DNA from: Pseudanabaena galeata CCNP1313
GTDB taxonomy: Bacteria > Cyanobacteriota > Cyanobacteriia > Pseudanabaenales > Pseudanabaenaceae
Direction of reading: 5' to 3'
Length of the DNA stretch: 64,000 nucleotides
Assembly (NCBI RefSeq): GCF_029910235.1
Contig: NZ_CP112874.1
Span: 2,852,001-2,916,000 of the forward strand
The notes beneath the pieces were generated by a model. The model did no database searches. It had not been told where the DNA came from and was given only the letters and a program-made list of their open reading frames with translations. Positions 1 through 64,000 of the stretch are shown piece after piece (the stretch's first letter is position 1; every line of letters starts with the position of its first letter). The position numbers were made by a program, and so were the translations under genes.

Positions 1-1
1 T

Positions 2-2506
2 CTCTATGTTTACCCGATGAGTGAGTTTAGTCGGGAGCAGGTGAGTGAATATTTCGCACATCCTGAAATCAATGTGCCTCTGAGTGATGAGGCGGCGGAG
101 TCAGTGAAACAGTTTAGTTTGGGGATTCCCTTTGTGGTGCAGCAAATTGCGGCGATGCGTCAACAGGGGATCGATCTGGCAACGATTCTCAGCGCTCCAT
201 CGGCGGATCGTGATGATGAGTCGCCCCGTGAGGCGGTGGTTAGGGCAACGAGCGATCGCTTTTTACGGTATTGCTTGGATGAGCAGGACAAAAAGGCGGT
301 GTATGCGATGGCGATGATGCGTCGTCCTGATAATGAGTTGTTAAAGGCGATGCTGGGGGTGACTGACCTTGAGCCAGAAATGCGATCGCTGAAGGCAAGG
401 CATTCGTTTGTGTTGTTGGAGGGTAAGGGCATTAGGCTCCATGACAAACTAGAGAGCTTTTTGCAAGATTATCTGCGTTGTGGGTTAGCGGGACAGTCAC
501 CAATGGTGCGGGAGTTGAGCGATCGGGCTGTGGCTTATTTGGAACCGCGTTTGGATGAATGGACTCAGGAGTTTACGGATACGGCGGATTATTTCGAGTC
601 GGATCGGATTGCGAATGGGTTGTTGGATTTGGTGCAGTTTAAGTTTTGGCAAGATGTGGAGGTTGGCTGGCGCTATGCTGTGCCACTTTTTGTGGAGAGT
701 TGGCAATATAACAGCGATTGGCAAAAGCAACTTTTGGGAGTTATTGAGACTTTTCAGGTGCGGTTCGATGGTGATAGTAAAAAGCGCTTGAAAATCTTTA
801 CTGAAGATTTAGATTATTACTATTTCGATTCTGATAGTCGGAAAATTTTGCTGGATGAGTTGGAGAAGTTGGCAAAACGGGGTTGGATTGATGGCGATCG
901 TAAAAATGAACGCATGGTAATTCTCTTTTTACAACATGGGCGATTACTTTATGAACTGGAAGGCTATTCAGAATGTCTTCATATATATCTTGAAGCAGAA
1001 AAGCGACTCCCTGAAACTGCACTACATTTACGAAAAGATTTAGCAGAAGAATTTAGTGGAATTGGCTATAAGTTTCTCAGGAAAGACGGTAAACTAATCG
1101 CATCGACTGAAGCCCAGATTGCTTATCAAAATTCTGTTGCATTAAATCCTGATGATTCTAGTTCATGGAGAGAGTTAGGAGTTAGTCTTCACCAATTAGA
1201 ACAGTATGAATTAGCGATCGCATCCTATCAACGAGCGATCAGCCTAGACCCCAAAAATGCTTATCCCCACAACGACTTGGGTAATACCTACTCCGATCAA
1301 GGGAAATATGAATTAGCGATCGCATCCTATCAACAGGCAATAGAACTCGACCCAAATGATGCCTATCCCCACAACGGCTTGGGCAATGTCTACCAAGCAC
1401 AAGGAGAATACGAATTAGCGATCGCATCCTATCAACAGGCGATCGACCTTGATCCAAAATTTGCCAATCCCCACAACAATTTGGGCGATGTCTACTGCTA
1501 TCAAGGAAAGTGCGAATTAGCGATCGTATCCTATCAACAGGCGATCAACCTCGATCCGAATTATGCCAATCCCCACAACAATTTGGGCAATGTCTACAAC
1601 AATCAAGGAAAGTACGAATTAGCGATCGCATCCTATCAACAGGCGATCAACCTTGATCCAAAATTTGCCTATCCCCACAACAATTTGGGCAATGTCTACA
1701 ACAATCAAGGAAAGTACGAATTAGCGATCGCATCCTATCAACAGGCGATCAACCTCGACACAAAAGATGCTTATCCCCACAACGGTTTGGCAGAGGTCTA
1801 CCAAGCACAAGGAGAATACGAATTAGCGATCGCATCCTATCAACAGGCGATCGACCTCGACCCAAAATTTGCCTATCCCCATAACAATTTGGGAAATGTC
1901 TACAAAGCACAAGGAGAATACGAATTAGCGATCGCCTCCTATCAACAAGCGATCAATCTTGACCCTGACAGAGGTTCTTACAGTAGTAATTTAGCTGGAG
2001 TCTACTTCTTGCAAGGACAGTATGAATTAGCGCTCACTAACATACAAAAAGCTATCAAAATCAACCCTGACTATCCTGATTACAATAATGCTTTGGGTCT
2101 GATCTATCTATTCCAAGGAAAGTATGAATTAGCGATCAAAGCCTTGCAAAAGGGAATCACCCTCAACTCTAAAAAAGATGCTTCCCAGCAATTTATTTTA
2201 GGTATTGTAATGGGTATACAAGGCAATCAAGAAGAAGCTATTACTATATGGAAACAAAGTTTAGAACTTGTTACTAGTAATTCTCCAAACGAAATAATTG
2301 CTTGTTCAATTTGTCAAATTCTCATTGGTGAAATTGAGCAAGGCATAAAAAGTTTTCAAGAGATTTTAGCAACAAAAAACCTGCCAATTTCGGAACTATC
2401 ACTTGATCTTAGGATTACAGAACTTATAGCGCAATTTCCTACTAAAATTGAGGGCATTGATACTGTGATGGAGATGCTGCGTCAGGCGATTGCGAAAGCG
2501 CAATAA
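2..2506 (+). CDS. STAND-type ATPase C-terminal part with TPR repeats (5' end outside window)
   Basis: The frame is open from base 2, reading LYVYP before the first ATG at position 17, so I infer that the true start lies upstream. Counting from that ATG, residues 1-45 look like the end of an NB-ARC/STAND NTPase module: a winged-helix-like segment with a GxP motif (SLGIPF, G36-P38). Residues about 45-370 are an alpha-helical linker. Residues about 370-750 hold roughly eleven 34-residue TPR units of the form YELAIASYQQAIxLDPxxAYPHNNLGNVYxxQGx. STAND-TPR proteins are ATP-driven switches that oligomerise when the repeats bind a trigger; some act in phage defence and others in signalling. The Walker motifs and any N-terminal effector would be upstream, so the effector type cannot be read here. 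Confidence 0.8.
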   Translation, partial: LYVYPMSEFSREQVSEYFAHPEINVPLSDEAAESVKQFSLGIPFVVQQIAAMRQQGIDLATILSAPSADRDDESPREAVVRATSDRFLRYCLDEQDKKAVYAMAMMRRPDNELLKAMLGVTDLEPEMRSLKARHSFVLLEGKGIRLHDKLESFLQDYLRCGLAGQSPMVRELSDRAVAYLEPRLDEWTQEFTDTADYFESDRIANGLLDLVQFKFWQDVEVGWRYAVPLFVESWQYNSDWQKQLLGVIETFQVRFDGDSKKRLKIFTEDLDYYYFDSDSRKILLDELEKLAKRGWIDGDRKNERMVILFLQHGRLLYELEGYSECLHIYLEAEKRLPETALHLRKDLAEEFSGIGYKFLRKDGKLIASTEAQIAYQNSVALNPDDSSSWRELGVSLHQLEQYELAIASYQRAISLDPKNAYPHNDLGNTYSDQGKYELAIASYQQAIELDPNDAYPHNGLGNVYQAQGEYELAIASYQQAIDLDPKFANPHNNLGDVYCYQGKCELAIVSYQQAINLDPNYANPHNNLGNVYNNQGKYELAIASYQQAINLDPKFAYPHNNLGNVYNNQGKYELAIASYQQAINLDTKDAYPHNGLAEVYQAQGEYELAIASYQQAIDLDPKFAYPHNNLGNVYKAQGEYELAIASYQQAINLDPDRGSYSSNLAGVYFLQGQYELALTNIQKAIKINPDYPDYNNALGLIYLFQGKYELAIKALQKGITLNSKKDASQQFILGIVMGIQGNQEEAITIWKQSLELVTSNSPNEIIACSICQILIGEIEQGIKSFQEILATKNLPISELSLDLRITELIAQFPTKIEGIDTVMEMLRQAIAKAQ
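1205..2020 (+). repeat. Tandem 102-bp repeats encoding TPR units
   Basis: About eight 102-bp units lie head to tail inside the TPR gene. They are nearly identical at DNA level over the segment coding ELAIASYQQAI, and most carry a HIP1 site at the same place. Later units (after about 2020) are more divergent. Low synonymous divergence suggests recent duplication or gene conversion among units. Confidence 0.85.
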
Positions 2507-2857
2507 GTTGAGGCTTAACATTTGCGTCACAATTTTAAAACCCATCACAGAAATCTCGATCCGCAAATGCTATGCCCTCTCTGCATTTACAGACAATTTG
2601 TCCCTGCGTTGCGAAGTTTTGGGCAGAGCATTCCCAAAAGAAGATGATCTGAACAATTAGAAATTCTTGCGGGAATGCACTGCCCCTACAGTTCGATTCT
2701 ATGGGCGCGAATAAATAATGACATTAACAAAAATCGAGGATCTGGATATACATTCGGATTCTGTTGAGGCTTAGCGATCGCCTCCAAGTTTTGTAGAGCG
2801 ACTAGATACTGAGGATTTAGGCGATATCACTAGCTATCAATACCAGTGACAAATCAA
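2507..2857. other. Intergenic stretch with one copy of a 41-bp direct repeat
   Basis: No gene is supported. Bases 2785-2825 (CAAGTTTTGTAGAGCG...GGCGAT) recur at 3522-3563 with one substitution and one extra T. The rest shows nothing recognisable. Confidence 0.6.
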
Positions 2858-3088
2858 TTAAACCTTATCCCTCAATTCCAAAGAAGCTTTAGCTTGTGAT
2901 TCCAATTTTTCTCGAATAGCAACTTGCACTTTTTGATCGAAATTAAGATCGCTAGGACTAGCAATAACCCTGAGAGAACGCTGATTAAGACGATCTAAAT
3001 AAGCCTGAAGAGCAGCGCGATCGCCGCGATGCTTCAGAAAATATTGCTTCAGTTCAGCCTTAGACATAGAATCATAATCAACTTTCAT
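2858..3088 (-). CDS. DUF6887 family small protein
   Basis: A protein of about 76 residues beginning MKVDYDSMSKAELKQYFLKH, with the charged helical SKAELKxYxLxHRxDxxAxxAYLDRL pattern I associate with cyanobacterial DUF6887. I chose the ATG at 3088 because GGAGAG lies seven bases upstream; an in-frame ATG at 3103 has no such site. The first 11 bases overlap the end of the upstream DUF6888 gene, so the two are almost certainly cotranslated. Molecular function is unknown. The two-gene overlapping arrangement resembles toxin-antitoxin modules, but that is inference only. Confidence 0.75.
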   Translation of the reverse strand: MKVDYDSMSKAELKQYFLKHRGDRAALQAYLDRLNQRSLRVIASPSDLNFDQKVQVAIREKLESQAKASLELRDKV

Positions 3089-3263
3089 CTGCAAACTCTC
3101 CATTAGGTAAAACTTGAAACTCTAGCTCTTCCTCATATCCAGCCAAGATATATATATTTTGGGTTCTCTCATCAATACAAATAAGGTGTATAGGTTGGAG
3201 CATTGTATAAGTTAGCTGATAGCAGATACGATACAAGCTACTTAACTGGCTATCAGTGGGCAT
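3078..3263 (-). CDS. DUF6888 family small protein
   Basis: A 61-residue protein starting MPTDSQLSSLYRICYQLTY and ending in a segment NIYILAGYEEELEFQVLPNG that fits the DUF6888 pattern (MPT start, hydrophobic core, IxILAG, ending near a Gly). It is first in a two-gene unit with the DUF6887 gene, overlapping it by 11 bases. Cyanobacterial genomes often carry these two families side by side. Function unknown. Confidence 0.75.
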   Translation of the reverse strand: MPTDSQLSSLYRICYQLTYTMLQPIHLICIDERTQNIYILAGYEEELEFQVLPNGEFADES

Positions 3264-3651
3264 TCCATTTATTCACTCAATATTTTGAAGTTTATTTGTT
3301 AATAGCCAAGTACCTTGTCATTCTAGATAAATATTAACAAATTATTCTGCTATAGCGATCGGCAAATGGCAAATTATGAGGTAGTTTTTTCCCTAGATCA
3401 TCATAAAGTTCCCGAATAGCCTCAAACGCATCGCGCACTTTGAGCCTAACTGGTGCAAGGCATTAATTTTCTGAAAACTCAAATAGTGAGTATTGACTGA
3501 TAATCTGTTTTAATAAACCGTCAAGTTTTGTAGAGCGATTAGATACTGAGGATTTTAGGCGATCGCCCTGCAAATATAGCTCAAGCTTGCAGAAATCTAT
3601 TTAGATTTCTATGAGCTTGAGCTAGTGATTCTTATTTAATTGCCAAAAAGA
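3264..3651. other. Intergenic stretch between the acsF 3' end and the DUF6887/6888 pair
   Basis: No coding sequence is supported. It contains the second copy of the 41-42 bp direct repeat (3522-3563) and the hairpin at 3578-3623. Bases 3264-3480 are AT-rich with no clear signal. Confidence 0.6.
3578..3623 (-). terminator. Hairpin downstream of acsF
   Basis: Arms of 21 bases (AGCTCAAG...AAATCT and its near complement, 3 mismatches) lie 28 bases beyond the acsF stop. The position and strong stem suggest a transcription terminator for the minus-strand cluster. Confidence 0.5.
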
Positions 3652-4728
3652 CTAATGAACTTCGCCGCGCTTAGCCTCAGCATCAATAGGCTTAGCTAAA
3701 TACACCAGTAACAACTGCCAGAAAATCGCTACGAATAAAGGCAACTTCTGCAAAGTCTTCACAAACTGAGGGCGATCGCTATCATTAATCGCCATCAGCT
3801 TGAAATTGTAATCAGCGCATTTCTCCAATCTAGGAAAAAAGTCGGGATGACTAGTATCAAGCACCGCAGGAAACGCACTAATTGCAGTGTGATTAGTATT
3901 GACCACCACTTGCTTGTTATATTCGCGAGCATCTAAACCGATGGATTTATAGAAATCAGCCCGTTCAAACACGGTAATCGTATGCGTAGCAAATACCGTC
4001 AACAGGAAGAACCGCGCCCATAGTTTGGCTTTCCATGTACCCCATAGCGCTGGCTGCGATCGCAACAAAACCTTAAAGAAATCGCCGTGACGATTCTCAT
4101 CTTGACACCAGCTTTCAAAGTATTTGAAAAGTGGATAGAACTGATTTTCGGGATGATCCTTCAAATGATAATGCACGAGAATATAGCGCCAGTAGCCAAT
4201 TTTCTCGGACAAGTAAACGGTGTAAATTACCCATTCTGGTTTAAAGAAAGTATAGCTGCGCTTCTTAGTCATATTCACCAAGTCCAGCGACAGATTAAAA
4301 TCCTTCATCGCCTTATTCAAAAATCCTGCATGACGCGCTTCATCCCTTGCCATGAGATTGAAGGCTTCGGCTAACAGAGGACTGCGATCGCTGAGTTGGC
4401 GAGACAGTTCTTTAAATAGCAAAAATCCAGAAAACTCTGAAGTACAGGAACGCTCTAGAAAATCAATAAAAGCGGCGCGAGTCTCCCCATCAATATGTTC
4501 CCAAGACTGCAAAAACTCGTTATCCCGTTTGTAGTGATAGCGATTGTAATCAGTGCGAAGCTCTTCAACTACGGCTTCCAGTTCTGCCTGTTGCGATGAG
4601 ACATCCATCTTCGCAACCTTGTCATAGTCGGTAGTATAGAATCTGGGAGTTAAGAGGGTTTCTTTAACAGGAACTTTGATACCTTCACGGAGAAGTTCGG
4701 GTTCGGGTCTAGAGTGAATTGAAACCAT
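3652..4728 (-). CDS. acsF: Magnesium-protoporphyrin IX monomethyl ester (oxidative) cyclase
   Basis: A 358-residue protein of the AcsF/ChlA diiron family, which forms the isocyclic ring of chlorophyll: Mg-protoporphyrin monomethyl ester to divinyl protochlorophyllide, using O2. Two ExxH iron-binding motifs are visible, EARH at 130-133 and ENRH at 211-214, and the length is normal for the family. It is the last gene of a minus-strand cluster with ho, hemN, an NrdG-like gene and a hemerythrin. Synechocystis has two cyclases; the one next to ho2 and hemN (ChlAII) is the low-oxygen isoform. By context this copy is probably ChlAII-type, which is inference. Confidence 0.95.
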   Translation of the reverse strand: MVSIHSRPEPELLREGIKVPVKETLLTPRFYTTDYDKVAKMDVSSQQAELEAVVEELRTDYNRYHYKRDNEFLQSWEHIDGETRAAFIDFLERSCTSEFSGFLLFKELSRQLSDRSPLLAEAFNLMARDEARHAGFLNKAMKDFNLSLDLVNMTKKRSYTFFKPEWVIYTVYLSEKIGYWRYILVHYHLKDHPENQFYPLFKYFESWCQDENRHGDFFKVLLRSQPALWGTWKAKLWARFFLLTVFATHTITVFERADFYKSIGLDAREYNKQVVVNTNHTAISAFPAVLDTSHPDFFPRLEKCADYNFKLMAINDSDRPQFVKTLQKLPLFVAIFWQLLLVYLAKPIDAEAKRGEVH

Positions 4729-4773
4729 TGTAGTAATTTAGTTATAAAGGTTTTTATAAAGTTTGAGGTGTGC

Positions 4774-4848
4774 GATCCCCCTCAATCCCCCTTGTAAAGG
4801 GGGAAGAATTAAATTCTCCCCCCTTTACAAGGGGGGCTGGGGGGGATC
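4774..4848. repeat. C5/G5-rich palindromic element, copy 1
   Basis: A long inverted repeat built from GATCCCCCT...AAGGGGG and its complement about a short A/T centre. Its right end touches the stop codon of the hemerythrin gene (4848-4850). Related copies lie at 5960-6095 and 58106-58240. Similar C-tract palindromes are common between genes in filamentous cyanobacteria. Confidence 0.85.
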
Positions 4849-5267
4849 TATTGATTTTGGAAAAACTGAATCATCTTTTGGTCTTCACCCTTGATATGGT
4901 GAGTCAACCATTCAGTAAGAAATTGAGTAAGTTCTGTTGTTACTGCTTCGGTATTACGATCGCGAAACTTTAACAGTAGCCGATCTACCTTGGACAAGAG
5001 GTAATCGTGCGTATGTTTGTGGCGATCGTAATCAGGATAATTTACCGCCATCATCAAAGCCTCTTCCGTTTGAAAATGCTCGATGGTGTGATTCGCTAGG
5101 GCTTCTAGAAGCTCTTGGATTGTATAAATATTTTGTCTTGCGACAACAGCATCATGGAGGGCATTAACAATCTCAAATAGTTGTTGATGTTGTCCATCGA
5201 CCTGTGAGTTACCAGTGTTATATTCCTGTTGCCAACAAGCGATCGATTTAGTCAAAGTAGAAAGCAT
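4848..5267 (-). CDS. Bacteriohemerythrin
   Basis: A 139-residue four-helix O2-binding protein with a non-heme diiron site. All seven expected ligands are visible: H27, H64, E68, H83, H87, H124 and D129, in the usual contexts HF..EE..M, YP....H...H and HI....D. Proteins of this family store, sense or deliver O2. Its place between acsF and the NrdG-like gene suggests it buffers or delivers oxygen to the O2-using enzymes (cyclase, heme oxygenase), or protects the radical SAM proteins, at low oxygen. That role is inference. The stop codon lies at the edge of a palindromic repeat. Confidence 0.92.
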   Translation of the reverse strand: MLSTLTKSIACWQQEYNTGNSQVDGQHQQLFEIVNALHDAVVARQNIYTIQELLEALANHTIEHFQTEEALMMAVNYPDYDRHKHTHDYLLSKVDRLLLKFRDRNTEAVTTELTQFLTEWLTHHIKGEDQKMIQFFQNQ

Positions 5268-5320
5268 GAATTTATAGAATCAATGTATGTGTGAGGTTGT
5301 GCTTTGCTCAAACAGCGAAT

Positions 5321-5908
5321 TTAAGAAACCATATCGAAGTCCATTTGTCCGCGAAATCCAGTAAAAACACGAGTACCATCCTTAAGAATATGAATTTCGG
5401 TTTGATCGCTTGCCCAATCAATTTTGTCGGCAAAAGCGGGATTAAAGACATGCAAACGCTGATTGCGCGACGAAACAGGAGAATCGGGAGCGTGAATGGC
5501 AAGAGCCGCAATATAGGGACCATCAATCAAAATATCCAGTTGGTCGAGAAGATCCTCGGCTCCCTCTGGGGCGCTAGGCGATCGCAGTTCCGCTAATGTG
5601 TATCCCGTAAACGACATCACATTCAGTCCTGAGGCTTTGACCTGCTTGGCTAGGGCGGCTAAGGCAGGAGCCTGCAAAAATGGCTCACCTCCAGAAAAGG
5701 TGACTCCTTGATTGGCGGGTTCGCTGAGAATGCGTTCGGAGAGTTCCTCTACTGACACGAGTTGATTAATGGCTAACGACCAAGATGCTGGATTAAAGCA
5801 GTCAGGGCATTCACGCCAGCAACCCTGTACCCAGACCACAGCACGACAACCAGGTCCATTTACCTCAGAGCGATTTAGATAGCCCATGATATTCAGTTGT
5901 GGTGTCAT
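5321..5908 (-). CDS. NrdG-like radical SAM activating protein
   Basis: A 195-residue single-domain radical SAM protein. The [4Fe-4S] motif is CX3CX2C (C30, C34, C37 in VQGCWRECPDC), followed by SGGEPFLQ, the family's SAM-contact GGE motif. Such proteins resemble NrdG, the anaerobic ribonucleotide reductase activase. The ATG at 5908 is chosen because GGAGG sits six bases upstream; an upstream TTG frame to 5947 is less likely. No NrdD-type reductase is in the window, so the partner is unknown. The position in a hemN/ho/acsF cluster suggests use under low oxygen. Confidence 0.85.
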   Translation of the reverse strand: MTPQLNIMGYLNRSEVNGPGCRAVVWVQGCWRECPDCFNPASWSLAINQLVSVEELSERILSEPANQGVTFSGGEPFLQAPALAALAKQVKASGLNVMSFTGYTLAELRSPSAPEGAEDLLDQLDILIDGPYIAALAIHAPDSPVSSRNQRLHVFNPAFADKIDWASDQTEIHILKDGTRVFTGFRGQMDFDMVS

Positions 5909-5959
5909 GTCAACCTCCAAAGTTTCTTTAGATTTTTTAGACCGCAACCTTGGAAGCCA

Positions 5960-6095
5960 TTGAAGAATTACTTTCTATGGTCAAAGACTCTAAGAGATCC
6001 CCCACCCCCCCCTTATAAAGGGGGAAGAAGATAATTCTCCCCCCTTTATAAGGGGGGGGTGGGGGGATCTAGACAATTCTTAAATGGTTTCTTAT
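5960..6095. repeat. C5/G5-rich palindromic element, copy 2
   Basis: The same core as at 4774-4848, with longer ends matching the 58106-58240 copy (GAAGAATTACTTTCT on the left, AGACAATTCTTAAATGGTTT on the right). It fills the gap between the NrdG-like gene and hemN, its right end abutting the hemN stop codon at 6096. Confidence 0.8.
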
Positions 6096-7496
6096 CTAGA
6101 CTGACCTTGAGAATTTGTCAAGATCGTTCTTTTTCAGATAGGCATCAAACACTGAGGCAATATTGCGGATCAGCAAGCGTCCCGCAGGCGTGACCTCAAT
6201 GCGATCGCGTTCTAGTTCAATCAAGCCATCTGACTGTAGTTGTCGCAATTGCAAGCGTTCTGGTGCAAAATATTTACCAAAATCGCGATCGCAGGTTAAG
6301 TGATATTTAGCTTCAATCTCTTGCTGCGAGAGTTCAAATTGACACATCAGTTCCATAATTACGGAACGACGCAAAATGTCATCGGCATTGAGAGTAACAC
6401 CACGCTCAATCGGCAATTCGCCCGCATCGATCGCCTTATAAAAGTCCTGTAAACCCTTATGGTTTTGGGTATAGACGTTTTGCAACATACTGATCGAGGT
6501 CATGCCAAAGCCTAAGAGATCAGATTCAGGCTTGGTGGTATATCCTTGGAAATTACGATGTAAATTACCTTCACGCTGAGCGATCGCCAGTTCATCATTA
6601 GGCTTCGCGAAGTGATCCATGCCGATAAACACATAACCATGCTTGGTTAGAGTTTCAATGGTCATCTGCATGATTTGTAACTTCTCTTCTGGTGAAGGCA
6701 AAGTTGCAGGATCAATTTTCTTCTTCTGTAATGGCTTCAGCCAAGGAACATAGGCGAAGTTAAATACAGCAATGCGATCGGGATTAAGGGCGATCGTTTT
6801 GGTGAGGGTTTCGCGAAATGTGTCTAGGGTTTGATAGGGCAATCCATAGATGAGGTCAACGTTTACGCCTTCAAAGCCCACTTCCCGCATCCATTCCATT
6901 CCCTGAAACAGCATTTCTTCAGGTTGAATGCGATTAACTGCTTCTTGAACCTTAGGATTAAAATCCTGAATGCCAAAACTAATGCGATTAAATCCAAGGT
7001 TTCTTAAACCTTGCAAATATTCCTTAGTCAGCGATCGCGGATTCACTTCAAGGGAAATTTCGGCATCTTCGGCAAAAGTGAAATGCTTATGCAAACTTTG
7101 CCATAATCTCTCCACCTGATCAAAGGAGAAATAATTAGGAGTGCCGCCGCCCCAGTGCATTTGGTGAACTAGGCGATCGCGATCAACTGTGGTTGCCACT
7201 TGTTCAATATGACGAATCAAATAACCTAAATAAGGTTCGGCAATTTCCTTGCGAGAGCTAATTACCGTATTGCATCCGCAAAAATAACAGGGTGCATCAC
7301 AGAAGGGAATATGGGCATAGAGAGATAGAGGTGTTTTCTGCAAATTTCCAGCCGCGATCGCTCCCCGAAAATCAATTTTCTGAAAGCTTTCGTTTAATTC
7401 AGTTGCAGGTGGATAGCTGGTATATCTGGGTACGGGCTGATCATATTTATGTAAAAGATTAATATCAAATTTAACTGTCTGTGTTGCTGTATGCAT
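6096..7496 (-). CDS. hemN: Oxygen-independent coproporphyrinogen III oxidase
   Basis: A 466-residue radical SAM enzyme that decarboxylates two propionates of coproporphyrinogen III to give protoporphyrinogen IX without O2. The cluster motif CX3CX2C is in IPFCDAPCYFCGCN (C66, C70, C73), followed by HWGGGTPNYFS and the C-terminal HemN domain. The length matches bacterial HemN. It follows ho on the minus strand with a 66-base gap holding a hairpin. In Synechocystis the chlAII-ho2-hemN operon is induced under micro-oxic conditions by the MarR-type activator ChlR; no such regulator is seen here. Confidence 0.96.
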   Translation of the reverse strand: MHTATQTVKFDINLLHKYDQPVPRYTSYPPATELNESFQKIDFRGAIAAGNLQKTPLSLYAHIPFCDAPCYFCGCNTVISSRKEIAEPYLGYLIRHIEQVATTVDRDRLVHQMHWGGGTPNYFSFDQVERLWQSLHKHFTFAEDAEISLEVNPRSLTKEYLQGLRNLGFNRISFGIQDFNPKVQEAVNRIQPEEMLFQGMEWMREVGFEGVNVDLIYGLPYQTLDTFRETLTKTIALNPDRIAVFNFAYVPWLKPLQKKKIDPATLPSPEEKLQIMQMTIETLTKHGYVFIGMDHFAKPNDELAIAQREGNLHRNFQGYTTKPESDLLGFGMTSISMLQNVYTQNHKGLQDFYKAIDAGELPIERGVTLNADDILRRSVIMELMCQFELSQQEIEAKYHLTCDRDFGKYFAPERLQLRQLQSDGLIELERDRIEVTPAGRLLIRNIASVFDAYLKKNDLDKFSRSV

Positions 7497-7522
7497 TCAT
7501 TCACTTCCTAAATTTAAGGGGT

Positions 7523-7555
7523 GAGAATAAACAGCGCAAGGCGCTGTTTATTCTC
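7523..7555. terminator. Perfect hairpin between ho and hemN
   Basis: Arms GAGAATAAACAGCGC and its exact complement around AAG. It lies just after the ho stop codon and could terminate or attenuate transcription into hemN. Confidence 0.5.
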
Positions 7556-7562
7556 ATGATTT

Positions 7563-8300
7563 TTATGCTGCGTGGCTATGGTGACGCTCAGTACTACCAG
7601 CCCGATCCTGCTTGGTGAGCAGGTCAAAGACATGGGGATCGAGTACGGCTCTAACATCAGCTTCTAACTCATCCACCACATTCCGATTGAGTGTAAAAGC
7701 ATAATTTGCTTCTTCCACAATTCTCAAAATTGTGGCTTCATCCACAACCAGAGAATCTAAAGCATGGCGATACTTCTCTTTAAATTCCTTTTTCGCCTCA
7801 ATGGTTGGCAATTGCTCAAATTCATAGAAAGTCGTGCCGCGATCGCTTGGCAAATCTAACGCTGAACGAATAATATGTTTCAAGGCTTGCCCACCTGATA
7901 GATCGCCCATATAGCGCGTGTAGGAATGGGCTATTAAACAGGCGGGATCAGTATTGGAAAGATCGATTAAGCGATCAACATAAACTTGTCCTGCTTTGAG
8001 AGGGACGATTTGCGATCGCCAATCATCACCAAAATAAAAAGCTAAATCCTGTTCTAAATTTGACTGGCGATCAATTTCGGGGAAATACATTTTCCCGACA
8101 ATTGGATGATCAGCATGGCGCTTTAGTTCTGCTTCGAGGGTACTGTAAACAAGATAGAGGTTAGCCAATAATTTTCTAAACGGTACAATTTCCACAATAC
8201 CCTTGAGAAAGCATTTCATAAATGCAGTATTCTCGGCAGCAGTATGAGATTTTTGTGTACCTTCGCGTAGACGGGTAGCTAAGTGACTAGTCATCGGCAT
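7563..8300 (-). CDS. ho2: Heme oxygenase (biliverdin-producing)
   Basis: A 245-residue heme oxygenase that opens heme to biliverdin IX-alpha, iron and CO using ferredoxin and O2; biliverdin then feeds phycobilin synthesis. The proximal histidine is H19 (EGTQKSHTAAEN) and the distal-helix signature GDLSGGQAL is present. It is the first gene of the low-oxygen cluster. The symbol ho2 is assigned from its neighbours rather than from sequence alone. A second ATG two codons in (8294) is an equally possible start, as neither has a clear ribosome site. Confidence 0.93.
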   Translation of the reverse strand: MPMTSHLATRLREGTQKSHTAAENTAFMKCFLKGIVEIVPFRKLLANLYLVYSTLEAELKRHADHPIVGKMYFPEIDRQSNLEQDLAFYFGDDWRSQIVPLKAGQVYVDRLIDLSNTDPACLIAHSYTRYMGDLSGGQALKHIIRSALDLPSDRGTTFYEFEQLPTIEAKKEFKEKYRHALDSLVVDEATILRIVEEANYAFTLNRNVVDELEADVRAVLDPHVFDLLTKQDRAGSTERHHSHAA

Positions 8301-8417
8301 TTACTCACGCAACTTAATCACTGCATCCTAAACTTTATACCTATATCCAATGTCAAGCAAAGTTATGTTAAGGATTATCGTGATCGCCGATTAACGTCGC
8401 CACTCAATCCTTAATCT

Positions 8418-8460
8418 CAGAATGTCGTACCGTTCTCTAATCGGACGGTACGGCATTCTG
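8418..8460. repeat. Hairpin near the purL 3' end
   Basis: Arms CAGAATGTCGTACCGT and ACGGTACGGCATTCTG pair with one mismatch. Possibly a bidirectional structural element. Confidence 0.5.
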
Positions 8461-8502
8461 GATTTGTCTTCAAGCTCCAATATCAGTGTTCCACATAACA
8501 TC

Positions 8503-8613
8503 ACGCCAGTTCGACAAAAGCGAAAAATGGTAAGAATTGCTTAGCGATTCTTACCATTTTTCGCCATTTGCGGTGTGCTTTGCACACCGCAAATGGCTAT
8601 ATCGAATTCACGT
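8503..8613 (-). mobile_element. 111-bp MITE with ACGTSAGTTCG ends, copy 1
   Basis: Exactly 111 bp, in reverse orientation, flanked on both sides by the 7-bp direct repeat TAACATC (8496-8502 and 8614-8620), a clean target-site duplication. The interior folds into two hairpins: one around the AATGGTAAGAAT...ATTCTTACCATT stem and one around CATTTGCGGTGTGC...GCACACCGCAAATG. It has no coding capacity. Confidence 0.88.
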
Positions 8614-8639
8614 TAACATCAGTTCATAACTATGCTGAG

Positions 8640-10961
8640 CTACCTATGTCCCATGCGTTTAGGAATTGCCTCATTAAAGTTTTTGGTAATTTGCGTTAGG
8701 GATACAGCGATCGCCTGCTCTTGCCCCACCATAATCTCTAAATTCTTGTCTGCATTACTAACAGTGCCGATATATTGCCAATTATGACCTAACTGATTGG
8801 TGAGATAGATTTCCCATGCATAGCGATCGCCATCTTTAACAGAAACGACAATTCGACTCGCACCTTCACCAAAGAGAACTTGAGTGAGATGGTGACCTTC
8901 AGGATTGGCGAGTTGAATTTGCGCGGTGAGTTTGCCAGAGATACTTGATTCGGAGATCGCCACGGCTAGCCCACCTTCAGCGCAATCATGGGCTGACTGG
9001 ACTAATCCTTGGGTAATGCCCTGACGACAAGCGAATTGCACTTTACGTTCTAGGTCAAAATCAACAGGTTGGGGACGACCTGTTACTTCTCCAATAACCG
9101 AAGCAAGATACTCTGAACCAGCCAAACTACTGCGATCGCTACCGAGTAGATAAATCGCATCACCCACGGATTGCCAGCCCTGACCGCAAACCTTAGTGAC
9201 ATCCTCAACTAAGCCCACCATACCAATTACAGGCGTAGGATAGATCGGTTGGGCGTTACCTTCGGAATCAATGGTTTCGTTGTAGAGTGAGACATTGCCG
9301 CCAGTCACAGGCGTTGACAACTCGCGACAAGCATCAGCAATTCCGCGACAAGCTTCGTGAAGTTGCCAATAACCGATCGCATTTTCAGGACTGCCAAAGT
9401 TCAAATTGTCGGTGACAGATAGCGGTTCAGAGCCAACGCAGGAGAGATTACGCGCAGCTTCGGCAACTGCTAGTTTTGCACCTTCATAGGGGTCAAGATA
9501 AACATAACGAGCGTTACAATCAACCGTAGCAGCAACACCGACAAGAGAATCAATTTGAGCTTGGGCTGTTCCCAATTCGCCAACTCCAAAGCCTTGACCG
9601 CGTAAACGAATCACTGCGGCATCGGCTCCCCCAGGAAAGATCACCGTATTATTTTGAACTTGGTGATCGTATTGACGATAGACCCATGATTTAGAGGCGA
9701 TCGCAGGAGTATCGAGTAATTGCAAAAGAGCATCATTGGGAGAAATGGATTTAAAAGTAGCGATCGCCGCTTTCTCATCCCAATCCCAAGCTTTCTTAGC
9801 ATAGACGGGAGTATCAGCAAGCTGACGATGATAGATGGGAGTATTGTCAGCGAGTGCTGTAGCGGGAATTTCCGCAGCAACTTCCCCATGCCAAAGAATT
9901 CGCACAATCGGTTCCGCTAAAACTTCTCCAGCAACAACCGCATGAAGTCCCCAACGCTCAAAAATATCAATAAGTTCCTGTTCTCTTCCCTTATGCGCCA
10001 CAAAGAGCATCCGTTCCTGTGATTCTGACAACAGATATTCATAGGGAGTCATTCCTGTTTCTCTGGCAGGAATTTTATCTAGATCGAGAACTACACCCAC
10101 ACCACCTTTAGCTGCCATTTCAGAAGTGGAGCAGGTCAAACCCGCCGCACCCATATCTTGAGCTGCGACAACTGCACCTGTTTTGAATGCTTCCAAACAA
10201 GCTTCGACTAGGGATTTTTCTAAAAAGGGATCGCCGACCTGTACCGCCGAACGGCTCTGCTCCGACTTGTCCGAAATTTCAGTACTAGCAAAACTCGCTC
10301 CCTTCATCCCATCTCGTCCTGTGGTAGAGCCAACATAAATCACAGGATTACCAGTACCTGAAGCTCCAGACTTAACGATTTCCTTGGTTTCCATAATGCC
10401 GATCGCCATTGCGTTGACGAGGGGATTACGGTTATAGGCTTTATCAAAATAGACCTCACCGCCAACGGTAGGAACGCCGATACAGTTGCCGTAACCAGCA
10501 ATGCCATTGACAATGCCATTGACACGACTACGCACCCAAGGATCAGAGAGTTCACCAAATCGCAGTGAATTCAAAATAGCGACGGGACGCGCTCCCATCG
10601 TAAAAATATCGCGTAAAATGCCGCCTACACCTGTCGCCGCGCCCTGATATGGCTCCACTGCCGAAGGACGGTTATGGCTTTCGATTTTAAAACTAATGGC
10701 AATATCATCGGTAATTTTGACTACGCCTGCATTTTCTCCCGGTCCAACGAGAATGCGATCGCCTGTGGTGGGAAATTGCTTAAGTAACGGACGCGAATTT
10801 TTGTAGCAGCAATGCTCAGACCACATCACACCAAACATCCCCAATTCGGCTTTGTTAGGTTCACGACCAAGGCGATCGCAAATCATTTGATATTCATCTA
10901 GGGTCAAGCCTTCAGACTTAATTTCATCGGGAGAAAATTTGGTAATGATATTTGCGGTCAT
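8640..10961 (-). CDS. purL: Phosphoribosylformylglycinamidine synthase subunit PurL
   Basis: A 773-residue protein of the small-type PurL (three-subunit FGAM synthase with PurQ and PurS), catalysing the ATP- and ammonia-dependent conversion of FGAR to FGAM in de novo purine synthesis. Typical features are the N-terminal motif [16 protein letters not shown], two AIRS-like halves, [24 protein letters not shown] and [16 protein letters not shown], and a C-terminal ATP site. The length is normal and no PurQ domain is fused. PurQ and PurS are not in the window. Confidence 0.97.
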
Positions 10962-11180
10962 AGTTAACGTGCGACAAATCTTGGGCGGTCAATATCGATC
11001 TTATACCAAAACACAAAACGGCTACGCCGTTTTGTGTTTTGAAACCCGTTACTAGGTTTGACTTTTATGAATTGGTACAGCTTACTCAAGCTTGAAGTAG
11101 CCCAGAGAAATTTTTGAAAGCGCTGCAAAGCAGCGCTTTCAAAAATTTCTCTGGGCTGTAATACAGTGCTTTGCAATGTA
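10962..11180. repeat. Intergenic region with two palindromes
   Basis: Contains a hairpin of AAAACACAAAACGG with its complement (11007-11041) followed by an interrupted TACCAA-ended repeat, and a 59-base palindrome at 11099-11157 with perfect 27-base arms (AGCCCAGAGAAATTTTTG... around CAAAG). The latter lies just past the Uma2 gene stop and is one of four CAGAGAAAT/AAGATAT-type palindromes in the window. Confidence 0.75.
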
Positions 11181-11903
11181 TTACAAAGAGTCAGGATCGA
11201 TACCAAGTTCACGCAACTTAGCAGCTAACTTATCAGCGCGTTTGCCCTGCTGTTCCGACTGTTCTGCACTCCATAGCAGTAAGTTACCTGAGCGATCCCA
11301 CCAGCGCAACCAGTTCATAGACTGTCCTAACCTCTCCCCAGACCAAATTCCTAAGAATAAATTTAGTTCTGGAATCCATACTTGTCCTTGAGCATTTGGC
11401 TCCTGTACATTGTATTTCCCATTTTCTAAGCAACGTACTTCGAGACTTGGTGCATAAGGATCATACGTGACATATGTTGGCACTTGCAGAATCTGTTGAT
11501 AGAAATACAGTTTGCCATAGGGAGGAGTTGATCTAACTGAGAGTTCACCGCATTCCGTCTCAGATAGAAACTCCATCACCACGCTAACAGGTTCGCCTTC
11601 GATATTTTGAGTGTAACTGCGGCGAACAGTTCCCTTAGTTACAGGATAAACTTTAGGCACATAGAACCAATCAGGAGCTTTGACAATGATTTTGTTGTTT
11701 ACTGTAGCAACTAGTCCAAAATTAGAACCGATCAGCATATCTGATTGTATAAGTTTTGCTGCGCCTAACGCATCAGTAAGAGCAGCAGCTAGAGTCGGTT
11801 GTTGAATATTTTCCACAGGATCGTCAGATAAAACGAAATCATCAGGCAAAGCTTCCCAAGAAATAGTTGGCTCGATTTTGGTAGGTGGTATTTGGAGAAT
11901 CAT
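11181..11903 (-). CDS. Uma2 family (DUF820) endonuclease-like protein
   Basis: A 240-residue member of the Uma2/DUF820 family, a PD-(D/E)XK-fold group greatly expanded in cyanobacteria. Recognisable parts are LIQSDMLIGSNFGLV, the PDWFYVPKV segment, VVMEFLSETE, and a coiled tail of the type SAEQSEQQGKRADKLAAKLRELGIDPDSL. The ATG at 11903 starts the conserved region; an upstream TTG at 11984 would lie next to a hairpin and is unlikely. Biological role is unproven; family members have been proposed to be mobile-element or defence-related nucleases. Confidence 0.85.
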   Translation of the reverse strand: MILQIPPTKIEPTISWEALPDDFVLSDDPVENIQQPTLAAALTDALGAAKLIQSDMLIGSNFGLVATVNNKIIVKAPDWFYVPKVYPVTKGTVRRSYTQNIEGEPVSVVMEFLSETECGELSVRSTPPYGKLYFYQQILQVPTYVTYDPYAPSLEVRCLENGKYNVQEPNAQGQVWIPELNLFLGIWSGERLGQSMNWLRWWDRSGNLLLWSAEQSEQQGKRADKLAAKLRELGIDPDSL

Positions 11904-11980
11904 AAAATTGATCTCAACAAAAGAGTTGACCTGACTTGCTTTGGCTAGACTCCAGTATATCAAAATATATTGATAAAAAT

Positions 11981-12023
11981 CCAAAAGGCAGAAGGGGCGC
12001 TTTGCTCCCCTTCTGCCTTTTGG
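11981..12023. terminator. Hairpin downstream of the CheW-like gene
   Basis: Arms CCAAAAGGCAGAAGGGG and exact complement, 17 bp each, directly after the stop of the minus-strand gene at 12027. Likely terminates the taxis operon. Confidence 0.55.
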
Positions 12024-12026
12024 GTT

Positions 12027-12542
12027 TTATGTTGTCTTTTTTAATGCGGTCGAAATCAGGCGATCGCTGTCGATCGCAAATAGTGAAGGAAAATCTTGAG
12101 AAGGAAGAGTCATCGAACTGATAAAGTCAACTTTCCAGCGTTGGCTATAGGTTGGGGGAAGAGACACGATTTGATCTTGTGAGACCTTTTGCAAAGCAGG
12201 TTGAGAATTACTGAGTATGCCAACTAAATCTTCATTTTGACGATGGACAATAATCAAGGATGGTTTGGAGGCAACGATCGCACCATTAACAACTAACTGT
12301 GGGACATTATCTACTTTTGCTTTAGTTTGACCAAATAGGATTTTTCCAAGATCGATAATCGGCACATTCTCTCCGAGAAATGTGATTTTAGGAATATGTT
12401 TGTCTAGGGGGATTACCCGATAAATAGATTCTATCGGGAGAATAAACCAAGCGAGACGTAAGCGAAATGCAACATATTGCTTACCAATATCAGGTCGAAG
12501 TTCTGAAAGTCGTTGCGATCGGAGGGAAGAAATGGCTGGCAT
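12027..12542 (-). CDS. CheW-like adaptor domain protein
   Basis: A 171-residue protein matching the CheW fold weakly but plausibly: QYVAFRLRLAWFILPIESIYRVIPLDK at the start, NVPIIDLGKILFG in the middle and LVGILSNSQPALQKVSQDQIVSLP near the end. It is the last gene of the taxis operon, 30 bases after the CheA-like gene. CheW proteins couple receptor arrays to the CheA kinase. The operon already has a more typical CheW at 18317, so this may be a second scaffold with a different partner. Confidence 0.72.
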   Translation of the reverse strand: MPAISSLRSQRLSELRPDIGKQYVAFRLRLAWFILPIESIYRVIPLDKHIPKITFLGENVPIIDLGKILFGQTKAKVDNVPQLVVNGAIVASKPSLIIVHRQNEDLVGILSNSQPALQKVSQDQIVSLPPTYSQRWKVDFISSMTLPSQDFPSLFAIDSDRLISTALKKTT

Positions 12543-12572
12543 AATTTGTAATTGATAATTCGTAATTCGTAA

Positions 12573-15512
12573 TTAATTAGCTACAAGTTGAGATAAAGTT
12601 TGCAGAAGTTCGTTGTCTTTAAAAGGTTTGGCAAAGTACGCCGATGCTCCTAAGCGCATTGCTAAATCTCGATGTTTCGCACCACTGCGAGAAGTGAGCA
12701 TCACCACAGGGATATTTTTGCAATTCTCATCACTACGAGATTGAACTAGGAAACCAAATCCATCTAGACGAGGCATTTCAATATCACAGATGACAGCACT
12801 GACTTGAGAACTCTTCGGTAATGTTTGTAATTTCCGTAACTTCTCCATTGCTTCCAAACCATCCTTAGCTTGTTCTACTCGATAGCCAGATTTTTCCAAG
12901 GTCATCGCTAAGAATCTACGCACGTTAATAGAATCGTCAACGACTAACACTGTAACGCGTCGATCGCTTCGCTCAGATGGCAAAGTCAGGGTTTTGCTAG
13001 GAGCTTCGTCAATATCTGCGATCGCCCAGGTAAGTAAGTTGTCAATATCCACCAGTGGCACAAGTTTGCCGCCGCCTAAAATTGCACAACCCATAAATCC
13101 TGTTGGCATCGCGATTAAACTTTGCACACCACGGATCGTTACTTCCTGCTCACCCCAGTAACGATCAACTTGTAATCCAAAGGGAACGTTATTGCGGGTG
13201 ACAATTAGCATTAAAGGTTCGTCTACAATCGGACGGTTTTCGGTTTCACTTTGGAATTGTGGGCGTGAGAAGTGTAGGCGATCGCCTAATTTTAATAAAG
13301 GCACGGAATAGCCTTGCCAATCCAACACTTCTTGATTTGCAACTGTATAGATCGAAGTGTCTTTAATTAAGAGGATTTCTTCAACAGCACTAGTGAGAAT
13401 TGCCATCTGCAAACCATTGCTCTCAAATAAAAGCACTCGCGCAATTGAGAGAGACACTGGCACTGTCAAGATAAAAGTTGTTCCTTGCCCAGATTCTGTT
13501 TCGACTCGAACGCTGCCACCAATCACATTCAAATTGGAGCGCACCACGTCCATACCAACACCACGACCTGAAAGCTCAGTCACGCGATCGGCGGTACTAA
13601 ATCCTGCTTCAAAAATCAACTCCATTAGTTCAGTCTCACTAGAGCCATCAAGATCACTCTCGCTTAATCCCAACTGCAAAGCGCGATCGCGTAGCTTGGT
13701 GAAATTAATACCATTGCCATCATCACTGACAGTGATTACTGTTTGATTACCACGATATCCTGCGGCAATTTCGATCTTTCCTTTTGGCGATTTACCCTGA
13801 TTTATTCGGCATTCTGGTGTTTCAATGCCATGATCAAAGGCATTGCGAATTAGATGTAAAAGCGGATCTTCCAAAACTTCTAAAACCGATCGCTCAACTA
13901 AAGTCGAACTCCCACGCACGATAAGTTCAACCTGTTTGCCGTGAGCTAATGACAAATCCCGTAACAGTCGGGGAAAGCGTCCTAATACTTCACTGAGCAT
14001 TCGCATTCTGGCTTGTTCGATCGCTGTTTGCATTTGACGAGACGCTCGACCCAGTTCCCGTTCTGTGCCTTCCGTATCCGTTAAGGCAGTTTCTAAGTCG
14101 CTGGAAACCTCCTGTAACTGCACCACACTATCCATGATTTCCCGTGATAGCACATGTAACTCGCTATAGGAGTCCATTTCTAATAAATCAAAGCGACTAG
14201 TATAGGGGAGAAGTGATTCGCTGTTTGGACTTTGATTGGTAAAGCGATCGCCTTTAATATCGCCCTTAATATTGCCCTTAATACTTGTCAGCGTTTCCGA
14301 GGCAATTACTGCATTGATCGGAATGAAAGATTCTGAGGAGGTTGCCACCCGATCATATGCGTCTCTAAGTTGGGCATTAGATTGCTCTAAACCATGCATT
14401 CTCGTATTTAAAAGCTGAACTAGATCGCGCATCCGTTTTAGCTGAAGTCGTAATCCGCTGCGTTCAGCATTCAACTCACCAAAGCGATCGCTAAGGGCTT
14501 CTAGCTGACGCAAAGGTATCCTAATTGTCGCATCTAGACTTTGCTCAGAGGTTGAAGGATCGTTAACTACTGGGGAATGTTCCGTGTTTAAATCTTGGAA
14601 ATCCGCCAGATCGAGCGAAGATTGGTCAAGACTAATAGTTTCATCTTCATGCAGAAAATCACTGTCTAATACTTCTTGAGTATTTTCGCCGAGATTAAAA
14701 GTATTGAGAGAATCTGGGTCTGCATCTAAGCGAGATGGTGCTATTTCAAAATGCTCAGGTAAAGCCTGAAACTGACTAACCAAAACAAGGGCTTGCGATC
14801 GCCTCCAAGCTTCTAGAGCCGCAGTCGTCACCTCTTGAAGATTATGGTCTTTATTAGCTAAGGCTGTACTAATCTCCCCACAAAGTTGGCTAAATGCTGG
14901 TAATTCCAACATTTCACCTAAACAGCCAAATTCTTGACTAGTAAGTTCAAATTCTTCCCTTAGTACTTTTGAATTTTGATCAGCAAGTACATTGGTTAAC
15001 CTTTCTAGACAAGCATCTACTTCCGTTGCAAACATGAGGACACGCATATCCTGTCCTGCTTCTTCAGAAAGTAAACTCGCTTCATCCTTCGCTGATAAGT
15101 CTCCTAAGATTTCATGCAGTTGTTGGAAGGGAGAATTAATATGTTCTTGCAACCAGTTTTCTGGAGGAATTTTCCGATGCTTATGAATCTTGGCAACCTT
15201 GCCCATCCCATCGATCGCACTAAGAAATAGGCTTTCGATCTCAGGAGTTGTGCTTTTGTTACCCGTTTGTAAAATTTTAAAAAAGTCTTCTAGTTGGTGA
15301 GCGAGTTCGCTGAGAGCCATAAAGCCCATCATCCCCGCGCCACCTTTCATCGAGTGGGCGGCTCGCAAAATCTTATCGAGGGCCGATCGCTGCAACCCGC
15401 GATCGCTTAAGCCAATGATTTCTGTTTCTATATCCGCCAAAAAATCTTTAACTTCGTCGAGAAATAGCAATCGAACTTCCCATTCGCGATCGGTTAATGT
15501 ATTAGTTGCCAT
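12573..15512 (-). CDS. CheA-like hybrid histidine kinase with C-terminal receiver (PilL/PixL-like)
   Basis: A protein of about 979 residues. Domains in order: an Hpt domain with phospho-accepting His in LRAAHSMKGGAGMMG (about residue 53), a long linker, a coiled dimerisation region, the CheA ATPase (LLHLIRNAFDHGIE, DDGNGI, GRGVGMDVVRSN), a CheW-like regulatory domain, and a receiver (TVLVVDDSINVRRFL, CDIEMPRLDG, KPF). This matches PilL/PixL kinases driving type IV pilus motility and phototaxis. The ATG at 15512 is chosen because GAGG lies six bases upstream; a TTG at 15533 is less likely. The upstream gap to the MCP gene holds two heptanucleotide arrays. Confidence 0.92.
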   Translation of the reverse strand: MATNTLTDREWEVRLLFLDEVKDFLADIETEIIGLSDRGLQRSALDKILRAAHSMKGGAGMMGFMALSELAHQLEDFFKILQTGNKSTTPEIESLFLSAIDGMGKVAKIHKHRKIPPENWLQEHINSPFQQLHEILGDLSAKDEASLLSEEAGQDMRVLMFATEVDACLERLTNVLADQNSKVLREEFELTSQEFGCLGEMLELPAFSQLCGEISTALANKDHNLQEVTTAALEAWRRSQALVLVSQFQALPEHFEIAPSRLDADPDSLNTFNLGENTQEVLDSDFLHEDETISLDQSSLDLADFQDLNTEHSPVVNDPSTSEQSLDATIRIPLRQLEALSDRFGELNAERSGLRLQLKRMRDLVQLLNTRMHGLEQSNAQLRDAYDRVATSSESFIPINAVIASETLTSIKGNIKGDIKGDRFTNQSPNSESLLPYTSRFDLLEMDSYSELHVLSREIMDSVVQLQEVSSDLETALTDTEGTERELGRASRQMQTAIEQARMRMLSEVLGRFPRLLRDLSLAHGKQVELIVRGSSTLVERSVLEVLEDPLLHLIRNAFDHGIETPECRINQGKSPKGKIEIAAGYRGNQTVITVSDDGNGINFTKLRDRALQLGLSESDLDGSSETELMELIFEAGFSTADRVTELSGRGVGMDVVRSNLNVIGGSVRVETESGQGTTFILTVPVSLSIARVLLFESNGLQMAILTSAVEEILLIKDTSIYTVANQEVLDWQGYSVPLLKLGDRLHFSRPQFQSETENRPIVDEPLMLIVTRNNVPFGLQVDRYWGEQEVTIRGVQSLIAMPTGFMGCAILGGGKLVPLVDIDNLLTWAIADIDEAPSKTLTLPSERSDRRVTVLVVDDSINVRRFLAMTLEKSGYRVEQAKDGLEAMEKLRKLQTLPKSSQVSAVICDIEMPRLDGFGFLVQSRSDENCKNIPVVMLTSRSGAKHRDLAMRLGASAYFAKPFKDNELLQTLSQLVAN

Positions 15513-15537
15513 ATCGACCTCTTGTTTTAGCAATTAA

Positions 15538-15607
15538 TTAGCTCTTAGCTGTTAGCTGTTAGCTCTTAGCTGTTAGCTGTTAGCTGTTAGCTCTTAGCTG
15601 TTAGCTA
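15538..15607 (+). repeat. Heptanucleotide array, ten TTAGCTS units
   Basis: Seventy bases made of ten 7-bp units, TTAGCTG or TTAGCTC, in an irregular mix. It lies just upstream of the CheA-like gene. Heptanucleotide STRR arrays are a known feature of filamentous cyanobacterial genomes. Confidence 0.92.
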
Positions 15608-15660
15608 ACAGCTTTATTATTGTGTGTATTGACAAATTAAATCTAGCAGAATCCTAAATA

Positions 15661-15960
15661 AAGCTAAAAGCTAAAAGCTAAAAGCTAAAAGCTAAAAGCT
15701 AAAAGCTAAAAGCTAAAAGCTAAAAGCTAAAAGCTAAAAGCTAAAAGCTAAAAGCTAAAAGCTAAAAGCTAAAAGCTAAAAGCTAAAAGCTAAAAGCTAA
15801 AAGCTAAAAGCTAAAAGCTAAAAGCTAAAAGCTAAAAGCTAAAAGCTAAAAGCTAAAAGCTAAAAGCTAAAAGCTAAAAGCTAAAAGCTAAAAGCTAAAA
15901 GCTAAAAGCTAAAAGCTAAAAGCTAAAAGCTAAAAGCTAAAAGCTAAAAGCTAAAAGCTA
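15661..15960. repeat. Heptanucleotide array, 42 perfect AAAAGCT units
   Basis: From 15666 there are 42 uninterrupted copies of AAAAGCT, preceded by a partial unit. On the minus strand the unit reads TTAGCTT, so it belongs to the same family as the 15538 array but in inverted orientation. The last unit supplies the TAG stop codon (15958-15960) of the MCP gene. The absence of any variant among 42 units points to very recent expansion. Confidence 0.95.
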
Positions 15961-18273
15961 AGCAGCATCAACCTTAAAGGTTTCCACAGAAGCTTGTAGC
16001 TTACTAGCAACGTCTGCCGTTTCTTGGAGAGCGATCGCCACTTCGCGGGAAGTTTCCGATGATTTTTGGGATTTGGTCGAGAGATTTTCCATAACCTGTT
16101 TCACTGATTGTGAAGTTTGTACCTGTGAAGTTGTTGCTGTCGAAATACCTTGGAAGAGTTCATTTACCTTCCTCGCTACATCTACAATCTGGCTCAAACT
16201 CTTTCGTGCATCTTCGACTTTGTTAGTACCTTCAACCACCTGTAATGTACTAGCTTCCATCGATTCTACTACTTCACCAGTTTCTTGTTGGATGCTTTCG
16301 ACAATCCGAGCGATTTCTTTGGTTGCTGTCGCGGACTGCGCAGCCAGTGCGCCGACTTCTTCCGCAACTACCGCAAAGCCTCGACCTTCTTCACCTGCAC
16401 GCGCCGCCTCAATACTGGCGTTTACCGCCAACATGTTTGTTTTGAGCGCAATTTGGTCAATCAGTACAACCACCTTAGAAATCTGTTGCGATGCTTCACC
16501 GAGTCGTTTTACCTTTTTAGTAGTCTCAGCTACGGTTTGGCGCAATTGCAGAATACTGGCTGCCGATTGCTCGATCGCGATACTACCAGTTTCAGCAGTT
16601 GACGCTGCTAAGTTAGAAGCATCTGCTGCTTGTCTAGCGTTACTAGCCACTTCTTGAATTGATTCCGTCATTTGTTCTACAGATTGCAGAGCATCATCAA
16701 GTTGTCCTGCTTGTAAAGTCGCATCTTGAGCTAGGGTACGAATCGAGGCATTGTTAGTATTTACTGAATTGTTTACCTGCAAAGTGGCAATTTTTACTTG
16801 CGATACAACGTCCCGCAAACTTTCCACGATCGCGTTAAAAAAGTCGGCAACGATACCAATTTCACCAGCCGAGATTTGAGCGCGAACGGTTAAATCTCCA
16901 CTTGCTGCACCTTCAACGTCAGATAGTAGTGTGATTAACTCACGCTGAATTGATTCACTACGTAAACGTTCTTTTTCTGCCAATTCTTCAGATTGCTTCT
17001 TTTGCTCTTCTTGCAACGCAATAAAATCTTGCAACTGACCTGCCATCAAGTTGATGTTGTCGCCTAACTGGGCGAGTTCATCCTGACCCTGAACTGTGAG
17101 ACGAGTTTCTAGATTACCTTTACCTAGTTCAACAACTGCGGCTGTTGCGTCGATAACAGGTTTGGTGGCGCGTTGGGCGATCGTGATCGCTAATACCGCC
17201 GCTAAGATCGCCACTACTCCTGTTGCCCCGACTAAGATCAACAACAATTGCTGCACGGGTTGTAGCGCAATATCACTATCAATTGCGACTACTGCATCCC
17301 ATTGTAAATCTGGTAGTCCTTCTAATTGTGGCAAAGGTGCATATCCAACTAATTGTTGATTGTTTGAAAACAAGTCAATGGAATCTATTGAGCCAAGTTC
17401 ACGATTTTTGATTAGCGATGACAAACTAGGAACATCTTCTTGCAAATTGCGACCAACTTGTTCCTGCTCCTTGGCAATAAAGAAAGATTTATCAGATTCA
17501 GATAGGTGATATTGGTTAGCACCATCACCAAAGTCTTTAATGATTTTCTCAATCTCAGAAGCCTGCATTCTTGACCGAATGACAGCAATAGTTTTCCCAG
17601 TCACTGAGTCCTTAACTGGAGCCGCAATTAAAACACTCACCTTCTTAGTGACAACAGATGGTTCGGGTTGGCTGATAAATGGCTTGTCCGTTTTGAGAAC
17701 AGTTTGAAAATATGGGCGTTGGGAAATATTCGCAGGAGGAGGTTCTGGACTGACATCGACAATCAAGCTGCCATCCAATCGATAAACAGCAATACTGTCA
17801 TACACCAAGTAGCTACTGATGTAAGTACTTAGAATTTTTTTCTGCTCGTCAGTTGACACAACGTCTCGTGCTTTGGCGTTAGTTAGAAACGACAGTTGAG
17901 CGAGTACTTGGATATCAGCATAGCGATCTCGCATAAAATAGGCAACCCGATAAGCAAGCCCATTCGCACTCTCAGCTTGTTTCTGTCTAGTTGATTCAGT
18001 AATGTTTTGACCGACATAAATATAGGCAAATCCACCAAGTGCTATCAAAGGGATCGCGATCGCAGCAACTGATATAACTGCGGTCTTAGTTTGTAAACCT
18101 AGAGCTTGCCACCATTGCCCGATTGACTTTTTCTTACTTACAGGAGCAACAGGAATAGAGGTAGACAAATCAATCGACTCTACTGTGGCATAGTTGCCAT
18201 TGCTAGAAGGACTTGCACCATTGCCATTGATGGATTCAATACTATCAGTGCGAGATCGTGAATCAAGAACCAT
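15958..18273 (-). CDS. Methyl-accepting chemotaxis protein (PilJ-like)
   Basis: A 771-residue transmembrane receptor. After a Ser/Asn-rich cytoplasmic start there is a TM helix at about 63-87, a periplasmic Cache-like sensor ([39 protein letters not shown]), a second TM near 343-366, a HAMP region, and the MCP signalling hairpin with tip [19 protein letters not shown]. No GAF or phytochrome-like domain is present, unlike the photoreceptor PixJ, so a PilJ-type chemical or energy sensor is more likely. Its stop codon is formed by the adjacent heptanucleotide array. Confidence 0.92.
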
Positions 18274-18316
18274 GATTTAAAACTCCATTTTTCAAGAAAA
18301 AAGTTAAAAGAGAAAC

Positions 18317-18829
18317 CTATGCGGTAAATTTGAATCTGGCGATCGCCTCTGTATCTAAAACATACAGATTTTTACTCACCCCTTCAGCATTGGGGAGCCA
18401 ACCACGCAAAAATGGCACAGACTCAATGGGGATTTTTGTCTGTGGAAATTCTAAGGGCGATACAATCTCTGTCTCGCTAAACCGCAACACTCGCCCAATC
18501 CGATACACCCCTAAGCCCAGAAATGCGCCGCCGATTTGCAAGACTGCGATATGCGTCTCGATCGCAGTCGAATCAAGCGGTGCGAACCCCAAAAACTGCG
18601 GTAAGTCTAACACCCAAAAAACGTTACTGCGATGCTCAATTAACCCCATCAAACAAGGATGCACATTAGGCATTTGCGTAAAGCGATCTGTAGCTAGTAC
18701 GAGAGTTTCACGGACATAATTGAGTTGTACCCCTGCCGACACATTACGCTCTAACTCCAAACTAAGGTGTGGCAATCCTGCAACTACCTGTGACTGTTCT
18801 TCGCGTAATTCGATCATCAAGTCCACCAT
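18317..18829 (-). CDS. CheW-like adaptor (PilI/PixI-like)
   Basis: A 170-residue CheW-domain protein: LNYVRETLVLATDRFTQMPNVHPCLMGLIEHRSNVFWVLDLPQFLGF, then the IAVLQIGGAFLGLGVYRIGRVLRF core. It links the MCP array to the CheA-like kinase. AGAGGA lies four bases before the start. The start is separated from the upstream CheY stop codon by one base, so the pair is translationally coupled. The MCP gene follows 43 bases later. Confidence 0.9.
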   Translation of the reverse strand: MVDLMIELREEQSQVVAGLPHLSLELERNVSAGVQLNYVRETLVLATDRFTQMPNVHPCLMGLIEHRSNVFWVLDLPQFLGFAPLDSTAIETHIAVLQIGGAFLGLGVYRIGRVLRFSETEIVSPLEFPQTKIPIESVPFLRGWLPNAEGVSKNLYVLDTEAIARFKFTA

Positions 18830-18830
18830 G

Positions 18831-19196
18831 TCATCCTCTTAGATCCAGCGATCGCAATGCCTGCAAGATATCGTCTTTAGTAAATGGCTTGGTGAGATAA
18901 ATATCCACACCTTGCTTCAGCGCCCACATGCGATCAAGATCTTGATCTTTGGAAGTACAAGCAATCACAGGCACTTTTGTTGTCGCCACCCTTTTGATCG
19001 CCCGACACATCTCCAAACCACTCATTCCGGGCATTACCAAATCGGTAATAACAATATTCGGCTGAAGAGACTCAAACTTTTCTAAGCCTTCTTTGCCATT
19101 ACAAGCGCTTACGACAGAATATCCCCCCTGACGCAAATACTCACAAATTAATTCACGTTCCGAAGGCGTATCTTCTACTACCAATACCTTAGTCAA
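18831..19196 (-). CDS. CheY-like response regulator (second copy)
   Basis: A 121-residue stand-alone receiver. Acidic pocket VVEDTP, phospho-acceptor Asp in VITDLVMPGMSG (about residue 52), ACTSK and the conserved Lys in LTKPF. It is a close paralogue of the receiver encoded just upstream (19256-19615), sharing VITDLVMPGMSGLE; the pair probably arose by tandem duplication and corresponds to PilH/PixH-type output proteins. Confidence 0.93.
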   Translation of the reverse strand: MTKVLVVEDTPSERELICEYLRQGGYSVVSACNGKEGLEKFESLQPNIVITDLVMPGMSGLEMCRAIKRVATTKVPVIACTSKDQDLDRMWALKQGVDIYLTKPFTKDDILQALRSLDLRG

Positions 19197-19255
19197 CTTC
19201 TTATCTCCTTACTTATATTAAAACTGATTGATTGTAACAATCAGAGCTTAGTGAC

Positions 19256-19615
19256 CTAGGCTACAGAACGGATAGCTCTTAAGATATCCTCACGGGAGAA
19301 GGGCTTAGTAACATAGACATCAATTCCTTGTTTCATACCCCATAACTTGTCAAGCTCTTGATTTTTAGAAGTACATGCCACAATCGGCACATCTTTTGTC
19401 TCAGGATTCTTTTTTAGGCTTCGACATAGCTCTAAGCCGCTCATTCCAGGCATCACTAAATCAGTAATTACTACATCAGGCTTTCTCCCTTCGATTTTTT
19501 TGAGGGCTTCTTGCCCGTTAGTGGCACTAATTACGTTGTAACCACTTTCCACTAAATAACTAATAATCAAATCCTGCTCAGAAGCAGTATCCTCTACTAC
19601 AAGTACTGTCGTCAT
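19256..19615 (-). CDS. CheY-like response regulator (first copy)
   Basis: A 119-residue receiver with VVEDTASEQDLI, VITDLVMPGMSGLELC and VTKPFSREDIL. Part of the taxis operon and paralogous to the next gene. In Pil/Pix systems the small receivers act with the PatA-type regulator to set pilus activity. A 222-base gap separates it from the PatA-type gene; the gap is AT-rich and may hold an internal promoter, though none could be assigned. Confidence 0.93.
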   Translation of the reverse strand: MTTVLVVEDTASEQDLIISYLVESGYNVISATNGQEALKKIEGRKPDVVITDLVMPGMSGLELCRSLKKNPETKDVPIVACTSKNQELDKLWGMKQGIDVYVTKPFSREDILRAIRSVA

Positions 19616-19837
19616 AATGCATTCTCTCTAAATCTTGATTCTTTATTGATTAAAAGGCTTTTACAGATAAGATTTTACTTTTTGCATTAATCCTATTTTT
19701 GACCCCAATAGTAATTCTTAATAAAGCATAAACATACCATATAAAAGCAATGCGTTGTTAAATTTGTGGCATTTAACTCCTCCAAAACTATCAATTAATG
19801 AAAACTTAAATATTGCCATAAATACACACACAAACAC

Positions 19838-21133
19838 TCACATCAAATGACGCATGATCATTTTCAGTAAATCAGATTGAACAAAGGGTTTGGTCAAATA
19901 ATCTGTTGCGCCTGCGATCCTTGCGCGTGCGCGATCTATCAATCCTTTATTGCCTGTCACCATTACAATCGGAATATCTTTTAAAACCGAAGACTTACGA
20001 ATTAGACTACAAAGTTGATAGCCATCAACATTAGGCATTCCGATATCTAGCAAGATCAGATTGGGACGGATTGAAGTGATTTTCATCAAGGCTTTCATGG
20101 AATCCTGAATCAACGTAACTTCAAAATCATCACGACCTAAGTATGTACTAATGATACTGAGCATTGATTCACTGTCATCGATACAGACGATCTTCCAAGT
20201 TTTTGATAATTGACGTGGAAAAATTTGTGAAATGTTAGGTATATCATCATCTGAGCTAATGTCATCCGCAAAAACCTCTGAAAGTTTTTCGATATTTTCT
20301 TGCTCTTCAGCAGGTGCTAGATAATAGGTAGGAGGCAACATATCAAAAGGAGACAAAGGAGCTCTTAGTAAAATAGAGCCGTCACTAACGAGCGGAGCAA
20401 GCTGCTTAGCGATCGCCAATGGATCTTTACCAAATAATGCACCCAACTGACAAAAGTTAAACCCACGTAAAGCTCGCCCAAGTCTTTCTACAGTCTCAGA
20501 TGACATGCGTTTTTCCGCAATTTTTTGGCTGACTAAATAAGGGCGTTGGTAGGGGGAGCTAATCGTCGCTCCAAGTTTGTACCACTCTTGGAGCCTCTTT
20601 GTCACAACTTCTAAAGTCCGATCAATCGATAAGCCACAATAGGATTCTTTCAAAAAATGTTCGTAATAGAGACCCTCAAACTTTCCATCTGGCAAGCACA
20701 AAAAGGCTTCGACAACTTCTTGAATAATCCTTGCAACCAATTTTCCCGCCATAGGCTTAGACAGATTGTTTTCGTTAACTAGCCACAAAATTGCAAGATA
20801 TTCAACACAGAGAATTTCACTTGTAACTTTGTACTTAGCATTATCTGGAGATGGATCGTCAAACATAAGCCGAAGCTGCGATCGCACTTTGTCATTAAGT
20901 GCTGGGACTTCTCTACTCAACATTCTCAGATGTCGTTCTAATCTCTCAAAACTATCTAATGAGTGGGAAGCATAGACCAATTTCCCACGATCAATATAAA
21001 AAGACCAACGAATGCGATCGCGAACAACATAAACGCATCCTGATCTACTTAACTCTAAACTCTTTAATAATTGCCTAGCAGATTCGTTCTGCTCTTTAGT
21101 TATTTCATCTAAATTAAGATCAGCACTCATCAT
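19838..21133 (-). CDS. PatA/PilG/PixG-type response regulator
   Basis: A 431-residue protein with an N-terminal PatA/DUF4388-type domain (ARQLLKSLELSRSGCVYV, WSFYIDRGKLVYASH), a middle helical region, and a C-terminal receiver (KIVCIDDSESMLSIISTYL, ILLDIGMPNVDGYQLC, LTKPFVQSDLL). It is first in the operon, as PixG/PilG are in Synechocystis. Family members control pilus extension and, in heterocyst formers, patterning (PatA). The initiator may be either of two adjacent Met codons. Confidence 0.9.
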   Translation of the reverse strand: MMSADLNLDEITKEQNESARQLLKSLELSRSGCVYVVRDRIRWSFYIDRGKLVYASHSLDSFERLERHLRMLSREVPALNDKVRSQLRLMFDDPSPDNAKYKVTSEILCVEYLAILWLVNENNLSKPMAGKLVARIIQEVVEAFLCLPDGKFEGLYYEHFLKESYCGLSIDRTLEVVTKRLQEWYKLGATISSPYQRPYLVSQKIAEKRMSSETVERLGRALRGFNFCQLGALFGKDPLAIAKQLAPLVSDGSILLRAPLSPFDMLPPTYYLAPAEEQENIEKLSEVFADDISSDDDIPNISQIFPRQLSKTWKIVCIDDSESMLSIISTYLGRDDFEVTLIQDSMKALMKITSIRPNLILLDIGMPNVDGYQLCSLIRKSSVLKDIPIVMVTGNKGLIDRARARIAGATDYLTKPFVQSDLLKMIMRHLM

Positions 21134-21387
21134 AATTATTCCAAATTGCTTAAGCCTGAATTCTGAATCGGACTCCCCTGTTTTAAAATTAAGATACTAT
21201 TGATTCGTATTTAGTAATACGTCAATTGTATTAACTTAAGTTTAGCTAAACTCTTAATGAATGCCGCCCAAAGCATAATACCCTAAAAATCAAACTAAAG
21301 AGCTTGTTATTTTGACCAATTTTCAATATGGTTTTTGGCTTATCTAAGCCGTCAAATCTTAAATAAAAGTCTTTGCTTTTCAAGAAA

Positions 21388-21460
21388 CTTATTGCAGCTA
21401 TTCAAAATAGCTACAATAAGTTAAGACAAAACTATCGTTAAGTTAAGACAAAACTATCGT
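21388..21460. promoter_or_regulatory. Hairpin plus tandem direct repeat, possible regulator site
   Basis: Bases 21388-21420 form a stem (CTTATTGCAGCTATT with one mismatch). Overlapping its end, a 21-base sequence beginning AAGTTAAGACAAAAC occurs twice (21418-21438 and 21440-21460), a spacing of 22 bases, about two helical turns. Such phasing suits cooperative binding of a dimeric regulator. No specific factor is recognised. Confidence 0.4.
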
Positions 21461-21700
21461 AATGAGAATTTCTGTTACTGATGCTACTATTTTAAAGTGA
21501 ATTTCACCTGTCAAGTAAGTGATTCCCAAACATTGTAAGTAAAGTCATTAAGCTAATCCAAACAGAAGCTTATACTTTAACAATCCTAAGTAGGTACTTA
21601 TACTGAATAAATTACCCCAACCTGAAAGTTTGTTCCCCTATGGAGTGCAAACTTATGAGTTTGGGTTTGTAGTTAATTATGCTCATAATTATGTCCAAAT

Positions 21701-21753
21701 ATTGTATTTAAGGAAAGGCACATGCATAAAATATGCCCTTCCTTAAATACAAT
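21701..21753. repeat. Palindrome upstream of the ydcF-like gene
   Basis: Arms ATTGTATTTAAGGAA and complement, with an inner ATGCAT/ATATG part. It is 63 bases before the GTG start. Could be a terminator or a mobile palindrome. Confidence 0.5.
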
Positions 21754-21815
21754 ATACATAGATAATAACTTAGGATTACTATAGTAAAGAACTACTAAAA
21801 ATAGTCTTTAAAACT

Positions 21816-22655
21816 GTGTCGCTTTTTTTATCAAAACTTCTGCCGCTGTTCTTCTATCCGCTTGGGTTATCGAGTGTATTAATTACGATCGCCTTAACAA
21901 TTTTGCTATGGCAATCCAAACGATCTCGCAATACGACTAACTCTAGTAGATTAATCAGCCTCTTTCAAAAAAATCGTTTTGCCTCAGCCCTTATCGGCAT
22001 CGCGCTCGTAATTTTATTGCTGAGCAGCAATGAAATTTTTTCTAAGTGGTTAGTGCGATCGCTGGAATGGCAATATTTGCCGAGTGCAGATATCCCCCAA
22101 GCTGAAGCGATCGTCATCTTAGGTGGTGGTACTCGTCCGCGCATAGCGCCGAGACCTTGGTATGAAGTCAATGAAGCAGGCGATCGCATTTTGTACGGCT
22201 CATGGCTGTATAAACAGGGAAAAGCTCCCTTAATCATCGTCACTGGTGGTCGCGCGGAATGGCTGGGCGACGGTGGCAATCCTGAGTCTGAAGATATGGC
22301 GGCGATCGCCGAATTTTTGGGTGTACCCTCTAGGGCGATTATCCAAGAGTCACAATCTTTTAATACTCGTGATAATGCGGTCAATACTAAGCAAATCCTC
22401 GCTCAAAGAGGGATCAATAAAATATTGCTAGTAACATCGGCTCTACATATGCCGCGATCGATGGAAATTTTTCGGAAGATTGGTATTGAAAGCATTGCCG
22501 TCCCAACTGACTTTTTATCAGTGCAAAATGAAAATAGTAAGGGTTTGGCGGCAGTGTTAGATTTGCTACCTGCCGTAGATGCGCTCAGAAATACGACTAA
22601 TGCCATCAAAGAATATATTGGGCTACTGGTTTATCAATTAGCAGGATGGGCTTAA
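21816..22655 (+). CDS. YdcF family membrane protein (DUF218)
   Basis: A 279-residue protein with two N-terminal TM helices (about residues 8-30 and 50-68) and a DUF218 domain: AEAIVILGGGTRPR, LIIVTGG, SRAIIQESQSFNTRDNA, ILLVTSALHMPRSMEIF. Related proteins (YdcF, ElyC, SanA) act in the envelope, ElyC in peptidoglycan precursor or carrier-lipid metabolism. The start is GTG. The stop codon lies inside the left arm of a perfect palindrome. The precise substrate is unknown. Confidence 0.88.
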   Translation: MSLFLSKLLPLFFYPLGLSSVLITIALTILLWQSKRSRNTTNSSRLISLFQKNRFASALIGIALVILLLSSNEIFSKWLVRSLEWQYLPSADIPQAEAIVILGGGTRPRIAPRPWYEVNEAGDRILYGSWLYKQGKAPLIIVTGGRAEWLGDGGNPESEDMAAIAEFLGVPSRAIIQESQSFNTRDNAVNTKQILAQRGINKILLVTSALHMPRSMEIFRKIGIESIAVPTDFLSVQNENSKGLAAVLDLLPAVDALRNTTNAIKEYIGLLVYQLAGWA

Positions 22656-22692
22656 AAGAAGATGGGGCGCTTTGCGCCCCATCTTCTTTTAA
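22652..22692. terminator. Perfect palindrome over the ydcF-like stop codon
   Basis: Two exact 19-base arms (TTAAAAGAAGATGGGGCGC) around TTT. The left arm begins one base before the TAA stop at 22653-22655. The right arm ends in a T-run, so it would work as a terminator. Confidence 0.75.
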
Positions 22693-22977
22693 CTACAGTC
22701 AGAAGGTTTCCAAGTCATATTGAAAGAGGATTTGGAGACCAAATCCCTACATTTGTACAGGTAGGGGCTTGGTCTCCAAGCCCCTATTTCAGCTTCTACG
22801 CAATACGAGTTTTAAGCGCAGAGAAATTTTCAAAAAGCTTGCTAAGCAAGCTTTTTGAAAATTTCTCTGCGCTTATTTGAGTTTGAGGGAGGCGCATAGC
22901 GCTGTAGGGGGACTTGTGTACATGAGGTCTCTCTGATTAAATAGGCGCTAGTAATATCAACAAAGTTATAAATCTTT
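22656..22977. other. Intergenic region with three inverted repeats
   Basis: After the terminator comes a dispersed repeat (22728-22790, GGATTTGGAGACCAAATCC...GGGGCTTGGTCTCCAAGCCCC), also found in reverse and degenerate form at 39453-39525. Then comes a 63-base palindrome at 22813-22875. Bases 22876-22977 must contain the promoter of the next gene. Confidence 0.7.
22813..22875. repeat. 63-base palindrome with perfect 30-base arms
   Basis: Each arm begins TAAGCGCAGAGAAATTTTC and the loop is TAA. It shares its CAGAGAAAT outer part with palindromes at 11099 and 35389, but the inner stem differs. Confidence 0.85.
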
Positions 22978-24837
22978 ATGAGCAGGGGAAACGGCAATAA
23001 TAACGGCAGCATGAACACAATTTGGCTCGTGCTGGGATTAGCTGCCCTCGGTACTGGCATGGGCGCAGCGATCGCTTCACGACTAGTTTCTTATCGTCCA
23101 TCCTCTGCGGACATAGCTGCCAATGAAGCAGCTTTAAATCCTGCTACTCCAGTGAGCAATGACTCACAGGCTTTTTGTCAATACAATGCTTTGGACTCGG
23201 TGACGGCTTCACTTTATCAGGTCAGAGCGATCAATGCGATCGCCAATGATCCGTTACCTGCATTATCAAGCTTGAGTAGCACTATTAATGCTGACCTGAT
23301 CGCCAGCTTTACCCCTGCCACGTTTCCACAAATCAGCGATCGCGCCCGCGCTGCTAAAATCCCGATCATCATGTACCACGACATCACCGCTACTAAGGAT
23401 GTGAGTTGGGATGTCACCCCCGATGAATTAGAAAGACATTTTCAAGCGCTCCAAGAAGGTGGATATACACCAATTACGATGGATAGAATGGTTAACCATC
23501 TACGAACTGGCGCACAGTTGCCCGAAAAGCCCGTATTACTTACCTTTGATGACAACTACGTTGGACAGTACAAATATGCCTTCCCATTGCTGAAGAAATA
23601 TAACTATCCTGCGGTCTGGTCGGTGCATACGCGCTTTGTCGGTACGGGGGGACAGAAGCCCAAAGCAACTTGGGATCAACTGCGGGAGATGCAGAAGAGT
23701 GGTCTTGTCACCGTGGCTTCCCATACACTCAACCACCTCAATTTAAAGGATCTTAGTGAGAAAGAAATTGAAAAAGAAGTAACAGAATCAAAAAAAGTTC
23801 TGGAAAAGGAATTAGGAGTTTCCATTGATTACTTTACTTATCCTGAAGGAGATTTCACAGACATCGCCAGAGATAAACTCAAAAAAGCTGGGTACAAAGC
23901 AGCCCTAGCAATGAGTCTCGATCCCCTTCAAGAGCGATCGGCTAATGAGTCAGAAGATTTGATGACAATTATGCGTTTTGGTCAGTCACGCTTTGATGAA
24001 GCAATTGAGCAAGCTTCTGGGGGATCTTCGGCAAGCCAAGTTGCATTTTTACCAACGGTAAGTGATGGCGTAATCAATTTTACTAGTCCCGTAGAGAAGC
24101 GGACAGTTACCATTGATGGTTTACCGCTTACCCTTGTCCATGGTGGTCGCGTTGTCACGAACCACGCGGATAGTCGCTATCAGGTTGCCGAGATTATGAC
24201 CAAGACTCCTAATGCGATCGCGGCGGTAGATGGGACTTTCTTCTCCCTAGAACACCTTGACAGCAATAAGATGATTGGTCCTGTATTGAGCCAATTTTCT
24301 AGTAAGGCTGGAGTCTTTATCAATGGTAACAAGGGCGAAAATCCACTGCTCAATGGTCGTCCTCTAGTCCTGATCAGTCCTACGGCAGTTAAGTTTATCC
24401 CCTACAATGCGGCTAAACACAACTCGCTAGAAGCGGTAAGAGCCGAACTCCCAGATGTGACTGATGCTTTTGTGGGCGCTGGTTGGTTAGTTCGTGATGG
24501 TAAACCCCAGTCAGCAGAGTCCTTTGGCAAGCTTTATGGCTATGACGCTCATCGCGATCGCGCCTTTTGGGGCATTGATCGTTCTGGCAGACCTGTTGTG
24601 GGTGTAACCATGGAAATGATTGATTCGGTTGGCTTAGGCAAAATATTAGTCAAAGCTGGTTTGCGAGATGTGGTGATGCTTGACTCTGGTGCGAGTGCCG
24701 CACTTGCCTATCGAGGTAAATCAGTCATGGCTTACGAGCCACGTCCTGTTCCGCATATTGTCGCGCTTCTCCCCCCCGATCCTGCTCCTGTGGAAACTGC
24801 TGAAAAACCGAATTGTCCAGTCAGTTTAAATCCTTAG
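22978..24837 (+). CDS. Two-domain envelope enzyme: polysaccharide deacetylase plus phosphodiester glycosidase-like domain
   Basis: A 619-residue protein. A TM or signal-anchor helix lies at about residues 12-35. Residues about 120-350 are a NodB-type polysaccharide deacetylase: IMYHDI, catalytic TFDD, metal-binding SHTLNH, and YPEGDF. Residues about 370-610 match the DUF2233/NAGPA phosphodiester glycosidase fold: AVDGTFFSLEH, GAGWLVRDGKP, RAFWGIDRSGRPVVG, VVMLDSGASAALAY. It therefore probably edits cell-wall or extracellular polysaccharide outside the membrane, removing acetyl groups and a phosphodiester-linked sugar. The fusion is seen directly; the substrate is unknown. Confidence 0.88.
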   Translation: MSRGNGNNNGSMNTIWLVLGLAALGTGMGAAIASRLVSYRPSSADIAANEAALNPATPVSNDSQAFCQYNALDSVTASLYQVRAINAIANDPLPALSSLSSTINADLIASFTPATFPQISDRARAAKIPIIMYHDITATKDVSWDVTPDELERHFQALQEGGYTPITMDRMVNHLRTGAQLPEKPVLLTFDDNYVGQYKYAFPLLKKYNYPAVWSVHTRFVGTGGQKPKATWDQLREMQKSGLVTVASHTLNHLNLKDLSEKEIEKEVTESKKVLEKELGVSIDYFTYPEGDFTDIARDKLKKAGYKAALAMSLDPLQERSANESEDLMTIMRFGQSRFDEAIEQASGGSSASQVAFLPTVSDGVINFTSPVEKRTVTIDGLPLTLVHGGRVVTNHADSRYQVAEIMTKTPNAIAAVDGTFFSLEHLDSNKMIGPVLSQFSSKAGVFINGNKGENPLLNGRPLVLISPTAVKFIPYNAAKHNSLEAVRAELPDVTDAFVGAGWLVRDGKPQSAESFGKLYGYDAHRDRAFWGIDRSGRPVVGVTMEMIDSVGLGKILVKAGLRDVVMLDSGASAALAYRGKSVMAYEPRPVPHIVALLPPDPAPVETAEKPNCPVSLNP

Positions 24838-24853
24838 TAACCGTGGATCGATA

Positions 24854-26013
24854 GTGACAAACTCTCATAATCTCAATAACGGGTCAATAGTCAATACTGC
24901 TTTTGCTAGTGACTGGGAACTTGGTCCAAATTTAGTAGCTTCTTTCCCGATTGAGCAGCATCAACAGGCAATTGATCGACTCATAAAAGCCGATATCTCA
25001 GATTTATATCGCACCTACCTACTATGCAAATTGCCCCCCTGCGGTTCTGCCCTATTTGCTTTCAGCTTTGCCACGCTACCCCAAAATTGTTACTTAAGGG
25101 TTGCGTTTGCAATCTCCATCTGATGTTATTCCCCATTTGATACATACGATTGGAGTCGAAACGATCGCCATCTTAGGAGAATTAGGTGTTGCGGCGGCGA
25201 TTGAACCAATTGCTACGCATATTAGATTTGGATGCGATCGCTGACAATAAAGATGCATCGGCAAAGATGCATCGGCGATTCCTGCGATTATGACAATCGT
25301 GATGGATTTCAATCATTCTCAATGGCGGGAAGGAATGGAAACAATCTTGTCTATTGGTGGTCATGAGGCTGCAAATGCGTTCATTAGATTAATTCAACGT
25401 GAGTTCGATATAGCCATTTGCGTCGTGCGAAGCCCGACGCAAATGGCGAAAAATGGTAAGAATCGCTTAGCGATTCTTACCATTTTTCGCTTTCGTCGAA
25501 CTGACGTTAATTCAAGAATCGATTAATCAACGTATCCGTGATAATGCGATTAGCTATTTAGCATCAACGCGAACATCAATTGCTGGTTCTTTCCTTGCTG
25601 AATATATTCCAACACATCCTGAGTTTACTGATTGGGATTACATAATTGAAGAACTGGGATCTACAGGTAAAAGAGGACTAATTCCTTTGATAACTCCCTA
25701 TTTAGAGAAATAATATACTCGTAATAAAGCTATTGTCGCCTTAGTAAGACTAGGTGATGATCATGTTTTTCAGCAAGCAATTGTTGAACTTAGTACGCCA
25801 AGGAAGCCAAGTAATTCGATATCTTATAGTGAAGAAGTGCTAATCCTTCAAGATAGACTGAATATGGCGAAGGCGATCGCTGATGATCTGGCTTTTCTAA
25901 CTGCAAACTTCGCAACGATTAAGAAGGCGATCGCTCAAACCGATGATTTAGAGGTATTTAAAGTATTACAAACGGTAGTTGATAGCGTTGCTCGTTCGAG
26001 TATACCTGCTTGA
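24854..26013 (+). pseudogene. Decayed HEAT-repeat protein gene interrupted by a MITE
   Basis: Fragments of one alpha-helical repeat protein can be stitched together: ETIAILGELGVAAAIEP, LLRILDLDAIADNKDAS, AIPAIMTIVMDFNHSQW, GMETILSIGGHEAANAFIRLIQ, then ESINQRIRDNAISYLAS. Three lesions are visible: a 14-bp tandem duplication AAAGATGCATCGGC (25249-25276) that shifts the frame; a 111-bp MITE with 7-bp TSD (118 bp in all) at 25397-25507; and an in-frame TAA at 25711 after PLITPYLEK. Removing the MITE and one TSD copy exactly restores the reading frame. The frame upstream of 25140 is also disturbed. Confidence 0.8.
25397..25507 (+). mobile_element. 111-bp MITE with ACGTSAGTTCG ends, copy 2
   Basis: Inserted in the HEAT-repeat pseudogene, flanked by TAATTCA on both sides (25390-25396 and 25508-25514). 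Because the host reading frame is known, the ends can be placed exactly. Two internal hairpins as in the other copies. Confidence 0.93.
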
Positions 26014-26019
26014 CTGTCT

Positions 26020-26105
26020 TCAATACCCACAGCGACTATTCAAATTAACAGCACTTTTCTTATTGAGCAGGGTTTGGAGGCGATCGCCTAATTCATCGGT
26101 CTGAC
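26020..26105 (-). pseudogene. Relic of a gene tail encoding ...TDELGDRLQTLLNKK
   Basis: On the minus strand a short open segment reads QTDELGDRLQTLLNKKSAVNLN before a stop near 26025. It resembles the relic at 30117-30234 (FKFTDELGDLFQK). No start or upstream domain survives. It may be the remnant of a small helical antitoxin-like protein. Confidence 0.35.
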
Positions 26106-26196
26106 ATGCCGCATTTTGCTAAATTTTTAAGCTAATTTGCTAAATTTTTAAGCTAATCTGAAAACGATATACTTAAAATGCATTGTACTCAAAAAT

Positions 26197-27417
26197 GTGG
26201 CTGACTACTTGACTATGAGTAAATTTGAAAGAATATCTATTAAAGGATTTCGCCGCTTGCAACAGGTCGATCTAGATATGCGAGATCTTGTAGTCATGAT
26301 TGGTGCAAATGGCTCAGGCAAGACATCTTTTTTAGATGCTATGTCAATGTTAGCTGATTCAGCAAGTGGAAAGTTACATGAATCATTACAAAGCAAAGGC
26401 GGGTTGAATGAAATTTTAACTAGAGGGCGATCGCAAGAACTAGAAATATCACTTTCGATGAAAGCAAATGACAAAGACGCTTTGCAATATAGTTTAGAGA
26501 TATCTCCTAAAGGTTTATCTTATGAGATTATTGAAGAAGTTTTAGAACAAAAGAGAGAGCAAGAACTAGAAATATTAAGCAACCTTGTGCCAATGACAGC
26601 AGACTTAATTTCTCCTAAATATATTGATTCGCATGGTTTAGACATCACATATTTCCAGAAAGCTAGTGGATTCTTAAAACCAAATTGGGAACATAATTAT
26701 TTAGAGACTTCTCTTTCTCAAGTTCCTAAAATGTATCAAGAACCTGAGAACTTGCGAAAAAGTCTTGCTTCTTGTACTTATTATGGAGCGCTTGACGTGT
26801 CAGGAACAAGCCCAATCCGTCTACCTCAAACAATGCGCCCAGCAAAATTACCAGGGGTAAAAGGAGAGGATTTAGTTTCTTGTCTTTATGATTTGCGTGA
26901 AAGCGATCGCGATCGCTATGAAATGGTTGAGAGCATTATCTCTGCGGCTTTTCCAGATTTTGAACGTTTAAATTTTCCTCCAGTTGCGGCGGGAACTATT
27001 TCTATGACTTGGAAAGACAGAAATTTTTCACATCCTATATATGTACATGAGCTATCAGAGGGAACGCTGCGATTTCTTTGGTTAGTAGCCCTGTTGCAAA
27101 GCCAAAATTTGTCAACAATCACGCTCTTAGACGAACCTGAAGTTAGTTTACATCCAGAACTTTTAAGACATTTAGTTTACTTGATGCGCGAGGCTTCCAA
27201 GCATACTCAGTTAATCGTAGCAACTCACTCAGATCGACTTATTCGATTTCTTGAACCCCATGAAGTTCTAATTTGCGATCTTGAAGATGGCGAGACAAAA
27301 ATGACATGGGCTGATACTCACGATTTAAATTTTGTATTGACAAATTCCTCTCAAAATGAGAGGATGCAAGTATCGAAATCAATCATCAGCAAGGACGTAT
27401 ACGCATATGACAAATAA
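26197..27417 (+). CDS. RecF/OLD-like AAA ATPase (AAA_21 type)
   Basis: A 406-residue (or 400 from the ATG at 26215, MSKFERISIKGFRRL) ABC-type ATPase. Walker A is GANGSGKTS, the signature region is HELSEGTLRFLWLVALL, Walker B is TLLDEPEVSLHP, and the H-loop is VATHSDRLI. No nuclease domain is fused. Such proteins are common in bacterial defence islands, usually beside a small effector gene. Here the next gene, 18 bases on, is a HigB-type toxin. The GTG at 26197 and the ATG at 26215 are both possible starts; the homology begins at the ATG. Confidence 0.85.
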   Translation: MADYLTMSKFERISIKGFRRLQQVDLDMRDLVVMIGANGSGKTSFLDAMSMLADSASGKLHESLQSKGGLNEILTRGRSQELEISLSMKANDKDALQYSLEISPKGLSYEIIEEVLEQKREQELEILSNLVPMTADLISPKYIDSHGLDITYFQKASGFLKPNWEHNYLETSLSQVPKMYQEPENLRKSLASCTYYGALDVSGTSPIRLPQTMRPAKLPGVKGEDLVSCLYDLRESDRDRYEMVESIISAAFPDFERLNFPPVAAGTISMTWKDRNFSHPIYVHELSEGTLRFLWLVALLQSQNLSTITLLDEPEVSLHPELLRHLVYLMREASKHTQLIVATHSDRLIRFLEPHEVLICDLEDGETKMTWADTHDLNFVLTNSSQNERMQVSKSIISKDVYAYDK

Positions 27418-27435
27418 TATTGGCAGGAAAATTTT

Positions 27436-27735
27436 ATGCGAATTTATTCTAAGAAAACCCTTGATGAGTTTGCGAAAGCTCATGCTGATGTAGTTACTGC
27501 CTTAAATAGCTGGCATCAAGTCGCAAAATCTGCATCATGGAAAAACATTCAAGATGTCAAAAAATCTTACTCATCTGCTGATGCGGCAGGAAGTTTCACT
27601 ATTTTCAATATCAAAGGCAATAAATATCGCCTAATCGTCAGCATTGATTATGAAAGACAAGTTATCTATATCAAATATGTCCTAACTCACTCTGAGTATG
27701 ACTCAGGTAGGTGGAAAAATGACCCTTACTATTAA
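27436..27735 (+). CDS. higB: HigB-family mRNA interferase toxin
   Basis: A 99-residue RelE-superfamily toxin of the HigB type: MRIYSKKTLDEFAKAHADV, ALNSWHQVAKSASWKNIQDVKK, FNIKGNKYRLIVSIDYERQVIYIKYVLTHSEYD. Family members cut mRNA at the ribosome when the antitoxin is lost. AGGA is about eight bases before the start. It overlaps the antitoxin gene by 17 bases, toxin first, as is usual for HigBA. It follows the AAA ATPase closely and may be cotranscribed with it. Confidence 0.92.
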   Translation: MRIYSKKTLDEFAKAHADVVTALNSWHQVAKSASWKNIQDVKKSYSSADAAGSFTIFNIKGNKYRLIVSIDYERQVIYIKYVLTHSEYDSGRWKNDPYY

Positions 27736-28117
27736 TCGAAAAGCCTATGGGGATTTACTAGCAGAGATTCAGCCTCAAGTAATTACAAATGATGTTGAGA
27801 ATGAAATTGCTCTACGAAATATCGAAAGGCTACTAGCAATTCCCCAACCTACAGCCGAAGAAGAGAGTATTTTGCAATTGCTTCTTACTTTAGTTGAGAA
27901 ATATGAAGATGAGCATTATCCAATGAATGATGCTTCACCATTGGATATTCTCTTGCATTTAATGGAGTCTAATAATTTAAAGCAAGCCGATTTAGTTAAT
28001 GTGATAGGTTCAAGTGGTGTTGTTTCGGAGGTAGTCAACGGTAAAAGGCAAATCAGTAAAAATCAAGCACAGACACTTGGAAAATTTTTTAATGTTGATC
28101 TTAAATTGTTTTTATAG
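27719..28117 (+). CDS. higA: HigA-type antitoxin with XRE helix-turn-helix
   Basis: A 132-residue protein. The N-terminal part (about residues 1-75) is helical and toxin-binding; the C-terminal part is an XRE HTH: SPLDILLHLMESNNLKQADLVNVIGSSGVVSEVVNGKRQISKNQAQTLGKFF. It neutralises HigB and should repress its own operon. The ATG at 27719 is preferred because GGTGG lies five bases upstream; a frame seven codons longer is less likely. Confidence 0.9.
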   Translation: MTLTINRKAYGDLLAEIQPQVITNDVENEIALRNIERLLAIPQPTAEEESILQLLLTLVEKYEDEHYPMNDASPLDILLHLMESNNLKQADLVNVIGSSGVVSEVVNGKRQISKNQAQTLGKFFNVDLKLFL

Positions 28118-28210
28118 AAACGCGGGGCTAACTGCATCGAACACTTGCGATCGCTCCATTAACACAACTAAAAATCTCGTCCAGTTCAGCTATTAATACA
28201 CTCGTAATGA

Positions 28211-28699
28211 TTAGATGCGATCTTTTTCAAATTGTACTGAGCCATACGCGAAATCTCCATCAAGTTTTTTCAGCAACTTCCGTAAAGCTATCACTCTTGA
28301 GTCTACTTCGATGGATTTGGGATTGACGACTTTACTCAAAACTTCTCTAGCAAAGACTTTCCCTGTGATTTTATATTTTTCAGTTTGAAAATGCTTAATT
28401 GTCTGAGTTAGTTGCTCGACAGCAGATATCAAATCTCGACCCTTCAGTTCGATAAAATATATATCCGATTGTTGTTCATTGGCAAATTTAGATTCGCAAA
28501 CGATCATGAGATAATCACACTTTCTTTGGCTTTGACTTGGAATCACGCAGCCATCGATCTTTATTTTACATACTTTCTTTTGACAAGGATTCTGAAGAAT
28601 ATATTTCCTCTTATTCTCTTCTGCAACAATTAACTTTCCTTCAGAACAATTTGTACAGTCTCGATAATTTTCTTGAAAATCTTGACAAGTAAATTTCAT
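28211..28699 (-). CDS. Cys-rich small protein with PD-(D/E)XK-like motif
   Basis: A 162-residue protein of no family I recognise. The first 70 residues hold eight cysteines (C5, C15, C18, C39, C44, C51, C61, C68), suggesting a zinc or Fe-S site. Then CDYLMIV and IYFIELKGRDL give D62...E84-L-K86, matching a D-Xn-ExK nuclease core. It starts three bases after the stop of the ATPase gene and GAGG precedes the ATG, so the two are one operon. A nuclease effector controlled by the ATPase is the obvious hypothesis. The motif is short, so the fold needs confirmation. Confidence 0.7.
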   Translation of the reverse strand: MKFTCQDFQENYRDCTNCSEGKLIVAEENKRKYILQNPCQKKVCKIKIDGCVIPSQSQRKCDYLMIVCESKFANEQQSDIYFIELKGRDLISAVEQLTQTIKHFQTEKYKITGKVFAREVLSKVVNPKSIEVDSRVIALRKLLKKLDGDFAYGSVQFEKDRI

Positions 28700-28702
28700 G
28701 CC

Positions 28703-30064
28703 TCAATCCTCAAGGTCAAACAGTTGATTAAAGGTATCAACGATAATGTTTGAGGCTCTATCGATTTCGGCTGATTGAATCAATCCCATTTTGCGATCGA
28801 CAATGGTTCGGGCAGTACCATCTTCTAAAATATAAGCGTCTAGCCTATCAGGATTAATCCATAAATGAGGATCTACAATATCTGCAACTTCCTTTTTATC
28901 TTCTTCCACTCCTAATTTATGAGCATAAAGAAGATTATTAAATGATGAAAGGATATAGGGGCTATGAGTAGTTAAAAGAATTTGATTTTTACTATAATTA
29001 GCAAAAAGTGATATTAGGTCAATAATTTGCTTTTGGGCTACTGGGAAAAGATGCGCTTCAGGCTCCTCAATAATTAGAAAAGCTTTACTATCGTTAAGAA
29101 TTAAAAGAAAAATAATTAGTAAAATCCAAACAACTTCTTGTTGACCCGAAGAAGCAAAATTTATTTCAGTACTCTTGCCATCAGCAAATTCAATTTTTTC
29201 AATTTCATTTTGATAGGTATATGATCCTTTTAAGATTGAATTAATAAGACCTTGAGCAAGCTCAATTGTTTTTATGGATGTATCATTGGAGCTATTTTTT
29301 TCTGAAATATAATCTTTAATTAAAGTATCTATACCGTTTTTACAGACAAGTTTAGCTTGATCAATAAGATCAATAAATTCTCGCATGAGATAATCTAGCT
29401 TAATTAAATTATCTGATTGTAATTTGTTGTCTGACAACAAATCATCTCCCATATCAATATTGTATCTTTGCTGAGATAGTGTTGTAATCAAGCTACGTCC
29501 AGCAGGTAAATATATAACTTCTCTCTCATCTCCAAAAAGGATGTTAAGCTGAATATTAATTTCTTCAAACAGAGCAGATTCCTTAGATTTAATAATACTA
29601 GATTCTTTTGAAGAAGAAAAATTAGATGTCTTTCCATATAGCTCACTTCTCAAGTCTTGTAATTTGTTGATTGTTTCCTCAAAACTTATTGTGAATACTG
29701 AATTAAATTCAATATGATTAATTCGACCATTTAGATCAGTTCCAATTAGTATCTCATTTTGGTCGCTATATATGTAAGTTAGCTTAGTATTGGGAGATTG
29801 CAGTAATGTAACACCATAGATTCTTGTAAATTTCTGATTTACTAATTTGCAAAATCTAGAAATAGCGTTGTCAAATTTATTTTGGTTATAACAATCAAGA
29901 TAGTATCGATATAAATCATCTTTTAAAGACTTAAAAAAGAAGATTGCTTTGCTGACAGTACTTTTTCCACTAGCTTGAGAGCCAATGAATACAAGGATGT
30001 CATTCAGATCAAGCTTGATGTTTGTAATTGGACCAAATTGATGAATGGTTAGTTGTTGTGACAT
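28703..30064 (-). CDS. OLD/ABC-type ATPase of a putative defence operon
   Basis: A 453-residue ATPase: Walker A GSQASGKSTVSK (about 32-43), a long coiled insertion (about 130-320), signature SSGQQEVVWILLIIF, Walker B LIIEEPEAHLFP and H-loop TTHSPYI. It has no C-terminal TOPRIM, unlike OLD and GajA. The downstream partner is the Cys-rich PD-(D/E)XK-like protein, three bases away; a stand-alone TOPRIM-like gene lies divergently 230 bases upstream. The region is AT-rich relative to neighbours, with few HIP1 sites, consistent with horizontal transfer. Confidence 0.82.
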   Translation of the reverse strand: MSQQLTIHQFGPITNIKLDLNDILVFIGSQASGKSTVSKAIFFFKSLKDDLYRYYLDCYNQNKFDNAISRFCKLVNQKFTRIYGVTLLQSPNTKLTYIYSDQNEILIGTDLNGRINHIEFNSVFTISFEETINKLQDLRSELYGKTSNFSSSKESSIIKSKESALFEEINIQLNILFGDEREVIYLPAGRSLITTLSQQRYNIDMGDDLLSDNKLQSDNLIKLDYLMREFIDLIDQAKLVCKNGIDTLIKDYISEKNSSNDTSIKTIELAQGLINSILKGSYTYQNEIEKIEFADGKSTEINFASSGQQEVVWILLIIFLLILNDSKAFLIIEEPEAHLFPVAQKQIIDLISLFANYSKNQILLTTHSPYILSSFNNLLYAHKLGVEEDKKEVADIVDPHLWINPDRLDAYILEDGTARTIVDRKMGLIQSAEIDRASNIIVDTFNQLFDLED

Positions 30065-30116
30065 AAGAAAATAAGTATTACTTCTGTAATTTTTTAGGAA
30101 GAAGATAGAATATCAA

Positions 30117-30234
30117 TTACTTTTGAAAGAGATCGCCTAGTTCATCGGTAAATTTAAAGAGTCTAAGATGGTTGATTTGCTGGATTCGCATTCCTTTGGG
30201 GGAAAGGATGATGGGTTTAGCACTGTACTCATGG
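30117..30234 (-). pseudogene. Relic of a gene tail encoding ...TDELGDLFQK
   Basis: A minus-strand segment without a start reads HEYSAKPIILSPKGMRIQQ, then INHLRLFKFTDELGDLFQK and a TAA stop at 30117. The protein-like composition and the TDELGD motif shared with 26020-26105 suggest the surviving C-terminus of a small gene. It lies between the two divergent defence-like genes. Confidence 0.4.
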
Positions 30235-30295
30235 CATTTTGAACTATGTTTACTTGTATTATTATTTCATTATATTTCTCATCAGAATCTTAGAA

Positions 30296-31420
30296 ATGAC
30301 AGTACATTTACCTCGAATCGGAGTTACTAATTGTATAAGAGCAAAAGCATTACTTGAAGAGTATCCTCACAATATTGTTGGCAGTTTTTGGATCATGTGT
30401 CGCTATGGGTTTAGCACCGAAGATATCCCCTATTGGTGGAGCGACCTTGTTTTAAAGGAAAATCCAGCAAAAGCAATTATAGATGCGTTTAAACAAGGTG
30501 CTTTTGATGGAGAACACAACAATCCCTTATATTTAGGATTTTGTATTATTGTTGTTGCAGATCCATCTAATCCTATACATTTATCTTATTTAATAGAGCA
30601 TTTAAGGATGTGGGCATGGGAGGGCATTGCTTTATTGAAAATAATGGCAGAGTTTAATATACCAGCACATACGGAAGTAACTTATCCTGAAGGCTTTTTA
30701 AATGATCGTTATGGTTATAATAATGAAAGTGATACTTATAATCATCTGTGTGAGTCTCTAAGCCATTGGTCAGTTCAAACTTGGGAAGATTATTGTAGCT
30801 ATCTAATGTCTGAACATGGACAACGTATGTTTTATAGCTACTGCAAGAAAATTAATCTTACCAAAGATTCAGTAAAAGCTACCGTTGAGAAAGGTTCTAA
30901 ATATCTAGTTTTGACAGAAGGGGAAACAGATCCAATTTATATTAGGACAGCGTTAGATTTGTTGGGAAGACAAGAAATTCTAGAGCAAGTTGATATTGAG
31001 TGGGTAGGACTTTCTGTAGACAAAGGGAAAAGTATAAATACGGGCGATAGTGGTTTAAATAATACTAGAGATGTTCTTCTTTCTAACCCTAAATTTTTAA
31101 CTAGAAAAGTGTTGCTTTTATATGACTGTGACACAAAAAAGCAAAGCACTGATTATGATAATCTCAAAATAAGATCTATCCCTAAACAGGAAAATAGAAA
31201 GATCAAAAAAGGGATTGAAAATTTATTCCCTGATCATTTATTTACTGAAGAGTTTTATACACCAAAAACTAAAATAGGTGATTATGGAGAGGTAAATCAA
31301 ATTCAAGAATTTCAAAAAATGAGGTTCTGCACATGGATGTGTTCTCAGAAAAAGGATGCTAAAGATTTTGCGGACTTTAAGGTGATTGTCGATATTCTCA
31401 ACAACTTCTTAAATGAATAA
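30296..31420 (+). CDS. Stand-alone TOPRIM-like protein, putative nuclease
   Basis: About 374 residues from the ATG at 30296 (MTVHLPRIGVTNCIRAKALL). An extension to a TTG at 30239 would be only hydrophobic residues and has no ribosome site. The N-terminal 200 residues are not recognised. The C-terminal part has a TOPRIM-like layout: LVLTEGETDPIYIRTALDLLG (acidic E and D), then KVLLLYDCDTKK (DxD). TOPRIM domains are the nuclease module of OLD, Gabija GajA and PARIS AriB. A separate TOPRIM gene next to a TOPRIM-less OLD-like ATPase suggests a split system. Function is inferred. Confidence 0.72.
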   Translation: MTVHLPRIGVTNCIRAKALLEEYPHNIVGSFWIMCRYGFSTEDIPYWWSDLVLKENPAKAIIDAFKQGAFDGEHNNPLYLGFCIIVVADPSNPIHLSYLIEHLRMWAWEGIALLKIMAEFNIPAHTEVTYPEGFLNDRYGYNNESDTYNHLCESLSHWSVQTWEDYCSYLMSEHGQRMFYSYCKKINLTKDSVKATVEKGSKYLVLTEGETDPIYIRTALDLLGRQEILEQVDIEWVGLSVDKGKSINTGDSGLNNTRDVLLSNPKFLTRKVLLLYDCDTKKQSTDYDNLKIRSIPKQENRKIKKGIENLFPDHLFTEEFYTPKTKIGDYGEVNQIQEFQKMRFCTWMCSQKKDAKDFADFKVIVDILNNFLNE

Positions 31421-31517
31421 TTAGAATAATTAATATGGAAAATGGTGGCAAGTATTTTGTCTTGCTATAATTTTGGCTAAGAATATGTAATCCACAACCT
31501 TACAAAGGTCACTACAC

Positions 31518-31928
31518 ATGGCTACAGTTCAGTTAAAATCAGAGATCAGTATCGAACTCGATCAACTACTCACTGGAGTAGCCCAGCTAGACACACCTGA
31601 TTTAGAGAAAGTACTTATTCAAGTTCGACAAGTACTTGCCCGTCGTCAAAATCCTAGCCTTCCTGCACCAGAACTCGAACTACTGCAAAAAATCAATCAA
31701 GCTTTACCAGAAGAAATACAACAGAAATACAATGAGCTAAGTGCAAAAATGCGATCGCAAACTATTACTCCTGAAGAACATCAAGACTTACTCAAGCTGA
31801 TTGATGTTGTTGAGCAAGCTGATGGCGATCGCCTCCAACATCTTATCCAGTTGTCGCAGTTACGGAATATTTCGTTAGCGGAATTGATGCAGCAACTACA
31901 GATTCATCCTCAACCAGTCCATGTCTAG
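31518..31928 (+). CDS. Small helical protein paired with an HNH nuclease
   Basis: A 136-residue, mostly helical, Leu/Gln-rich protein (MATVQLKSEISIELDQLLTGVAQLDTPDLEKVL). No catalytic motif is seen. Similar small proteins are common in cyanobacteria just upstream of HNH or toxin-like genes. Its last eight bases overlap the HNH gene start, so translation is coupled. It may be an antitoxin-like or chaperone partner; that is inference. Confidence 0.7.
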   Translation: MATVQLKSEISIELDQLLTGVAQLDTPDLEKVLIQVRQVLARRQNPSLPAPELELLQKINQALPEEIQQKYNELSAKMRSQTITPEEHQDLLKLIDVVEQADGDRLQHLIQLSQLRNISLAELMQQLQIHPQPVHV

Positions 31929-32349
31929 GCGATACATCACAGCTACAGAAGAGAGTCAAATTATAGCAAGGGCTAATCGGCTTTGTGAATATTGTCAGTG
32001 TTCTATGGATTACTCCGCACAGCCATTTGTCATCGATCATATTGTGCCGATCGCTGAAGGTGGAACAACAACACTGGAAAACTTAGCTTTTTCCTGCGGT
32101 GGTTGTAATGGACATAAATACACAAAAATTCAAGCCTTAGATCCAGTTAGTCGCGAATTAGTATCTCTTTACAATCCCAGAACTCAAAAGTGGCTAGATA
32201 ACTTTGTATGGAGTGATGATTTCTTGCAAATAGTTGGTTTGACAGCTATAGGTAGAGCTACTATCAACGCCTTACAAATGAATCGTTCTGGAGTTGTCAA
32301 TATGAGAAAATTGCTACTTATGGCAGGACTACATCCTCCTAAATACTAA
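31921..32349 (+). CDS. HNH endonuclease
   Basis: A 142-residue HNH nuclease. Zinc-knuckle cysteines CEYCQC and CGGCNGHK frame the catalytic segment VIDHIVPIAEGGTTTLENLAFSC; the HNH triad is the His of DHI, the Asn of LENL and the His of GHK. Overlaps the upstream helical gene by eight bases. Substrate unknown. With higBA and the ATPase genes it belongs to an accessory, defence-like region. Confidence 0.88.
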   Translation: MSRRYITATEESQIIARANRLCEYCQCSMDYSAQPFVIDHIVPIAEGGTTTLENLAFSCGGCNGHKYTKIQALDPVSRELVSLYNPRTQKWLDNFVWSDDFLQIVGLTAIGRATINALQMNRSGVVNMRKLLLMAGLHPPKY

Positions 32350-32362
32350 TTATCTTCAGAAT

Positions 32363-32845
32363 TTACAAGAGATTGAAGAATGCCGAATCGATTTCGTAGC
32401 CTAGGCTTTGAGTCATTTGTTGTAATTTTGCTGTGCTATCAATACCGCGTGACTTGAGCCAGAGAGAAATTGTGAATACCTTCTGCATGACAAAAAGCTC
32501 TAGGGCTTCAGGATTGTATTGCAACACATAGCCATCACCTTCGCGCTTAAACTCATGGGGAACTAACATCGCGGCATAGCGACTGAGTTCTGCACGCCAA
32601 TCGAGGAGATAGCTAAACCAAGGATAAGTGGCATCAAGACGCACAAACCAGAGACGTACTTCCGAGATTTCTGATAATTCGCGAGGGTCGCCATCTTCCT
32701 TATCCCATACAAGTTCGATTTGAAATTGGCGATCGCCTTCTGGTGTTTCATCCCAATTGGTTAATAACTTCTCGATCGCAATTTTGGCAGGAGTAATATC
32801 CAGCGACTCAATACAGGCTTGGTTGATGTAGATGACAGTAGACAT
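32363..32845 (-). CDS. crr6: CRR6 family NdhI maturation factor (DUF1817)
   Basis: A 160-residue protein of the DUF1817/CRR6 family, needed for assembly of the NdhI subunit of the photosynthetic NDH-1 complex. Diagnostic runs are DPRELSEISEVRLWFVRLDATYPW, LLDWRAELSRYAAMLVPHEF and YNPEALELFVMQKVF. The ATG at 32845 (MSTVIYINQACIESLDITP) fits family starts; an ATG twelve codons upstream sits inside a palindrome and is unlikely. Confidence 0.9.
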   Translation of the reverse strand: MSTVIYINQACIESLDITPAKIAIEKLLTNWDETPEGDRQFQIELVWDKEDGDPRELSEISEVRLWFVRLDATYPWFSYLLDWRAELSRYAAMLVPHEFKREGDGYVLQYNPEALELFVMQKVFTISLWLKSRGIDSTAKLQQMTQSLGYEIDSAFFNLL

Positions 32846-32867
32846 ATAGCTTTTAGATAGAATTAAG

Positions 32868-32894
32868 TTAGGGCGACGCATCGCGCCGCCCTAA
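32868..32894. repeat. Palindrome between dnaJ-like and crr6
   Basis: TTAGGGCG arms around a GC-rich centre. It follows the DnaJ gene stop (32898, minus strand) and may terminate it. Confidence 0.5.
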
Positions 32895-32897
32895 TGT

Positions 32898-33869
32898 TTA
32901 TTTTTTCGGTAAGTTTTCGCGAGGGTCAAAGGATTGGATTTCTAGCAACTGCTCGTAAAGTTCGCGCTCACGCTTGCTAGGATTTTTGGGAACGACAATC
33001 TGGACTTCTACATATTGATCGCCAAAGGTTCTAGCATCTTTGGGGAAACCCTTGCCAGAGAGTCGCAACTGCTGTCCAGACTTCACCGCAGGGGGAATAG
33101 TTAGCTTTACTAATCCACTGAGGGTTGGCACTTCCACTTGAATACCTAGTACCGACTCGCTCGGTGAAATGGGCAATTGACAGCGAATATCGGAACCTTC
33201 GAGGGTGAAGAATGTATGGGGCTTCAGGGTGATTTTGAGATAGAGATCTCCGCCCGATGCACCTTGACCTTTGAGGCGGATTCTTTGACCTGAAAGTACA
33301 CCTGCGGGCATATTCACCTCAAGCGATCGCCCATCTTCGAGACGAATGCGTTCACGACCACCAACATAGGCGCGTTCGAGCGGTAATTCTAAAAGAGCTT
33401 CTGAATCACGGCGTGGTGTGGGGCGTGGTGGCGCTTGGGTGCTGGTGCGATAGGATGATGCGCCGCCTGTATCTTGGGCGCGTTCATTAGTGCGGAATTT
33501 GCCTAGGAGTTGATCGACAAACTCTTGGAAGTCGTTATATTGGCTAAAGTCCACATCACCTGTGTAGCCACCACGTTCAAAGTCTGGTGTATATTGCTCA
33601 CGCGATGATGGTGGTCGTCCACCTGCACCTTGAAATCCGCCTTGTTTCCAATATTGCCCAAAGCGATCGTATTGCTGACGTTTGGTGGTGTCAGATAAGA
33701 CTTCATAGGCTTCACCGATATCTTTAAATCGTTCCTCGGCAGCCTTGTCGTTGGGATTCAGGTCGGGATGATATTTCCGCGCTAACCTGCGATAGGAGCG
33801 CTTAATTTCGTCAGCCGTGGCTGTCTTCGGAACACCGAGGATTTCATAATAGTTGCGAAAGTTTTGCAT
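32898..33869 (-). CDS. DnaJ-type co-chaperone without zinc finger (CbpA-like)
   Basis: A 323-residue Hsp40. J domain at residues 5-70 with the HPD motif ([21 protein letters not shown]), a Gly/Phe-rich linker to about 150, then two C-terminal substrate-binding beta domains ([42 protein letters not shown]). The CxxCxGxG zinc repeats of true DnaJ are absent, so it is a type II Hsp40. It stimulates DnaK ATPase. Confidence 0.93.
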
Positions 33870-33982
33870 ATTTCCCGAACTGCAAACAAGGAGATAACTT
33901 AGCTTACCTTATCGTAGCTTTTGAAACGCTTGCGCGTTTGTCAAAAAGTATGAGTAGAGACGTTACGAAGCAACGTCTTGTG

Positions 33983-35329
33983 TTAGATCCAGCTAGGTAA
34001 CCACATTAGCACGGGCAAATAACCCGATGAGATCGGTAAACCGATATAAATAGGCAACCAAAATATAAAAGCGATCGCAATAATTCCCACAATCCCCGAA
34101 CCGAGCGCTCTCGTTTCCTGTAATGGCGATCGCCACATCACCGAAACTAAAAGGGCAAGGGCGGCAAAGGCAAAAACTGAGGCGGGCATATAGTGATAAA
34201 GAAATATGCAACGTTTGCTCAAGCTCCAAGGCAACCAATGACCAGCGAAACTAATCGTCACATAGGACGCAAACCACAATAGTTGAGATCGCTCTTTAGG
34301 ATGAATTTCAGTTAATATTTGGGGCGAAAATTTTAGTTTTGAGGCAATTAAAAAAGCTAACCAGATTAATATGGCGATCACGCTGAGCCAATATAACAAT
34401 GGGTTACCCATCGCATGAACAAATTGCACCATGCTATTGGGACGCATCTCAAAAAAATAGGCTACTGGACGAATTAATAAAATCCAACTCCACCAAGGCG
34501 AACAATAGGGATGAATAGGTGCAGTTGTTTCAGCCCCCAAGTTTTGATGAAAGCCAAGAATCTGGCGATGTAGTTCCCAAATATCAAATTCATGATTCAT
34601 CATCAAATGCGGAATCCACTGCACAAAATAAAATGCGATCGGTAAAATGATTAAACCAATTAAGATTTGCAATGCATTTAAAGTTTGGCGATAACGTGAC
34701 CATGCATAACCCATGAGAACGCCAAGTCCGACAATATAAGCCAAGCCTGTCCACTTCACACTAATTGAAGCGCCTAACATTAAGCCTGTAGCCATTACCC
34801 AAAACCAACGTTGTCGCGATCGCTTGAGGGCTAGCACTATACATAGCTGACTGAGCATCCCAAACAGCAGAATATAGGTATTGATCAAGCCAAACCGTGA
34901 CTCCACCAATAACAAACCATCCATAGCCACAAACCAACCTGCTAGCCAAGCCCAACCACGGCGATCGCTCAACTGCCAAATCAACTCATAGGTAACTAAG
35001 GGCAGCAGTGAGCCTGCTAATGCCGTCATACAGCGATAGCCAAAGGGCGCATAGCCAAAAATCTGAATCCCTAGTGCCATGATGTACTTGGCTAGGGGCG
35101 GGTGAGCATCAAAAAATGGCACACCACGTAGATAATTTTGAGCAAACTTAGGGTAATAAAGCTCATCAAAAACGATATCCCCCAGACCATCCAAATTCCA
35201 AAATCGGCTAGCAAAGGCAACTAAAGCGATCGCCATGACTCCATAGATAGGATGCTCTGATAACCAGATCAGGCGATCGGATAAACGAGCAAAGGGAGTC
35301 ATAGTTATTTGCTTACTCCAATGGCTCAT
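33983..35329 (-). CDS. PMT-type (GT39) membrane glycosyltransferase
   Basis: A 448-residue polytopic membrane protein with about eleven hydrophobic helices. The first luminal loop has the PMT acidic pair in GDIVFDELYYPKFAQNYLRGVPFFDAHPPLAKYIM, followed by FGLINTYILLFGM and the C-terminal PMT region WLPWSLSKRCIFLYHYMP. Family enzymes move a mannosyl or other glycosyl unit from a lipid carrier to protein Ser/Thr. The first ten residues up to MTPFARLSDR may be untranslated; an ATG at 35302 is an alternative start. Confidence 0.88.
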   Translation of the reverse strand: MSHWSKQITMTPFARLSDRLIWLSEHPIYGVMAIALVAFASRFWNLDGLGDIVFDELYYPKFAQNYLRGVPFFDAHPPLAKYIMALGIQIFGYAPFGYRCMTALAGSLLPLVTYELIWQLSDRRGWAWLAGWFVAMDGLLLVESRFGLINTYILLFGMLSQLCIVLALKRSRQRWFWVMATGLMLGASISVKWTGLAYIVGLGVLMGYAWSRYRQTLNALQILIGLIILPIAFYFVQWIPHLMMNHEFDIWELHRQILGFHQNLGAETTAPIHPYCSPWWSWILLIRPVAYFFEMRPNSMVQFVHAMGNPLLYWLSVIAILIWLAFLIASKLKFSPQILTEIHPKERSQLLWFASYVTISFAGHWLPWSLSKRCIFLYHYMPASVFAFAALALLVSVMWRSPLQETRALGSGIVGIIAIAFIFWLPIYIGLPISSGYLPVLMWLPSWI

Positions 35330-35360
35330 TTACTGTTCTCATCTAAAAATACTGAATATA

Positions 35361-35486
35361 GACAGCGCCTAGCGCTGTGTTAAAACCCAGAGAAATATTT
35401 AAAAAGCTTGCTTTACAAGCTTTTTAAATATTTCTCTATACTGTAATTGAAAAATAGCTTTGCCATGCAAAGCTATTTTTCAATTA
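35361..35486. repeat. Cluster of three hairpins between the PMT and DsbA-like genes
   Basis: 35361-35379 (GACAGCGC arms), 35389-35437 (22-base perfect arms beginning AGAGAAATATTTAAAAAGC) and 35444-35486 (19-base perfect arms TAATTGAAAAATAGCTTTG). The last ends exactly with the DsbA-like stop codon (35484-35486). Confidence 0.8.
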
Positions 35487-36245
35487 TCTACCTGCTTTAA
35501 TTTGAGCAACCAATGCTTCCAAATCCTTGACCTCTGGTACACCAGAGAAAAATACTCCGTTTACTACAAAGGAAGGTGTGCCGCGTACTCCTAAAGATTT
35601 ACCAAGTTCAAAATCTTTCTTAACTGCTTCCTTGGCTTCTTTGCTTTGGCGATCGCGATTAAAGCGATCGATATCAAGCTTCAAGTTATTAGCTATTTCC
35701 AGATAAAACTCTTCACCAAGTTTGTTCTGCTGCTCAAACAAGGCATCATGGTATTCCCAAAACTTACCTTGTTGGAAAGCCGCCCATGAGGCAAATGCTG
35801 CGGGCTCCGCCTGAGCATGGATCTCGGCTAATGGGAAATGCTTGTATACCAAAGTTACATCGTTCTGATTTTTCGACATAAATTCTTTGACTACAGCATG
35901 ACCTCTGGCACAAAAAGGACATTCAAAGTCGGAGAATTCCGCCATAATAATTTTCTGGCTTGCCGAACCTGTCACTGGAGAATTACGGAGTAACAAACGA
36001 GGCTCTTGGCGAATTTGCGATAAAACCTTATCGCGCAACTGCTCTTCTTGCTGAGCCTGAGCTTTTTGATAAGCCTGCACGGAGTCTAAAATCACCTGTG
36101 GATTTTTACGAATAACCTCTAAAACTTTAGATTCAAATTGAGTGTCAGACAGTTGAGCGCTAGCGGATTGTCCTGTAGAAGCACAACTAGTAATCATCAG
36201 TAAGAGTGCGACTAAGGCTGACAATAGATAGGGTTGGAGGCGCAT
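35484..36245 (-). CDS. DsbA family thiol-disulfide lipoprotein
   Basis: A 253-residue protein. The N-terminal 22 residues form a lipoprotein signal ending LLLMITSC, with the lipid-attachment Cys about residue 21. The thioredoxin-like domain has the active site FSDFECPFCARGHAVVKEF (CPFC) and the cis-Pro in GVRGTPSFVVNGVFF. It should oxidise or isomerise disulfides of exported proteins. The stop codon is the outer edge of a perfect palindrome. Confidence 0.92.
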   Translation of the reverse strand: MRLQPYLLSALVALLLMITSCASTGQSASAQLSDTQFESKVLEVIRKNPQVILDSVQAYQKAQAQQEEQLRDKVLSQIRQEPRLLLRNSPVTGSASQKIIMAEFSDFECPFCARGHAVVKEFMSKNQNDVTLVYKHFPLAEIHAQAEPAAFASWAAFQQGKFWEYHDALFEQQNKLGEEFYLEIANNLKLDIDRFNRDRQSKEAKEAVKKDFELGKSLGVRGTPSFVVNGVFFSGVPEVKDLEALVAQIKAGR

Positions 36246-36591
36246 TGCTAAAACATCCCAAATAGAAAGCGGAATTCTTATCGTTTTAAGTCTACACGAT
36301 CGCTAATTAAAAACAGAAGTACAGCCTTTGCATTTCTATTGTTTCTATACCTTCTAGCACCTTATAGCTGTCGCCATTCTTGTTAGGACATAAAACCCAA
36401 ATAGTGTGAGGCGGCGCTTCGTGCCGCCTCACACTATTTGGGTTTTGATTTGTCCTGATACAGGTGGCTATAGCTATAATGGGTGACGACAAAATATGTT
36501 AAGTTATACTAAGTTAGTTTAAGATTGCAACCGAGGAAATTATTTTGAGACGTAATTAAGAAAATCTTATTAATACAAATAGACATAAAAA
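36246..36591. other. Intergenic region with a TATAGC-ended element
   Basis: Contains the element at 36363-36472. Bases 36480-36591 are AT-rich and include GAGG before the next small gene. Nothing else is recognised. Confidence 0.6.
36363..36472. mobile_element. TATAGC-ended palindromic element, divergent copy
   Basis: TATAGCTGTCGCC on the left and GGTGGCTATA on the right, with TAGGACATAAAACCC and GGGTTTTGATTTGTCC inside and a GCGGCGC hairpin at the centre. It is a diverged relative of the 116-bp copies at 39572 and 54807. Confidence 0.7.
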
Positions 36592-36858
36592 ATGACCGCT
36601 ATTACTGATACTTTCAACAACAGCCAGACTCTTATTATTGCAGGTAACTATTCTGAATATTTAAACTGGCGTAAAAACAATCCATCGATCAAATCTTGCA
36701 AATATGTAGAACGGATTGAAGATGTGCAGGGGGTAAATGGTTTTTTGGCAAACATTGTTCTCTATGGAGATTATGAGCATAATCCTGTGTATCACACTTT
36801 AAAAATGCAAGAAATACTAGCAGAAAAAGCTTCTCCATTTCGTGCATACGTACATTAA
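36592..36858 (+). CDS. Small uncharacterised protein
   Basis: An 88-residue protein (MTAITDTFNNSQTLIIAGNYSEYLNWRKNN...) that I do not recognise. The pattern TLIIAGNYSEYLNW and IEDVQGVNGFLANIVLYGDYEHNPVYHTLK looks like a small alpha/beta fold. No signal peptide or TM. The last five codons and the stop are part of the left arm of a 65-base palindrome, so the C-terminus AYVH may have been shaped by that structure. Confidence 0.65.
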   Translation: MTAITDTFNNSQTLIIAGNYSEYLNWRKNNPSIKSCKYVERIEDVQGVNGFLANIVLYGDYEHNPVYHTLKMQEILAEKASPFRAYVH

Positions 36859-36907
36859 AACTTAAGGGAGCGCCTTGCGTTCCCTTAAGTTTTAATGTAC
36901 GTATGCA
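36843..36907. repeat. 65-base palindrome overlapping a coding 3' end
   Basis: Two 30-base arms starting TGCATACGTACATTAAAAC pair with one mismatch around CCTTG. The left arm covers codons for A-Y-V-H and the stop of the small gene at 36592, so part of the arm is coding sequence and the right arm is its inverted copy. Confidence 0.88.
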
Positions 36908-36928
36908 AGGGTTGGATAAAATAAATCA

Positions 36929-36981
36929 AAGCCCAAAATACAAGTAGCGGCGCTTCGCGCCGCTACTTGTATTTTGGGCTT
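36929..36981. repeat. 53-base palindrome with perfect 25-base arms
   Basis: Arms AAGCCCAAAATACAAGTAGC...GCGC around TTC. Followed by TTTATGTCTTAAGCAAAC, similar to the inner end of the TATAGC-element family (TTTATGTCCTAAGCAAAAC). Confidence 0.8.
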
Positions 36982-37057
36982 TATGTCTTAAGCAAACCTT
37001 TGGTTGCTAGAGGACTTACGCAAAAACGCAGGGTAAGGACAATTCATGACTTATTTA

Positions 37058-37203
37058 ACGTGAGTTCGAGATAAGCTACAAAATTTTAAAAGCCAAAACA
37101 GTAAAAGCCTCGCTTCGCGAGGCTTTTACTGTTTTGGCTCCTAGAGAGGGTTCGCGCTGCGAACCCTCTCTAGGAGCTAGTTTGAAATTAACCCGAACTG
37201 AGG
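37058..37203 (+). mobile_element. MITE variant with ACGTGAGTTCG end and different interior
   Basis: Left end ACGTGAGTTCG as in the 111-bp MITEs, right end CGAACTGAGG. The interior has two other hairpins: AGCCAAAACAGTAAAAGCC and AGAGAGGGTTCGC, each with its complement. Flanked by TTATTTA on both sides (37051-37057 and 37204-37210). The right duplicate includes the stop codon of the kinase gene. Confidence 0.8.
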
Positions 37204-37207
37204 TTAT

Positions 37208-39232
37208 TTACTGCCTGTAAATATAGGTCAAGTTTAGATGTTCAGCCATTCTGTCAAAAATTTTATCTTCAGTAAACGGTTTAGAAAGAAATCCATCAAA
37301 CCCATGCAAAAACAAATCTTCTTCTCTAATATCGATTAAGCTTGCTGTGAGAGCAATAATTTGAACTTTTTGCGAAGCCGATATATTTCTCATTGATTCA
37401 AGTTCCCTAATTGCAGAGGCTGCTTCTTGACCGCCCAATATAGGCATTCTGACATCCATCCAGATCAAATGGGGAGACCAAGACTGCCACACGGCGATCG
37501 CTTCTTCGCCATTACTAACTTCGCGCACCTCAAATCCCAGAGGTGATAGAATCCTAGTTAATAGTTGACGGTTCAGACGGATATCTTCAGCAATCAAAAT
37601 GCGGTAAGTTTGATTCCCTTCAATCCCAATCACCCGATTTAGTAACTTATTGGGAGAATTTAGACTAAATAAATCTAAGGATCTCACAGGAATATAAAAC
37701 CTAAAAGTAGAACCTTCGCCGACTTTACTAGTTACCGACATTTGACCACCCATGATCTTGACGTAGTTATAGCTAATGGATAGCCCTAACCCCGTCCCCT
37801 CTTGCGATCGCCTACCAGAATGCGTCTGCACAAAAGGCTGAAACAAAGTTGATATTTCTGCTTCAGATATACCTGCGCCAGTATCTTCCACTTCAAAGCA
37901 AAGAATGCGAGGTATTTCAGAGTATTCTCCAGCTATCGATTTCACATCTTCAGAGAGACTACGAACATCTACACGCACATGAATATGTCCTGTGTCCGTA
38001 AATTTGATTGCATTACTAATCAAGTTGATTAATATTTGGCGTAACTTACCTTCATCGGTATAAATATATGGGGGGACATCTGGTTGAATGCTGACATCGA
38101 AAGATAGGGATTTTTCTTGGGCTTTCAGAGATAACATATCTCTTGCCGTATCCACAATATTGTATAGATAGCACTCCTTTTCACGGAGAAGTACGCTGCC
38201 AGCTTCGAGTTTCGACATTTCTAAAATGTCATTAATCATCGTTAGTAAATGATTACCACTGTTGCAGATGGTTTGAAGGTCAGCTTGGTGTTGCTCATTT
38301 AACTCTTGGTCATAGAGCATAAGCTGAGCAAAGCCCAGAATTGCGTTCAGAGGAGTTCGCAATTCATGACTCATATTAGCTAAAAATGCGGCTTTAGAGC
38401 GACTTGCTGTCTCGGCTGCATCTTTGGCTAGTTTGAGATCGTGAGTCCTTTCCTCCACACGATGTTCTAAGAGGTTAGCCTGTTCTCGCAGTTTTGTTTC
38501 TGAGTCACGGAGCGCTATTTCTGTCCTTTTAAGCAGCGTAATATCATAGAAAGTGTTTAATAGAACCTGTTCACCTTTGAGCCATAGTGAGTGGAGAGAT
38601 GCTAATACCCACAAGGGTTCTTGATTTGCTTTGCATAGTCGAATCTCATAGTCACGTACCCTTTGATTTTGCAAAAATTGCTGCTGTAAAATCTCCCATT
38701 CGGATGGTAAATAGTAAAGATCCTTAATTGAGCGCTTAATTAACTCGTTGGATTCCCTTTGTAGCATTGTCCCAGCGCTGGTATTGGCATAGGTGATCGT
38801 CCCATCTGAGAGGCTACTTACGAGCATTGCCATACTGGTTGATTCAGCGATCGCCCTAAATTGCTCCTCACTTTGGCGCATGGTTTCAACGGCGCGATTG
38901 TACTGCTCGTATTCGATCGCGTCACCATGTTCGGTAGTAGTCATCAGCATGATTTCGAGATCGCTTTTATCGCGATAGACGATCTCTAAAATTGATTGCA
39001 GGGTAGCTTGTGCCATCTTGCGTTCAATGATTTCACTTTTTAATCTTTTATTGACATCTAGTAGTTCTGATTCAACAAGATCGCCATGTTCAACTGCGGT
39101 TAACAGGGAATTTTCTAGATCGCAGTTCTCCATCTGAAGTTGGCTGACTGACCTTCGTAATTCTTTGACTTCTTGCTGGATCATTTGCCAGTCTTTGATG
39201 GATATTTCTTCAGAAACTTTGGGATTGTCCAT
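37208..39232 (-). CDS. PAS hybrid histidine kinase with C-terminal receiver
   Basis: A 674-residue soluble sensor kinase. Residues 1-115 are coiled and contain two copies of a T-x-EHGD motif (TAVEHGDLVE, TTTEHGDAIE). A PAS domain spans about 120-240, HisKA has H289 (FLANMSHELRTPLNAILG), HATPase spans about 395-520 (NLISNAIKFTDTG, VEDTGAGISEAE, GTGLGLSIS), and a receiver spans about 545-665 (ILIAEDIRLNRQLL, LIWMDVRMPILGG, LSKPF). No TM segment is seen. Input signal unknown; no dedicated regulator is adjacent. Confidence 0.92.
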   Translation of the reverse strand: MDNPKVSEEISIKDWQMIQQEVKELRRSVSQLQMENCDLENSLLTAVEHGDLVESELLDVNKRLKSEIIERKMAQATLQSILEIVYRDKSDLEIMLMTTTEHGDAIEYEQYNRAVETMRQSEEQFRAIAESTSMAMLVSSLSDGTITYANTSAGTMLQRESNELIKRSIKDLYYLPSEWEILQQQFLQNQRVRDYEIRLCKANQEPLWVLASLHSLWLKGEQVLLNTFYDITLLKRTEIALRDSETKLREQANLLEHRVEERTHDLKLAKDAAETASRSKAAFLANMSHELRTPLNAILGFAQLMLYDQELNEQHQADLQTICNSGNHLLTMINDILEMSKLEAGSVLLREKECYLYNIVDTARDMLSLKAQEKSLSFDVSIQPDVPPYIYTDEGKLRQILINLISNAIKFTDTGHIHVRVDVRSLSEDVKSIAGEYSEIPRILCFEVEDTGAGISEAEISTLFQPFVQTHSGRRSQEGTGLGLSISYNYVKIMGGQMSVTSKVGEGSTFRFYIPVRSLDLFSLNSPNKLLNRVIGIEGNQTYRILIAEDIRLNRQLLTRILSPLGFEVREVSNGEEAIAVWQSWSPHLIWMDVRMPILGGQEAASAIRELESMRNISASQKVQIIALTASLIDIREEDLFLHGFDGFLSKPFTEDKIFDRMAEHLNLTYIYRQ

Positions 39233-39571
39233 GTAGGGAAATTTTGTTAAAGCACTGCAAATTATTTAGAAGCGTCCAAAACAAGAGTGATGTAATCTAG
39301 AATCGACTACCAATTTTTAAGAGATTCACTAAACTTATTATGCGCTTTTAGAGGCTCTGTCAGGTGAATCTTGTAGAAATTTTTTGAAATATTCGTCAAT
39401 TATAAAATTATCAAGATAAATCAAACTCAAAAATTGGCATTACATAGAACGCTGAGATTGGGGCTTGGAGACCAAGCCTACTTTTGCAAATACGTATGGA
39501 TCTACTCTCCAAATCCTCTTTTAAGATGTTATGGAAACATTATGACGCTCTTTGTTCTACGTAACATCAGT

Positions 39572-39687
39572 TATAGCAATGCAAGAGATAGATAGGACAA
39601 ATCAAAACCAAAAAGATGAGTGGCGGCGCGAAGCGCCGCCACTCATCTTTTTGGTTTTATGTCCTAAGCAAAACTTACATTGCTATA
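39572..39687. mobile_element. TATAGC-ended palindromic element, 116 bp
   Basis: Terminal inverted repeats TATAGCAATGCAAG and its near complement ending CATTGCTATA, then TAGGACA and ATCAAAACC, and a central perfect stem AAAAAGATGAGTGGCGGCGC. The loop is GAAG here but TTCG in other copies. TATA at both ends would fit insertion at TA. Confidence 0.82.
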
Positions 39688-39689
39688 AC

Positions 39690-39728
39690 AAAGACAGGAT
39701 GCAGCATTTTACGCTGCATCCTGTCTTT
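39690..39728. repeat. Perfect hairpin between two mobile elements
   Basis: Arms AAAGACAGGATGCAGC and exact complement around ATTTTAC. It touches the TATAGC element on the left and lies four bases from the MITE on the right. Confidence 0.7.
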
Positions 39729-39731
39729 TTA

Positions 39732-39842
39732 ACGTGAGTTCGATATAGCCATTTGCGTCGTGCTTCGCACGACGCAAATGGCAAAAGATGGTAAGAATCG
39801 CTTAGCGATTCTTACCATCTTTTACTTTCGTTGAACTGATGT
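39732..39842 (+). mobile_element. 111-bp MITE with ACGTSAGTTCG ends, copy 3
   Basis: Same length and ends as copies 1 and 2, with compensating stem changes (AAAAGATGGTAAG with CTTACCATCTTTT) so both hairpins stay paired. No clear target duplication is left. Confidence 0.85.
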
Positions 39843-39940
39843 TAAGTTTATGTCTTAACAAAAAATAATTTTGACGGGCGTTGATAGATGTGGTAAGGTG
39901 CGCTACGCTATTAATCCAAATTGCCTAAGTAATTAGTTAT

Positions 39941-40165
39941 TTGATCTCAATGAGTTATCACTCCCAGACATATGCGATCGCTAGTCGCCAAGAAGATTTA
40001 GAGAGACACCTGCTAGAGTTGTCTGTCGTTGACCGTGAGCAATTGGCAGTTGCCAAGCGCTGGCAAGAACGACAAGAAGGCCCCTTGCTGATGATTTTGT
40101 TACAGCTTAGTTTTATTGACTTGCACCAGTTTAGTGGTTTGCTGGACTGGTCTGGTCAGGGTTAA
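39941..40165 (+). CDS. DUF2949 family small protein
   Basis: A 74-residue protein with the DUF2949 tail pattern LLMILLQLSFIDLHQFSGLLDW, preceded by a helical VDREQLAVAKRWQERQ region. DUF2949 is a cyanobacterial family of unknown function. The start could also be the fourth codon (MSYHSQTY). Confidence 0.75.
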   Translation: MISMSYHSQTYAIASRQEDLERHLLELSVVDREQLAVAKRWQERQEGPLLMILLQLSFIDLHQFSGLLDWSGQG

Positions 40166-40187
40166 ACATCATGAGGGTGGATCGATG

Positions 40188-40445
40188 CTATCCACCGCTC
40201 ACAGGGGGGATCAGTGCTACCTCATCACCATTTTTTAGAATTGTCTGGGGATCTACAAAATTTAGGTTGACGGCATAACGAGTAAGCGATCGCCATTTCT
40301 CTAGATGTGGATGGTTGCTCACAAGGCGATCGAATATTGCTGATACTGACGTGCCTGACTCTAACTTAATTTGCAGTTCATCGGTAGCGAGTACTTCTTG
40401 AAAAATGGCAAATAGCTTGACGGTAACTAGAATATCTTCAGCCAT
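40188..40445 (-). CDS. moaD: Molybdopterin synthase sulfur carrier subunit
   Basis: An 85-residue ubiquitin-like protein ending in the diagnostic Gly-Gly (ALIPPVSGG), whose thiocarboxylate donates sulfur in molybdopterin synthesis. VTVKLFAIFQEVLATDELQIKL and NGDEVALIPP are typical of MoaD. MoaE is not nearby. It follows phoH on the same strand with a 57-base gap occupied by a hairpin. Confidence 0.88.
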   Translation of the reverse strand: MAEDILVTVKLFAIFQEVLATDELQIKLESGTSVSAIFDRLVSNHPHLEKWRSLTRYAVNLNFVDPQTILKNGDEVALIPPVSGG

Positions 40446-40469
40446 TGGTTCGTGGTTAATAGTTTTAAT

Positions 40470-40506
40470 TTAGGTAAAAGTGTTGCTTGGTAACACTTTT
40501 ACCTAA
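40470..40506. terminator. Hairpin at the phoH stop codon
   Basis: Arms TTAGGTAAAAGTGTT and exact complement; the right arm includes the phoH TAG stop (40503-40505). Lies between phoH and moaD. Confidence 0.65.
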
Positions 40507-41465
40507 TCAGCTTCTGCATTTTCGTAAGCGGCGATGATGTGATGCACTAGGGGATGACGCACTACGTCATTCTTATCAAAGAAATTAAAGGAAACACCTT
40601 CAACTCCTTTCAGAATATTCATTGCGATGATCAAACCCGACTTTTGATGGCGAGGCAGATCGATCTGGGTGATATCACCCGTTACCACCATCCGCGATTT
40701 AAAACCTAATCTGGTTAAAACCATCTTCATTTGTGCGGCGGTTGTATTTTGCGCCTCATCCACGATGATGAACGAGTTACTGAGGGTTCGCCCACGCATA
40801 TAGGCAAGGGGTGCAACCTCAATAATGCCGCGCTCCATTAATTGCGGGACTTTCTCTGCCCCGATCATTTCGTGCATTGCGTCGTAGAGAGGACGCAGAT
40901 AGGGATCAATTTTTTGTTGTAAGTCTCCAGGGAGGAATCCCAGACTTTCGCCTGCTTCGACAGCAGGACGGGTCAAGATAATCCGCTCAAATTTGTTGCT
41001 CTGTAAAGCACTAACTGCCGCAACAGCCGCAAGATAGGTTTTGCCAGTACCCGCAGGACCAACCCCAAAAATCAGATCGTGGCTTTCCATCGCCTTTACA
41101 TATTGCTGCTGGCGATAGGTGCGTGGTTGCACTGAGTCTCCGCGTTTATTACGGGATATCGTCGCCCGATCGCGCCATTCTCCAGAGCGTTCCTCAGCGA
41201 TCGCTTCAAGGGCGGCGCGAATATCTACGGCGGCGATCGTTTTTTCTTGTGACCACAGCGGCTTCATCGCCTTAATCACCTGTTCAACCAGACTGATCTG
41301 CTCAGGTGAGCCATCAATTAAGAGGTCTTGTCCCCGCAACACTAGCCGTACACTCGTTAGTTCTGCAAGTGTTTTGAGATTTTCCTCCCTTGTTCCTGCC
41401 AGACTGATGGCACTACTGGGAGTTGGCAAGCTCAAAATATACGGTTCGTCGCGGGGAGTACCCAT
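40503..41465 (-). CDS. phoH: PhoH family ATPase
   Basis: A protein of about 320 residues. An N-terminal KH-like region (SISLAGTREENLKTLAELTSVRLVLRGQDLLIDG) precedes the PhoH ATPase with Walker A GPAGTGKTY, Walker B IIVDEAQNTTAAQMKMVLTRLG and VTGDITQIDLP. This is the PhoH/PhoL type, thought to act in RNA metabolism. The ATG at 41465 (MGTPRDEPYIL) is preferred since AGAGGA lies upstream; a longer frame to 41513 would start in the preceding hairpin. Confidence 0.92.
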   Translation of the reverse strand: MGTPRDEPYILSLPTPSSAISLAGTREENLKTLAELTSVRLVLRGQDLLIDGSPEQISLVEQVIKAMKPLWSQEKTIAAVDIRAALEAIAEERSGEWRDRATISRNKRGDSVQPRTYRQQQYVKAMESHDLIFGVGPAGTGKTYLAAVAAVSALQSNKFERIILTRPAVEAGESLGFLPGDLQQKIDPYLRPLYDAMHEMIGAEKVPQLMERGIIEVAPLAYMRGRTLSNSFIIVDEAQNTTAAQMKMVLTRLGFKSRMVVTGDITQIDLPRHQKSGLIIAMNILKGVEGVSFNFFDKNDVVRHPLVHHIIAAYENAEAD

Positions 41466-41491
41466 TAAATTAATTTTCCTCTGGTTGTGAT

Positions 41492-41514
41492 TGTGTGGGG
41501 CAAAGCCCCACACA
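41492..41514. terminator. Hairpin abutting the cyclophilin stop codon
   Basis: Arms TGTGTGGGGC and complement around AAA, ending one base before the TAG at 41515. Confidence 0.6.
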
Positions 41515-42672
41515 CTAATTAGTTAAATTTTCAGCGCCACTAATGACACGGGCGGACAAAACTTTGTCGCCTAGTCTTAGTTTATCTAAAGTTTCCTTAC
41601 CATCGGTGACATAACCAAAAACGGTGTAGTTGCCATCGAGTAAATTTAAGCCAGCGGGAGTTAGTTCTGATTCAAATAGGTATATAAAAAACTGCGATGA
41701 ACCCGCATTCGGATCATCATTGGGATGCGCCATCGCCACAGTCCCGAAGGCGGCAAAAGGTAGTACAGGTATTGTTCCCGATAAGCCCTGCTCTTCAAAG
41801 GTTTTGCCATAGGTAGGTACTTTTTGATCGGGCAGGCGTACTTCGATGGGGACTGTGCGGTATTTTTTTGTTTTTGGATCGATATAGCCGTCGGATGGAC
41901 CAACGGGATCGCCTGTCTGCAAATAATAGTTTTCGTCTGCGCGGGTGAAAGTTAGCCCATCGTAAAAGCCTTTCTGAACAAGATCCACAAATTGACCTGC
42001 ATTGACTGGCGCATTATAGCCATCGACCAAAATCGTAGCATTACCTTTTTCTGTGGATAGTTCTACAAGAGCGCGTCCCTTGAGTTGGGGGAGATTGGCA
42101 TATTTCGCAGGAACTTCAAAGGGGAAGGTTTGGATAAAGTCGGCTTCTACTAGACCGACGTAATCCAAGGCTTTTTCTGATAGAGCCTTGACATTGTTAC
42201 GATCTTTGATGGCGATCGCTTCTTGGAGAGGCACAAGGGCGGTTGTTAAGCTCGCCAAATGTTCGGTGACTAATCCTTGACGATCGCTACTAACTTCAGC
42301 AATCAACTGTGACTGATTTTGAGTTAGGGATTGCGAGATCGTTTCAATATCTTTTTTAAGATTGCTCCATCGTTTCAAATTGGCTTGACGAGGCATTTGC
42401 TCCAAAGTGTGTTGGACATCACGTAGGATCTCACTATCAATCGGCAAAGCATTTCTCAAGATAATGCGGGGATCTTTGATCGCACTTTTGGTTGGTAAGG
42501 CTGCCATACTTGGCGCGATCGCCGATATCATCGTTAAACAAGTCACGAGCAAACAAGCGATCGCCAACGTCACGCCCTTAAACCACCAAGATCTCTGAAA
42601 AATAAGATCTGTTTGATGATTAGTTTGATCGCTGCTTCTTTCTAAATTACGATTTAAATTAAGATTCAACAT
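41515..42672 (-). CDS. CYP38/TLP40-like peptidyl-prolyl isomerase
   Basis: About 385 residues. A signal or anchor helix (about 30-55 from the ATG, GVTLAIACLLVTCLTMISAIAPSMA) directs it to the lumen or periplasm. A helical N-domain (about 70-190) follows, then a cyclophilin domain (GNATILVDGYNAPVNAGQFVDLVQKGFYDGLTFTR; GSSQFFIYLFESELTPAGLNLLDGNYTVFG). This layout is that of plant CYP38/TLP40 and cyanobacterial homologues linked to photosystem II assembly. Active-site residues are partly divergent, so isomerase activity may be weak. The ATG at 42672 (MLNLNLN) is as likely as that at 42696. Confidence 0.88.
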   Translation of the reverse strand: MLNLNLNRNLERSSDQTNHQTDLIFQRSWWFKGVTLAIACLLVTCLTMISAIAPSMAALPTKSAIKDPRIILRNALPIDSEILRDVQHTLEQMPRQANLKRWSNLKKDIETISQSLTQNQSQLIAEVSSDRQGLVTEHLASLTTALVPLQEAIAIKDRNNVKALSEKALDYVGLVEADFIQTFPFEVPAKYANLPQLKGRALVELSTEKGNATILVDGYNAPVNAGQFVDLVQKGFYDGLTFTRADENYYLQTGDPVGPSDGYIDPKTKKYRTVPIEVRLPDQKVPTYGKTFEEQGLSGTIPVLPFAAFGTVAMAHPNDDPNAGSSQFFIYLFESELTPAGLNLLDGNYTVFGYVTDGKETLDKLRLGDKVLSARVISGAENLTN

Positions 42673-42777
42673 TGCACCCAAAACTAAATTAGCCACTTAA
42701 AAAATGCTATTGCATTTGGTTGCACTGTTAGGCAAACTTAATCTGATTTCATGCAGTCCTATCTTTAAGAATTCATC

Positions 42778-44721
42778 ATGACGGACGCAAGTATCGATCA
42801 GGCAACAGAGCATAAACCAAAGTATGGGTCTGATGAATCAGATATGTCAGCCCTCAAAAATGATCGCCTATTTAGATCGATCATGGAAAATGTTGCTGAC
42901 TTAATTGCAGTGATCGATGTCCAAGGCTATCGCATTTACAATAGCCCTTCCTATCAGAGAGTTCTGGGCTATACCTCTTCAGAACTAAAGGGTACATGGG
43001 CTTATGACAAGATTCATCCTGACGATCAAGCTCAAGTTCTAGAAGCTGCCGCAGAAACCTTAAGAACAGGTGTGGGCAAGGTTTTAGAATATCGAATGCA
43101 ACATAAGGACGGCACTTGGCGGATTTTAGAATCATCGGGCAGTGTGATGCGTGATGAGCAGGGAAATGTCCAGAATATTGTGATTGTGGCTCATGACATT
43201 AGCGATCGCAAAAAGGAGCAGTGGGAACGCCGTCGTGCCGAACGAGAGCTAGAGCGATCGCGCCAAAGTTATAAAGATCTAGTTAGACGTGAGGAGATGC
43301 TCAACCGTCGCCTTGCTAGTCAGATTCGCAATTCCCTTGATCTCGATACGATCCTTGCTACGGCTGTCAATGAAGTACAGGATTTATTGCTGATCGATCT
43401 GTGTAATTTCTTTTGGCATGTTCCTGCTACCAATCCACCAGAATTTGAACTCGTGCATTTTGCGGCTAGTCATAACTTTCTGAATGCGGCTACTAGTTAT
43501 CCGCTGACGCAATTGCCGAAACTTGGTCAGCGCTTACTTAGCCAAGAAATTATTCGGATTCAATCGATTTTTACCAATGCCGAACTAGATAACCCAAGTC
43601 GGATGATTCTCGCCGAGAAAGGTTTTACTTCGCAGTTACTTGTACCGATCAAAACCCGATCGCAAAAATTAGGAGTGATTGTGGCGGCGCATTGTCAAGG
43701 TAGTCGTCCTTGGGATGCGGATGAAGTTGAGCTACTCCAAGCAGTTGCTAACCAATTAGCGATCGCGATCGATCAGGCTGAACTCTTTGACAGCGCCCAA
43801 GCCAATGCCGCCAATGCCCAAGCCCAAGCCCTGCTGATCGAAAAAGCTCTTGCTGATTTACAGAAAACTCAAAGTCAACTGATCCAGACCGAAAAAATGT
43901 CCAGCCTTGGTCAACTCGTCGCAGGTGTGGCCCATGAAATTAATAATCCCGTTAACTTTATCTATGGCAATCTCAATCACACCAACCGATTTGTCCAGAA
44001 TTTATTAGAGGCGATCGCTCTTTATCAAAAAAATTATCCAGAGCCAATCCCTGAAATCACCAATTTTCTCGATGAGATCGATCTGGACTTTCTCCAAGAA
44101 GATCTGCCCAAAATGCTGACATCAATGAAAATCGGGGCTGAGCGCATTCGCCAAATCGTTTTATCCTTACGAAATTTTTCACGTACAGATCAAGAAGGGC
44201 TAAAGCCATTTAATATCCATGAAGGGCTTGATAGTACGCTTCTAATTTTGCAAAACCGCTTCAAAGCCTATGGCGATCGCCCTGCAATTAACTTAACGAA
44301 GCGTTATGGCAATATTCCAGTTGTTCAGGCTTATGCGGGACAGCTCAATCAAGTGTTTATGAATATTTTAAGTAATGCGATCGATGCGATCGATGAGAGT
44401 GTCACCGATCGAGATCATGCCGCAGAGGCTTCTCAGCATGTCGCCAGTGAAATCTCGATCATTACCGAATTTAAGCCGCCTACACCTGATCATCAGCAAT
44501 CCATGGTGATGATCAGCATTATCGATAATGGTCGTGGTATTTCTGAAGATATTGTCAACAAGCTCTTTGATCCTTTTTTTACCACTAAGCCTGTGGGCAA
44601 AGGTACAGGCTTGGGGCTATCCATTAGTTATCAAATTGTGGTAGAGAAACATCAAGGCAGATTGCAATGCTTTTCCAAAGTTGGTCAAGGAACTGAGTTT
44701 AGAATCGAAATTCCTGTGTAA
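42778..44721 (+). CDS. PAS-GAF sensor histidine kinase
   Basis: A 647-residue soluble kinase. PAS with PAC at about 28-145 (AVIDVQGYRIYNSPSYQRVLGY; HDISDRKKEQ), GAF at about 185-335 (SLDLDTILATAVNEVQDLLLID), a coiled linker, then a kinase core with H386 (GQLVAGVAHEINNPVNFIYGNL) and ATP-binding boxes (NQVFMNILSNAIDAID, DNGRGI, GTGLGLSIS). This class is abundant in cyanobacteria. No cognate regulator is next to it. Signal unknown; the GAF lacks an obvious bilin-binding Cys context. Confidence 0.92.
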   Translation: MTDASIDQATEHKPKYGSDESDMSALKNDRLFRSIMENVADLIAVIDVQGYRIYNSPSYQRVLGYTSSELKGTWAYDKIHPDDQAQVLEAAAETLRTGVGKVLEYRMQHKDGTWRILESSGSVMRDEQGNVQNIVIVAHDISDRKKEQWERRRAERELERSRQSYKDLVRREEMLNRRLASQIRNSLDLDTILATAVNEVQDLLLIDLCNFFWHVPATNPPEFELVHFAASHNFLNAATSYPLTQLPKLGQRLLSQEIIRIQSIFTNAELDNPSRMILAEKGFTSQLLVPIKTRSQKLGVIVAAHCQGSRPWDADEVELLQAVANQLAIAIDQAELFDSAQANAANAQAQALLIEKALADLQKTQSQLIQTEKMSSLGQLVAGVAHEINNPVNFIYGNLNHTNRFVQNLLEAIALYQKNYPEPIPEITNFLDEIDLDFLQEDLPKMLTSMKIGAERIRQIVLSLRNFSRTDQEGLKPFNIHEGLDSTLLILQNRFKAYGDRPAINLTKRYGNIPVVQAYAGQLNQVFMNILSNAIDAIDESVTDRDHAAEASQHVASEISIITEFKPPTPDHQQSMVMISIIDNGRGISEDIVNKLFDPFFTTKPVGKGTGLGLSISYQIVVEKHQGRLQCFSKVGQGTEFRIEIPV

Positions 44722-44733
44722 ATAGTATCCATA

Positions 44734-44777
44734 GGTAAGGCTGGGCGGCGCGAAGCTCCGCCCAGCCCATCCTTACC
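44734..44777. terminator. Hairpin after the sensor kinase gene
   Basis: Arms GGTAAGGxTGGGCGG, imperfect, 12 bases after the stop codon. Confidence 0.5.
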
Positions 44778-44859
44778 TCTAAAATCCTGAAGTGGTGCGA
44801 AGTATACCTTCTACGATTTAGTTTTTGTTTATCCTAGGCATTATAGCGATCGCCCCCCT

Positions 44860-46347
44860 ATGAAATCCAACTCCCCCGACAATAACGCCTCACCCTTACA
44901 AAATATTTTCTCTTGGGTCAAAAATACACCTGAGCGAGCAATTGACGAGGCTTTTGAAGCGGCTGTCAACATCAAACGGATTGAGGAAGAAACCTTCAAA
45001 GGCAATAAAATCGCTAACGATGGCAGCTTTGGGAGCAGTGTATTTAGCGTCTTTGAGATTCAGCTTCAGAAATATCTCAGAACGATCAATGCAAGGCTAA
45101 GTTTTTATAAAGTAAGCGCGTCACTGCCCTACTTACAGACTCAAAGCTCCAGTAATCAAGCCAATATAGCGATCGCCAAATATGCGCCCAATAATCAGGA
45201 CAATGATCCCGTTGGTAATGGACAACTATCCGCAAATCAACTAGGTGGCAATAGCCCTAGATTTTCTATTTACCAGAAACTTGCGTTTATTGATTACACT
45301 CTCGAAAGATATAACCGAGCAAGTGATCAGACTATTGATGTTTTAGCAAAGCCTTTGGTTAACACGAATGCTTCAGATAATCGGCAGAACTTAGAAGAGC
45401 TTGTAGAGACTGAAACTGATGAAAAGTTTCAACTCTTTAAGAGTGCGAATAAATCTAAAAAATACAGACGACCTCCTCAGCAAGTAACATCTGTAGAAAA
45501 AAGTATTTTACCTGGGTCTTTTTTCAAAGCTTTTGATCGGGTCAAACGTAATCTTACTGGCTCATATCCAGATTATGAGAAAGATATTGTTGAGGAATTA
45601 AGACAATCACAAAAACGCATTACTCAGGCTTTACGATACATCGTAATTCTAGTAATTTCCGTGATCGCCGTGCAGTTTCTATCGAAAGCAGTAGTTTTTA
45701 GTCCGATGATTGATAGTTTTACTGATCCCAGCATTATGACTGTTAAGTTTAGCCCTGCGGTCGAGGAGAGAGCCTTTAATGCGCTGCGATTAGCTAAGGA
45801 AAGAATTGAATTTGACTACACAATTAGGTCGATCGCGCTGGAAGGGTCAGCAGAGAGACAAGAATCTGCTAATCCTAAAAAAACAGCAGTAGAACAATCA
45901 GAAGAAATTGAAGAATTAATAAGACAGGAATCGATCAGAATTTTAAAAAGATTCAATGCTGAGAGCCTTGATGGGGTGAAAAACTTGCTTGCTGATATCA
46001 CTGCATCCTTTGTCTTTTATCTGTTTTTACTCTCAGGGCGTAAAGAGTTAGAAACTATTAAAGAGTTTCTTGATGAAGTTCTCTATAGTCTCAATGACAA
46101 TGCCAAAGCCTTCTTGATTATTATTTCAACTGATACTTTTGTGGGTTTCCACTCTAGCGAAGGATGGGATGCCTTGTTAACAGTTTTATTTAATCATTTC
46201 GGGTTACCTGAAAATAAAATATTGGCGCAATCTTTTATTTCAACAGTTCCCGTATTTCTAGATGGATTGTTTAAATTCTGGATTTTCCAATACCTGACTC
46301 AAGCTTCACCTGCTACTGCCACAATTTATCGAGAAATGAACGAATAA
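44860..46347 (+). CDS. pxcA: Proton extrusion protein PxcA (CemA family)
   Basis: A 495-residue inner-membrane protein. A long hydrophilic N-terminus (FSWVKNTPERAIDEAFEAAVNIKRIEEE) precedes a CemA domain with about four TM helices (YIVILVISVIAVQFLSKAVVF; NLLADITASFVFYLFLLSG; AFLIIISTDTFVGFHSSEGWDAL; FISTVPVFLDGLFKFWIFQYL). PxcA is needed for light-induced Na+-dependent proton extrusion in Synechocystis; chloroplast CemA is the homologue. The C-terminal HSxEGW motif is conserved. Confidence 0.95.
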   Translation: MKSNSPDNNASPLQNIFSWVKNTPERAIDEAFEAAVNIKRIEEETFKGNKIANDGSFGSSVFSVFEIQLQKYLRTINARLSFYKVSASLPYLQTQSSSNQANIAIAKYAPNNQDNDPVGNGQLSANQLGGNSPRFSIYQKLAFIDYTLERYNRASDQTIDVLAKPLVNTNASDNRQNLEELVETETDEKFQLFKSANKSKKYRRPPQQVTSVEKSILPGSFFKAFDRVKRNLTGSYPDYEKDIVEELRQSQKRITQALRYIVILVISVIAVQFLSKAVVFSPMIDSFTDPSIMTVKFSPAVEERAFNALRLAKERIEFDYTIRSIALEGSAERQESANPKKTAVEQSEEIEELIRQESIRILKRFNAESLDGVKNLLADITASFVFYLFLLSGRKELETIKEFLDEVLYSLNDNAKAFLIIISTDTFVGFHSSEGWDALLTVLFNHFGLPENKILAQSFISTVPVFLDGLFKFWIFQYLTQASPATATIYREMNE

Positions 46348-46379
46348 GTTTGATAGCGCTTTGTGTGTAAGAAAAAACT

Positions 46380-46418
46380 AAAGATAAAAGGCGGCGCTTC
46401 GCGCCGCCTTTTATCTTT
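46380..46418. terminator. Perfect hairpin after pxcA
   Basis: 18-base arms AAAGATAAAAGGCGGCGC around TTC, 32 bases after the pxcA stop. Confidence 0.65.
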
Positions 46419-46537
46419 GAACCGAGAATTGCTGTAAGCGATCGCAAAAACAAGTTAAGATTTATGATGGCATTGCGACTCCAGCCGTTGACAGCCATTG
46501 ACTTTGTTAGTTTGCAATAGATTTTTACAAATTCCCT

Positions 46538-47863
46538 ATGATTTACGAAATTTTCATGCCCGCGCTTAGCTCCACCATGACCGAAGGCAAAATCACCTCT
46601 TGGGTGAAATCACCAGGTGACAAGGTGGAAAAAGGCGAAACTGTCGTGATTGTAGAGTCTGACAAAGCCGATATGGATGTCGAAACCTTCTACGAAGGTT
46701 ATCTTGGCGTAATTCTCACTCCCGCAGGCGAATCTGCTCCTGTTGGTTCGGCGATCGCCTATGTTGCTGAAACCAAGGAAGAAATCGAAGAAGCCAAGAA
46801 AAAAGCTGATTGTCAAAGTGGTCGTGGCGAAGCCAAAGAATGCGAGGAGCCTCTTGCTAAATTGGTTTCAATACCTACAGCAGCATCTACAGCTTCAATT
46901 CCTGAAGTAGTTGTCTCTTCACCACGCAAATCATCTGCCCCTGCCCCAGCATCAGGTCGGCAAATCGTATCCCCCAGAGCCAAGCGCATCGCTAAGGATA
47001 ACGGTATTGATTTAGCCAAGATTTCGGGTACTGGACCTAATGGACGGGTTACCGCCGCCGATGTGGAAACATTTTTAAGCCCAGCCTCTACGTCTGCTGC
47101 TGCTCCTGTAGCTCCAGTATCATCTACCCCGACTACTCCAACAAAATCTGTAGCTCCTGCTCCTGCTAAAGCTGCCGCACCTGTTGCCCTAGGTACTGCT
47201 CAGTCCTTAACGACTTTGCAAAAGGCGGTGATCAATAACATGAACCAGAGCCTCTCAGTGCCTACATTCCGTGTGGGCTATACCATCACTACTGACGCTC
47301 TTGATGTTCTTTACAAGCAAGTTAAGTCTAAGGGCGTGACCATGACTGCACTTTTGGCTAAGGCTGTGGCGGTCACTCTGCAAAAGCATCCTTTGGTGAA
47401 TGCAAGCCTTAGCGATCGCGGCATCGAGTACAAGAGCAATATTAATGTTGCCGTTGCTGTAGCAATGGATGACGGGGGCTTGATTACGCCTGTACTTCAA
47501 AATGCTGACCAAACTGATCTATATACACTTTCTCGTAATTGGAAAGGACTAGTTGAACGCGCTCGTGCTAAGCAATTGCAACCTGAAGAATATAACTCTG
47601 GCACATTTACTATTTCTAACTTGGGTATGTTTGGCGTTGATCGTTTCGATGCGATTTTGCCTCCTGGAACTGGCGCAATTTTAGCTGTGGGTGGTTCGCG
47701 TCCTCAAGTTGTGGCAACTAAGGATGGTGCAATTAAGGTCAGCAGCCAAATGCAAGTTAACCTCACTGCCGACCACCGTGTAATTTATGGCGCTCATGCC
47801 GCGCAGTTCCTACAGGATTTAGCAAAACTAATTGAAACCAATCCTCAGTCTTTGACTCTGTAA
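46538..47863 (+). CDS. pdhC: Dihydrolipoamide acetyltransferase, pyruvate dehydrogenase E2
   Basis: A 441-residue E2. Lipoyl domain at 1-80 with the lipoylated Lys in VIVESDKADMDVETF, a Pro/Ala-rich linker, the E3/E1-binding peripheral domain (SPRAKRIAKDNGIDLAKISGTGPNGRVTAADVE, about 145-180), a second Ala/Pro linker, and the catalytic acyltransferase core ending NLTADHRVIYGAHAAQFLQDLAKLIE with the catalytic His. The tyrosine in HRVIYG replaces the more usual D in HRVIDG, as is common in cyanobacterial and plastid E2. Partner E1 and E3 genes are elsewhere. Confidence 0.95.
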   Translation: MIYEIFMPALSSTMTEGKITSWVKSPGDKVEKGETVVIVESDKADMDVETFYEGYLGVILTPAGESAPVGSAIAYVAETKEEIEEAKKKADCQSGRGEAKECEEPLAKLVSIPTAASTASIPEVVVSSPRKSSAPAPASGRQIVSPRAKRIAKDNGIDLAKISGTGPNGRVTAADVETFLSPASTSAAAPVAPVSSTPTTPTKSVAPAPAKAAAPVALGTAQSLTTLQKAVINNMNQSLSVPTFRVGYTITTDALDVLYKQVKSKGVTMTALLAKAVAVTLQKHPLVNASLSDRGIEYKSNINVAVAVAMDDGGLITPVLQNADQTDLYTLSRNWKGLVERARAKQLQPEEYNSGTFTISNLGMFGVDRFDAILPPGTGAILAVGGSRPQVVATKDGAIKVSSQMQVNLTADHRVIYGAHAAQFLQDLAKLIETNPQSLTL

Positions 47864-47874
47864 TTTAGTATCGT

Positions 47875-47921
47875 AAAAGAGTGTTGATGGTGCGGCTTCG
47901 CCGCGCTATCAACACTCTTTT
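47875..47921. terminator. Hairpin between pdhC and sbcC
   Basis: Arms AAAAGAGTGTTGAT and complement with a GCGGCTTCGCCGC tip, 12 bases after the pdhC stop. Confidence 0.65.
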
Positions 47922-47938
47922 CTACATGGAGTTTCACG

Positions 47939-50900
47939 ATGCGTCCCCTTGAGCTAATTGTCGAAGGATTTACCAGTTTCCGTACTCGTCAAGTGTTAGA
48001 TTTTACGAGCCTTGATTTGTTTGCGATTACAGGCGCAACGGGAGCAGGGAAAACTTCGCTTTTGGATGCAATGACCTTTGCACTTTATGACGAAGTATCT
48101 CAGAAGCCCAGCTCTCCCAAGGAATTAGTCAGTCAAGGAGCTAAGCAATTAAGAGTAGAATTTCGGTTTGTGATGCGACAAACTGAATACAAGGCTGTTC
48201 GCACATGGCGCAACCGTGGCAAAACTGCTGTTCCAAATTTCATGTTAGAAGAATTAGTTGGCGAAGAATGGGAAAGATGTAGTACCCAAAACGCCGCAGA
48301 GATTATTGGCATGGACTTTAAGACTTTTACCCGTGTAATCATTTTGCCACAGGGACAGTTTGATGAATTCCTTAAAGGTGAGGCTGGTAAGCGGCGCGAG
48401 ATTTTACGGCAGTTGGCAGGATTTCAAATATTTGAGCAAATGCGGAAGGAGGCAAGCGATCGCACCAGTCGATTTAAAGCTGAGCGTGAAGGTTTAGATA
48501 AAGTCCTTGAAGGGATGCAAGCACCAACTAAAGAGGAAGTAGAATCTCAACAATTAGAATTAGCAAATCTAGAAATTGCAATTCCTGACTTGGACATTCA
48601 AGCCAAGCAAAGTCAAAAACTGTTAGAAGCAGAAGAAAGACTCTTTGCTCAAATCCAGCAATATCAGCAGCTTTCCGTGAAATTAGCGCAATTGCAACAG
48701 GATGCATCACAAATCCAAGTTTTAGAAAATCAATTGCGAAATGCTCAGTTAGCGAATTCGATCATGGGAACTTGGACAGTCCTACAAACTGCGCGTAAGC
48801 GCGTGGAAACTACGATCGCCGATCTTGCAAATACTAATAAACAGCTAGAAATTGCCAAATTTGATCTCGATCAGCAACAACAAGCCTATGCACAATCACG
48901 CACTGAGCAAATCGCCGCCCAAAGCCATATCGAAGCTCAAGAGCGCAATCTCGCCTTGGCGGAATCGCTGCATACACAGCAACAACAATCAGAAACCGAG
49001 TTGGAACGCGCTAATCAGAATGTTTTAGAGCGATCGCAAGTTCTCAAAAAAGCAACTAAGGCTGTAACTCAAGCAGAATCAGATTTGCAAGCCATTACGC
49101 AAAATTTGCAAACCCTTGAAGTTTCTCTCAAAAGCTCTCAGTACGATCCCGCTAGACTCGAACAATTGCGCCAAGTTGCCGAACCTCTCACGCAATGGCA
49201 GATTTTGCAAAATAATCTGACTAAGCAGCAGCAAAAATCTACCCAGTTACAAACAGAAATTCAAAGTTTTACGCAACAACTAGAGAAAGCACAACAGGCG
49301 ATCGCTAAGGCTGAACATGATTTTCGAGTCGCGAGTAATGTTCTCAAGGAAGCAGAATCTTCTAATCTGCAAGCATTACAAACTAGTCACGCTAACGCCT
49401 TACGTACCGAATTGCATGATGGCGATCATTGCCCTGTGTGTAACCATCTCTACAGTTTAGAAGGTTTGCCTGAACTTCCTGAACTAGAATTAATTGATAC
49501 GACAGGATTAGTAAAACAGAAGGAAGTCGCTGAGCGTCAGTTAGCAAAATCATTACAGGACAAGGCGAAAATTGAGGCTAGTCTGGAATCTTCGCAGCAA
49601 CAGTTTGAGATTCAAACTCAGGAAATTAGTGATCTGGAATCGCAACTTGCTAAACTGCAAAAACAGATTGATCAAGTTCTTAAGACGGCTTGGCAAGCGG
49701 TCGATATTCTACGCGATCGCCAAGTACTTGAGGCTCAAGAGTCGGGTTATCTGAAGCTAATTGCTGAACAAAAGGAAATGGCGATCGCCTTACAAAATGC
49801 CGAAAATAAACTTAAAACTAGCCAAGAAAATCTACAATTAGCACAGAAAGAATTTGATAAATCAATACAGGAAAAAGTACTTAGAGAATCGCAACTACAG
49901 GAAATTTCGCAACGGTTGCTAGAAATTACTAATGGCAAGAGTTATGAATCATTGCGTCAAAGTATTTTGCAAGCAAAGACGGAACTAAGCGATCGCCTTA
50001 AAACCATCGAAACTAAATATCAACAAGCCCGTGAAACCTTTGCTAAACGTGAGGAATCTGCTACTAAGGTGCAAGAAAATCACGATCTTGCCATCGCCGA
50101 GCAAAATCAACAGGAGACCTATTGGCAACAAGAACTTAACTCTATTAACTTTACCGAATTAGAATTTCTCGCGGCTCAAACGGCGCGATCGCAAATGGAC
50201 GTATGGCTACAGCAAATTGATAACTATCAACGTCAAGAGCAGGACTTAACCACGCGCCTACAAATGTTTGCCGAGTCGATTAGCGATCGCCAAACTGATG
50301 AACAGGCGATCGCAAAATTGCGGGAGAAATCTCTTCAAGTCGAACAAGCTTTACAAATAGCAAGTGAAAGCCGCGCCTCCATCAAAGCATGGCTAGAGCA
50401 AGCCCAACAAAAACGCCAAGAATCGCAGGAATTGGAGGAGCGTAAAATTGCCCTACAGGTGCAAGAGCAAACCTATCACACCCTCGCCCAAGATTTACAA
50501 TCCAATCGCTTTCAGGAATATATTCTCGACAGTTTGCAGCAGGAACTCGCTTATCGAGCCTCAGCTCTCTTACAACAACTTTCTGAAGATCGCTATATCC
50601 TCCAAATAGAAAGTGGTGATTATTGGGTAGCAGATAATTGGAATGGTGGCGAAAAGCGTCGCGTCAAAACGCTCTCAGGTGGTGAAACCTTTGCCGCTTC
50701 TCTCTCGATGGCACTTGCTCTATCGGAAAGATTATCAATGGGCATCGAACTGGGTAGCCTCTTTCTTGATGAAGGTTTCGGTACGCTCGACAGTGAAACC
50801 CTCGAGAGTGTTACCCAAATCCTCGAATCCTTACGCCAACAGGATCGCCTGATTGGTGTGATTACGCATATTCAGTCCTTAGCTGAGCGATTACCTACCC

Positions 50901-50950
50901 AAATTCATGTTCGCAAATCAATTAATGGTTCAGAATTAGTTAGAATCTGA
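47939..50950 (+). CDS. sbcC: Exonuclease SbcCD ATPase subunit SbcC
   Basis: A 1003-residue SMC-like ATPase. The N-terminal half-site has Walker A GATGAGKTS, two very long Gln-rich coiled coils flank a zinc hook CPVC (near residue 498), and the C-terminal half-site has signature TLSGGETFAASLSMALALSE and Walker B LFLDEGFGTLDSE. With SbcD it cuts hairpins and other unusual DNA ends. The sbcD gene is not adjacent. In a genome this rich in palindromes, a hairpin-processing enzyme is of special interest. Confidence 0.95.
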   Translation: MRPLELIVEGFTSFRTRQVLDFTSLDLFAITGATGAGKTSLLDAMTFALYDEVSQKPSSPKELVSQGAKQLRVEFRFVMRQTEYKAVRTWRNRGKTAVPNFMLEELVGEEWERCSTQNAAEIIGMDFKTFTRVIILPQGQFDEFLKGEAGKRREILRQLAGFQIFEQMRKEASDRTSRFKAEREGLDKVLEGMQAPTKEEVESQQLELANLEIAIPDLDIQAKQSQKLLEAEERLFAQIQQYQQLSVKLAQLQQDASQIQVLENQLRNAQLANSIMGTWTVLQTARKRVETTIADLANTNKQLEIAKFDLDQQQQAYAQSRTEQIAAQSHIEAQERNLALAESLHTQQQQSETELERANQNVLERSQVLKKATKAVTQAESDLQAITQNLQTLEVSLKSSQYDPARLEQLRQVAEPLTQWQILQNNLTKQQQKSTQLQTEIQSFTQQLEKAQQAIAKAEHDFRVASNVLKEAESSNLQALQTSHANALRTELHDGDHCPVCNHLYSLEGLPELPELELIDTTGLVKQKEVAERQLAKSLQDKAKIEASLESSQQQFEIQTQEISDLESQLAKLQKQIDQVLKTAWQAVDILRDRQVLEAQESGYLKLIAEQKEMAIALQNAENKLKTSQENLQLAQKEFDKSIQEKVLRESQLQEISQRLLEITNGKSYESLRQSILQAKTELSDRLKTIETKYQQARETFAKREESATKVQENHDLAIAEQNQQETYWQQELNSINFTELEFLAAQTARSQMDVWLQQIDNYQRQEQDLTTRLQMFAESISDRQTDEQAIAKLREKSLQVEQALQIASESRASIKAWLEQAQQKRQESQELEERKIALQVQEQTYHTLAQDLQSNRFQEYILDSLQQELAYRASALLQQLSEDRYILQIESGDYWVADNWNGGEKRRVKTLSGGETFAASLSMALALSERLSMGIELGSLFLDEGFGTLDSETLESVTQILESLRQQDRLIGVITHIQSLAERLPTQIHVRKSINGSELVRI

Positions 50951-50987
50951 AAAAGAATAGCGGCGCTTCGCGCCGCCATTCTTTTTC
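50949..50987. terminator. Hairpin overlapping the sbcC stop
   Basis: Arms GAAAAAGAATxGCGGCGC and complement around TTC. The left arm begins inside the TGA stop codon (50948-50950) and the right arm ends in a T-run. Confidence 0.65.
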
Positions 50988-51001
50988 TTTTTTGGGAATA
51001 C

Positions 51002-51119
51002 TATAGCAAAGCTAGAGTTAGCTAGTAAAAACCAAAACCACAGAAGATGAGTTGCGGCGCTTCGCGCCGCAACTCATCTTCTGTGGTTTTACGTCCAAAG
51101 CAAAACTTGCTTTGCTATA
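51002..51119. mobile_element. TATAGC-ended palindromic element, 118 bp
   Basis: TATAGCAAAGC and GCTTTGCTATA ends. Inner ACCAAAACCACAGAAGATGAG stem copies meet at a GCGGCGC-TTC-GCGCCGC tip. Shares the terminal TA with the next element. Confidence 0.8.
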
Positions 51120-51209
51120 TAGCGCTCCTAAATGAGTTGTAAGATTTTGAGAGTTGTGAGAGTGCGCCCCGAAGGGGCGCACTCTCACAACCTATTTAGG
51201 ATTGCTATA
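51118..51209. mobile_element. TATAGC-ended palindromic element, 92 bp, second type
   Basis: TATAGCGCTCCTAAATGAG on the left and TTTAGGATTGCTATA on the right, with central stem GAGAGTGCGCCCC. Abuts the 51002 element at a shared TA, as if inserted at the end of it. Its interior resembles the tandem units at 62422-62645. Confidence 0.72.
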
Positions 51210-51251
51210 TAATTCAAATAGAGTCCAGATTTTTAGCTCAGGATTGGTAAG

Positions 51252-51701
51252 ATGATCGCTGTAAAAACTCTCTACGAAACTGACTTTAACCTTTGGCTAG
51301 AGGAAACCGCACTCCTAATCAAGGAAGGTAAATTAGAGCGCTTAGATATTGAAAATCTACTTGAAGAAATTGAAAGTATGAGTCGGCGAGAAAAAGATGC
51401 AGTTGAAAGTAATTTAATTAGAGTTATGCAACACCTTCTTAAATGGAATTATCAACCACAAAAGCAATCGCCTAGTTGGGCTTATACGATTATCGAACAT
51501 TCTCGAAGATTAAATACGGCTTTCAAAAATAGCCCTAGCCTAAAGCGATATTTCGATGATGTGTTTGATGAATGTTACACTGCGGCTTGCCAAGCAGCTT
51601 CTGTTGAGACACAACTGCCTTTGGTAACTTTCCCCCAATCCTGTCCTTTCTCAAAGTCTGATGTATTGGATATTAACTCAGATGACTATTTAATTAGTTA
51701 G
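51252..51701 (+). CDS. DUF29 family protein
   Basis: A 149-residue DUF29 protein, an abundant cyanobacterial family of unknown function. Family hallmarks are YETDFNLWLEETALLIKEGKLERLDIENLLEEIESMSRREKDAV, LIRVMQHLLKWNYQPQKQSPSW and the C-terminal FPQSCPFS. Helical, no catalytic residues evident. The stop codon lies in the arm of a palindrome shared with the convergent cca gene. Confidence 0.9.
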   Translation: MIAVKTLYETDFNLWLEETALLIKEGKLERLDIENLLEEIESMSRREKDAVESNLIRVMQHLLKWNYQPQKQSPSWAYTIIEHSRRLNTAFKNSPSLKRYFDDVFDECYTAACQAASVETQLPLVTFPQSCPFSKSDVLDINSDDYLIS

Positions 51702-51741
51702 GATGGTTGGTGCAAAGCGCCGCATCCATTCCTAACTAATT
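51692..51741. terminator. Bidirectional hairpin between two convergent genes
   Basis: Arms AATTAGTTAGGATGG and CCATTCCTAACTAATT (one bulge). The left arm holds the DUF29 TAG stop (51699-51701), the right arm the cca TAG stop (51732-51734). Confidence 0.75.
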
Positions 51742-52970
51742 GATTGCACAAAAGCGATCGCCTCTTGTCTTGACGAAATCTTGCCTTCAACTTGAGCAAT
51801 TTTGACATTTTCTAGGAGTTCTCCAATTTTTGGACTAGGTGGAATTCCTAACTCTTTTCTTAAATCATCACCAGTAATCAAGGCTACAGGATAGGCGATC
51901 GCATCATGGGGATTGAGCCAACGCTCTAGCCAAGGTAAAATCTTCGTTAACTCATAATCACTAGCTAAAGCAAGAGAGGCGATCGCTGGGAAAAATTCTA
52001 GAGTTGATTGAAAGAATTTGTACTGTTTCTTAGGAGAAGCATCATCTAAAAGTGCGATAAATTGAGGCAGATAACGCAAAATGCCGACTAACCAGCGTTG
52101 CTCAGCCCGACTCATCCCAAGAGTATCTAATGCGGTCGCACTATTAGTCAAAGCTGCTAATTTAATGACTACTAAGGCAAAGCGATCGCCTGCTAACTGT
52201 TTACTAAAAAAATATTCTAAATTAGGGAATCGATCTAACAAAAGCGAAATCACATGCTCAATTTTAGCAAATCGCTCCAAATTTAAGTGCTGACTTGGCA
52301 ACCAATCTTCTAAAATGTGATCTCCAACTGCTTCCGTCATCCATTGACTACCATTACTAATTGACAATAGATACCCTAATTCGGTGCGTACCCGTTCCGC
52401 AGCTACAGATTTTAATCCCGACGCAAGTTTGATCAAAACCTGCCGTGTTAAATCTTCAATCTCAAAACCTAACTGCGCCGCCTGTCGATATCCCCGCAAA
52501 ATCCGTAAAGGATCTTCTGCCAAATTCTCAGGTGCAACCATCCTAATCCTTTTTTCGTTTAAATCCCCAATTCCATCAAAAGGATCAATAAAATCTTCTC
52601 TCTCCGATAACCCTTCACCAAACCCCAATGACCGATCGCCAATTAATTGATGACATTCCATTGCGATCGCATTCATACAAAAGTCACGCCGTCCCAGATC
52701 CGCAATTAAACTACTTCCCATCTGTTGAGCAAAGTCAGCAGTTCCATTTGGAAATACAACTCGTGCAATTTGACGCTCTGCATCTAAGACAACAAATCCT
52801 GCCTTGTATTTACGGGCGATCGCTTGAGCCGTTTCCACTGCATTTTCAGGTAAGACAAAATCAAGATCAAGATATTTACCTTGTCGCTGCAATAGGCGAT
52901 CACGCACCCATCCTCCTACCAAATAAGCAGGTTTGGGTAAATCATTAAAATCAAAAGGAAACTGTTGCAA
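51732..52970 (-). CDS. cca: CCA tRNA nucleotidyltransferase / poly(A) polymerase family
   Basis: A 412-residue class II nucleotidyltransferase. Motif A is YLVGGWVRDRLLQRQGKYLDLDFVL (DxD), motif B is RDFCMNAIAMEC, then DPFDGIGDLNEKRIRMV and EDPLRILRGYRQAAQLGF. It adds or repairs the 3' CCA of tRNA; some cyanobacteria split CC- and A-adding activities between two such enzymes, and which one this is cannot be told by eye. Confidence 0.92.
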   Translation of the reverse strand: MQQFPFDFNDLPKPAYLVGGWVRDRLLQRQGKYLDLDFVLPENAVETAQAIARKYKAGFVVLDAERQIARVVFPNGTADFAQQMGSSLIADLGRRDFCMNAIAMECHQLIGDRSLGFGEGLSEREDFIDPFDGIGDLNEKRIRMVAPENLAEDPLRILRGYRQAAQLGFEIEDLTRQVLIKLASGLKSVAAERVRTELGYLLSISNGSQWMTEAVGDHILEDWLPSQHLNLERFAKIEHVISLLLDRFPNLEYFFSKQLAGDRFALVVIKLAALTNSATALDTLGMSRAEQRWLVGILRYLPQFIALLDDASPKKQYKFFQSTLEFFPAIASLALASDYELTKILPWLERWLNPHDAIAYPVALITGDDLRKELGIPPSPKIGELLENVKIAQVEGKISSRQEAIAFVQSIS

Positions 52971-53223
52971 AATCTATTTTATAGTCCGCTTTGTTAAAGG
53001 TGTTGATGGCTTAGAGATATGTTATACCAAAACGCAAAATGGCGTAGCGATTTTGTGAATTGAAAACCAAACCCGTGAATTCACGCCCCGCAGGGGCGCA
53101 AATTTACGGGTTTGGATAATTTATTTTGCACAAGTACTTATACGATCGCCGTGTTGATACAGCAAAATTTTTGATCGTAGTGAGGCATATTTTTGTAGTA
53201 CGGTTACACTTGTAGATAGAGTT
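52971..53223. repeat. Intergenic region with TACCAAAAC-type repeat
   Basis: Bases 53023-53066 begin TATACCAAAACGCAAAAT, like 11003-11040. They are followed by a palindrome 53067-53115 (CCAAACCCGT arms with a CGCCCCGCAGGGGCG core). Promoter of the SDR gene should lie in 53120-53223. Confidence 0.6.
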
Positions 53224-53946
53224 TTGGGTACAGCCTTGTCATTTAAGGATAAAACAATTGCGATAACAGGCGCTTCAGGCACGATGGGTCGTGCATTGAT
53301 GTTTGAGCTATCTAAACGAGGGGCAAGAATAATTGCACTAACCACTTCACCTGATGTAAGTTTCCAAATAACAGATGGTAATAATCCAGCAAAAAAAGAA
53401 ATAGAAGTTATAACTTGGCAACTAGGGCATGAAGCCGCGTTACGAGATCGCTTACAAACCGTTGATATTCTTATTCTAAACCATGGTGTTAATGTCCTAG
53501 GTGCAAGGGATTCTATATCAATTTATAAATCCTATGAGGTTAACACGTTTTCTTTTTGTCGTTGGATCGATGTGTTTTTAGAAACTGTCGAGTCTAGCCC
53601 AAACTCTACTAAAGAGATTTGGGTAAATACTTCTGAAGCTGAGGTCAATCCTGCTTTCAGTCCATTGTATGAACTCTCAAAACGGGCGATCGGTGATTTA
53701 TTGACACTACGTCGCCTTGATAACTTCTGCACAATTCGTAAATTGATTTTAGGTCCTTTCAAAAGCGATCTTAATCCCTATGGTGTGATGTCTGGCAGTT
53801 TTGTGGCTTGGGCGATCGCCTTTCTAGCACAACTTGGTTTACACGATATCATTGTCACCATTAATCCGATTACCTTCATTGCCTATCCCGTCAAAGAATT
53901 TTGGCGATCGCTCTATTTTCGCTTATTCTCACGCTGTCAACCATAG
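53224..53946 (+). CDS. Short-chain dehydrogenase/reductase
   Basis: A 240-residue SDR. Nucleotide-binding TGASGTMGRAL, LILNHGVN, and an active-site-like Y-x3-K in SPLYELSKRAIGDLL. The C-terminus has a hydrophobic segment (SFVAWAIAFLAQLGLHDIIVTINPITFIAYPVKEFWRSLYFRLF) like the SDR part of cyanobacterial bifunctional desaturase/dehydrogenase proteins, so membrane association is likely. The start is TTG. It is followed after ten bases by the inositol-phosphatase-like gene, so the two are an operon. Confidence 0.82.
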   Translation: MGTALSFKDKTIAITGASGTMGRALMFELSKRGARIIALTTSPDVSFQITDGNNPAKKEIEVITWQLGHEAALRDRLQTVDILILNHGVNVLGARDSISIYKSYEVNTFSFCRWIDVFLETVESSPNSTKEIWVNTSEAEVNPAFSPLYELSKRAIGDLLTLRRLDNFCTIRKLILGPFKSDLNPYGVMSGSFVAWAIAFLAQLGLHDIIVTINPITFIAYPVKEFWRSLYFRLFSRCQP

Positions 53947-53956
53947 AATTGATCAT

Positions 53957-54811
53957 ATGAATCCTTTACTACAATCAGAAATTTGTCAGTTTATTCGTGA
54001 GATTGGTCAAAAAGCGATTCATCTAAGAGAGTCGGGTTTTCAAGTTGACGAGAAAGGTTTTGATGATTATGTAACCAATGTTGATCGCGAACTCGATCAC
54101 TTGCTTAGTCAAAGGTTTCAATCATGGTTCCCCAATGATGTGGTGATCAGTGAAGAAAATTCGCGATCGCAGGAACTATGGAAACAATATACGGAATTAA
54201 ATCAAAAGTACTGGTTTATCGATCCCATTGATGGCACAGATGACTTTATTCATGGGCGTGAATTCTATTCGGTGATGGTTGGAGTTCTGGAAGCATTTCA
54301 GCCTACGCTGGGTTGGATCTATGCACCCAAGAGCGATCTTTTATACTTTGGTGGTACGGCGATTAATGGAGTATTCACCGTCACAAATGGGAATGTTCCT
54401 GAAGTTCTCTATGCAGTTCCGCCCATAGGAGCAAGTAGCGATCGCGTGATCGTCAGTAAAAAGGATGATCTCGCCTATGGTGATGCGATTCGGGCGGCGG
54501 TTCCCGATGTCGAGTTTTATACCCTTGGTAGTTTTGGCTTAAAGGTAATGGAAGTTGTCCAAGGTCGGGCAAGTGCCTATATCTATCTCAATCGTCGGGT
54601 CAAGCTCTGGGATACGGTTGGGCCTTTGGCGATCGCCAAAGCCGCAGGGCTAATTTGTTGCGATCTCTCAGGACGAGAAATTGGCTTTGGCTATGATGAT
54701 ATTCATCCTGAAAAGTTAACTCACAATCAAGTCGTTGTCATTGGTTGGTCAAAATTTATTGATGAACATCTTAAGGTGATTTATCAAGAACTTCACAACC
54801 ATATTTTATAG
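53957..54811 (+). CDS. Inositol monophosphatase / CysQ-type phosphatase
   Basis: A 284-residue Mg-dependent phosphatase. Motifs: ISEEN, the metal site WFIDPIDGTDDFIHG, and LWDTVGPLAIAKAAG (the family WD). It could hydrolyse inositol phosphates, 3'-phosphoadenosine 5'-phosphate or fructose bisphosphate; the family cannot be resolved by eye. The ATG at 53957 begins the conserved part; an upstream frame to 53834 would overlap the SDR gene. The TAG stop is contributed by the terminal repeat of the element at 54807. Confidence 0.87.
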   Translation: MNPLLQSEICQFIREIGQKAIHLRESGFQVDEKGFDDYVTNVDRELDHLLSQRFQSWFPNDVVISEENSRSQELWKQYTELNQKYWFIDPIDGTDDFIHGREFYSVMVGVLEAFQPTLGWIYAPKSDLLYFGGTAINGVFTVTNGNVPEVLYAVPPIGASSDRVIVSKKDDLAYGDAIRAAVPDVEFYTLGSFGLKVMEVVQGRASAYIYLNRRVKLWDTVGPLAIAKAAGLICCDLSGREIGFGYDDIHPEKLTHNQVVVIGWSKFIDEHLKVIYQELHNHIL

Positions 54812-54922
54812 CAATGTAAGCTTTGCTTAAGACTTAACCCTAAAAAGATGAGTGACGGCGCTTCGCGCCGTCACTCATCTTTTTAGGGTTGATTTGTCCT
54901 AGCTATCTTTTGCCTTGCTATA
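54807..54922. mobile_element. TATAGC-ended palindromic element, 116 bp
   Basis: Left end TATAGCAATGTAAG, right end CCTTGCTATA, central AAAAAGATGAGTGACGGCGC stem with TTC loop. The left end contains the stop codon of the upstream phosphatase gene (54809-54811). Confidence 0.82.
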
Positions 54923-55025
54923 TAATCTGCGAAACCCTTGCAATTCTGGGAACATTTTCAGGCAAGATATTAAATTGCTATGGTTGCCGAGCAAATATCT
55001 AAAAGCTTAAGGTTTGTCAAGAAAA

Positions 55026-56687
55026 ATGAGTACCCTTCCCTCTTCAGAAATTTATGATGCGATCGTGGTTGGTTCTGGAGCCAATGGCGGCGTTGCGGCT
55101 AAGGAATTGAGCGAACGGGGTCTCAAAGTCCTTGTCTTAGAAGCAGGTCGTACTCCCGATGCTAAGGCAGATCTGGGGCATCAGGTTAGGGATATGGCAA
55201 AGCGCTTTTATAACCTCGCTGTTTCTAAGCGACAGTCCTACCAATCGATGCACCCTGGCTATTGGAAGGCAAACCCTGACTTATTTATCGATGAAAAGGA
55301 TAATCCCTATACCACACCAGACGATCAGCCTTTTTATTGGATTCGGGGGCGACAGGTAGGCGGTAAAAGTTTGACTTGGGGGGGCATCACCCTTCGCCTA
55401 TCGGATTATGAATTTAAAGCCGCCAGTCGTGATGGACATGAGCAGGACTGGCCGATCGCCTATGCCGATCTCGCACCTTACTACAGCAAATTAGAGCAGT
55501 TTTTTCAGGTGCGCGGCAGTCAAGAAGGACTAGCCCAACTGCCCGATGGTGAATACCAACCCACACTACCCCTTACTCCCGCCGAACTGCATTTAAAGCA
55601 GGTTGTGGAAACTAATTGGTCTGACCGTTGCCTGATCCCTTCACGGGGCTTCGGACTGCACCGCCCCACCCCAGAGCAACCTTGGCCGATGTATTCTAGC
55701 CTAGGATCTTCGCTCAAGGCAGCGATCGCCACGGGTAATGTAACTTTGAGATCGGATGCAGTGGTTAGTCATGTGATTTTTGATCCAGATACGCGCAAGG
55801 CTCGTGGTGTGGCATATCGCGATCGCAACAGCAAAACCACCCACGAAGTATTTGCGCGTACAGTCGTTCTCTGCGCTTCCACGATCGAGTCAGTACGAAT
55901 TCTCTTACATTCCACGGAGAAATATCAACAGGCAGGATTAACCAACCCGTCGGGAATGCTAGGACGTTACCTAATGGATCATGTATCCACTTCCACTTTC
56001 TTTTTCTTACCAAATATCAAGCAGACGAAAACCTTCGATTTGTCGGGATGTGATAGCTTTTTTATTCCCTGCTTTACTAATTTGGAATCACAACAAGAGA
56101 AATTTTTGCGCGGCTATGGCATTTGGGGTGGGGTACAGCGCTTTGATTTACCAAGCATTGTCCGTAAAGTCGGATCTGGTTCCATTGGCTTTCTGATTGC
56201 CCATGGAGAAGTTCTACCTCGTTATAACAACCAAATTCAATTAAGTAATGATGTCGTTGATGCATGGGGAATTCCTGTACCCCATATCGAATGTGCTTGG
56301 TCAGAGAACGAACATCTGATGTTAGACCATATGCACCGACAGATTGATGAAATCATTAAACTTGCTGGTGGAAAGAATATGAAGTTGACGGATATGTTCC
56401 ATGTCCCTATCTTTGCAGATTTTGTCAGCCAAATGGAAGAAATAATGGCATTTTCAGCTCCCCCTGGTTATTACATCCATGAAGTCGGCGGCGCGAGAAT
56501 GGGAACGTCACCAACAAACTCGGTAGTCAATGCCCATAATCAAATTTGGGAATCTCCTAACCTGTTTGTCACCGATGGAGCTTGCTGGACTTCATCGGGT
56601 TGGCAAAGCCCTACTTTAACCGAGATGGCAATTACAGCGAGGGCAAGTGCGTTTATTGCTGAAGAGATGCGTAAGGGTGTTTTTTAA
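55026..56687 (+). CDS. GMC family FAD-dependent oxidoreductase
   Basis: A 553-residue glucose-methanol-choline oxidoreductase. The N-terminal FAD site is AIVVGSGANGGVAAKELSERG, the GMC loop is IRGRQVGGKSLTWGGITLRL, and the C-terminal catalytic region is YYIHEVGGARMGTSPTNSVVNAHNQIWESPNLFVTDGACWTSSGWQSPTLTEMAITARA. Family members oxidise alcohols or sugars; the substrate here is unknown. The ATG at 55026 follows a TTG frame start at 55014 and is the more likely start. Neighbours give no pathway. Confidence 0.92.
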   Translation: MSTLPSSEIYDAIVVGSGANGGVAAKELSERGLKVLVLEAGRTPDAKADLGHQVRDMAKRFYNLAVSKRQSYQSMHPGYWKANPDLFIDEKDNPYTTPDDQPFYWIRGRQVGGKSLTWGGITLRLSDYEFKAASRDGHEQDWPIAYADLAPYYSKLEQFFQVRGSQEGLAQLPDGEYQPTLPLTPAELHLKQVVETNWSDRCLIPSRGFGLHRPTPEQPWPMYSSLGSSLKAAIATGNVTLRSDAVVSHVIFDPDTRKARGVAYRDRNSKTTHEVFARTVVLCASTIESVRILLHSTEKYQQAGLTNPSGMLGRYLMDHVSTSTFFFLPNIKQTKTFDLSGCDSFFIPCFTNLESQQEKFLRGYGIWGGVQRFDLPSIVRKVGSGSIGFLIAHGEVLPRYNNQIQLSNDVVDAWGIPVPHIECAWSENEHLMLDHMHRQIDEIIKLAGGKNMKLTDMFHVPIFADFVSQMEEIMAFSAPPGYYIHEVGGARMGTSPTNSVVNAHNQIWESPNLFVTDGACWTSSGWQSPTLTEMAITARASAFIAEEMRKGVF

Positions 56688-56697
56688 AACTATAAAT

Positions 56698-56738
56698 ACA
56701 AGAGATGTTGTACCGCTTTGCGGTGCAACATCTCTTGT
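56698..56738. terminator. Hairpin after the GMC gene
   Basis: Arms ACAAGAGATGTTGxACCGC and complement around TTT, 11 bases beyond the GMC stop and 19 bases from the convergent gene end. Confidence 0.6.
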
Positions 56739-56756
56739 CGGGGAACTCATTCAAAA

Positions 56757-58064
56757 TCAACGAGCCTGAGAAAAAATTCGGTATTCTCTAGTATCAAAGC
56801 TAGAAATATGTGAATCTGATTGAGTATTATCTTCTGGTAAATTTGACAATTCATTGGGAATCATTCGGACAAGGTTGTAGCGAGTTTCACCAGCATAAAT
56901 TGCAAGGGCGATATTCAGCATATCGATAAATGCAATGACTGATTTACATTTAGGCTCACTATATTGACTATAGTATTTAATTACAGAAGCTACCTTTATT
57001 TCAAGGAATGGGCGAATAGATTCATTTAGTAATAGAAGCTTCACAAGTAGCATCACTAAATTGATCGGGTTTGTATGGTGAAGTAAGATATTAAATAACT
57101 CCGTTGGCTGCTCGCGATCGCTAATTGTGATTTCACTAATTAGATACTTAGCGGTTTTTAAAATTAAGAGTGTACTAACAGGATCGTCATGGTGTTTTGA
57201 TTTTAAATCCCACAAACCATTATCCAGTTTAGTTTGTAAAGTCTCAGATATTTCAGCATCAGCCATAGAAAAATCGATATATTTAAGCAAGCCAACTTTA
57301 AATTCTTGATAGGATAGATTCTGGATATTCTCAAGGAAATTAATAGCTAATTGTTGGCAATTAAGTACACTCTTTTTTGTAAGCATAAGTGTAACTAGAT
57401 TAATCACATTGTTGCTTAGGCTTGTAGGGTTTGTGGAGGGATTGTGTAGGGATGATTGCGTACCTATACGCGCAGTGTACATAGCGAGATCAAACTTAAA
57501 CTTATCTTTCATCTTTTGCGCTAATAAGTGAGCAGCTTGTCTTTGCTCTTGAGAACTGGCTGGGTTTGTATATTGATAAGCTAGTAAGTAAGATGCAAAA
57601 CGATTACCCCAATTTTGATCGTGATTGACCTGACTTTCTAAATGCAATGTAAAGAGTTTTAATGATTGAAAATCTTCACTATTGACAAATATCTGCAACC
57701 AAATTCGGAGAGTTCTTAATTTAATAGATTTTGGTTTCTTATGAATTGAAGGATGATTAAAAACATCAATCAATGATTGAATATAATCTCTCTTATTACT
57801 AACTGTCCAATTATTAACCAGAATATAACAACAACGTTTTAGTGTATAAAAAAATTCTTTTTCATTATATGCAGTCAAAATTTGATCGAGTGCATGAGTA
57901 ATTTCAGGATTATTGCCATCACTAAAATTTACGAATAAATTCCTAAAATCTACAAGTACGAGATCTGGCGATTTACAGCGCACAACGTCTAAAAAGAATT
58001 CATAAATTCTTTTCTGTGCTTGTTCAATTCCTTGAGAGTAAATGCGATCTGCTGTCCAGAACAT
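56757..58064 (-). CDS. Uncharacterised helical protein
   Basis: A 435-residue protein that I do not recognise. It begins MFWTADRIYSQGIEQAQKRIYEF and is almost all alpha-helical, with Leu/Ile-rich helices and spacing reminiscent of ARM/HEAT solenoids. No TM segment, signal peptide or catalytic motif is seen. A VLVDFRNLFVNFSDGNNPEIT segment near residue 35 is notable. Lower GC and few HIP1 sites suggest a less ancestral gene. It stands alone between palindromic repeats. Confidence 0.75.
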   Translation of the reverse strand: MFWTADRIYSQGIEQAQKRIYEFFLDVVRCKSPDLVLVDFRNLFVNFSDGNNPEITHALDQILTAYNEKEFFYTLKRCCYILVNNWTVSNKRDYIQSLIDVFNHPSIHKKPKSIKLRTLRIWLQIFVNSEDFQSLKLFTLHLESQVNHDQNWGNRFASYLLAYQYTNPASSQEQRQAAHLLAQKMKDKFKFDLAMYTARIGTQSSLHNPSTNPTSLSNNVINLVTLMLTKKSVLNCQQLAINFLENIQNLSYQEFKVGLLKYIDFSMADAEISETLQTKLDNGLWDLKSKHHDDPVSTLLILKTAKYLISEITISDREQPTELFNILLHHTNPINLVMLLVKLLLLNESIRPFLEIKVASVIKYYSQYSEPKCKSVIAFIDMLNIALAIYAGETRYNLVRMIPNELSNLPEDNTQSDSHISSFDTREYRIFSQAR

Positions 58065-58105
58065 AATAATTTCATTTTTTAAGGTGTGAACTAACAGTAT
58101 CTAAG

Positions 58106-58240
58106 AACCTATTTAAGAATTACTTTCTACGGTTAAAAGCTCTAAGAAAGCCCCCTCAATCCCCCTTAAAAGGGGGAAGAATTTAATTCTCCCCCCTTTT
58201 AAGGGGGGCTGGGGGGATCTAGACAATTCTTAAATGGTTT
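58106..58240. repeat. C5/G5-rich palindromic element, copy 3
   Basis: The most complete copy, 135 bp, with terminal inverted repeats AACCTATTTAAGAATT and AATTCTTAAATGGTTT around the CCCCCTCAATCCCCC stem. Confidence 0.85.
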
Positions 58241-58418
58241 CTAAAGCTTGTATTTCTTACTGACAAAGCTTAATAGAGTACTTGTATAGATATTATTCAC
58301 TTTTTTAACTGTTTAAAAGTGATTCTTGGGGCGATTTTGTTATCAAAAAGATATACGGAAGTTATGTAAATGTTATATGTAGCATTTGGCAAGGCTCAAG
58401 AGCCATAATGCTTGAACC

Positions 58419-58467
58419 CCCAATAATATAAGAGTCGGTGCTTCACACCGACTCTTATATTATTGGG
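58419..58467. repeat. Perfect 22-base-arm palindrome
   Basis: Arms start CCCAATAATATAAGAG, loop CTTCA. Confidence 0.75.
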
Positions 58468-58536
58468 TAATCGCTACCCTCTTTCTAGCTTAGCGTCAGA
58501 CCATAAAACCCACAGCAATTCCCAAGCAACCACATC

Positions 58537-58589
58537 CCAAGATATTTTTTAAAAGTGTTGTGACACAACACTTTTAAAAAATATCTTGG
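58537..58589. repeat. Perfect 24-base-arm palindrome
   Basis: Arms start CCAAGATATTTTTTAAAAG, loop TGACA. Resembles the outer stem of the CAGAGAAAT palindromes. Confidence 0.8.
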
Positions 58590-58885
58590 TTTGGGTTTAA
58601 GCACCAACCTCTTGGCTGAGCGGAGTAGCTAAATTTTGTTGTCGCACCGCACAAACATTTGTGCAATGATAAAAGTACACAGAAAAAAGCCCACTGTTTC
58701 CAGTGGGACTAGCATTTTTGTGTTGAGTGCGGATATCTTAAATCATTTTGTGGTCAAAGATATTAAGTTTTTTGCCTCCTTAAGTGATTTTTTTGTGATC
58801 ACAAGTCACAAAACACAAAATACAAGTAACAGCAAACCCTGCTGTTACTTGTCACCCTCTAGTTAAAGATTTTGCTAGCCCTGAC

Positions 58886-59194
58886 ATGCCTGAAGAAGCC
58901 AACCTCCCATCTCCACAAGAATCTCCTGCCTCTCCATTTAAAAATCTGACGGGAGCAGCGATCGCCGCTACTCTTGCCACTGGGCTTTACTCATTTACAA
59001 ATATGGTGGCTCACAAGCTAGCTTCAGCACCTTTGCAAACTACGAATACTCTGGCTAATCGCATTGCCACGCTGGTTCGCACATTATTGTTAGCGATCGG
59101 CACTGGCGCAACGATGATTTTTGCGGTAATTGCGGTGGGTTTGGTGTTGCTCACGATTAAACAAGTATTTATGGCGATCGCCATTAAAAAGTAA
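58886..59194 (+). CDS. DUF3082 family membrane protein
   Basis: A 102-residue protein with two TM helices (about 20-42, LTGAAIAATLATGLYSFTNMV, and 66-92, LVRTLLLAIGTGATMIFAVIAVGLVLLTI). Layout and sequence match the cyanobacterial/plastid DUF3082 family. Function unknown; probably thylakoid or inner membrane. Confidence 0.82.
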   Translation: MPEEANLPSPQESPASPFKNLTGAAIAATLATGLYSFTNMVAHKLASAPLQTTNTLANRIATLVRTLLLAIGTGATMIFAVIAVGLVLLTIKQVFMAIAIKK

Positions 59195-59223
59195 AAAATC
59201 GCGCCTTGCCATACCTAATCAAA

Positions 59224-59262
59224 ACACCAAAAAGCACATCCTTTGGATGTGCTTTTTGGTGT
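59224..59262. terminator. Perfect bidirectional hairpin
   Basis: 18-base arms ACACCAAAAAGCACATCC around TTT. It ends exactly at the base before the FAD oxidoreductase stop codon (59263-59265) and follows the convergent DUF3082 gene by 29 bases. Confidence 0.75.
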
Positions 59263-61257
59263 CTACCATTCCAAAACCAGTCCTTGCGATCGCAAAAGCG
59301 TCTGTAAATCGCCAATCCTACCGCGATCGAGAATAGCCTGTGGAGTTAATGAGGGATCATCCTGCAATACAATCCAAGCAGCAGTGGCTCCTGCTGCGGC
59401 TCCTGCCGACCATTCACCCACATGGATGCGCGTTGCGCCATTAACAATATGACTAACTGCGATCGCCTTACCACCCATCAGCAAATTATCAATACGCTGA
59501 GGAATTAAACTCTCAAACGGCATGATAATTGGACGGACTTTATCCTCATTCGCAGGAGCAGAACTGGGAGCTTTCGATGGTTCCCAATTGCGATAGCGAC
59601 AGCCATGCATATCGATCGCATAGTGGGTCAACCCAATCGAAGTAGGATTAAAATTGCGCCCACCTTCCATATCATTACGAATATCTTGCTCACGCATCAA
59701 AAACTCAGACTGACCATAGGCTGATCTTCCCAAAATTCTCCGACCTTCACGGATATATGGATACATGCTCAACCCTGATTCTGTGGGCATCGGGCTATCA
59801 ACTCCAGACATTAACCGTAGAGGAAATTCTGCGGATGCATAATTTTCCATGAGCCATTCCGCAAATAACAGAGCGTGGTTTTCCCCATCCTTGAGGGCTG
59901 ACGTATTCAATCCCCCCAACCAGTTTTGCTGTTGTCCCGAATCTCGAATTTGCTTGTCAGTCAAGATTAGAGGAGGATTCATTATCCCCCAATCATTACC
60001 ACGGTTCCAGTTAATTACCGTCATATCGCCTTTAGCAGGAATTGCCTTAAAAGGATCATCCCGATTCATACTGACAATACGACGATAGTTGAATACGCTA
60101 TTGCCTTCAAACATGGGGAATCTACCCAAGTCATAGTCTCTGCGATGCTCTTCACGGGAATAACCTGGTTGAACTTTGCGAAGTTCTTTGAGCGATCGCC
60201 CTTCATCATCGGCAATTTTCAGAACAAAGGGAAAAGTAAAAGCTTGTGTGCATTCAGGATTGTCGGCTACCGCATGTAATTCACCCGTAGTATCAAAACC
60301 TTCAGCACCTAAACGGTGGGGAATATTTGCCCAAGCGATCAATTCAGCAGTATCGGTGGAATCAATCACGATCATCTGCTTACCTATAGGAGGCTGCAAA
60401 CGGATGGGCTTCTTAACAAAGGTTTCATCAGAGTTCCAGTTAAACCAGCTTATGATTTCACGAGATAAGCGCCCTTGAGAAAGATAGTTAGGATCGCGAG
60501 GAATTCTCTGTACAGCATGGATAGCGGTAATGCGATCGCCTTTTTCATTAAAACTCGCGCCCTTAAAGGCAGTCTGAGTAATCCATCGACTCTTAGGGGC
60601 TGAGCGCTGCGACTCTCGCAAAAATTCTTCGGATGCAAGTTCTCCTGCATAGGGGGTAAAGCAAAGATTGCCCACCCAACAGCTATTGGTGTCCGCCACC
60701 ACCGCCTCTGGTTTCAGGTAAGAATATTTCTCTGGCAAAGCGGGCTGGCTGGCAATAACATTTTTAAAATGCGTCCAACTGAGGGGAAATTGCTGATGAT
60801 AACGCATTAGTAACGATTCATCGATCGCGCTAACACCCTGCGAACTAACCTGACCACCCAGCATCGGAGTAAGCTCGATCAGGCAAGTTGTTGCCCCAGT
60901 TTTCATTGAATGATAAGCCGCCGCAACACCACCTAATGAACCTCCCACAACAGCTACTTCGCATTCCCATACTTCGGCATCCTCTGGTGCTGGCGGATTT
61001 AGTAATGGATAGCCATTGCGATCAAATAATGGAATTGGATTATTAGTATTTTGGGCGATCGGTTCAATAGACTTCGGCTTATTAAAAATCTGCCAAGTTC
61101 TTGCTGTTGCGCCGCTAAGTACCACACCCATAAACAACAACCCTAAGATGTATCGCAATTTAGGGCGAAAAGATGGCTTAGGCTTTAGATCTTCAACATC
61201 TTCGACGCGATCGCTAATGTTTTCTGGTTTGTATTGTTGATCTTCTTGATCGCTCAT
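59263..61257 (-). CDS. FAD-dependent oxidoreductase with N-terminal membrane anchor
   Basis: A 664-residue protein. A hydrophilic start is followed by a TM helix at about 34-52 (LRYILGLLFMGVVLSGATA), then a FAD-binding site AVVGGSLGGVAAAYHSMKTGATTCLIELTPMLGGQVSSQG. Residues to about 620 match the FAD_oxidored family (DSTDTAELIAWA, GLTHYAIDMHGCRYRNW, MGGKAIAVSHIVNGATRIHVGEWSAGAAAGATAAW). Substrate unknown; the anchor suggests a membrane-facing or exported enzyme. Confidence 0.9.
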   Translation of the reverse strand: MSDQEDQQYKPENISDRVEDVEDLKPKPSFRPKLRYILGLLFMGVVLSGATARTWQIFNKPKSIEPIAQNTNNPIPLFDRNGYPLLNPPAPEDAEVWECEVAVVGGSLGGVAAAYHSMKTGATTCLIELTPMLGGQVSSQGVSAIDESLLMRYHQQFPLSWTHFKNVIASQPALPEKYSYLKPEAVVADTNSCWVGNLCFTPYAGELASEEFLRESQRSAPKSRWITQTAFKGASFNEKGDRITAIHAVQRIPRDPNYLSQGRLSREIISWFNWNSDETFVKKPIRLQPPIGKQMIVIDSTDTAELIAWANIPHRLGAEGFDTTGELHAVADNPECTQAFTFPFVLKIADDEGRSLKELRKVQPGYSREEHRRDYDLGRFPMFEGNSVFNYRRIVSMNRDDPFKAIPAKGDMTVINWNRGNDWGIMNPPLILTDKQIRDSGQQQNWLGGLNTSALKDGENHALLFAEWLMENYASAEFPLRLMSGVDSPMPTESGLSMYPYIREGRRILGRSAYGQSEFLMREQDIRNDMEGGRNFNPTSIGLTHYAIDMHGCRYRNWEPSKAPSSAPANEDKVRPIIMPFESLIPQRIDNLLMGGKAIAVSHIVNGATRIHVGEWSAGAAAGATAAWIVLQDDPSLTPQAILDRGRIGDLQTLLRSQGLVLEW

Positions 61258-61421
61258 AACTTGCTATTACTAACTGAAGATTTGCCTGTTTGGAAGACAA
61301 GCAAGTTTACTCACATCACACAATCTTAAGATTAACTTATAGTGTCAGTGATTAGACATATTTTAGTGTATGCGAATTGGCTGAATAAAAAAGTTCGCAA
61401 TTTATAGCCATAGCCACCTGT

Positions 61422-61554
61422 AATTCTCATTATGAAATTTGTGAAATCGATTTTGTTGTTTCCAGCACCGAAGGCGCTGAAAACAACAAAATCGGTTTTT
61501 TGAAAACCCGCCGTTGGCAGGCTTTCAAAAAACCGATCTTTAATAATGAGAATT
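61422..61554. mobile_element. 133-bp element with AATTCTCATTAT ends
   Basis: Terminal inverted repeats AATTCTCATTAT and ATAATGAGAATT. Inner parts AAATCGATTTTGTTGTTT/AAAACAACAAAATCGG and TTTTTTGAAA/TTTCAAAAAA form paired hairpins. The only full copy in this window. Confidence 0.65.
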
Positions 61555-61566
61555 GCTAGTAATTTA

Positions 61567-61677
61567 ACGTGAGTTCGATATAGCCATTTGCGGCGTGCTT
61601 TGCACGACGCAAATGGCGAAAAATGGTAAGAATCGCTTAGCGATTCTTACCATTTTTCGCTTTCGACGAACTGACGT
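61567..61677 (+). mobile_element. 111-bp MITE with ACGTSAGTTCG ends, copy 4
   Basis: Same length, ends and double hairpin as the other copies. Flanks TAATTTA and TCAGTTA agree at only five of seven positions. Confidence 0.87.
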
Positions 61678-61701
61678 TCAGTTAAGTAGATCACCATAAT
61701 T

Positions 61702-61756
61702 AAAACCTAGAAAGGTGTCCCGCCTGCTACGCGGGCGGGTTACCTTTCTAGGTTTT
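61702..61756. repeat. Palindrome downstream of sufA
   Basis: Arms AAAACCTAGAAAGGT and complement with a GC-rich centre, 26 bases past the sufA stop; a likely terminator. Confidence 0.6.
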
Positions 61757-61781
61757 TAGGTTACTTCTGCCTAGTTATTTA

Positions 61782-62135
61782 TTAGCTACAAGCTACTGGT
61801 GCGCCAAGTTCTTTAGGAGTAGCAAAAGAAGTTCCACAACTACAAGATTTACTAGCATTAGGATTACGGAATCGGAAACCACCACCTAATAAATCTTCTG
61901 TATAGTCAAGTTCTAAACCTTGCAATTGAGGCAAGTTACTATTATTGATCACAATTTTTACGCCGTTATACTCGTATTGATTGTCATCAGCTTCGAGTTG
62001 GTCAACAAAGTCCATTAGATAGGACAAACCAGAACAGCCACCTTGTTTAATACCTAAACGTAAAGGTGCAGAAGTGGCACGTTGGGTTTGAAGATTTCTT
62101 ACGCGTGCGATCGCAGCATCGGTCAATGTAATCAT
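61782..62135 (-). CDS. sufA: Iron-sulfur cluster assembly scaffold/carrier, SufA/IscA type
   Basis: A 117-residue A-type carrier. The three metal-binding cysteines are present, one in GIKQGGCSGLSY and two in the C-terminal CSCGTSF. Length and MITLTDAAIARVRNL start are typical. It delivers Fe-S clusters to apoproteins; photosystem I and ferredoxins are main clients in cyanobacteria. Confidence 0.94.
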   Translation of the reverse strand: MITLTDAAIARVRNLQTQRATSAPLRLGIKQGGCSGLSYLMDFVDQLEADDNQYEYNGVKIVINNSNLPQLQGLELDYTEDLLGGGFRFRNPNASKSCSCGTSFATPKELGAPVACS

Positions 62136-62174
62136 GTGAAATTTTCCTGTGGGTAAATCGTGCTAAGAGCAATA

Positions 62175-62411
62175 TTAGTCTTCAAGTAACACAAGTGCAA
62201 TACTAGCTAGAGAGACATTGGTGTAGCCAACCACTTTGGCGGCTTTATAAAACGGCTTAGTTAGAAAGCATTTATGAACACCAAATAGACGCACTCCCTG
62301 ATCTAGAAGTAGTCCAGTTTTGAAATGAAAATTACGATGTAGTTTTACAGCCTTAGCAAGGTTGGATTTTGTTTTACAGCAAACCATGAGTTTTCTTTGA
62401 TAATTCAACAA
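62175..62411 (-). CDS. Possible small basic protein
   Basis: A 78-codon frame (MLNYQRKLMVCCKTKSNLAKAVKLHRNFHF...VGYTNVSLASIALVLLED), rich in Lys and hydrophobics. I do not recognise it. It starts just beside a repeat array and ends 39 bases before sufA. It could be chance. Confidence 0.35.
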   Translation of the reverse strand: MLNYQRKLMVCCKTKSNLAKAVKLHRNFHFKTGLLLDQGVRLFGVHKCFLTKPFYKAAKVVGYTNVSLASIALVLLED

Positions 62412-62421
62412 CTTACTCTAT

Positions 62422-62645
62422 GTTATAGCAACCATGAATGAGTTGTGAGGATACGCCCCGAAGGGGCGCATATTCAAGGTTATCGCAAACCATAAATGAG
62501 TTGTGAGGATACGCCCCGAAGGGGCGCATCTTCAAAGTTATCGCAAACCATGAATGAGTTCGCATCTTCAAAGTTATCGCAAACCGTTATCGCAAACCAT
62601 AAATGAGTTGTGATGGTACGCCCCTTCGGGGCGCATCTTCAAACC
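62422..62645. repeat. Tandem array of about 58-bp hairpin units
   Basis: Units begin GTTATMGCAAACCATRAATGAG and contain a CGCCCC/GGGGCG hairpin. Full units start near 62422, 62479 and 62586; a unit at 62537 lacks its hairpin, and at 62573 only GTTATCGCAAACC remains. Two full units have the tip CCCCGAAGGGG and the last has CCCCTTCGGGG. Confidence 0.85.
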
Positions 62646-62691
62646 GCTTTTTATAACTATCCAGAAAACTAGTGGCAGCGCAAAGCGCTGC

Positions 62692-62815
62692 TATAGCAAT
62701 GTAAGTTTTGCTTAGGACATAAAACCAAAAATATGAGTGGCGGCGCTTCGCGCCGCCACTCATATTTTTGGTTTTGCTTTGTCCTATCTATCTCTTGCGC
62801 TGCTACTAGTCAATG
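62692..62815. mobile_element. TATAGC-ended palindromic element, degraded right end
   Basis: TATAGCAATGTAAG, TAGGACATAAAACC, a perfect AAAAATATGAGTGGCGGCGC stem, then GGTTTTGCTTTGTCC; the right terminus is degenerate (GCGCTGCTA). Confidence 0.75.
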
Positions 62816-62860
62816 TAAGTGAAGACAGCTATACCTTACAAATAACGCTAGTTTGGGTAA

Positions 62861-62899
62861 AAATGGGATAGGCAGTGCTAGGTGCTGCCCATCCCATTT
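62861..62899. repeat. Palindrome upstream of the aminotransferase
   Basis: Arms AAATGGGATxGGCAG and complement around TGCTAGGTG, 21 bases before the ATG; may shape the leader of the next gene. Confidence 0.55.
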
Positions 62900-62920
62900 A
62901 CTCAATATTTGCTAAGTTTT

Positions 62921-64000
62921 ATGCAATTTGCCGATCGCCTTCAGCCGCTACAGTCTAATGTGTTTGCCGATATGGACATTGCCAAAAGTCAGGTCAAAGC
63001 ATCTGGAATGTCAATAATTGACCTATCGCTTGGATCATCTGACTTGCCAACTGATGCATTTATTTTAGAAGCGATCGCCACAGCATTAAAAGATCCCATT
63101 ACTCATGGTTATTCTCTGTTTGGCAGCACTGTAGATTTTCGCGAGACAGTAGCAGCATGGATGCAGAAAAAATTTGGAATAACAGTCGATCCTGAGGCAG
63201 AAGTATTACCTTTGATTGGTTCACAGGAAGGAACAGCCCATTTGCCGCTTGCTTTACTTAATCCCAATGATTTTGCGCTCCTACAAGATCCTGGTTATCC
63301 ATCGCACTATGGCGGCATTCATTTAGCAGGAGGTCAAGTGTATGGGATGCCCCTACTAGCTGAAAATGACTTTTTACCAGTCTTTACTGATATTCCTGAG
63401 ACAGTGTTGTCGCAAGCAAAGATGATGGTGTTGAGCTATCCCCATAATCCCACTGCGGCCACAGCAACTTTAGAGTTTTTCCAATCCACTGTCAGCTTTT
63501 GTCAAAAACATAATCTGGCTTTAGTTCACGATTTTCCCTATGTCGATTTAGTATTTGATGGCTCGACACCACCTTCGATGCTACAAGCTGATCGCGCTCT
63601 AAGTGTCAGCATCGAATTTTTCACAATGTCTAAATCCTATAACATGGGAGGTTTTCGGGTTGGTTTTGCGGTAGGCAACCGCGAATTAATTAAAGCTCTG
63701 CGCCAAATTAAAGCTGTCGTCGATTTCAATCAATATCAGGGCATCATGCGTGGTGCTATCAAGGCTCTTAATGGCGATCACACAACAATTGAGCGTGTAG
63801 TTGCCACATTTCAAGAACGGCGAAATGTGATGCTCGAATCCCTTAAAGCGATCGGCTGGGAAGTCCCTCATCCCACTGCAACAATGTATTTATGGGCAAA
63901 GCTACCCGATCGATATGTCCACAGTTCAATGGAATTTTGTCTAGACTTAATCAAATCTACAGGAGTTGCACTAGCTCCTGGATCGGGATTTGGTAAACAA
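62921..64000 (+). CDS. Class I/II PLP-dependent aminotransferase (3' end outside window)
   Basis: An open frame of 360 codons from ATG 62921 (MQFADRLQPLQSNVFADMD) to the window end without a stop. Fold-type I aminotransferase motifs: SQEGTAHLPLALLNPNDF, DPGYPSHYGG, LSYPHNPTAATAT, HDFPYVDL, and the PLP-lysine in FTMSKSYNMGGFRVGF. It resembles LL-diaminopimelate/aspartate aminotransferases, but family-specific residues cannot be settled by eye. The missing C-terminus is probably only some tens of residues. Confidence 0.88.
   Translation, partial: MQFADRLQPLQSNVFADMDIAKSQVKASGMSIIDLSLGSSDLPTDAFILEAIATALKDPITHGYSLFGSTVDFRETVAAWMQKKFGITVDPEAEVLPLIGSQEGTAHLPLALLNPNDFALLQDPGYPSHYGGIHLAGGQVYGMPLLAENDFLPVFTDIPETVLSQAKMMVLSYPHNPTAATATLEFFQSTVSFCQKHNLALVHDFPYVDLVFDGSTPPSMLQADRALSVSIEFFTMSKSYNMGGFRVGFAVGNRELIKALRQIKAVVDFNQYQGIMRGAIKALNGDHTTIERVVATFQERRNVMLESLKAIGWEVPHPTATMYLWAKLPDRYVHSSMEFCLDLIKSTGVALAPGSGFGKQ

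Follow-up and report, generated by a model that had tools for sequence, protein, structure and literature searches.

The window, meaning the whole stretch of DNA analysed here, comprises 64,000 nucleotides and lies on a 4.93-Mb contig of Pseudanabaena galeata CCNP1313, whose genome of 5.84 Mb is assembled in 6 contigs. A small gene in this window runs into a single inverted repeat at positions 36843–36907, which has 31-nt arms with 30 of 31 positions paired and a CTT loop. From the outside inward, 27 perfect pairs are followed by one G-T mismatch and three further pairs, and then by the loop. The features of the locus are listed below; related genomes are designated by G and a number.

36592..36858, plus strand: small protein gene (open reading frame), 88 amino acids, with its last 15 nt inside the palindrome.
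36843..36873, plus strand: left arm, 31 nt, ancestral, with a coding part at 36844–36858 (AYVH and stop); based on the gene ends of the relatives and the inverted-repeat scan.
36859..36887, no strand assigned: core still alignable with the short hairpin of G005; based on the DNA alignment and the end of the BLAST match at 36887.
36874..36876, plus strand: CTT loop, for which AAG in G005 is the inverted state; based on sequence comparison.
36877..36907, plus strand: right arm, 31 nt, paired with the left arm at 30 of 31 positions; based on sequence comparison.
36888..36907, plus strand: outer 20 nt of the right arm, newly gained and exactly the inverse of 36843–36862 including the gene end; outside the G005 match, with a copy in 0 of 17 relatives, and unique in 464 kb.

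The left arm begins at the last base of a CGT codon and holds GCA TAC GTA CAT TAA, encoding A, Y, V, H, and stop. An earlier note, made from the sequence of the window, had described this arm as containing the last four sense codons and the stop codon of the gene at 36592, and this was confirmed. Its description of the right arm as an inverted copy of the left arm was upheld, and its pairing figure of 29 of 30 bases was corrected to the 30 of 31 given above. The segment 36888–36907 lies within the 27 perfectly paired nucleotides and is the reverse complement of 36843–36862. The predicted RNA fold of 36840–36910 had a free energy of −50.7 kcal/mol, compared with −13.3 kcal/mol (sd 2.9) for shuffled sequences, and the palindrome folds well as both RNA and DNA. 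In the whole window, 36 inverted repeats with arms of at least 12 nt and loops of at most 15 nt were found, whereas none was found in each of three Markov-1 sequences of equal length. The palindrome is thus far above chance. Since 33 of the 36 inverted repeats have arms of at least 15 nt, it is not an isolated structure in the window. No Rfam family exceeded its gathering score in the window.

The small protein had no Pfam match above the cut-off and no NCBIfam match; a candidate Crystall domain was rejected, as its score of 15 bits (E 0.027) fell below the cut-off of 25. Relatives of the small gene were found in 17 of 25 other genomes of the genus Pseudanabaena and in none of 32 genomes of other genera. 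Most of the 14 named loci encoding the small protein are from Pseudanabaena, and the others include one recorded under the name Phormidium tenue FACHB-1050, two under uncultured cyanobacterium, and one under Oscillatoriales cyanobacterium. In one relative, G018 (L012:1501-2040), the 3′ part of the small gene is tandemly duplicated together with its hairpin.

The ends of these relatives were used to distinguish the source arm from the new arm. All 17 relatives carry a C-terminus of the form [R/H][A/S]Y[V/I][H/R/N] followed by a stop codon. On the other hand, a search of the 600 nt downstream for the final 15 nt of the gene in inverse orientation was negative in all 17, with 8 to 11 of 15 nt matched at best. 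In three of the 17 relatives, the last 6 or 7 nt, but no more, recurred as an exact inverse copy within those 600 nt, and in one relative (L018) a different hairpin extends 5 nt into the gene end. Because the codons are kept in every relative and the inverse copy is present in none, the left arm is the source and the outer right arm is new. This is the outcome that the earlier note had anticipated for a comparison of related strains. Homologues without the AYVH codons, which it had named as the finding that would speak against its reading, did not appear among the 17, all of which have kept the matching C-terminal codons. The copied arm also includes the C of the TAC codon, whereas the nearest five relatives (G005, G012, G020, G008, and G017) have TAT; TAC is also present in three more distant relatives. 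Since the right arm carries a base that is absent from the five nearest relatives, the copying is younger than the TAT/TAC change and hence recent.

The palindrome might instead have arrived with both arms together, as a mobile, ready-made element whose insertion at the stop codon provided, by coincidence, the final codons of the gene. Palindromes that look mobile do exist in this genome. A stretch of about 112 bases at 36365–36476, containing the hairpin 36392–36446, is missing in G005, where its flanks adjoin, and G012 has 6 bases between 36347 and 36477 in its place; this region in G005 and G012 is the empty site of a small palindromic element. In addition, some stretches of about 100–190 bases have many further matches in the relatives. 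However, the presence of the left-arm codons without the right arm in 17 of 17 relatives refutes such an arrival for the outer arm and bears out the earlier note in its rejection of a ready-made repeat. Furthermore, a mobile palindromic repeat is recognized by several copies in the genome, whereas the 65-nt palindrome has one full copy, with a 37-nt partial match to its core at 84% identity, and the outer 20 nt of its right arm do not recur in the 464 kb of the genome that was searched. REP/REPIN sequences and other small dispersed repeats are short palindromes scattered between bacterial genes. The hairpins here resemble them in being scattered between genes and in forming, in some cases, families; the palindrome at 36843–36907 differs from them in being single-copy and in having an arm derived from the local gene sequence. 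We consider joint arrival of the two arms highly improbable.

In G005, just a short stem is present at this site, with the sequence TTAAAGGAGCGC AAG GCGCTCCCTTA, and its BLAST match ends inside the right arm. The right arm is 20 nt longer here than in G005. The loop is inverted between the two genomes, CTT here corresponding to AAG in G005. The inverse of the left half and loop of G005 is CGCCTTGCGCTCC, and the corresponding right half here is GCCTTGCGTTCC. One inverted copy and one point change would explain both the loop and the inner stem, on the premise that the G005 loop is the older one. Because the inner stem is common to G005, a short hairpin probably existed beforehand and was then lengthened by copying, and new DNA is probably needed for the outer 20 nt only (36888–36907). 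The proposal of the earlier note that the right arm was made by copying host sequence is therefore upheld, with the qualification that a short hairpin of the G005 type probably existed before the copying. Among the near relatives, the core hairpin was found in G005 only, and G012 has other DNA there, so that the ancestral state rests on one genome. Since the DNA to the right of 36907 is unalignable, insertion of the new segment is indistinguishable from replacement.

It might also be supposed that the long hairpin is ancestral and that a deletion has removed the outer right arm from G005, the only genome in which the short form of this core is known. The long form is present in none of the 17 relatives, and the right arm contains the left-arm base that the five nearest relatives lack. 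Deletion in G005 is therefore very unlikely, although it is the least improbable of the alternatives weighed here.

These results suggest, with a probability of about 85%, that the arm grown at this locus arose by a template switch that copied the gene end into the right arm of an existing short hairpin. Three observations correspond to the marks of a quasipalindrome template-switch mutation, namely, an arm longer than that of G005, new bases that are the precise inverse of the opposite flank, and an inverted loop, the last being a sign of the interstrand variant. In the proposed course of events, the starting state would be a short hairpin directly 3′ of the stop codon. In the lineage leading to this genome, a DNA strand under synthesis would have entered the hairpin, changed to another template, and run back along the loop, the left stem, and 20 nt of the outer flank, that is, the gene end, before it resumed synthesis on the normal template. 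Such an event would at once have extended the right arm with a 20-nt inverse of the gene end and inverted the loop. The single G-T mismatch would stem from a subsequent point change. The template switch would have been tolerated because the DNA that it overwrote or displaced was non-coding. We infer from the sequence comparison that replication was the process, that a single event was involved, and that the nascent or the complementary strand served for the switch.

Loop inversion was also quantified at other loci. Three-base loops from seven Pseudanabaena genomes formed 106 unordered orthologous pairs, of which 33 were the same, 36 were inverted, and 37 were otherwise different. In 2000 shuffles of the loops, the means were 10.4 same and 10.3 inverted, with maxima of 22 and 21, respectively. 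All three loop bases differed in 49 pairs, and 36 of these were exact reverse complements. When the loops GAA, TTC, AAA, and TTT were excluded, 13 pairs were the same, 8 were inverted, and 26 were other, so common loops carry part of the inversion effect. Among the 93 pairs from hairpins whose inner arm had a single occurrence in the available sequence, 33 were inverted. The 106 pairs represent 49 loci, 23 of which had at least one inversion; the pairs share lineages and are thus not independent events, and all counts are from Pseudanabaena. In a looser count of 412 directed comparisons covering all loop lengths, 105 loops were the same, 72 inverted, and 93 other, while 91 comparisons had indels and 51 had an unpaired partner.

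Changes in the arms were examined in 28 orthologous comparisons of the same length. Of the base pairs in these hairpins, 515 were unchanged, 27 were changed on both sides with pairing kept, 34 were changed on one side, and 2 were changed on both sides without pairing. Arms are not always kept perfect; eight of the 34 one-sided changes came from the 2494758 locus described below. The hairpins of this set were selected for perfect arms in this genome, and the counts serve as no more than a hint.

A fold-back artefact of sequencing or assembly would also produce an inverted arm. Hairpins are hard to sequence, and one assembly of this genome was examined. Nevertheless, the same class of feature occurs in separate assemblies of other strains, and inverted loops occur also in hairpins with arms of 15–16 nt, which are spanned by ordinary reads. 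An artefact is the least probable of the alternatives.

Similar one-sided gains are present at other gene ends. In a sample of 464 kb of the genome (20 stretches and the window), 260 inverted repeats with arms of at least 15 nt and loops of at most 15 nt were found. Thirty-two of the 260 reach the 3′ end of a reading frame (33 overlaps, one hairpin touching two genes), as judged with a crude caller for reading frames of at least 90 codons, under which the 88-amino-acid small gene falls below the limit and is uncounted. Candidate orthologous loci were obtained for 61 of the 260 hairpins. Twelve of these 61 were inspected in detail, and three had an asymmetric gain at a gene end, as follows.

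C1 2494758: 10 nt gained relative to G005 and also absent in G012; the loop is that of G012.
C1 2521904: 11 nt gained; the loop is TAT, compared with ATA in G012.
C1 2840048: 5 nt gained, a short gain that is lacking in G005, G008, G012, and G020; the loop is that of G005.

At 2521904, it is the right arm that is coding and was copied, and the left flank present in G012 and G005 has been replaced by the inverse copy. The small repeat family of which this hairpin is a member is represented at three loci in the 464 kb. Of the 11 nucleotides gained, 4 (GTAT) are found family-wide and 7 are local. The unchanged loops at 2494758 and 2840048 indicate that loop inversion is not tied to every gain. 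In all four cases, that is, the palindrome at 36843–36907 and these three, the template is coding and the target non-coding, as would be expected of events that survive purifying selection. A screen for one-arm extensions flagged 24 of 523 hairpins; several of these resemble repeat families or gapped matches, so that not all 24 are counted as events, and the screen missed 2494758 and 2521904.

Further observations were made on hairpins of this kind. At C1 2494758-2494862 in this genome, a second hairpin adjoins the extended one and has ACAATT in common with its new arm, as if by chain copying. The hairpins at C1 2507588-2507638 and 2521904-2521960 in this genome belong to one palindromic family, and their outer arms match their own local flank on both sides; in the third copy of this family (2818398) and in the G012 form, the two flanks differ from each other. 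One hairpin locus, at about 241060 of C27 in G008 (L108) and about 30630 of C114 in G020 (L105), has apparently gained length in two species independently, its arms of 31 nt and 25 nt each matching their own flank.

The position of such hairpins raises the alternative that the arm was built base by base through compensating changes, selected as a stronger transcription terminator. The hairpin lies just 3′ of a stop codon and between convergent genes, and the overlap of sampled hairpins with 3′ ends, crude as the caller is, would fit this explanation. A 20-nt exact match that includes codons, however, requires many independent changes, and loop inversions are left unexplained. A terminator scan of 36200–37300 found 11 terminator-like sites, none of them at the palindrome. 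The GC-rich stem followed at once by a T run that marks a terminator is lacking there; TTTT lies inside the long stem. Stepwise selection as a terminator is thus only slightly less improbable than joint arrival of the arms. The palindrome may nonetheless have begun as a terminator, as A and T tracts flank the core on two sides.

Hairpins with arms of at least 15 nt and loops of at most 15 nt numbered 27 in 100 kb from five other Pseudanabaena genomes and 2 in 260 kb from thirteen genomes of other genera, four of which are of the same family. The corresponding count of hairpins with arms of at least 15 nt was 0 in 50 kb of E. coli K-12. Within the genus, the density ranged widely, with 0, 1, and 14 hairpins in 20 kb of G001, G018, and G007, respectively. 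When the loops of the 260 sampled hairpins were taken with their two closing pairs, 62 were GCGAAGC or its complement and 30 were GCAAAGC or its complement. The oligonucleotide d(GCGAAGC) forms an unusually stable DNA mini-hairpin, and the GCGAAGC loops hint that the folding of single-stranded DNA may matter for these hairpins. Some dispersed repeats of about 130–310 bases (L075:15142-15460, L058:16047-16241, and L059:16512-16682) had many matches in four related genomes.

Two candidate correlates of hairpin density were rejected. Loss of SbcD does not account for the hairpins, as SbcD matches were found in 55 of 56 genomes searched. Y1 transposases (PF01797) had matches in 42 of the 56 genomes and did not track the hairpins; none was found in G007 and G024, which have dense hairpins, and G001, in which 20 kb contained 0 hairpins, had 6 matches. 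A second full-length SbcD-like gene, located at L114:7751-8917 and scoring far above the second match in other genera, was found in 25 of 26 genomes of the genus, including this one. The remaining genome, the draft G013, has 17 hairpins in 74,591 bases, and we therefore claim no link between this gene and the hairpins. With a little less than even confidence, we propose that hairpin copying is very active in many Pseudanabaena genomes, with hundreds to thousands of hairpins that are mostly intergenic, often have DNA loops of the GCGAAGC type, repeatedly extend outward by copying their flanks, gene ends included, and invert their loops so frequently that loop orientation is near-random among orthologues.

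The quasipalindrome template-switch mechanism and its part in the evolution of hairpins are already known. Template-switch mutations associated with quasipalindromes are described in E. coli lacZ reporters (Klaric, Perr and Lovett 2020, PMC7202029) and in yeast (Kim et al. 2013, PMC3820800). As in those systems, the proposed switch perfects an imperfect inverted repeat or extends arm identity; unlike at those reporter loci, natural gene ends serve as the template here, at several loci in one genus. Template-switch mutations have also been described as creating and maintaining RNA hairpins, with stem extension, paired changes, and inverted loops as predictions (Monttinen and Loytynoja 2022, PMC8794818). 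That paper regards a compensatory change combined with an inverted loop as the strongest evidence possible; it found the combination to be extremely rare and counted 69 loop-inversion-like clusters altogether in its RNA data, compared with 36 of 106 pairs of three-base loops inverted between orthologues here. A survey of 118,019 genomes for perfect inverted repeats (PMC13155455) names neither Pseudanabaena, nor cyanobacteria, nor template switching in its main text. In the open-licence literature, we found no paper joining Pseudanabaena, inverted repeat, and hairpin, and no report of template switching at such a scale with gene ends as templates.

Palindromic template switching is known largely from reporters and from inference on RNA genes. 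The conserved protein end provides an internal arrow of time, by which the source and the new arm are separable at single loci. Since natural strains differ by several events, rates, tract lengths, loop flipping, and coding limits are measurable in one genus. The process offers a simple route to long perfect hairpins beside genes.
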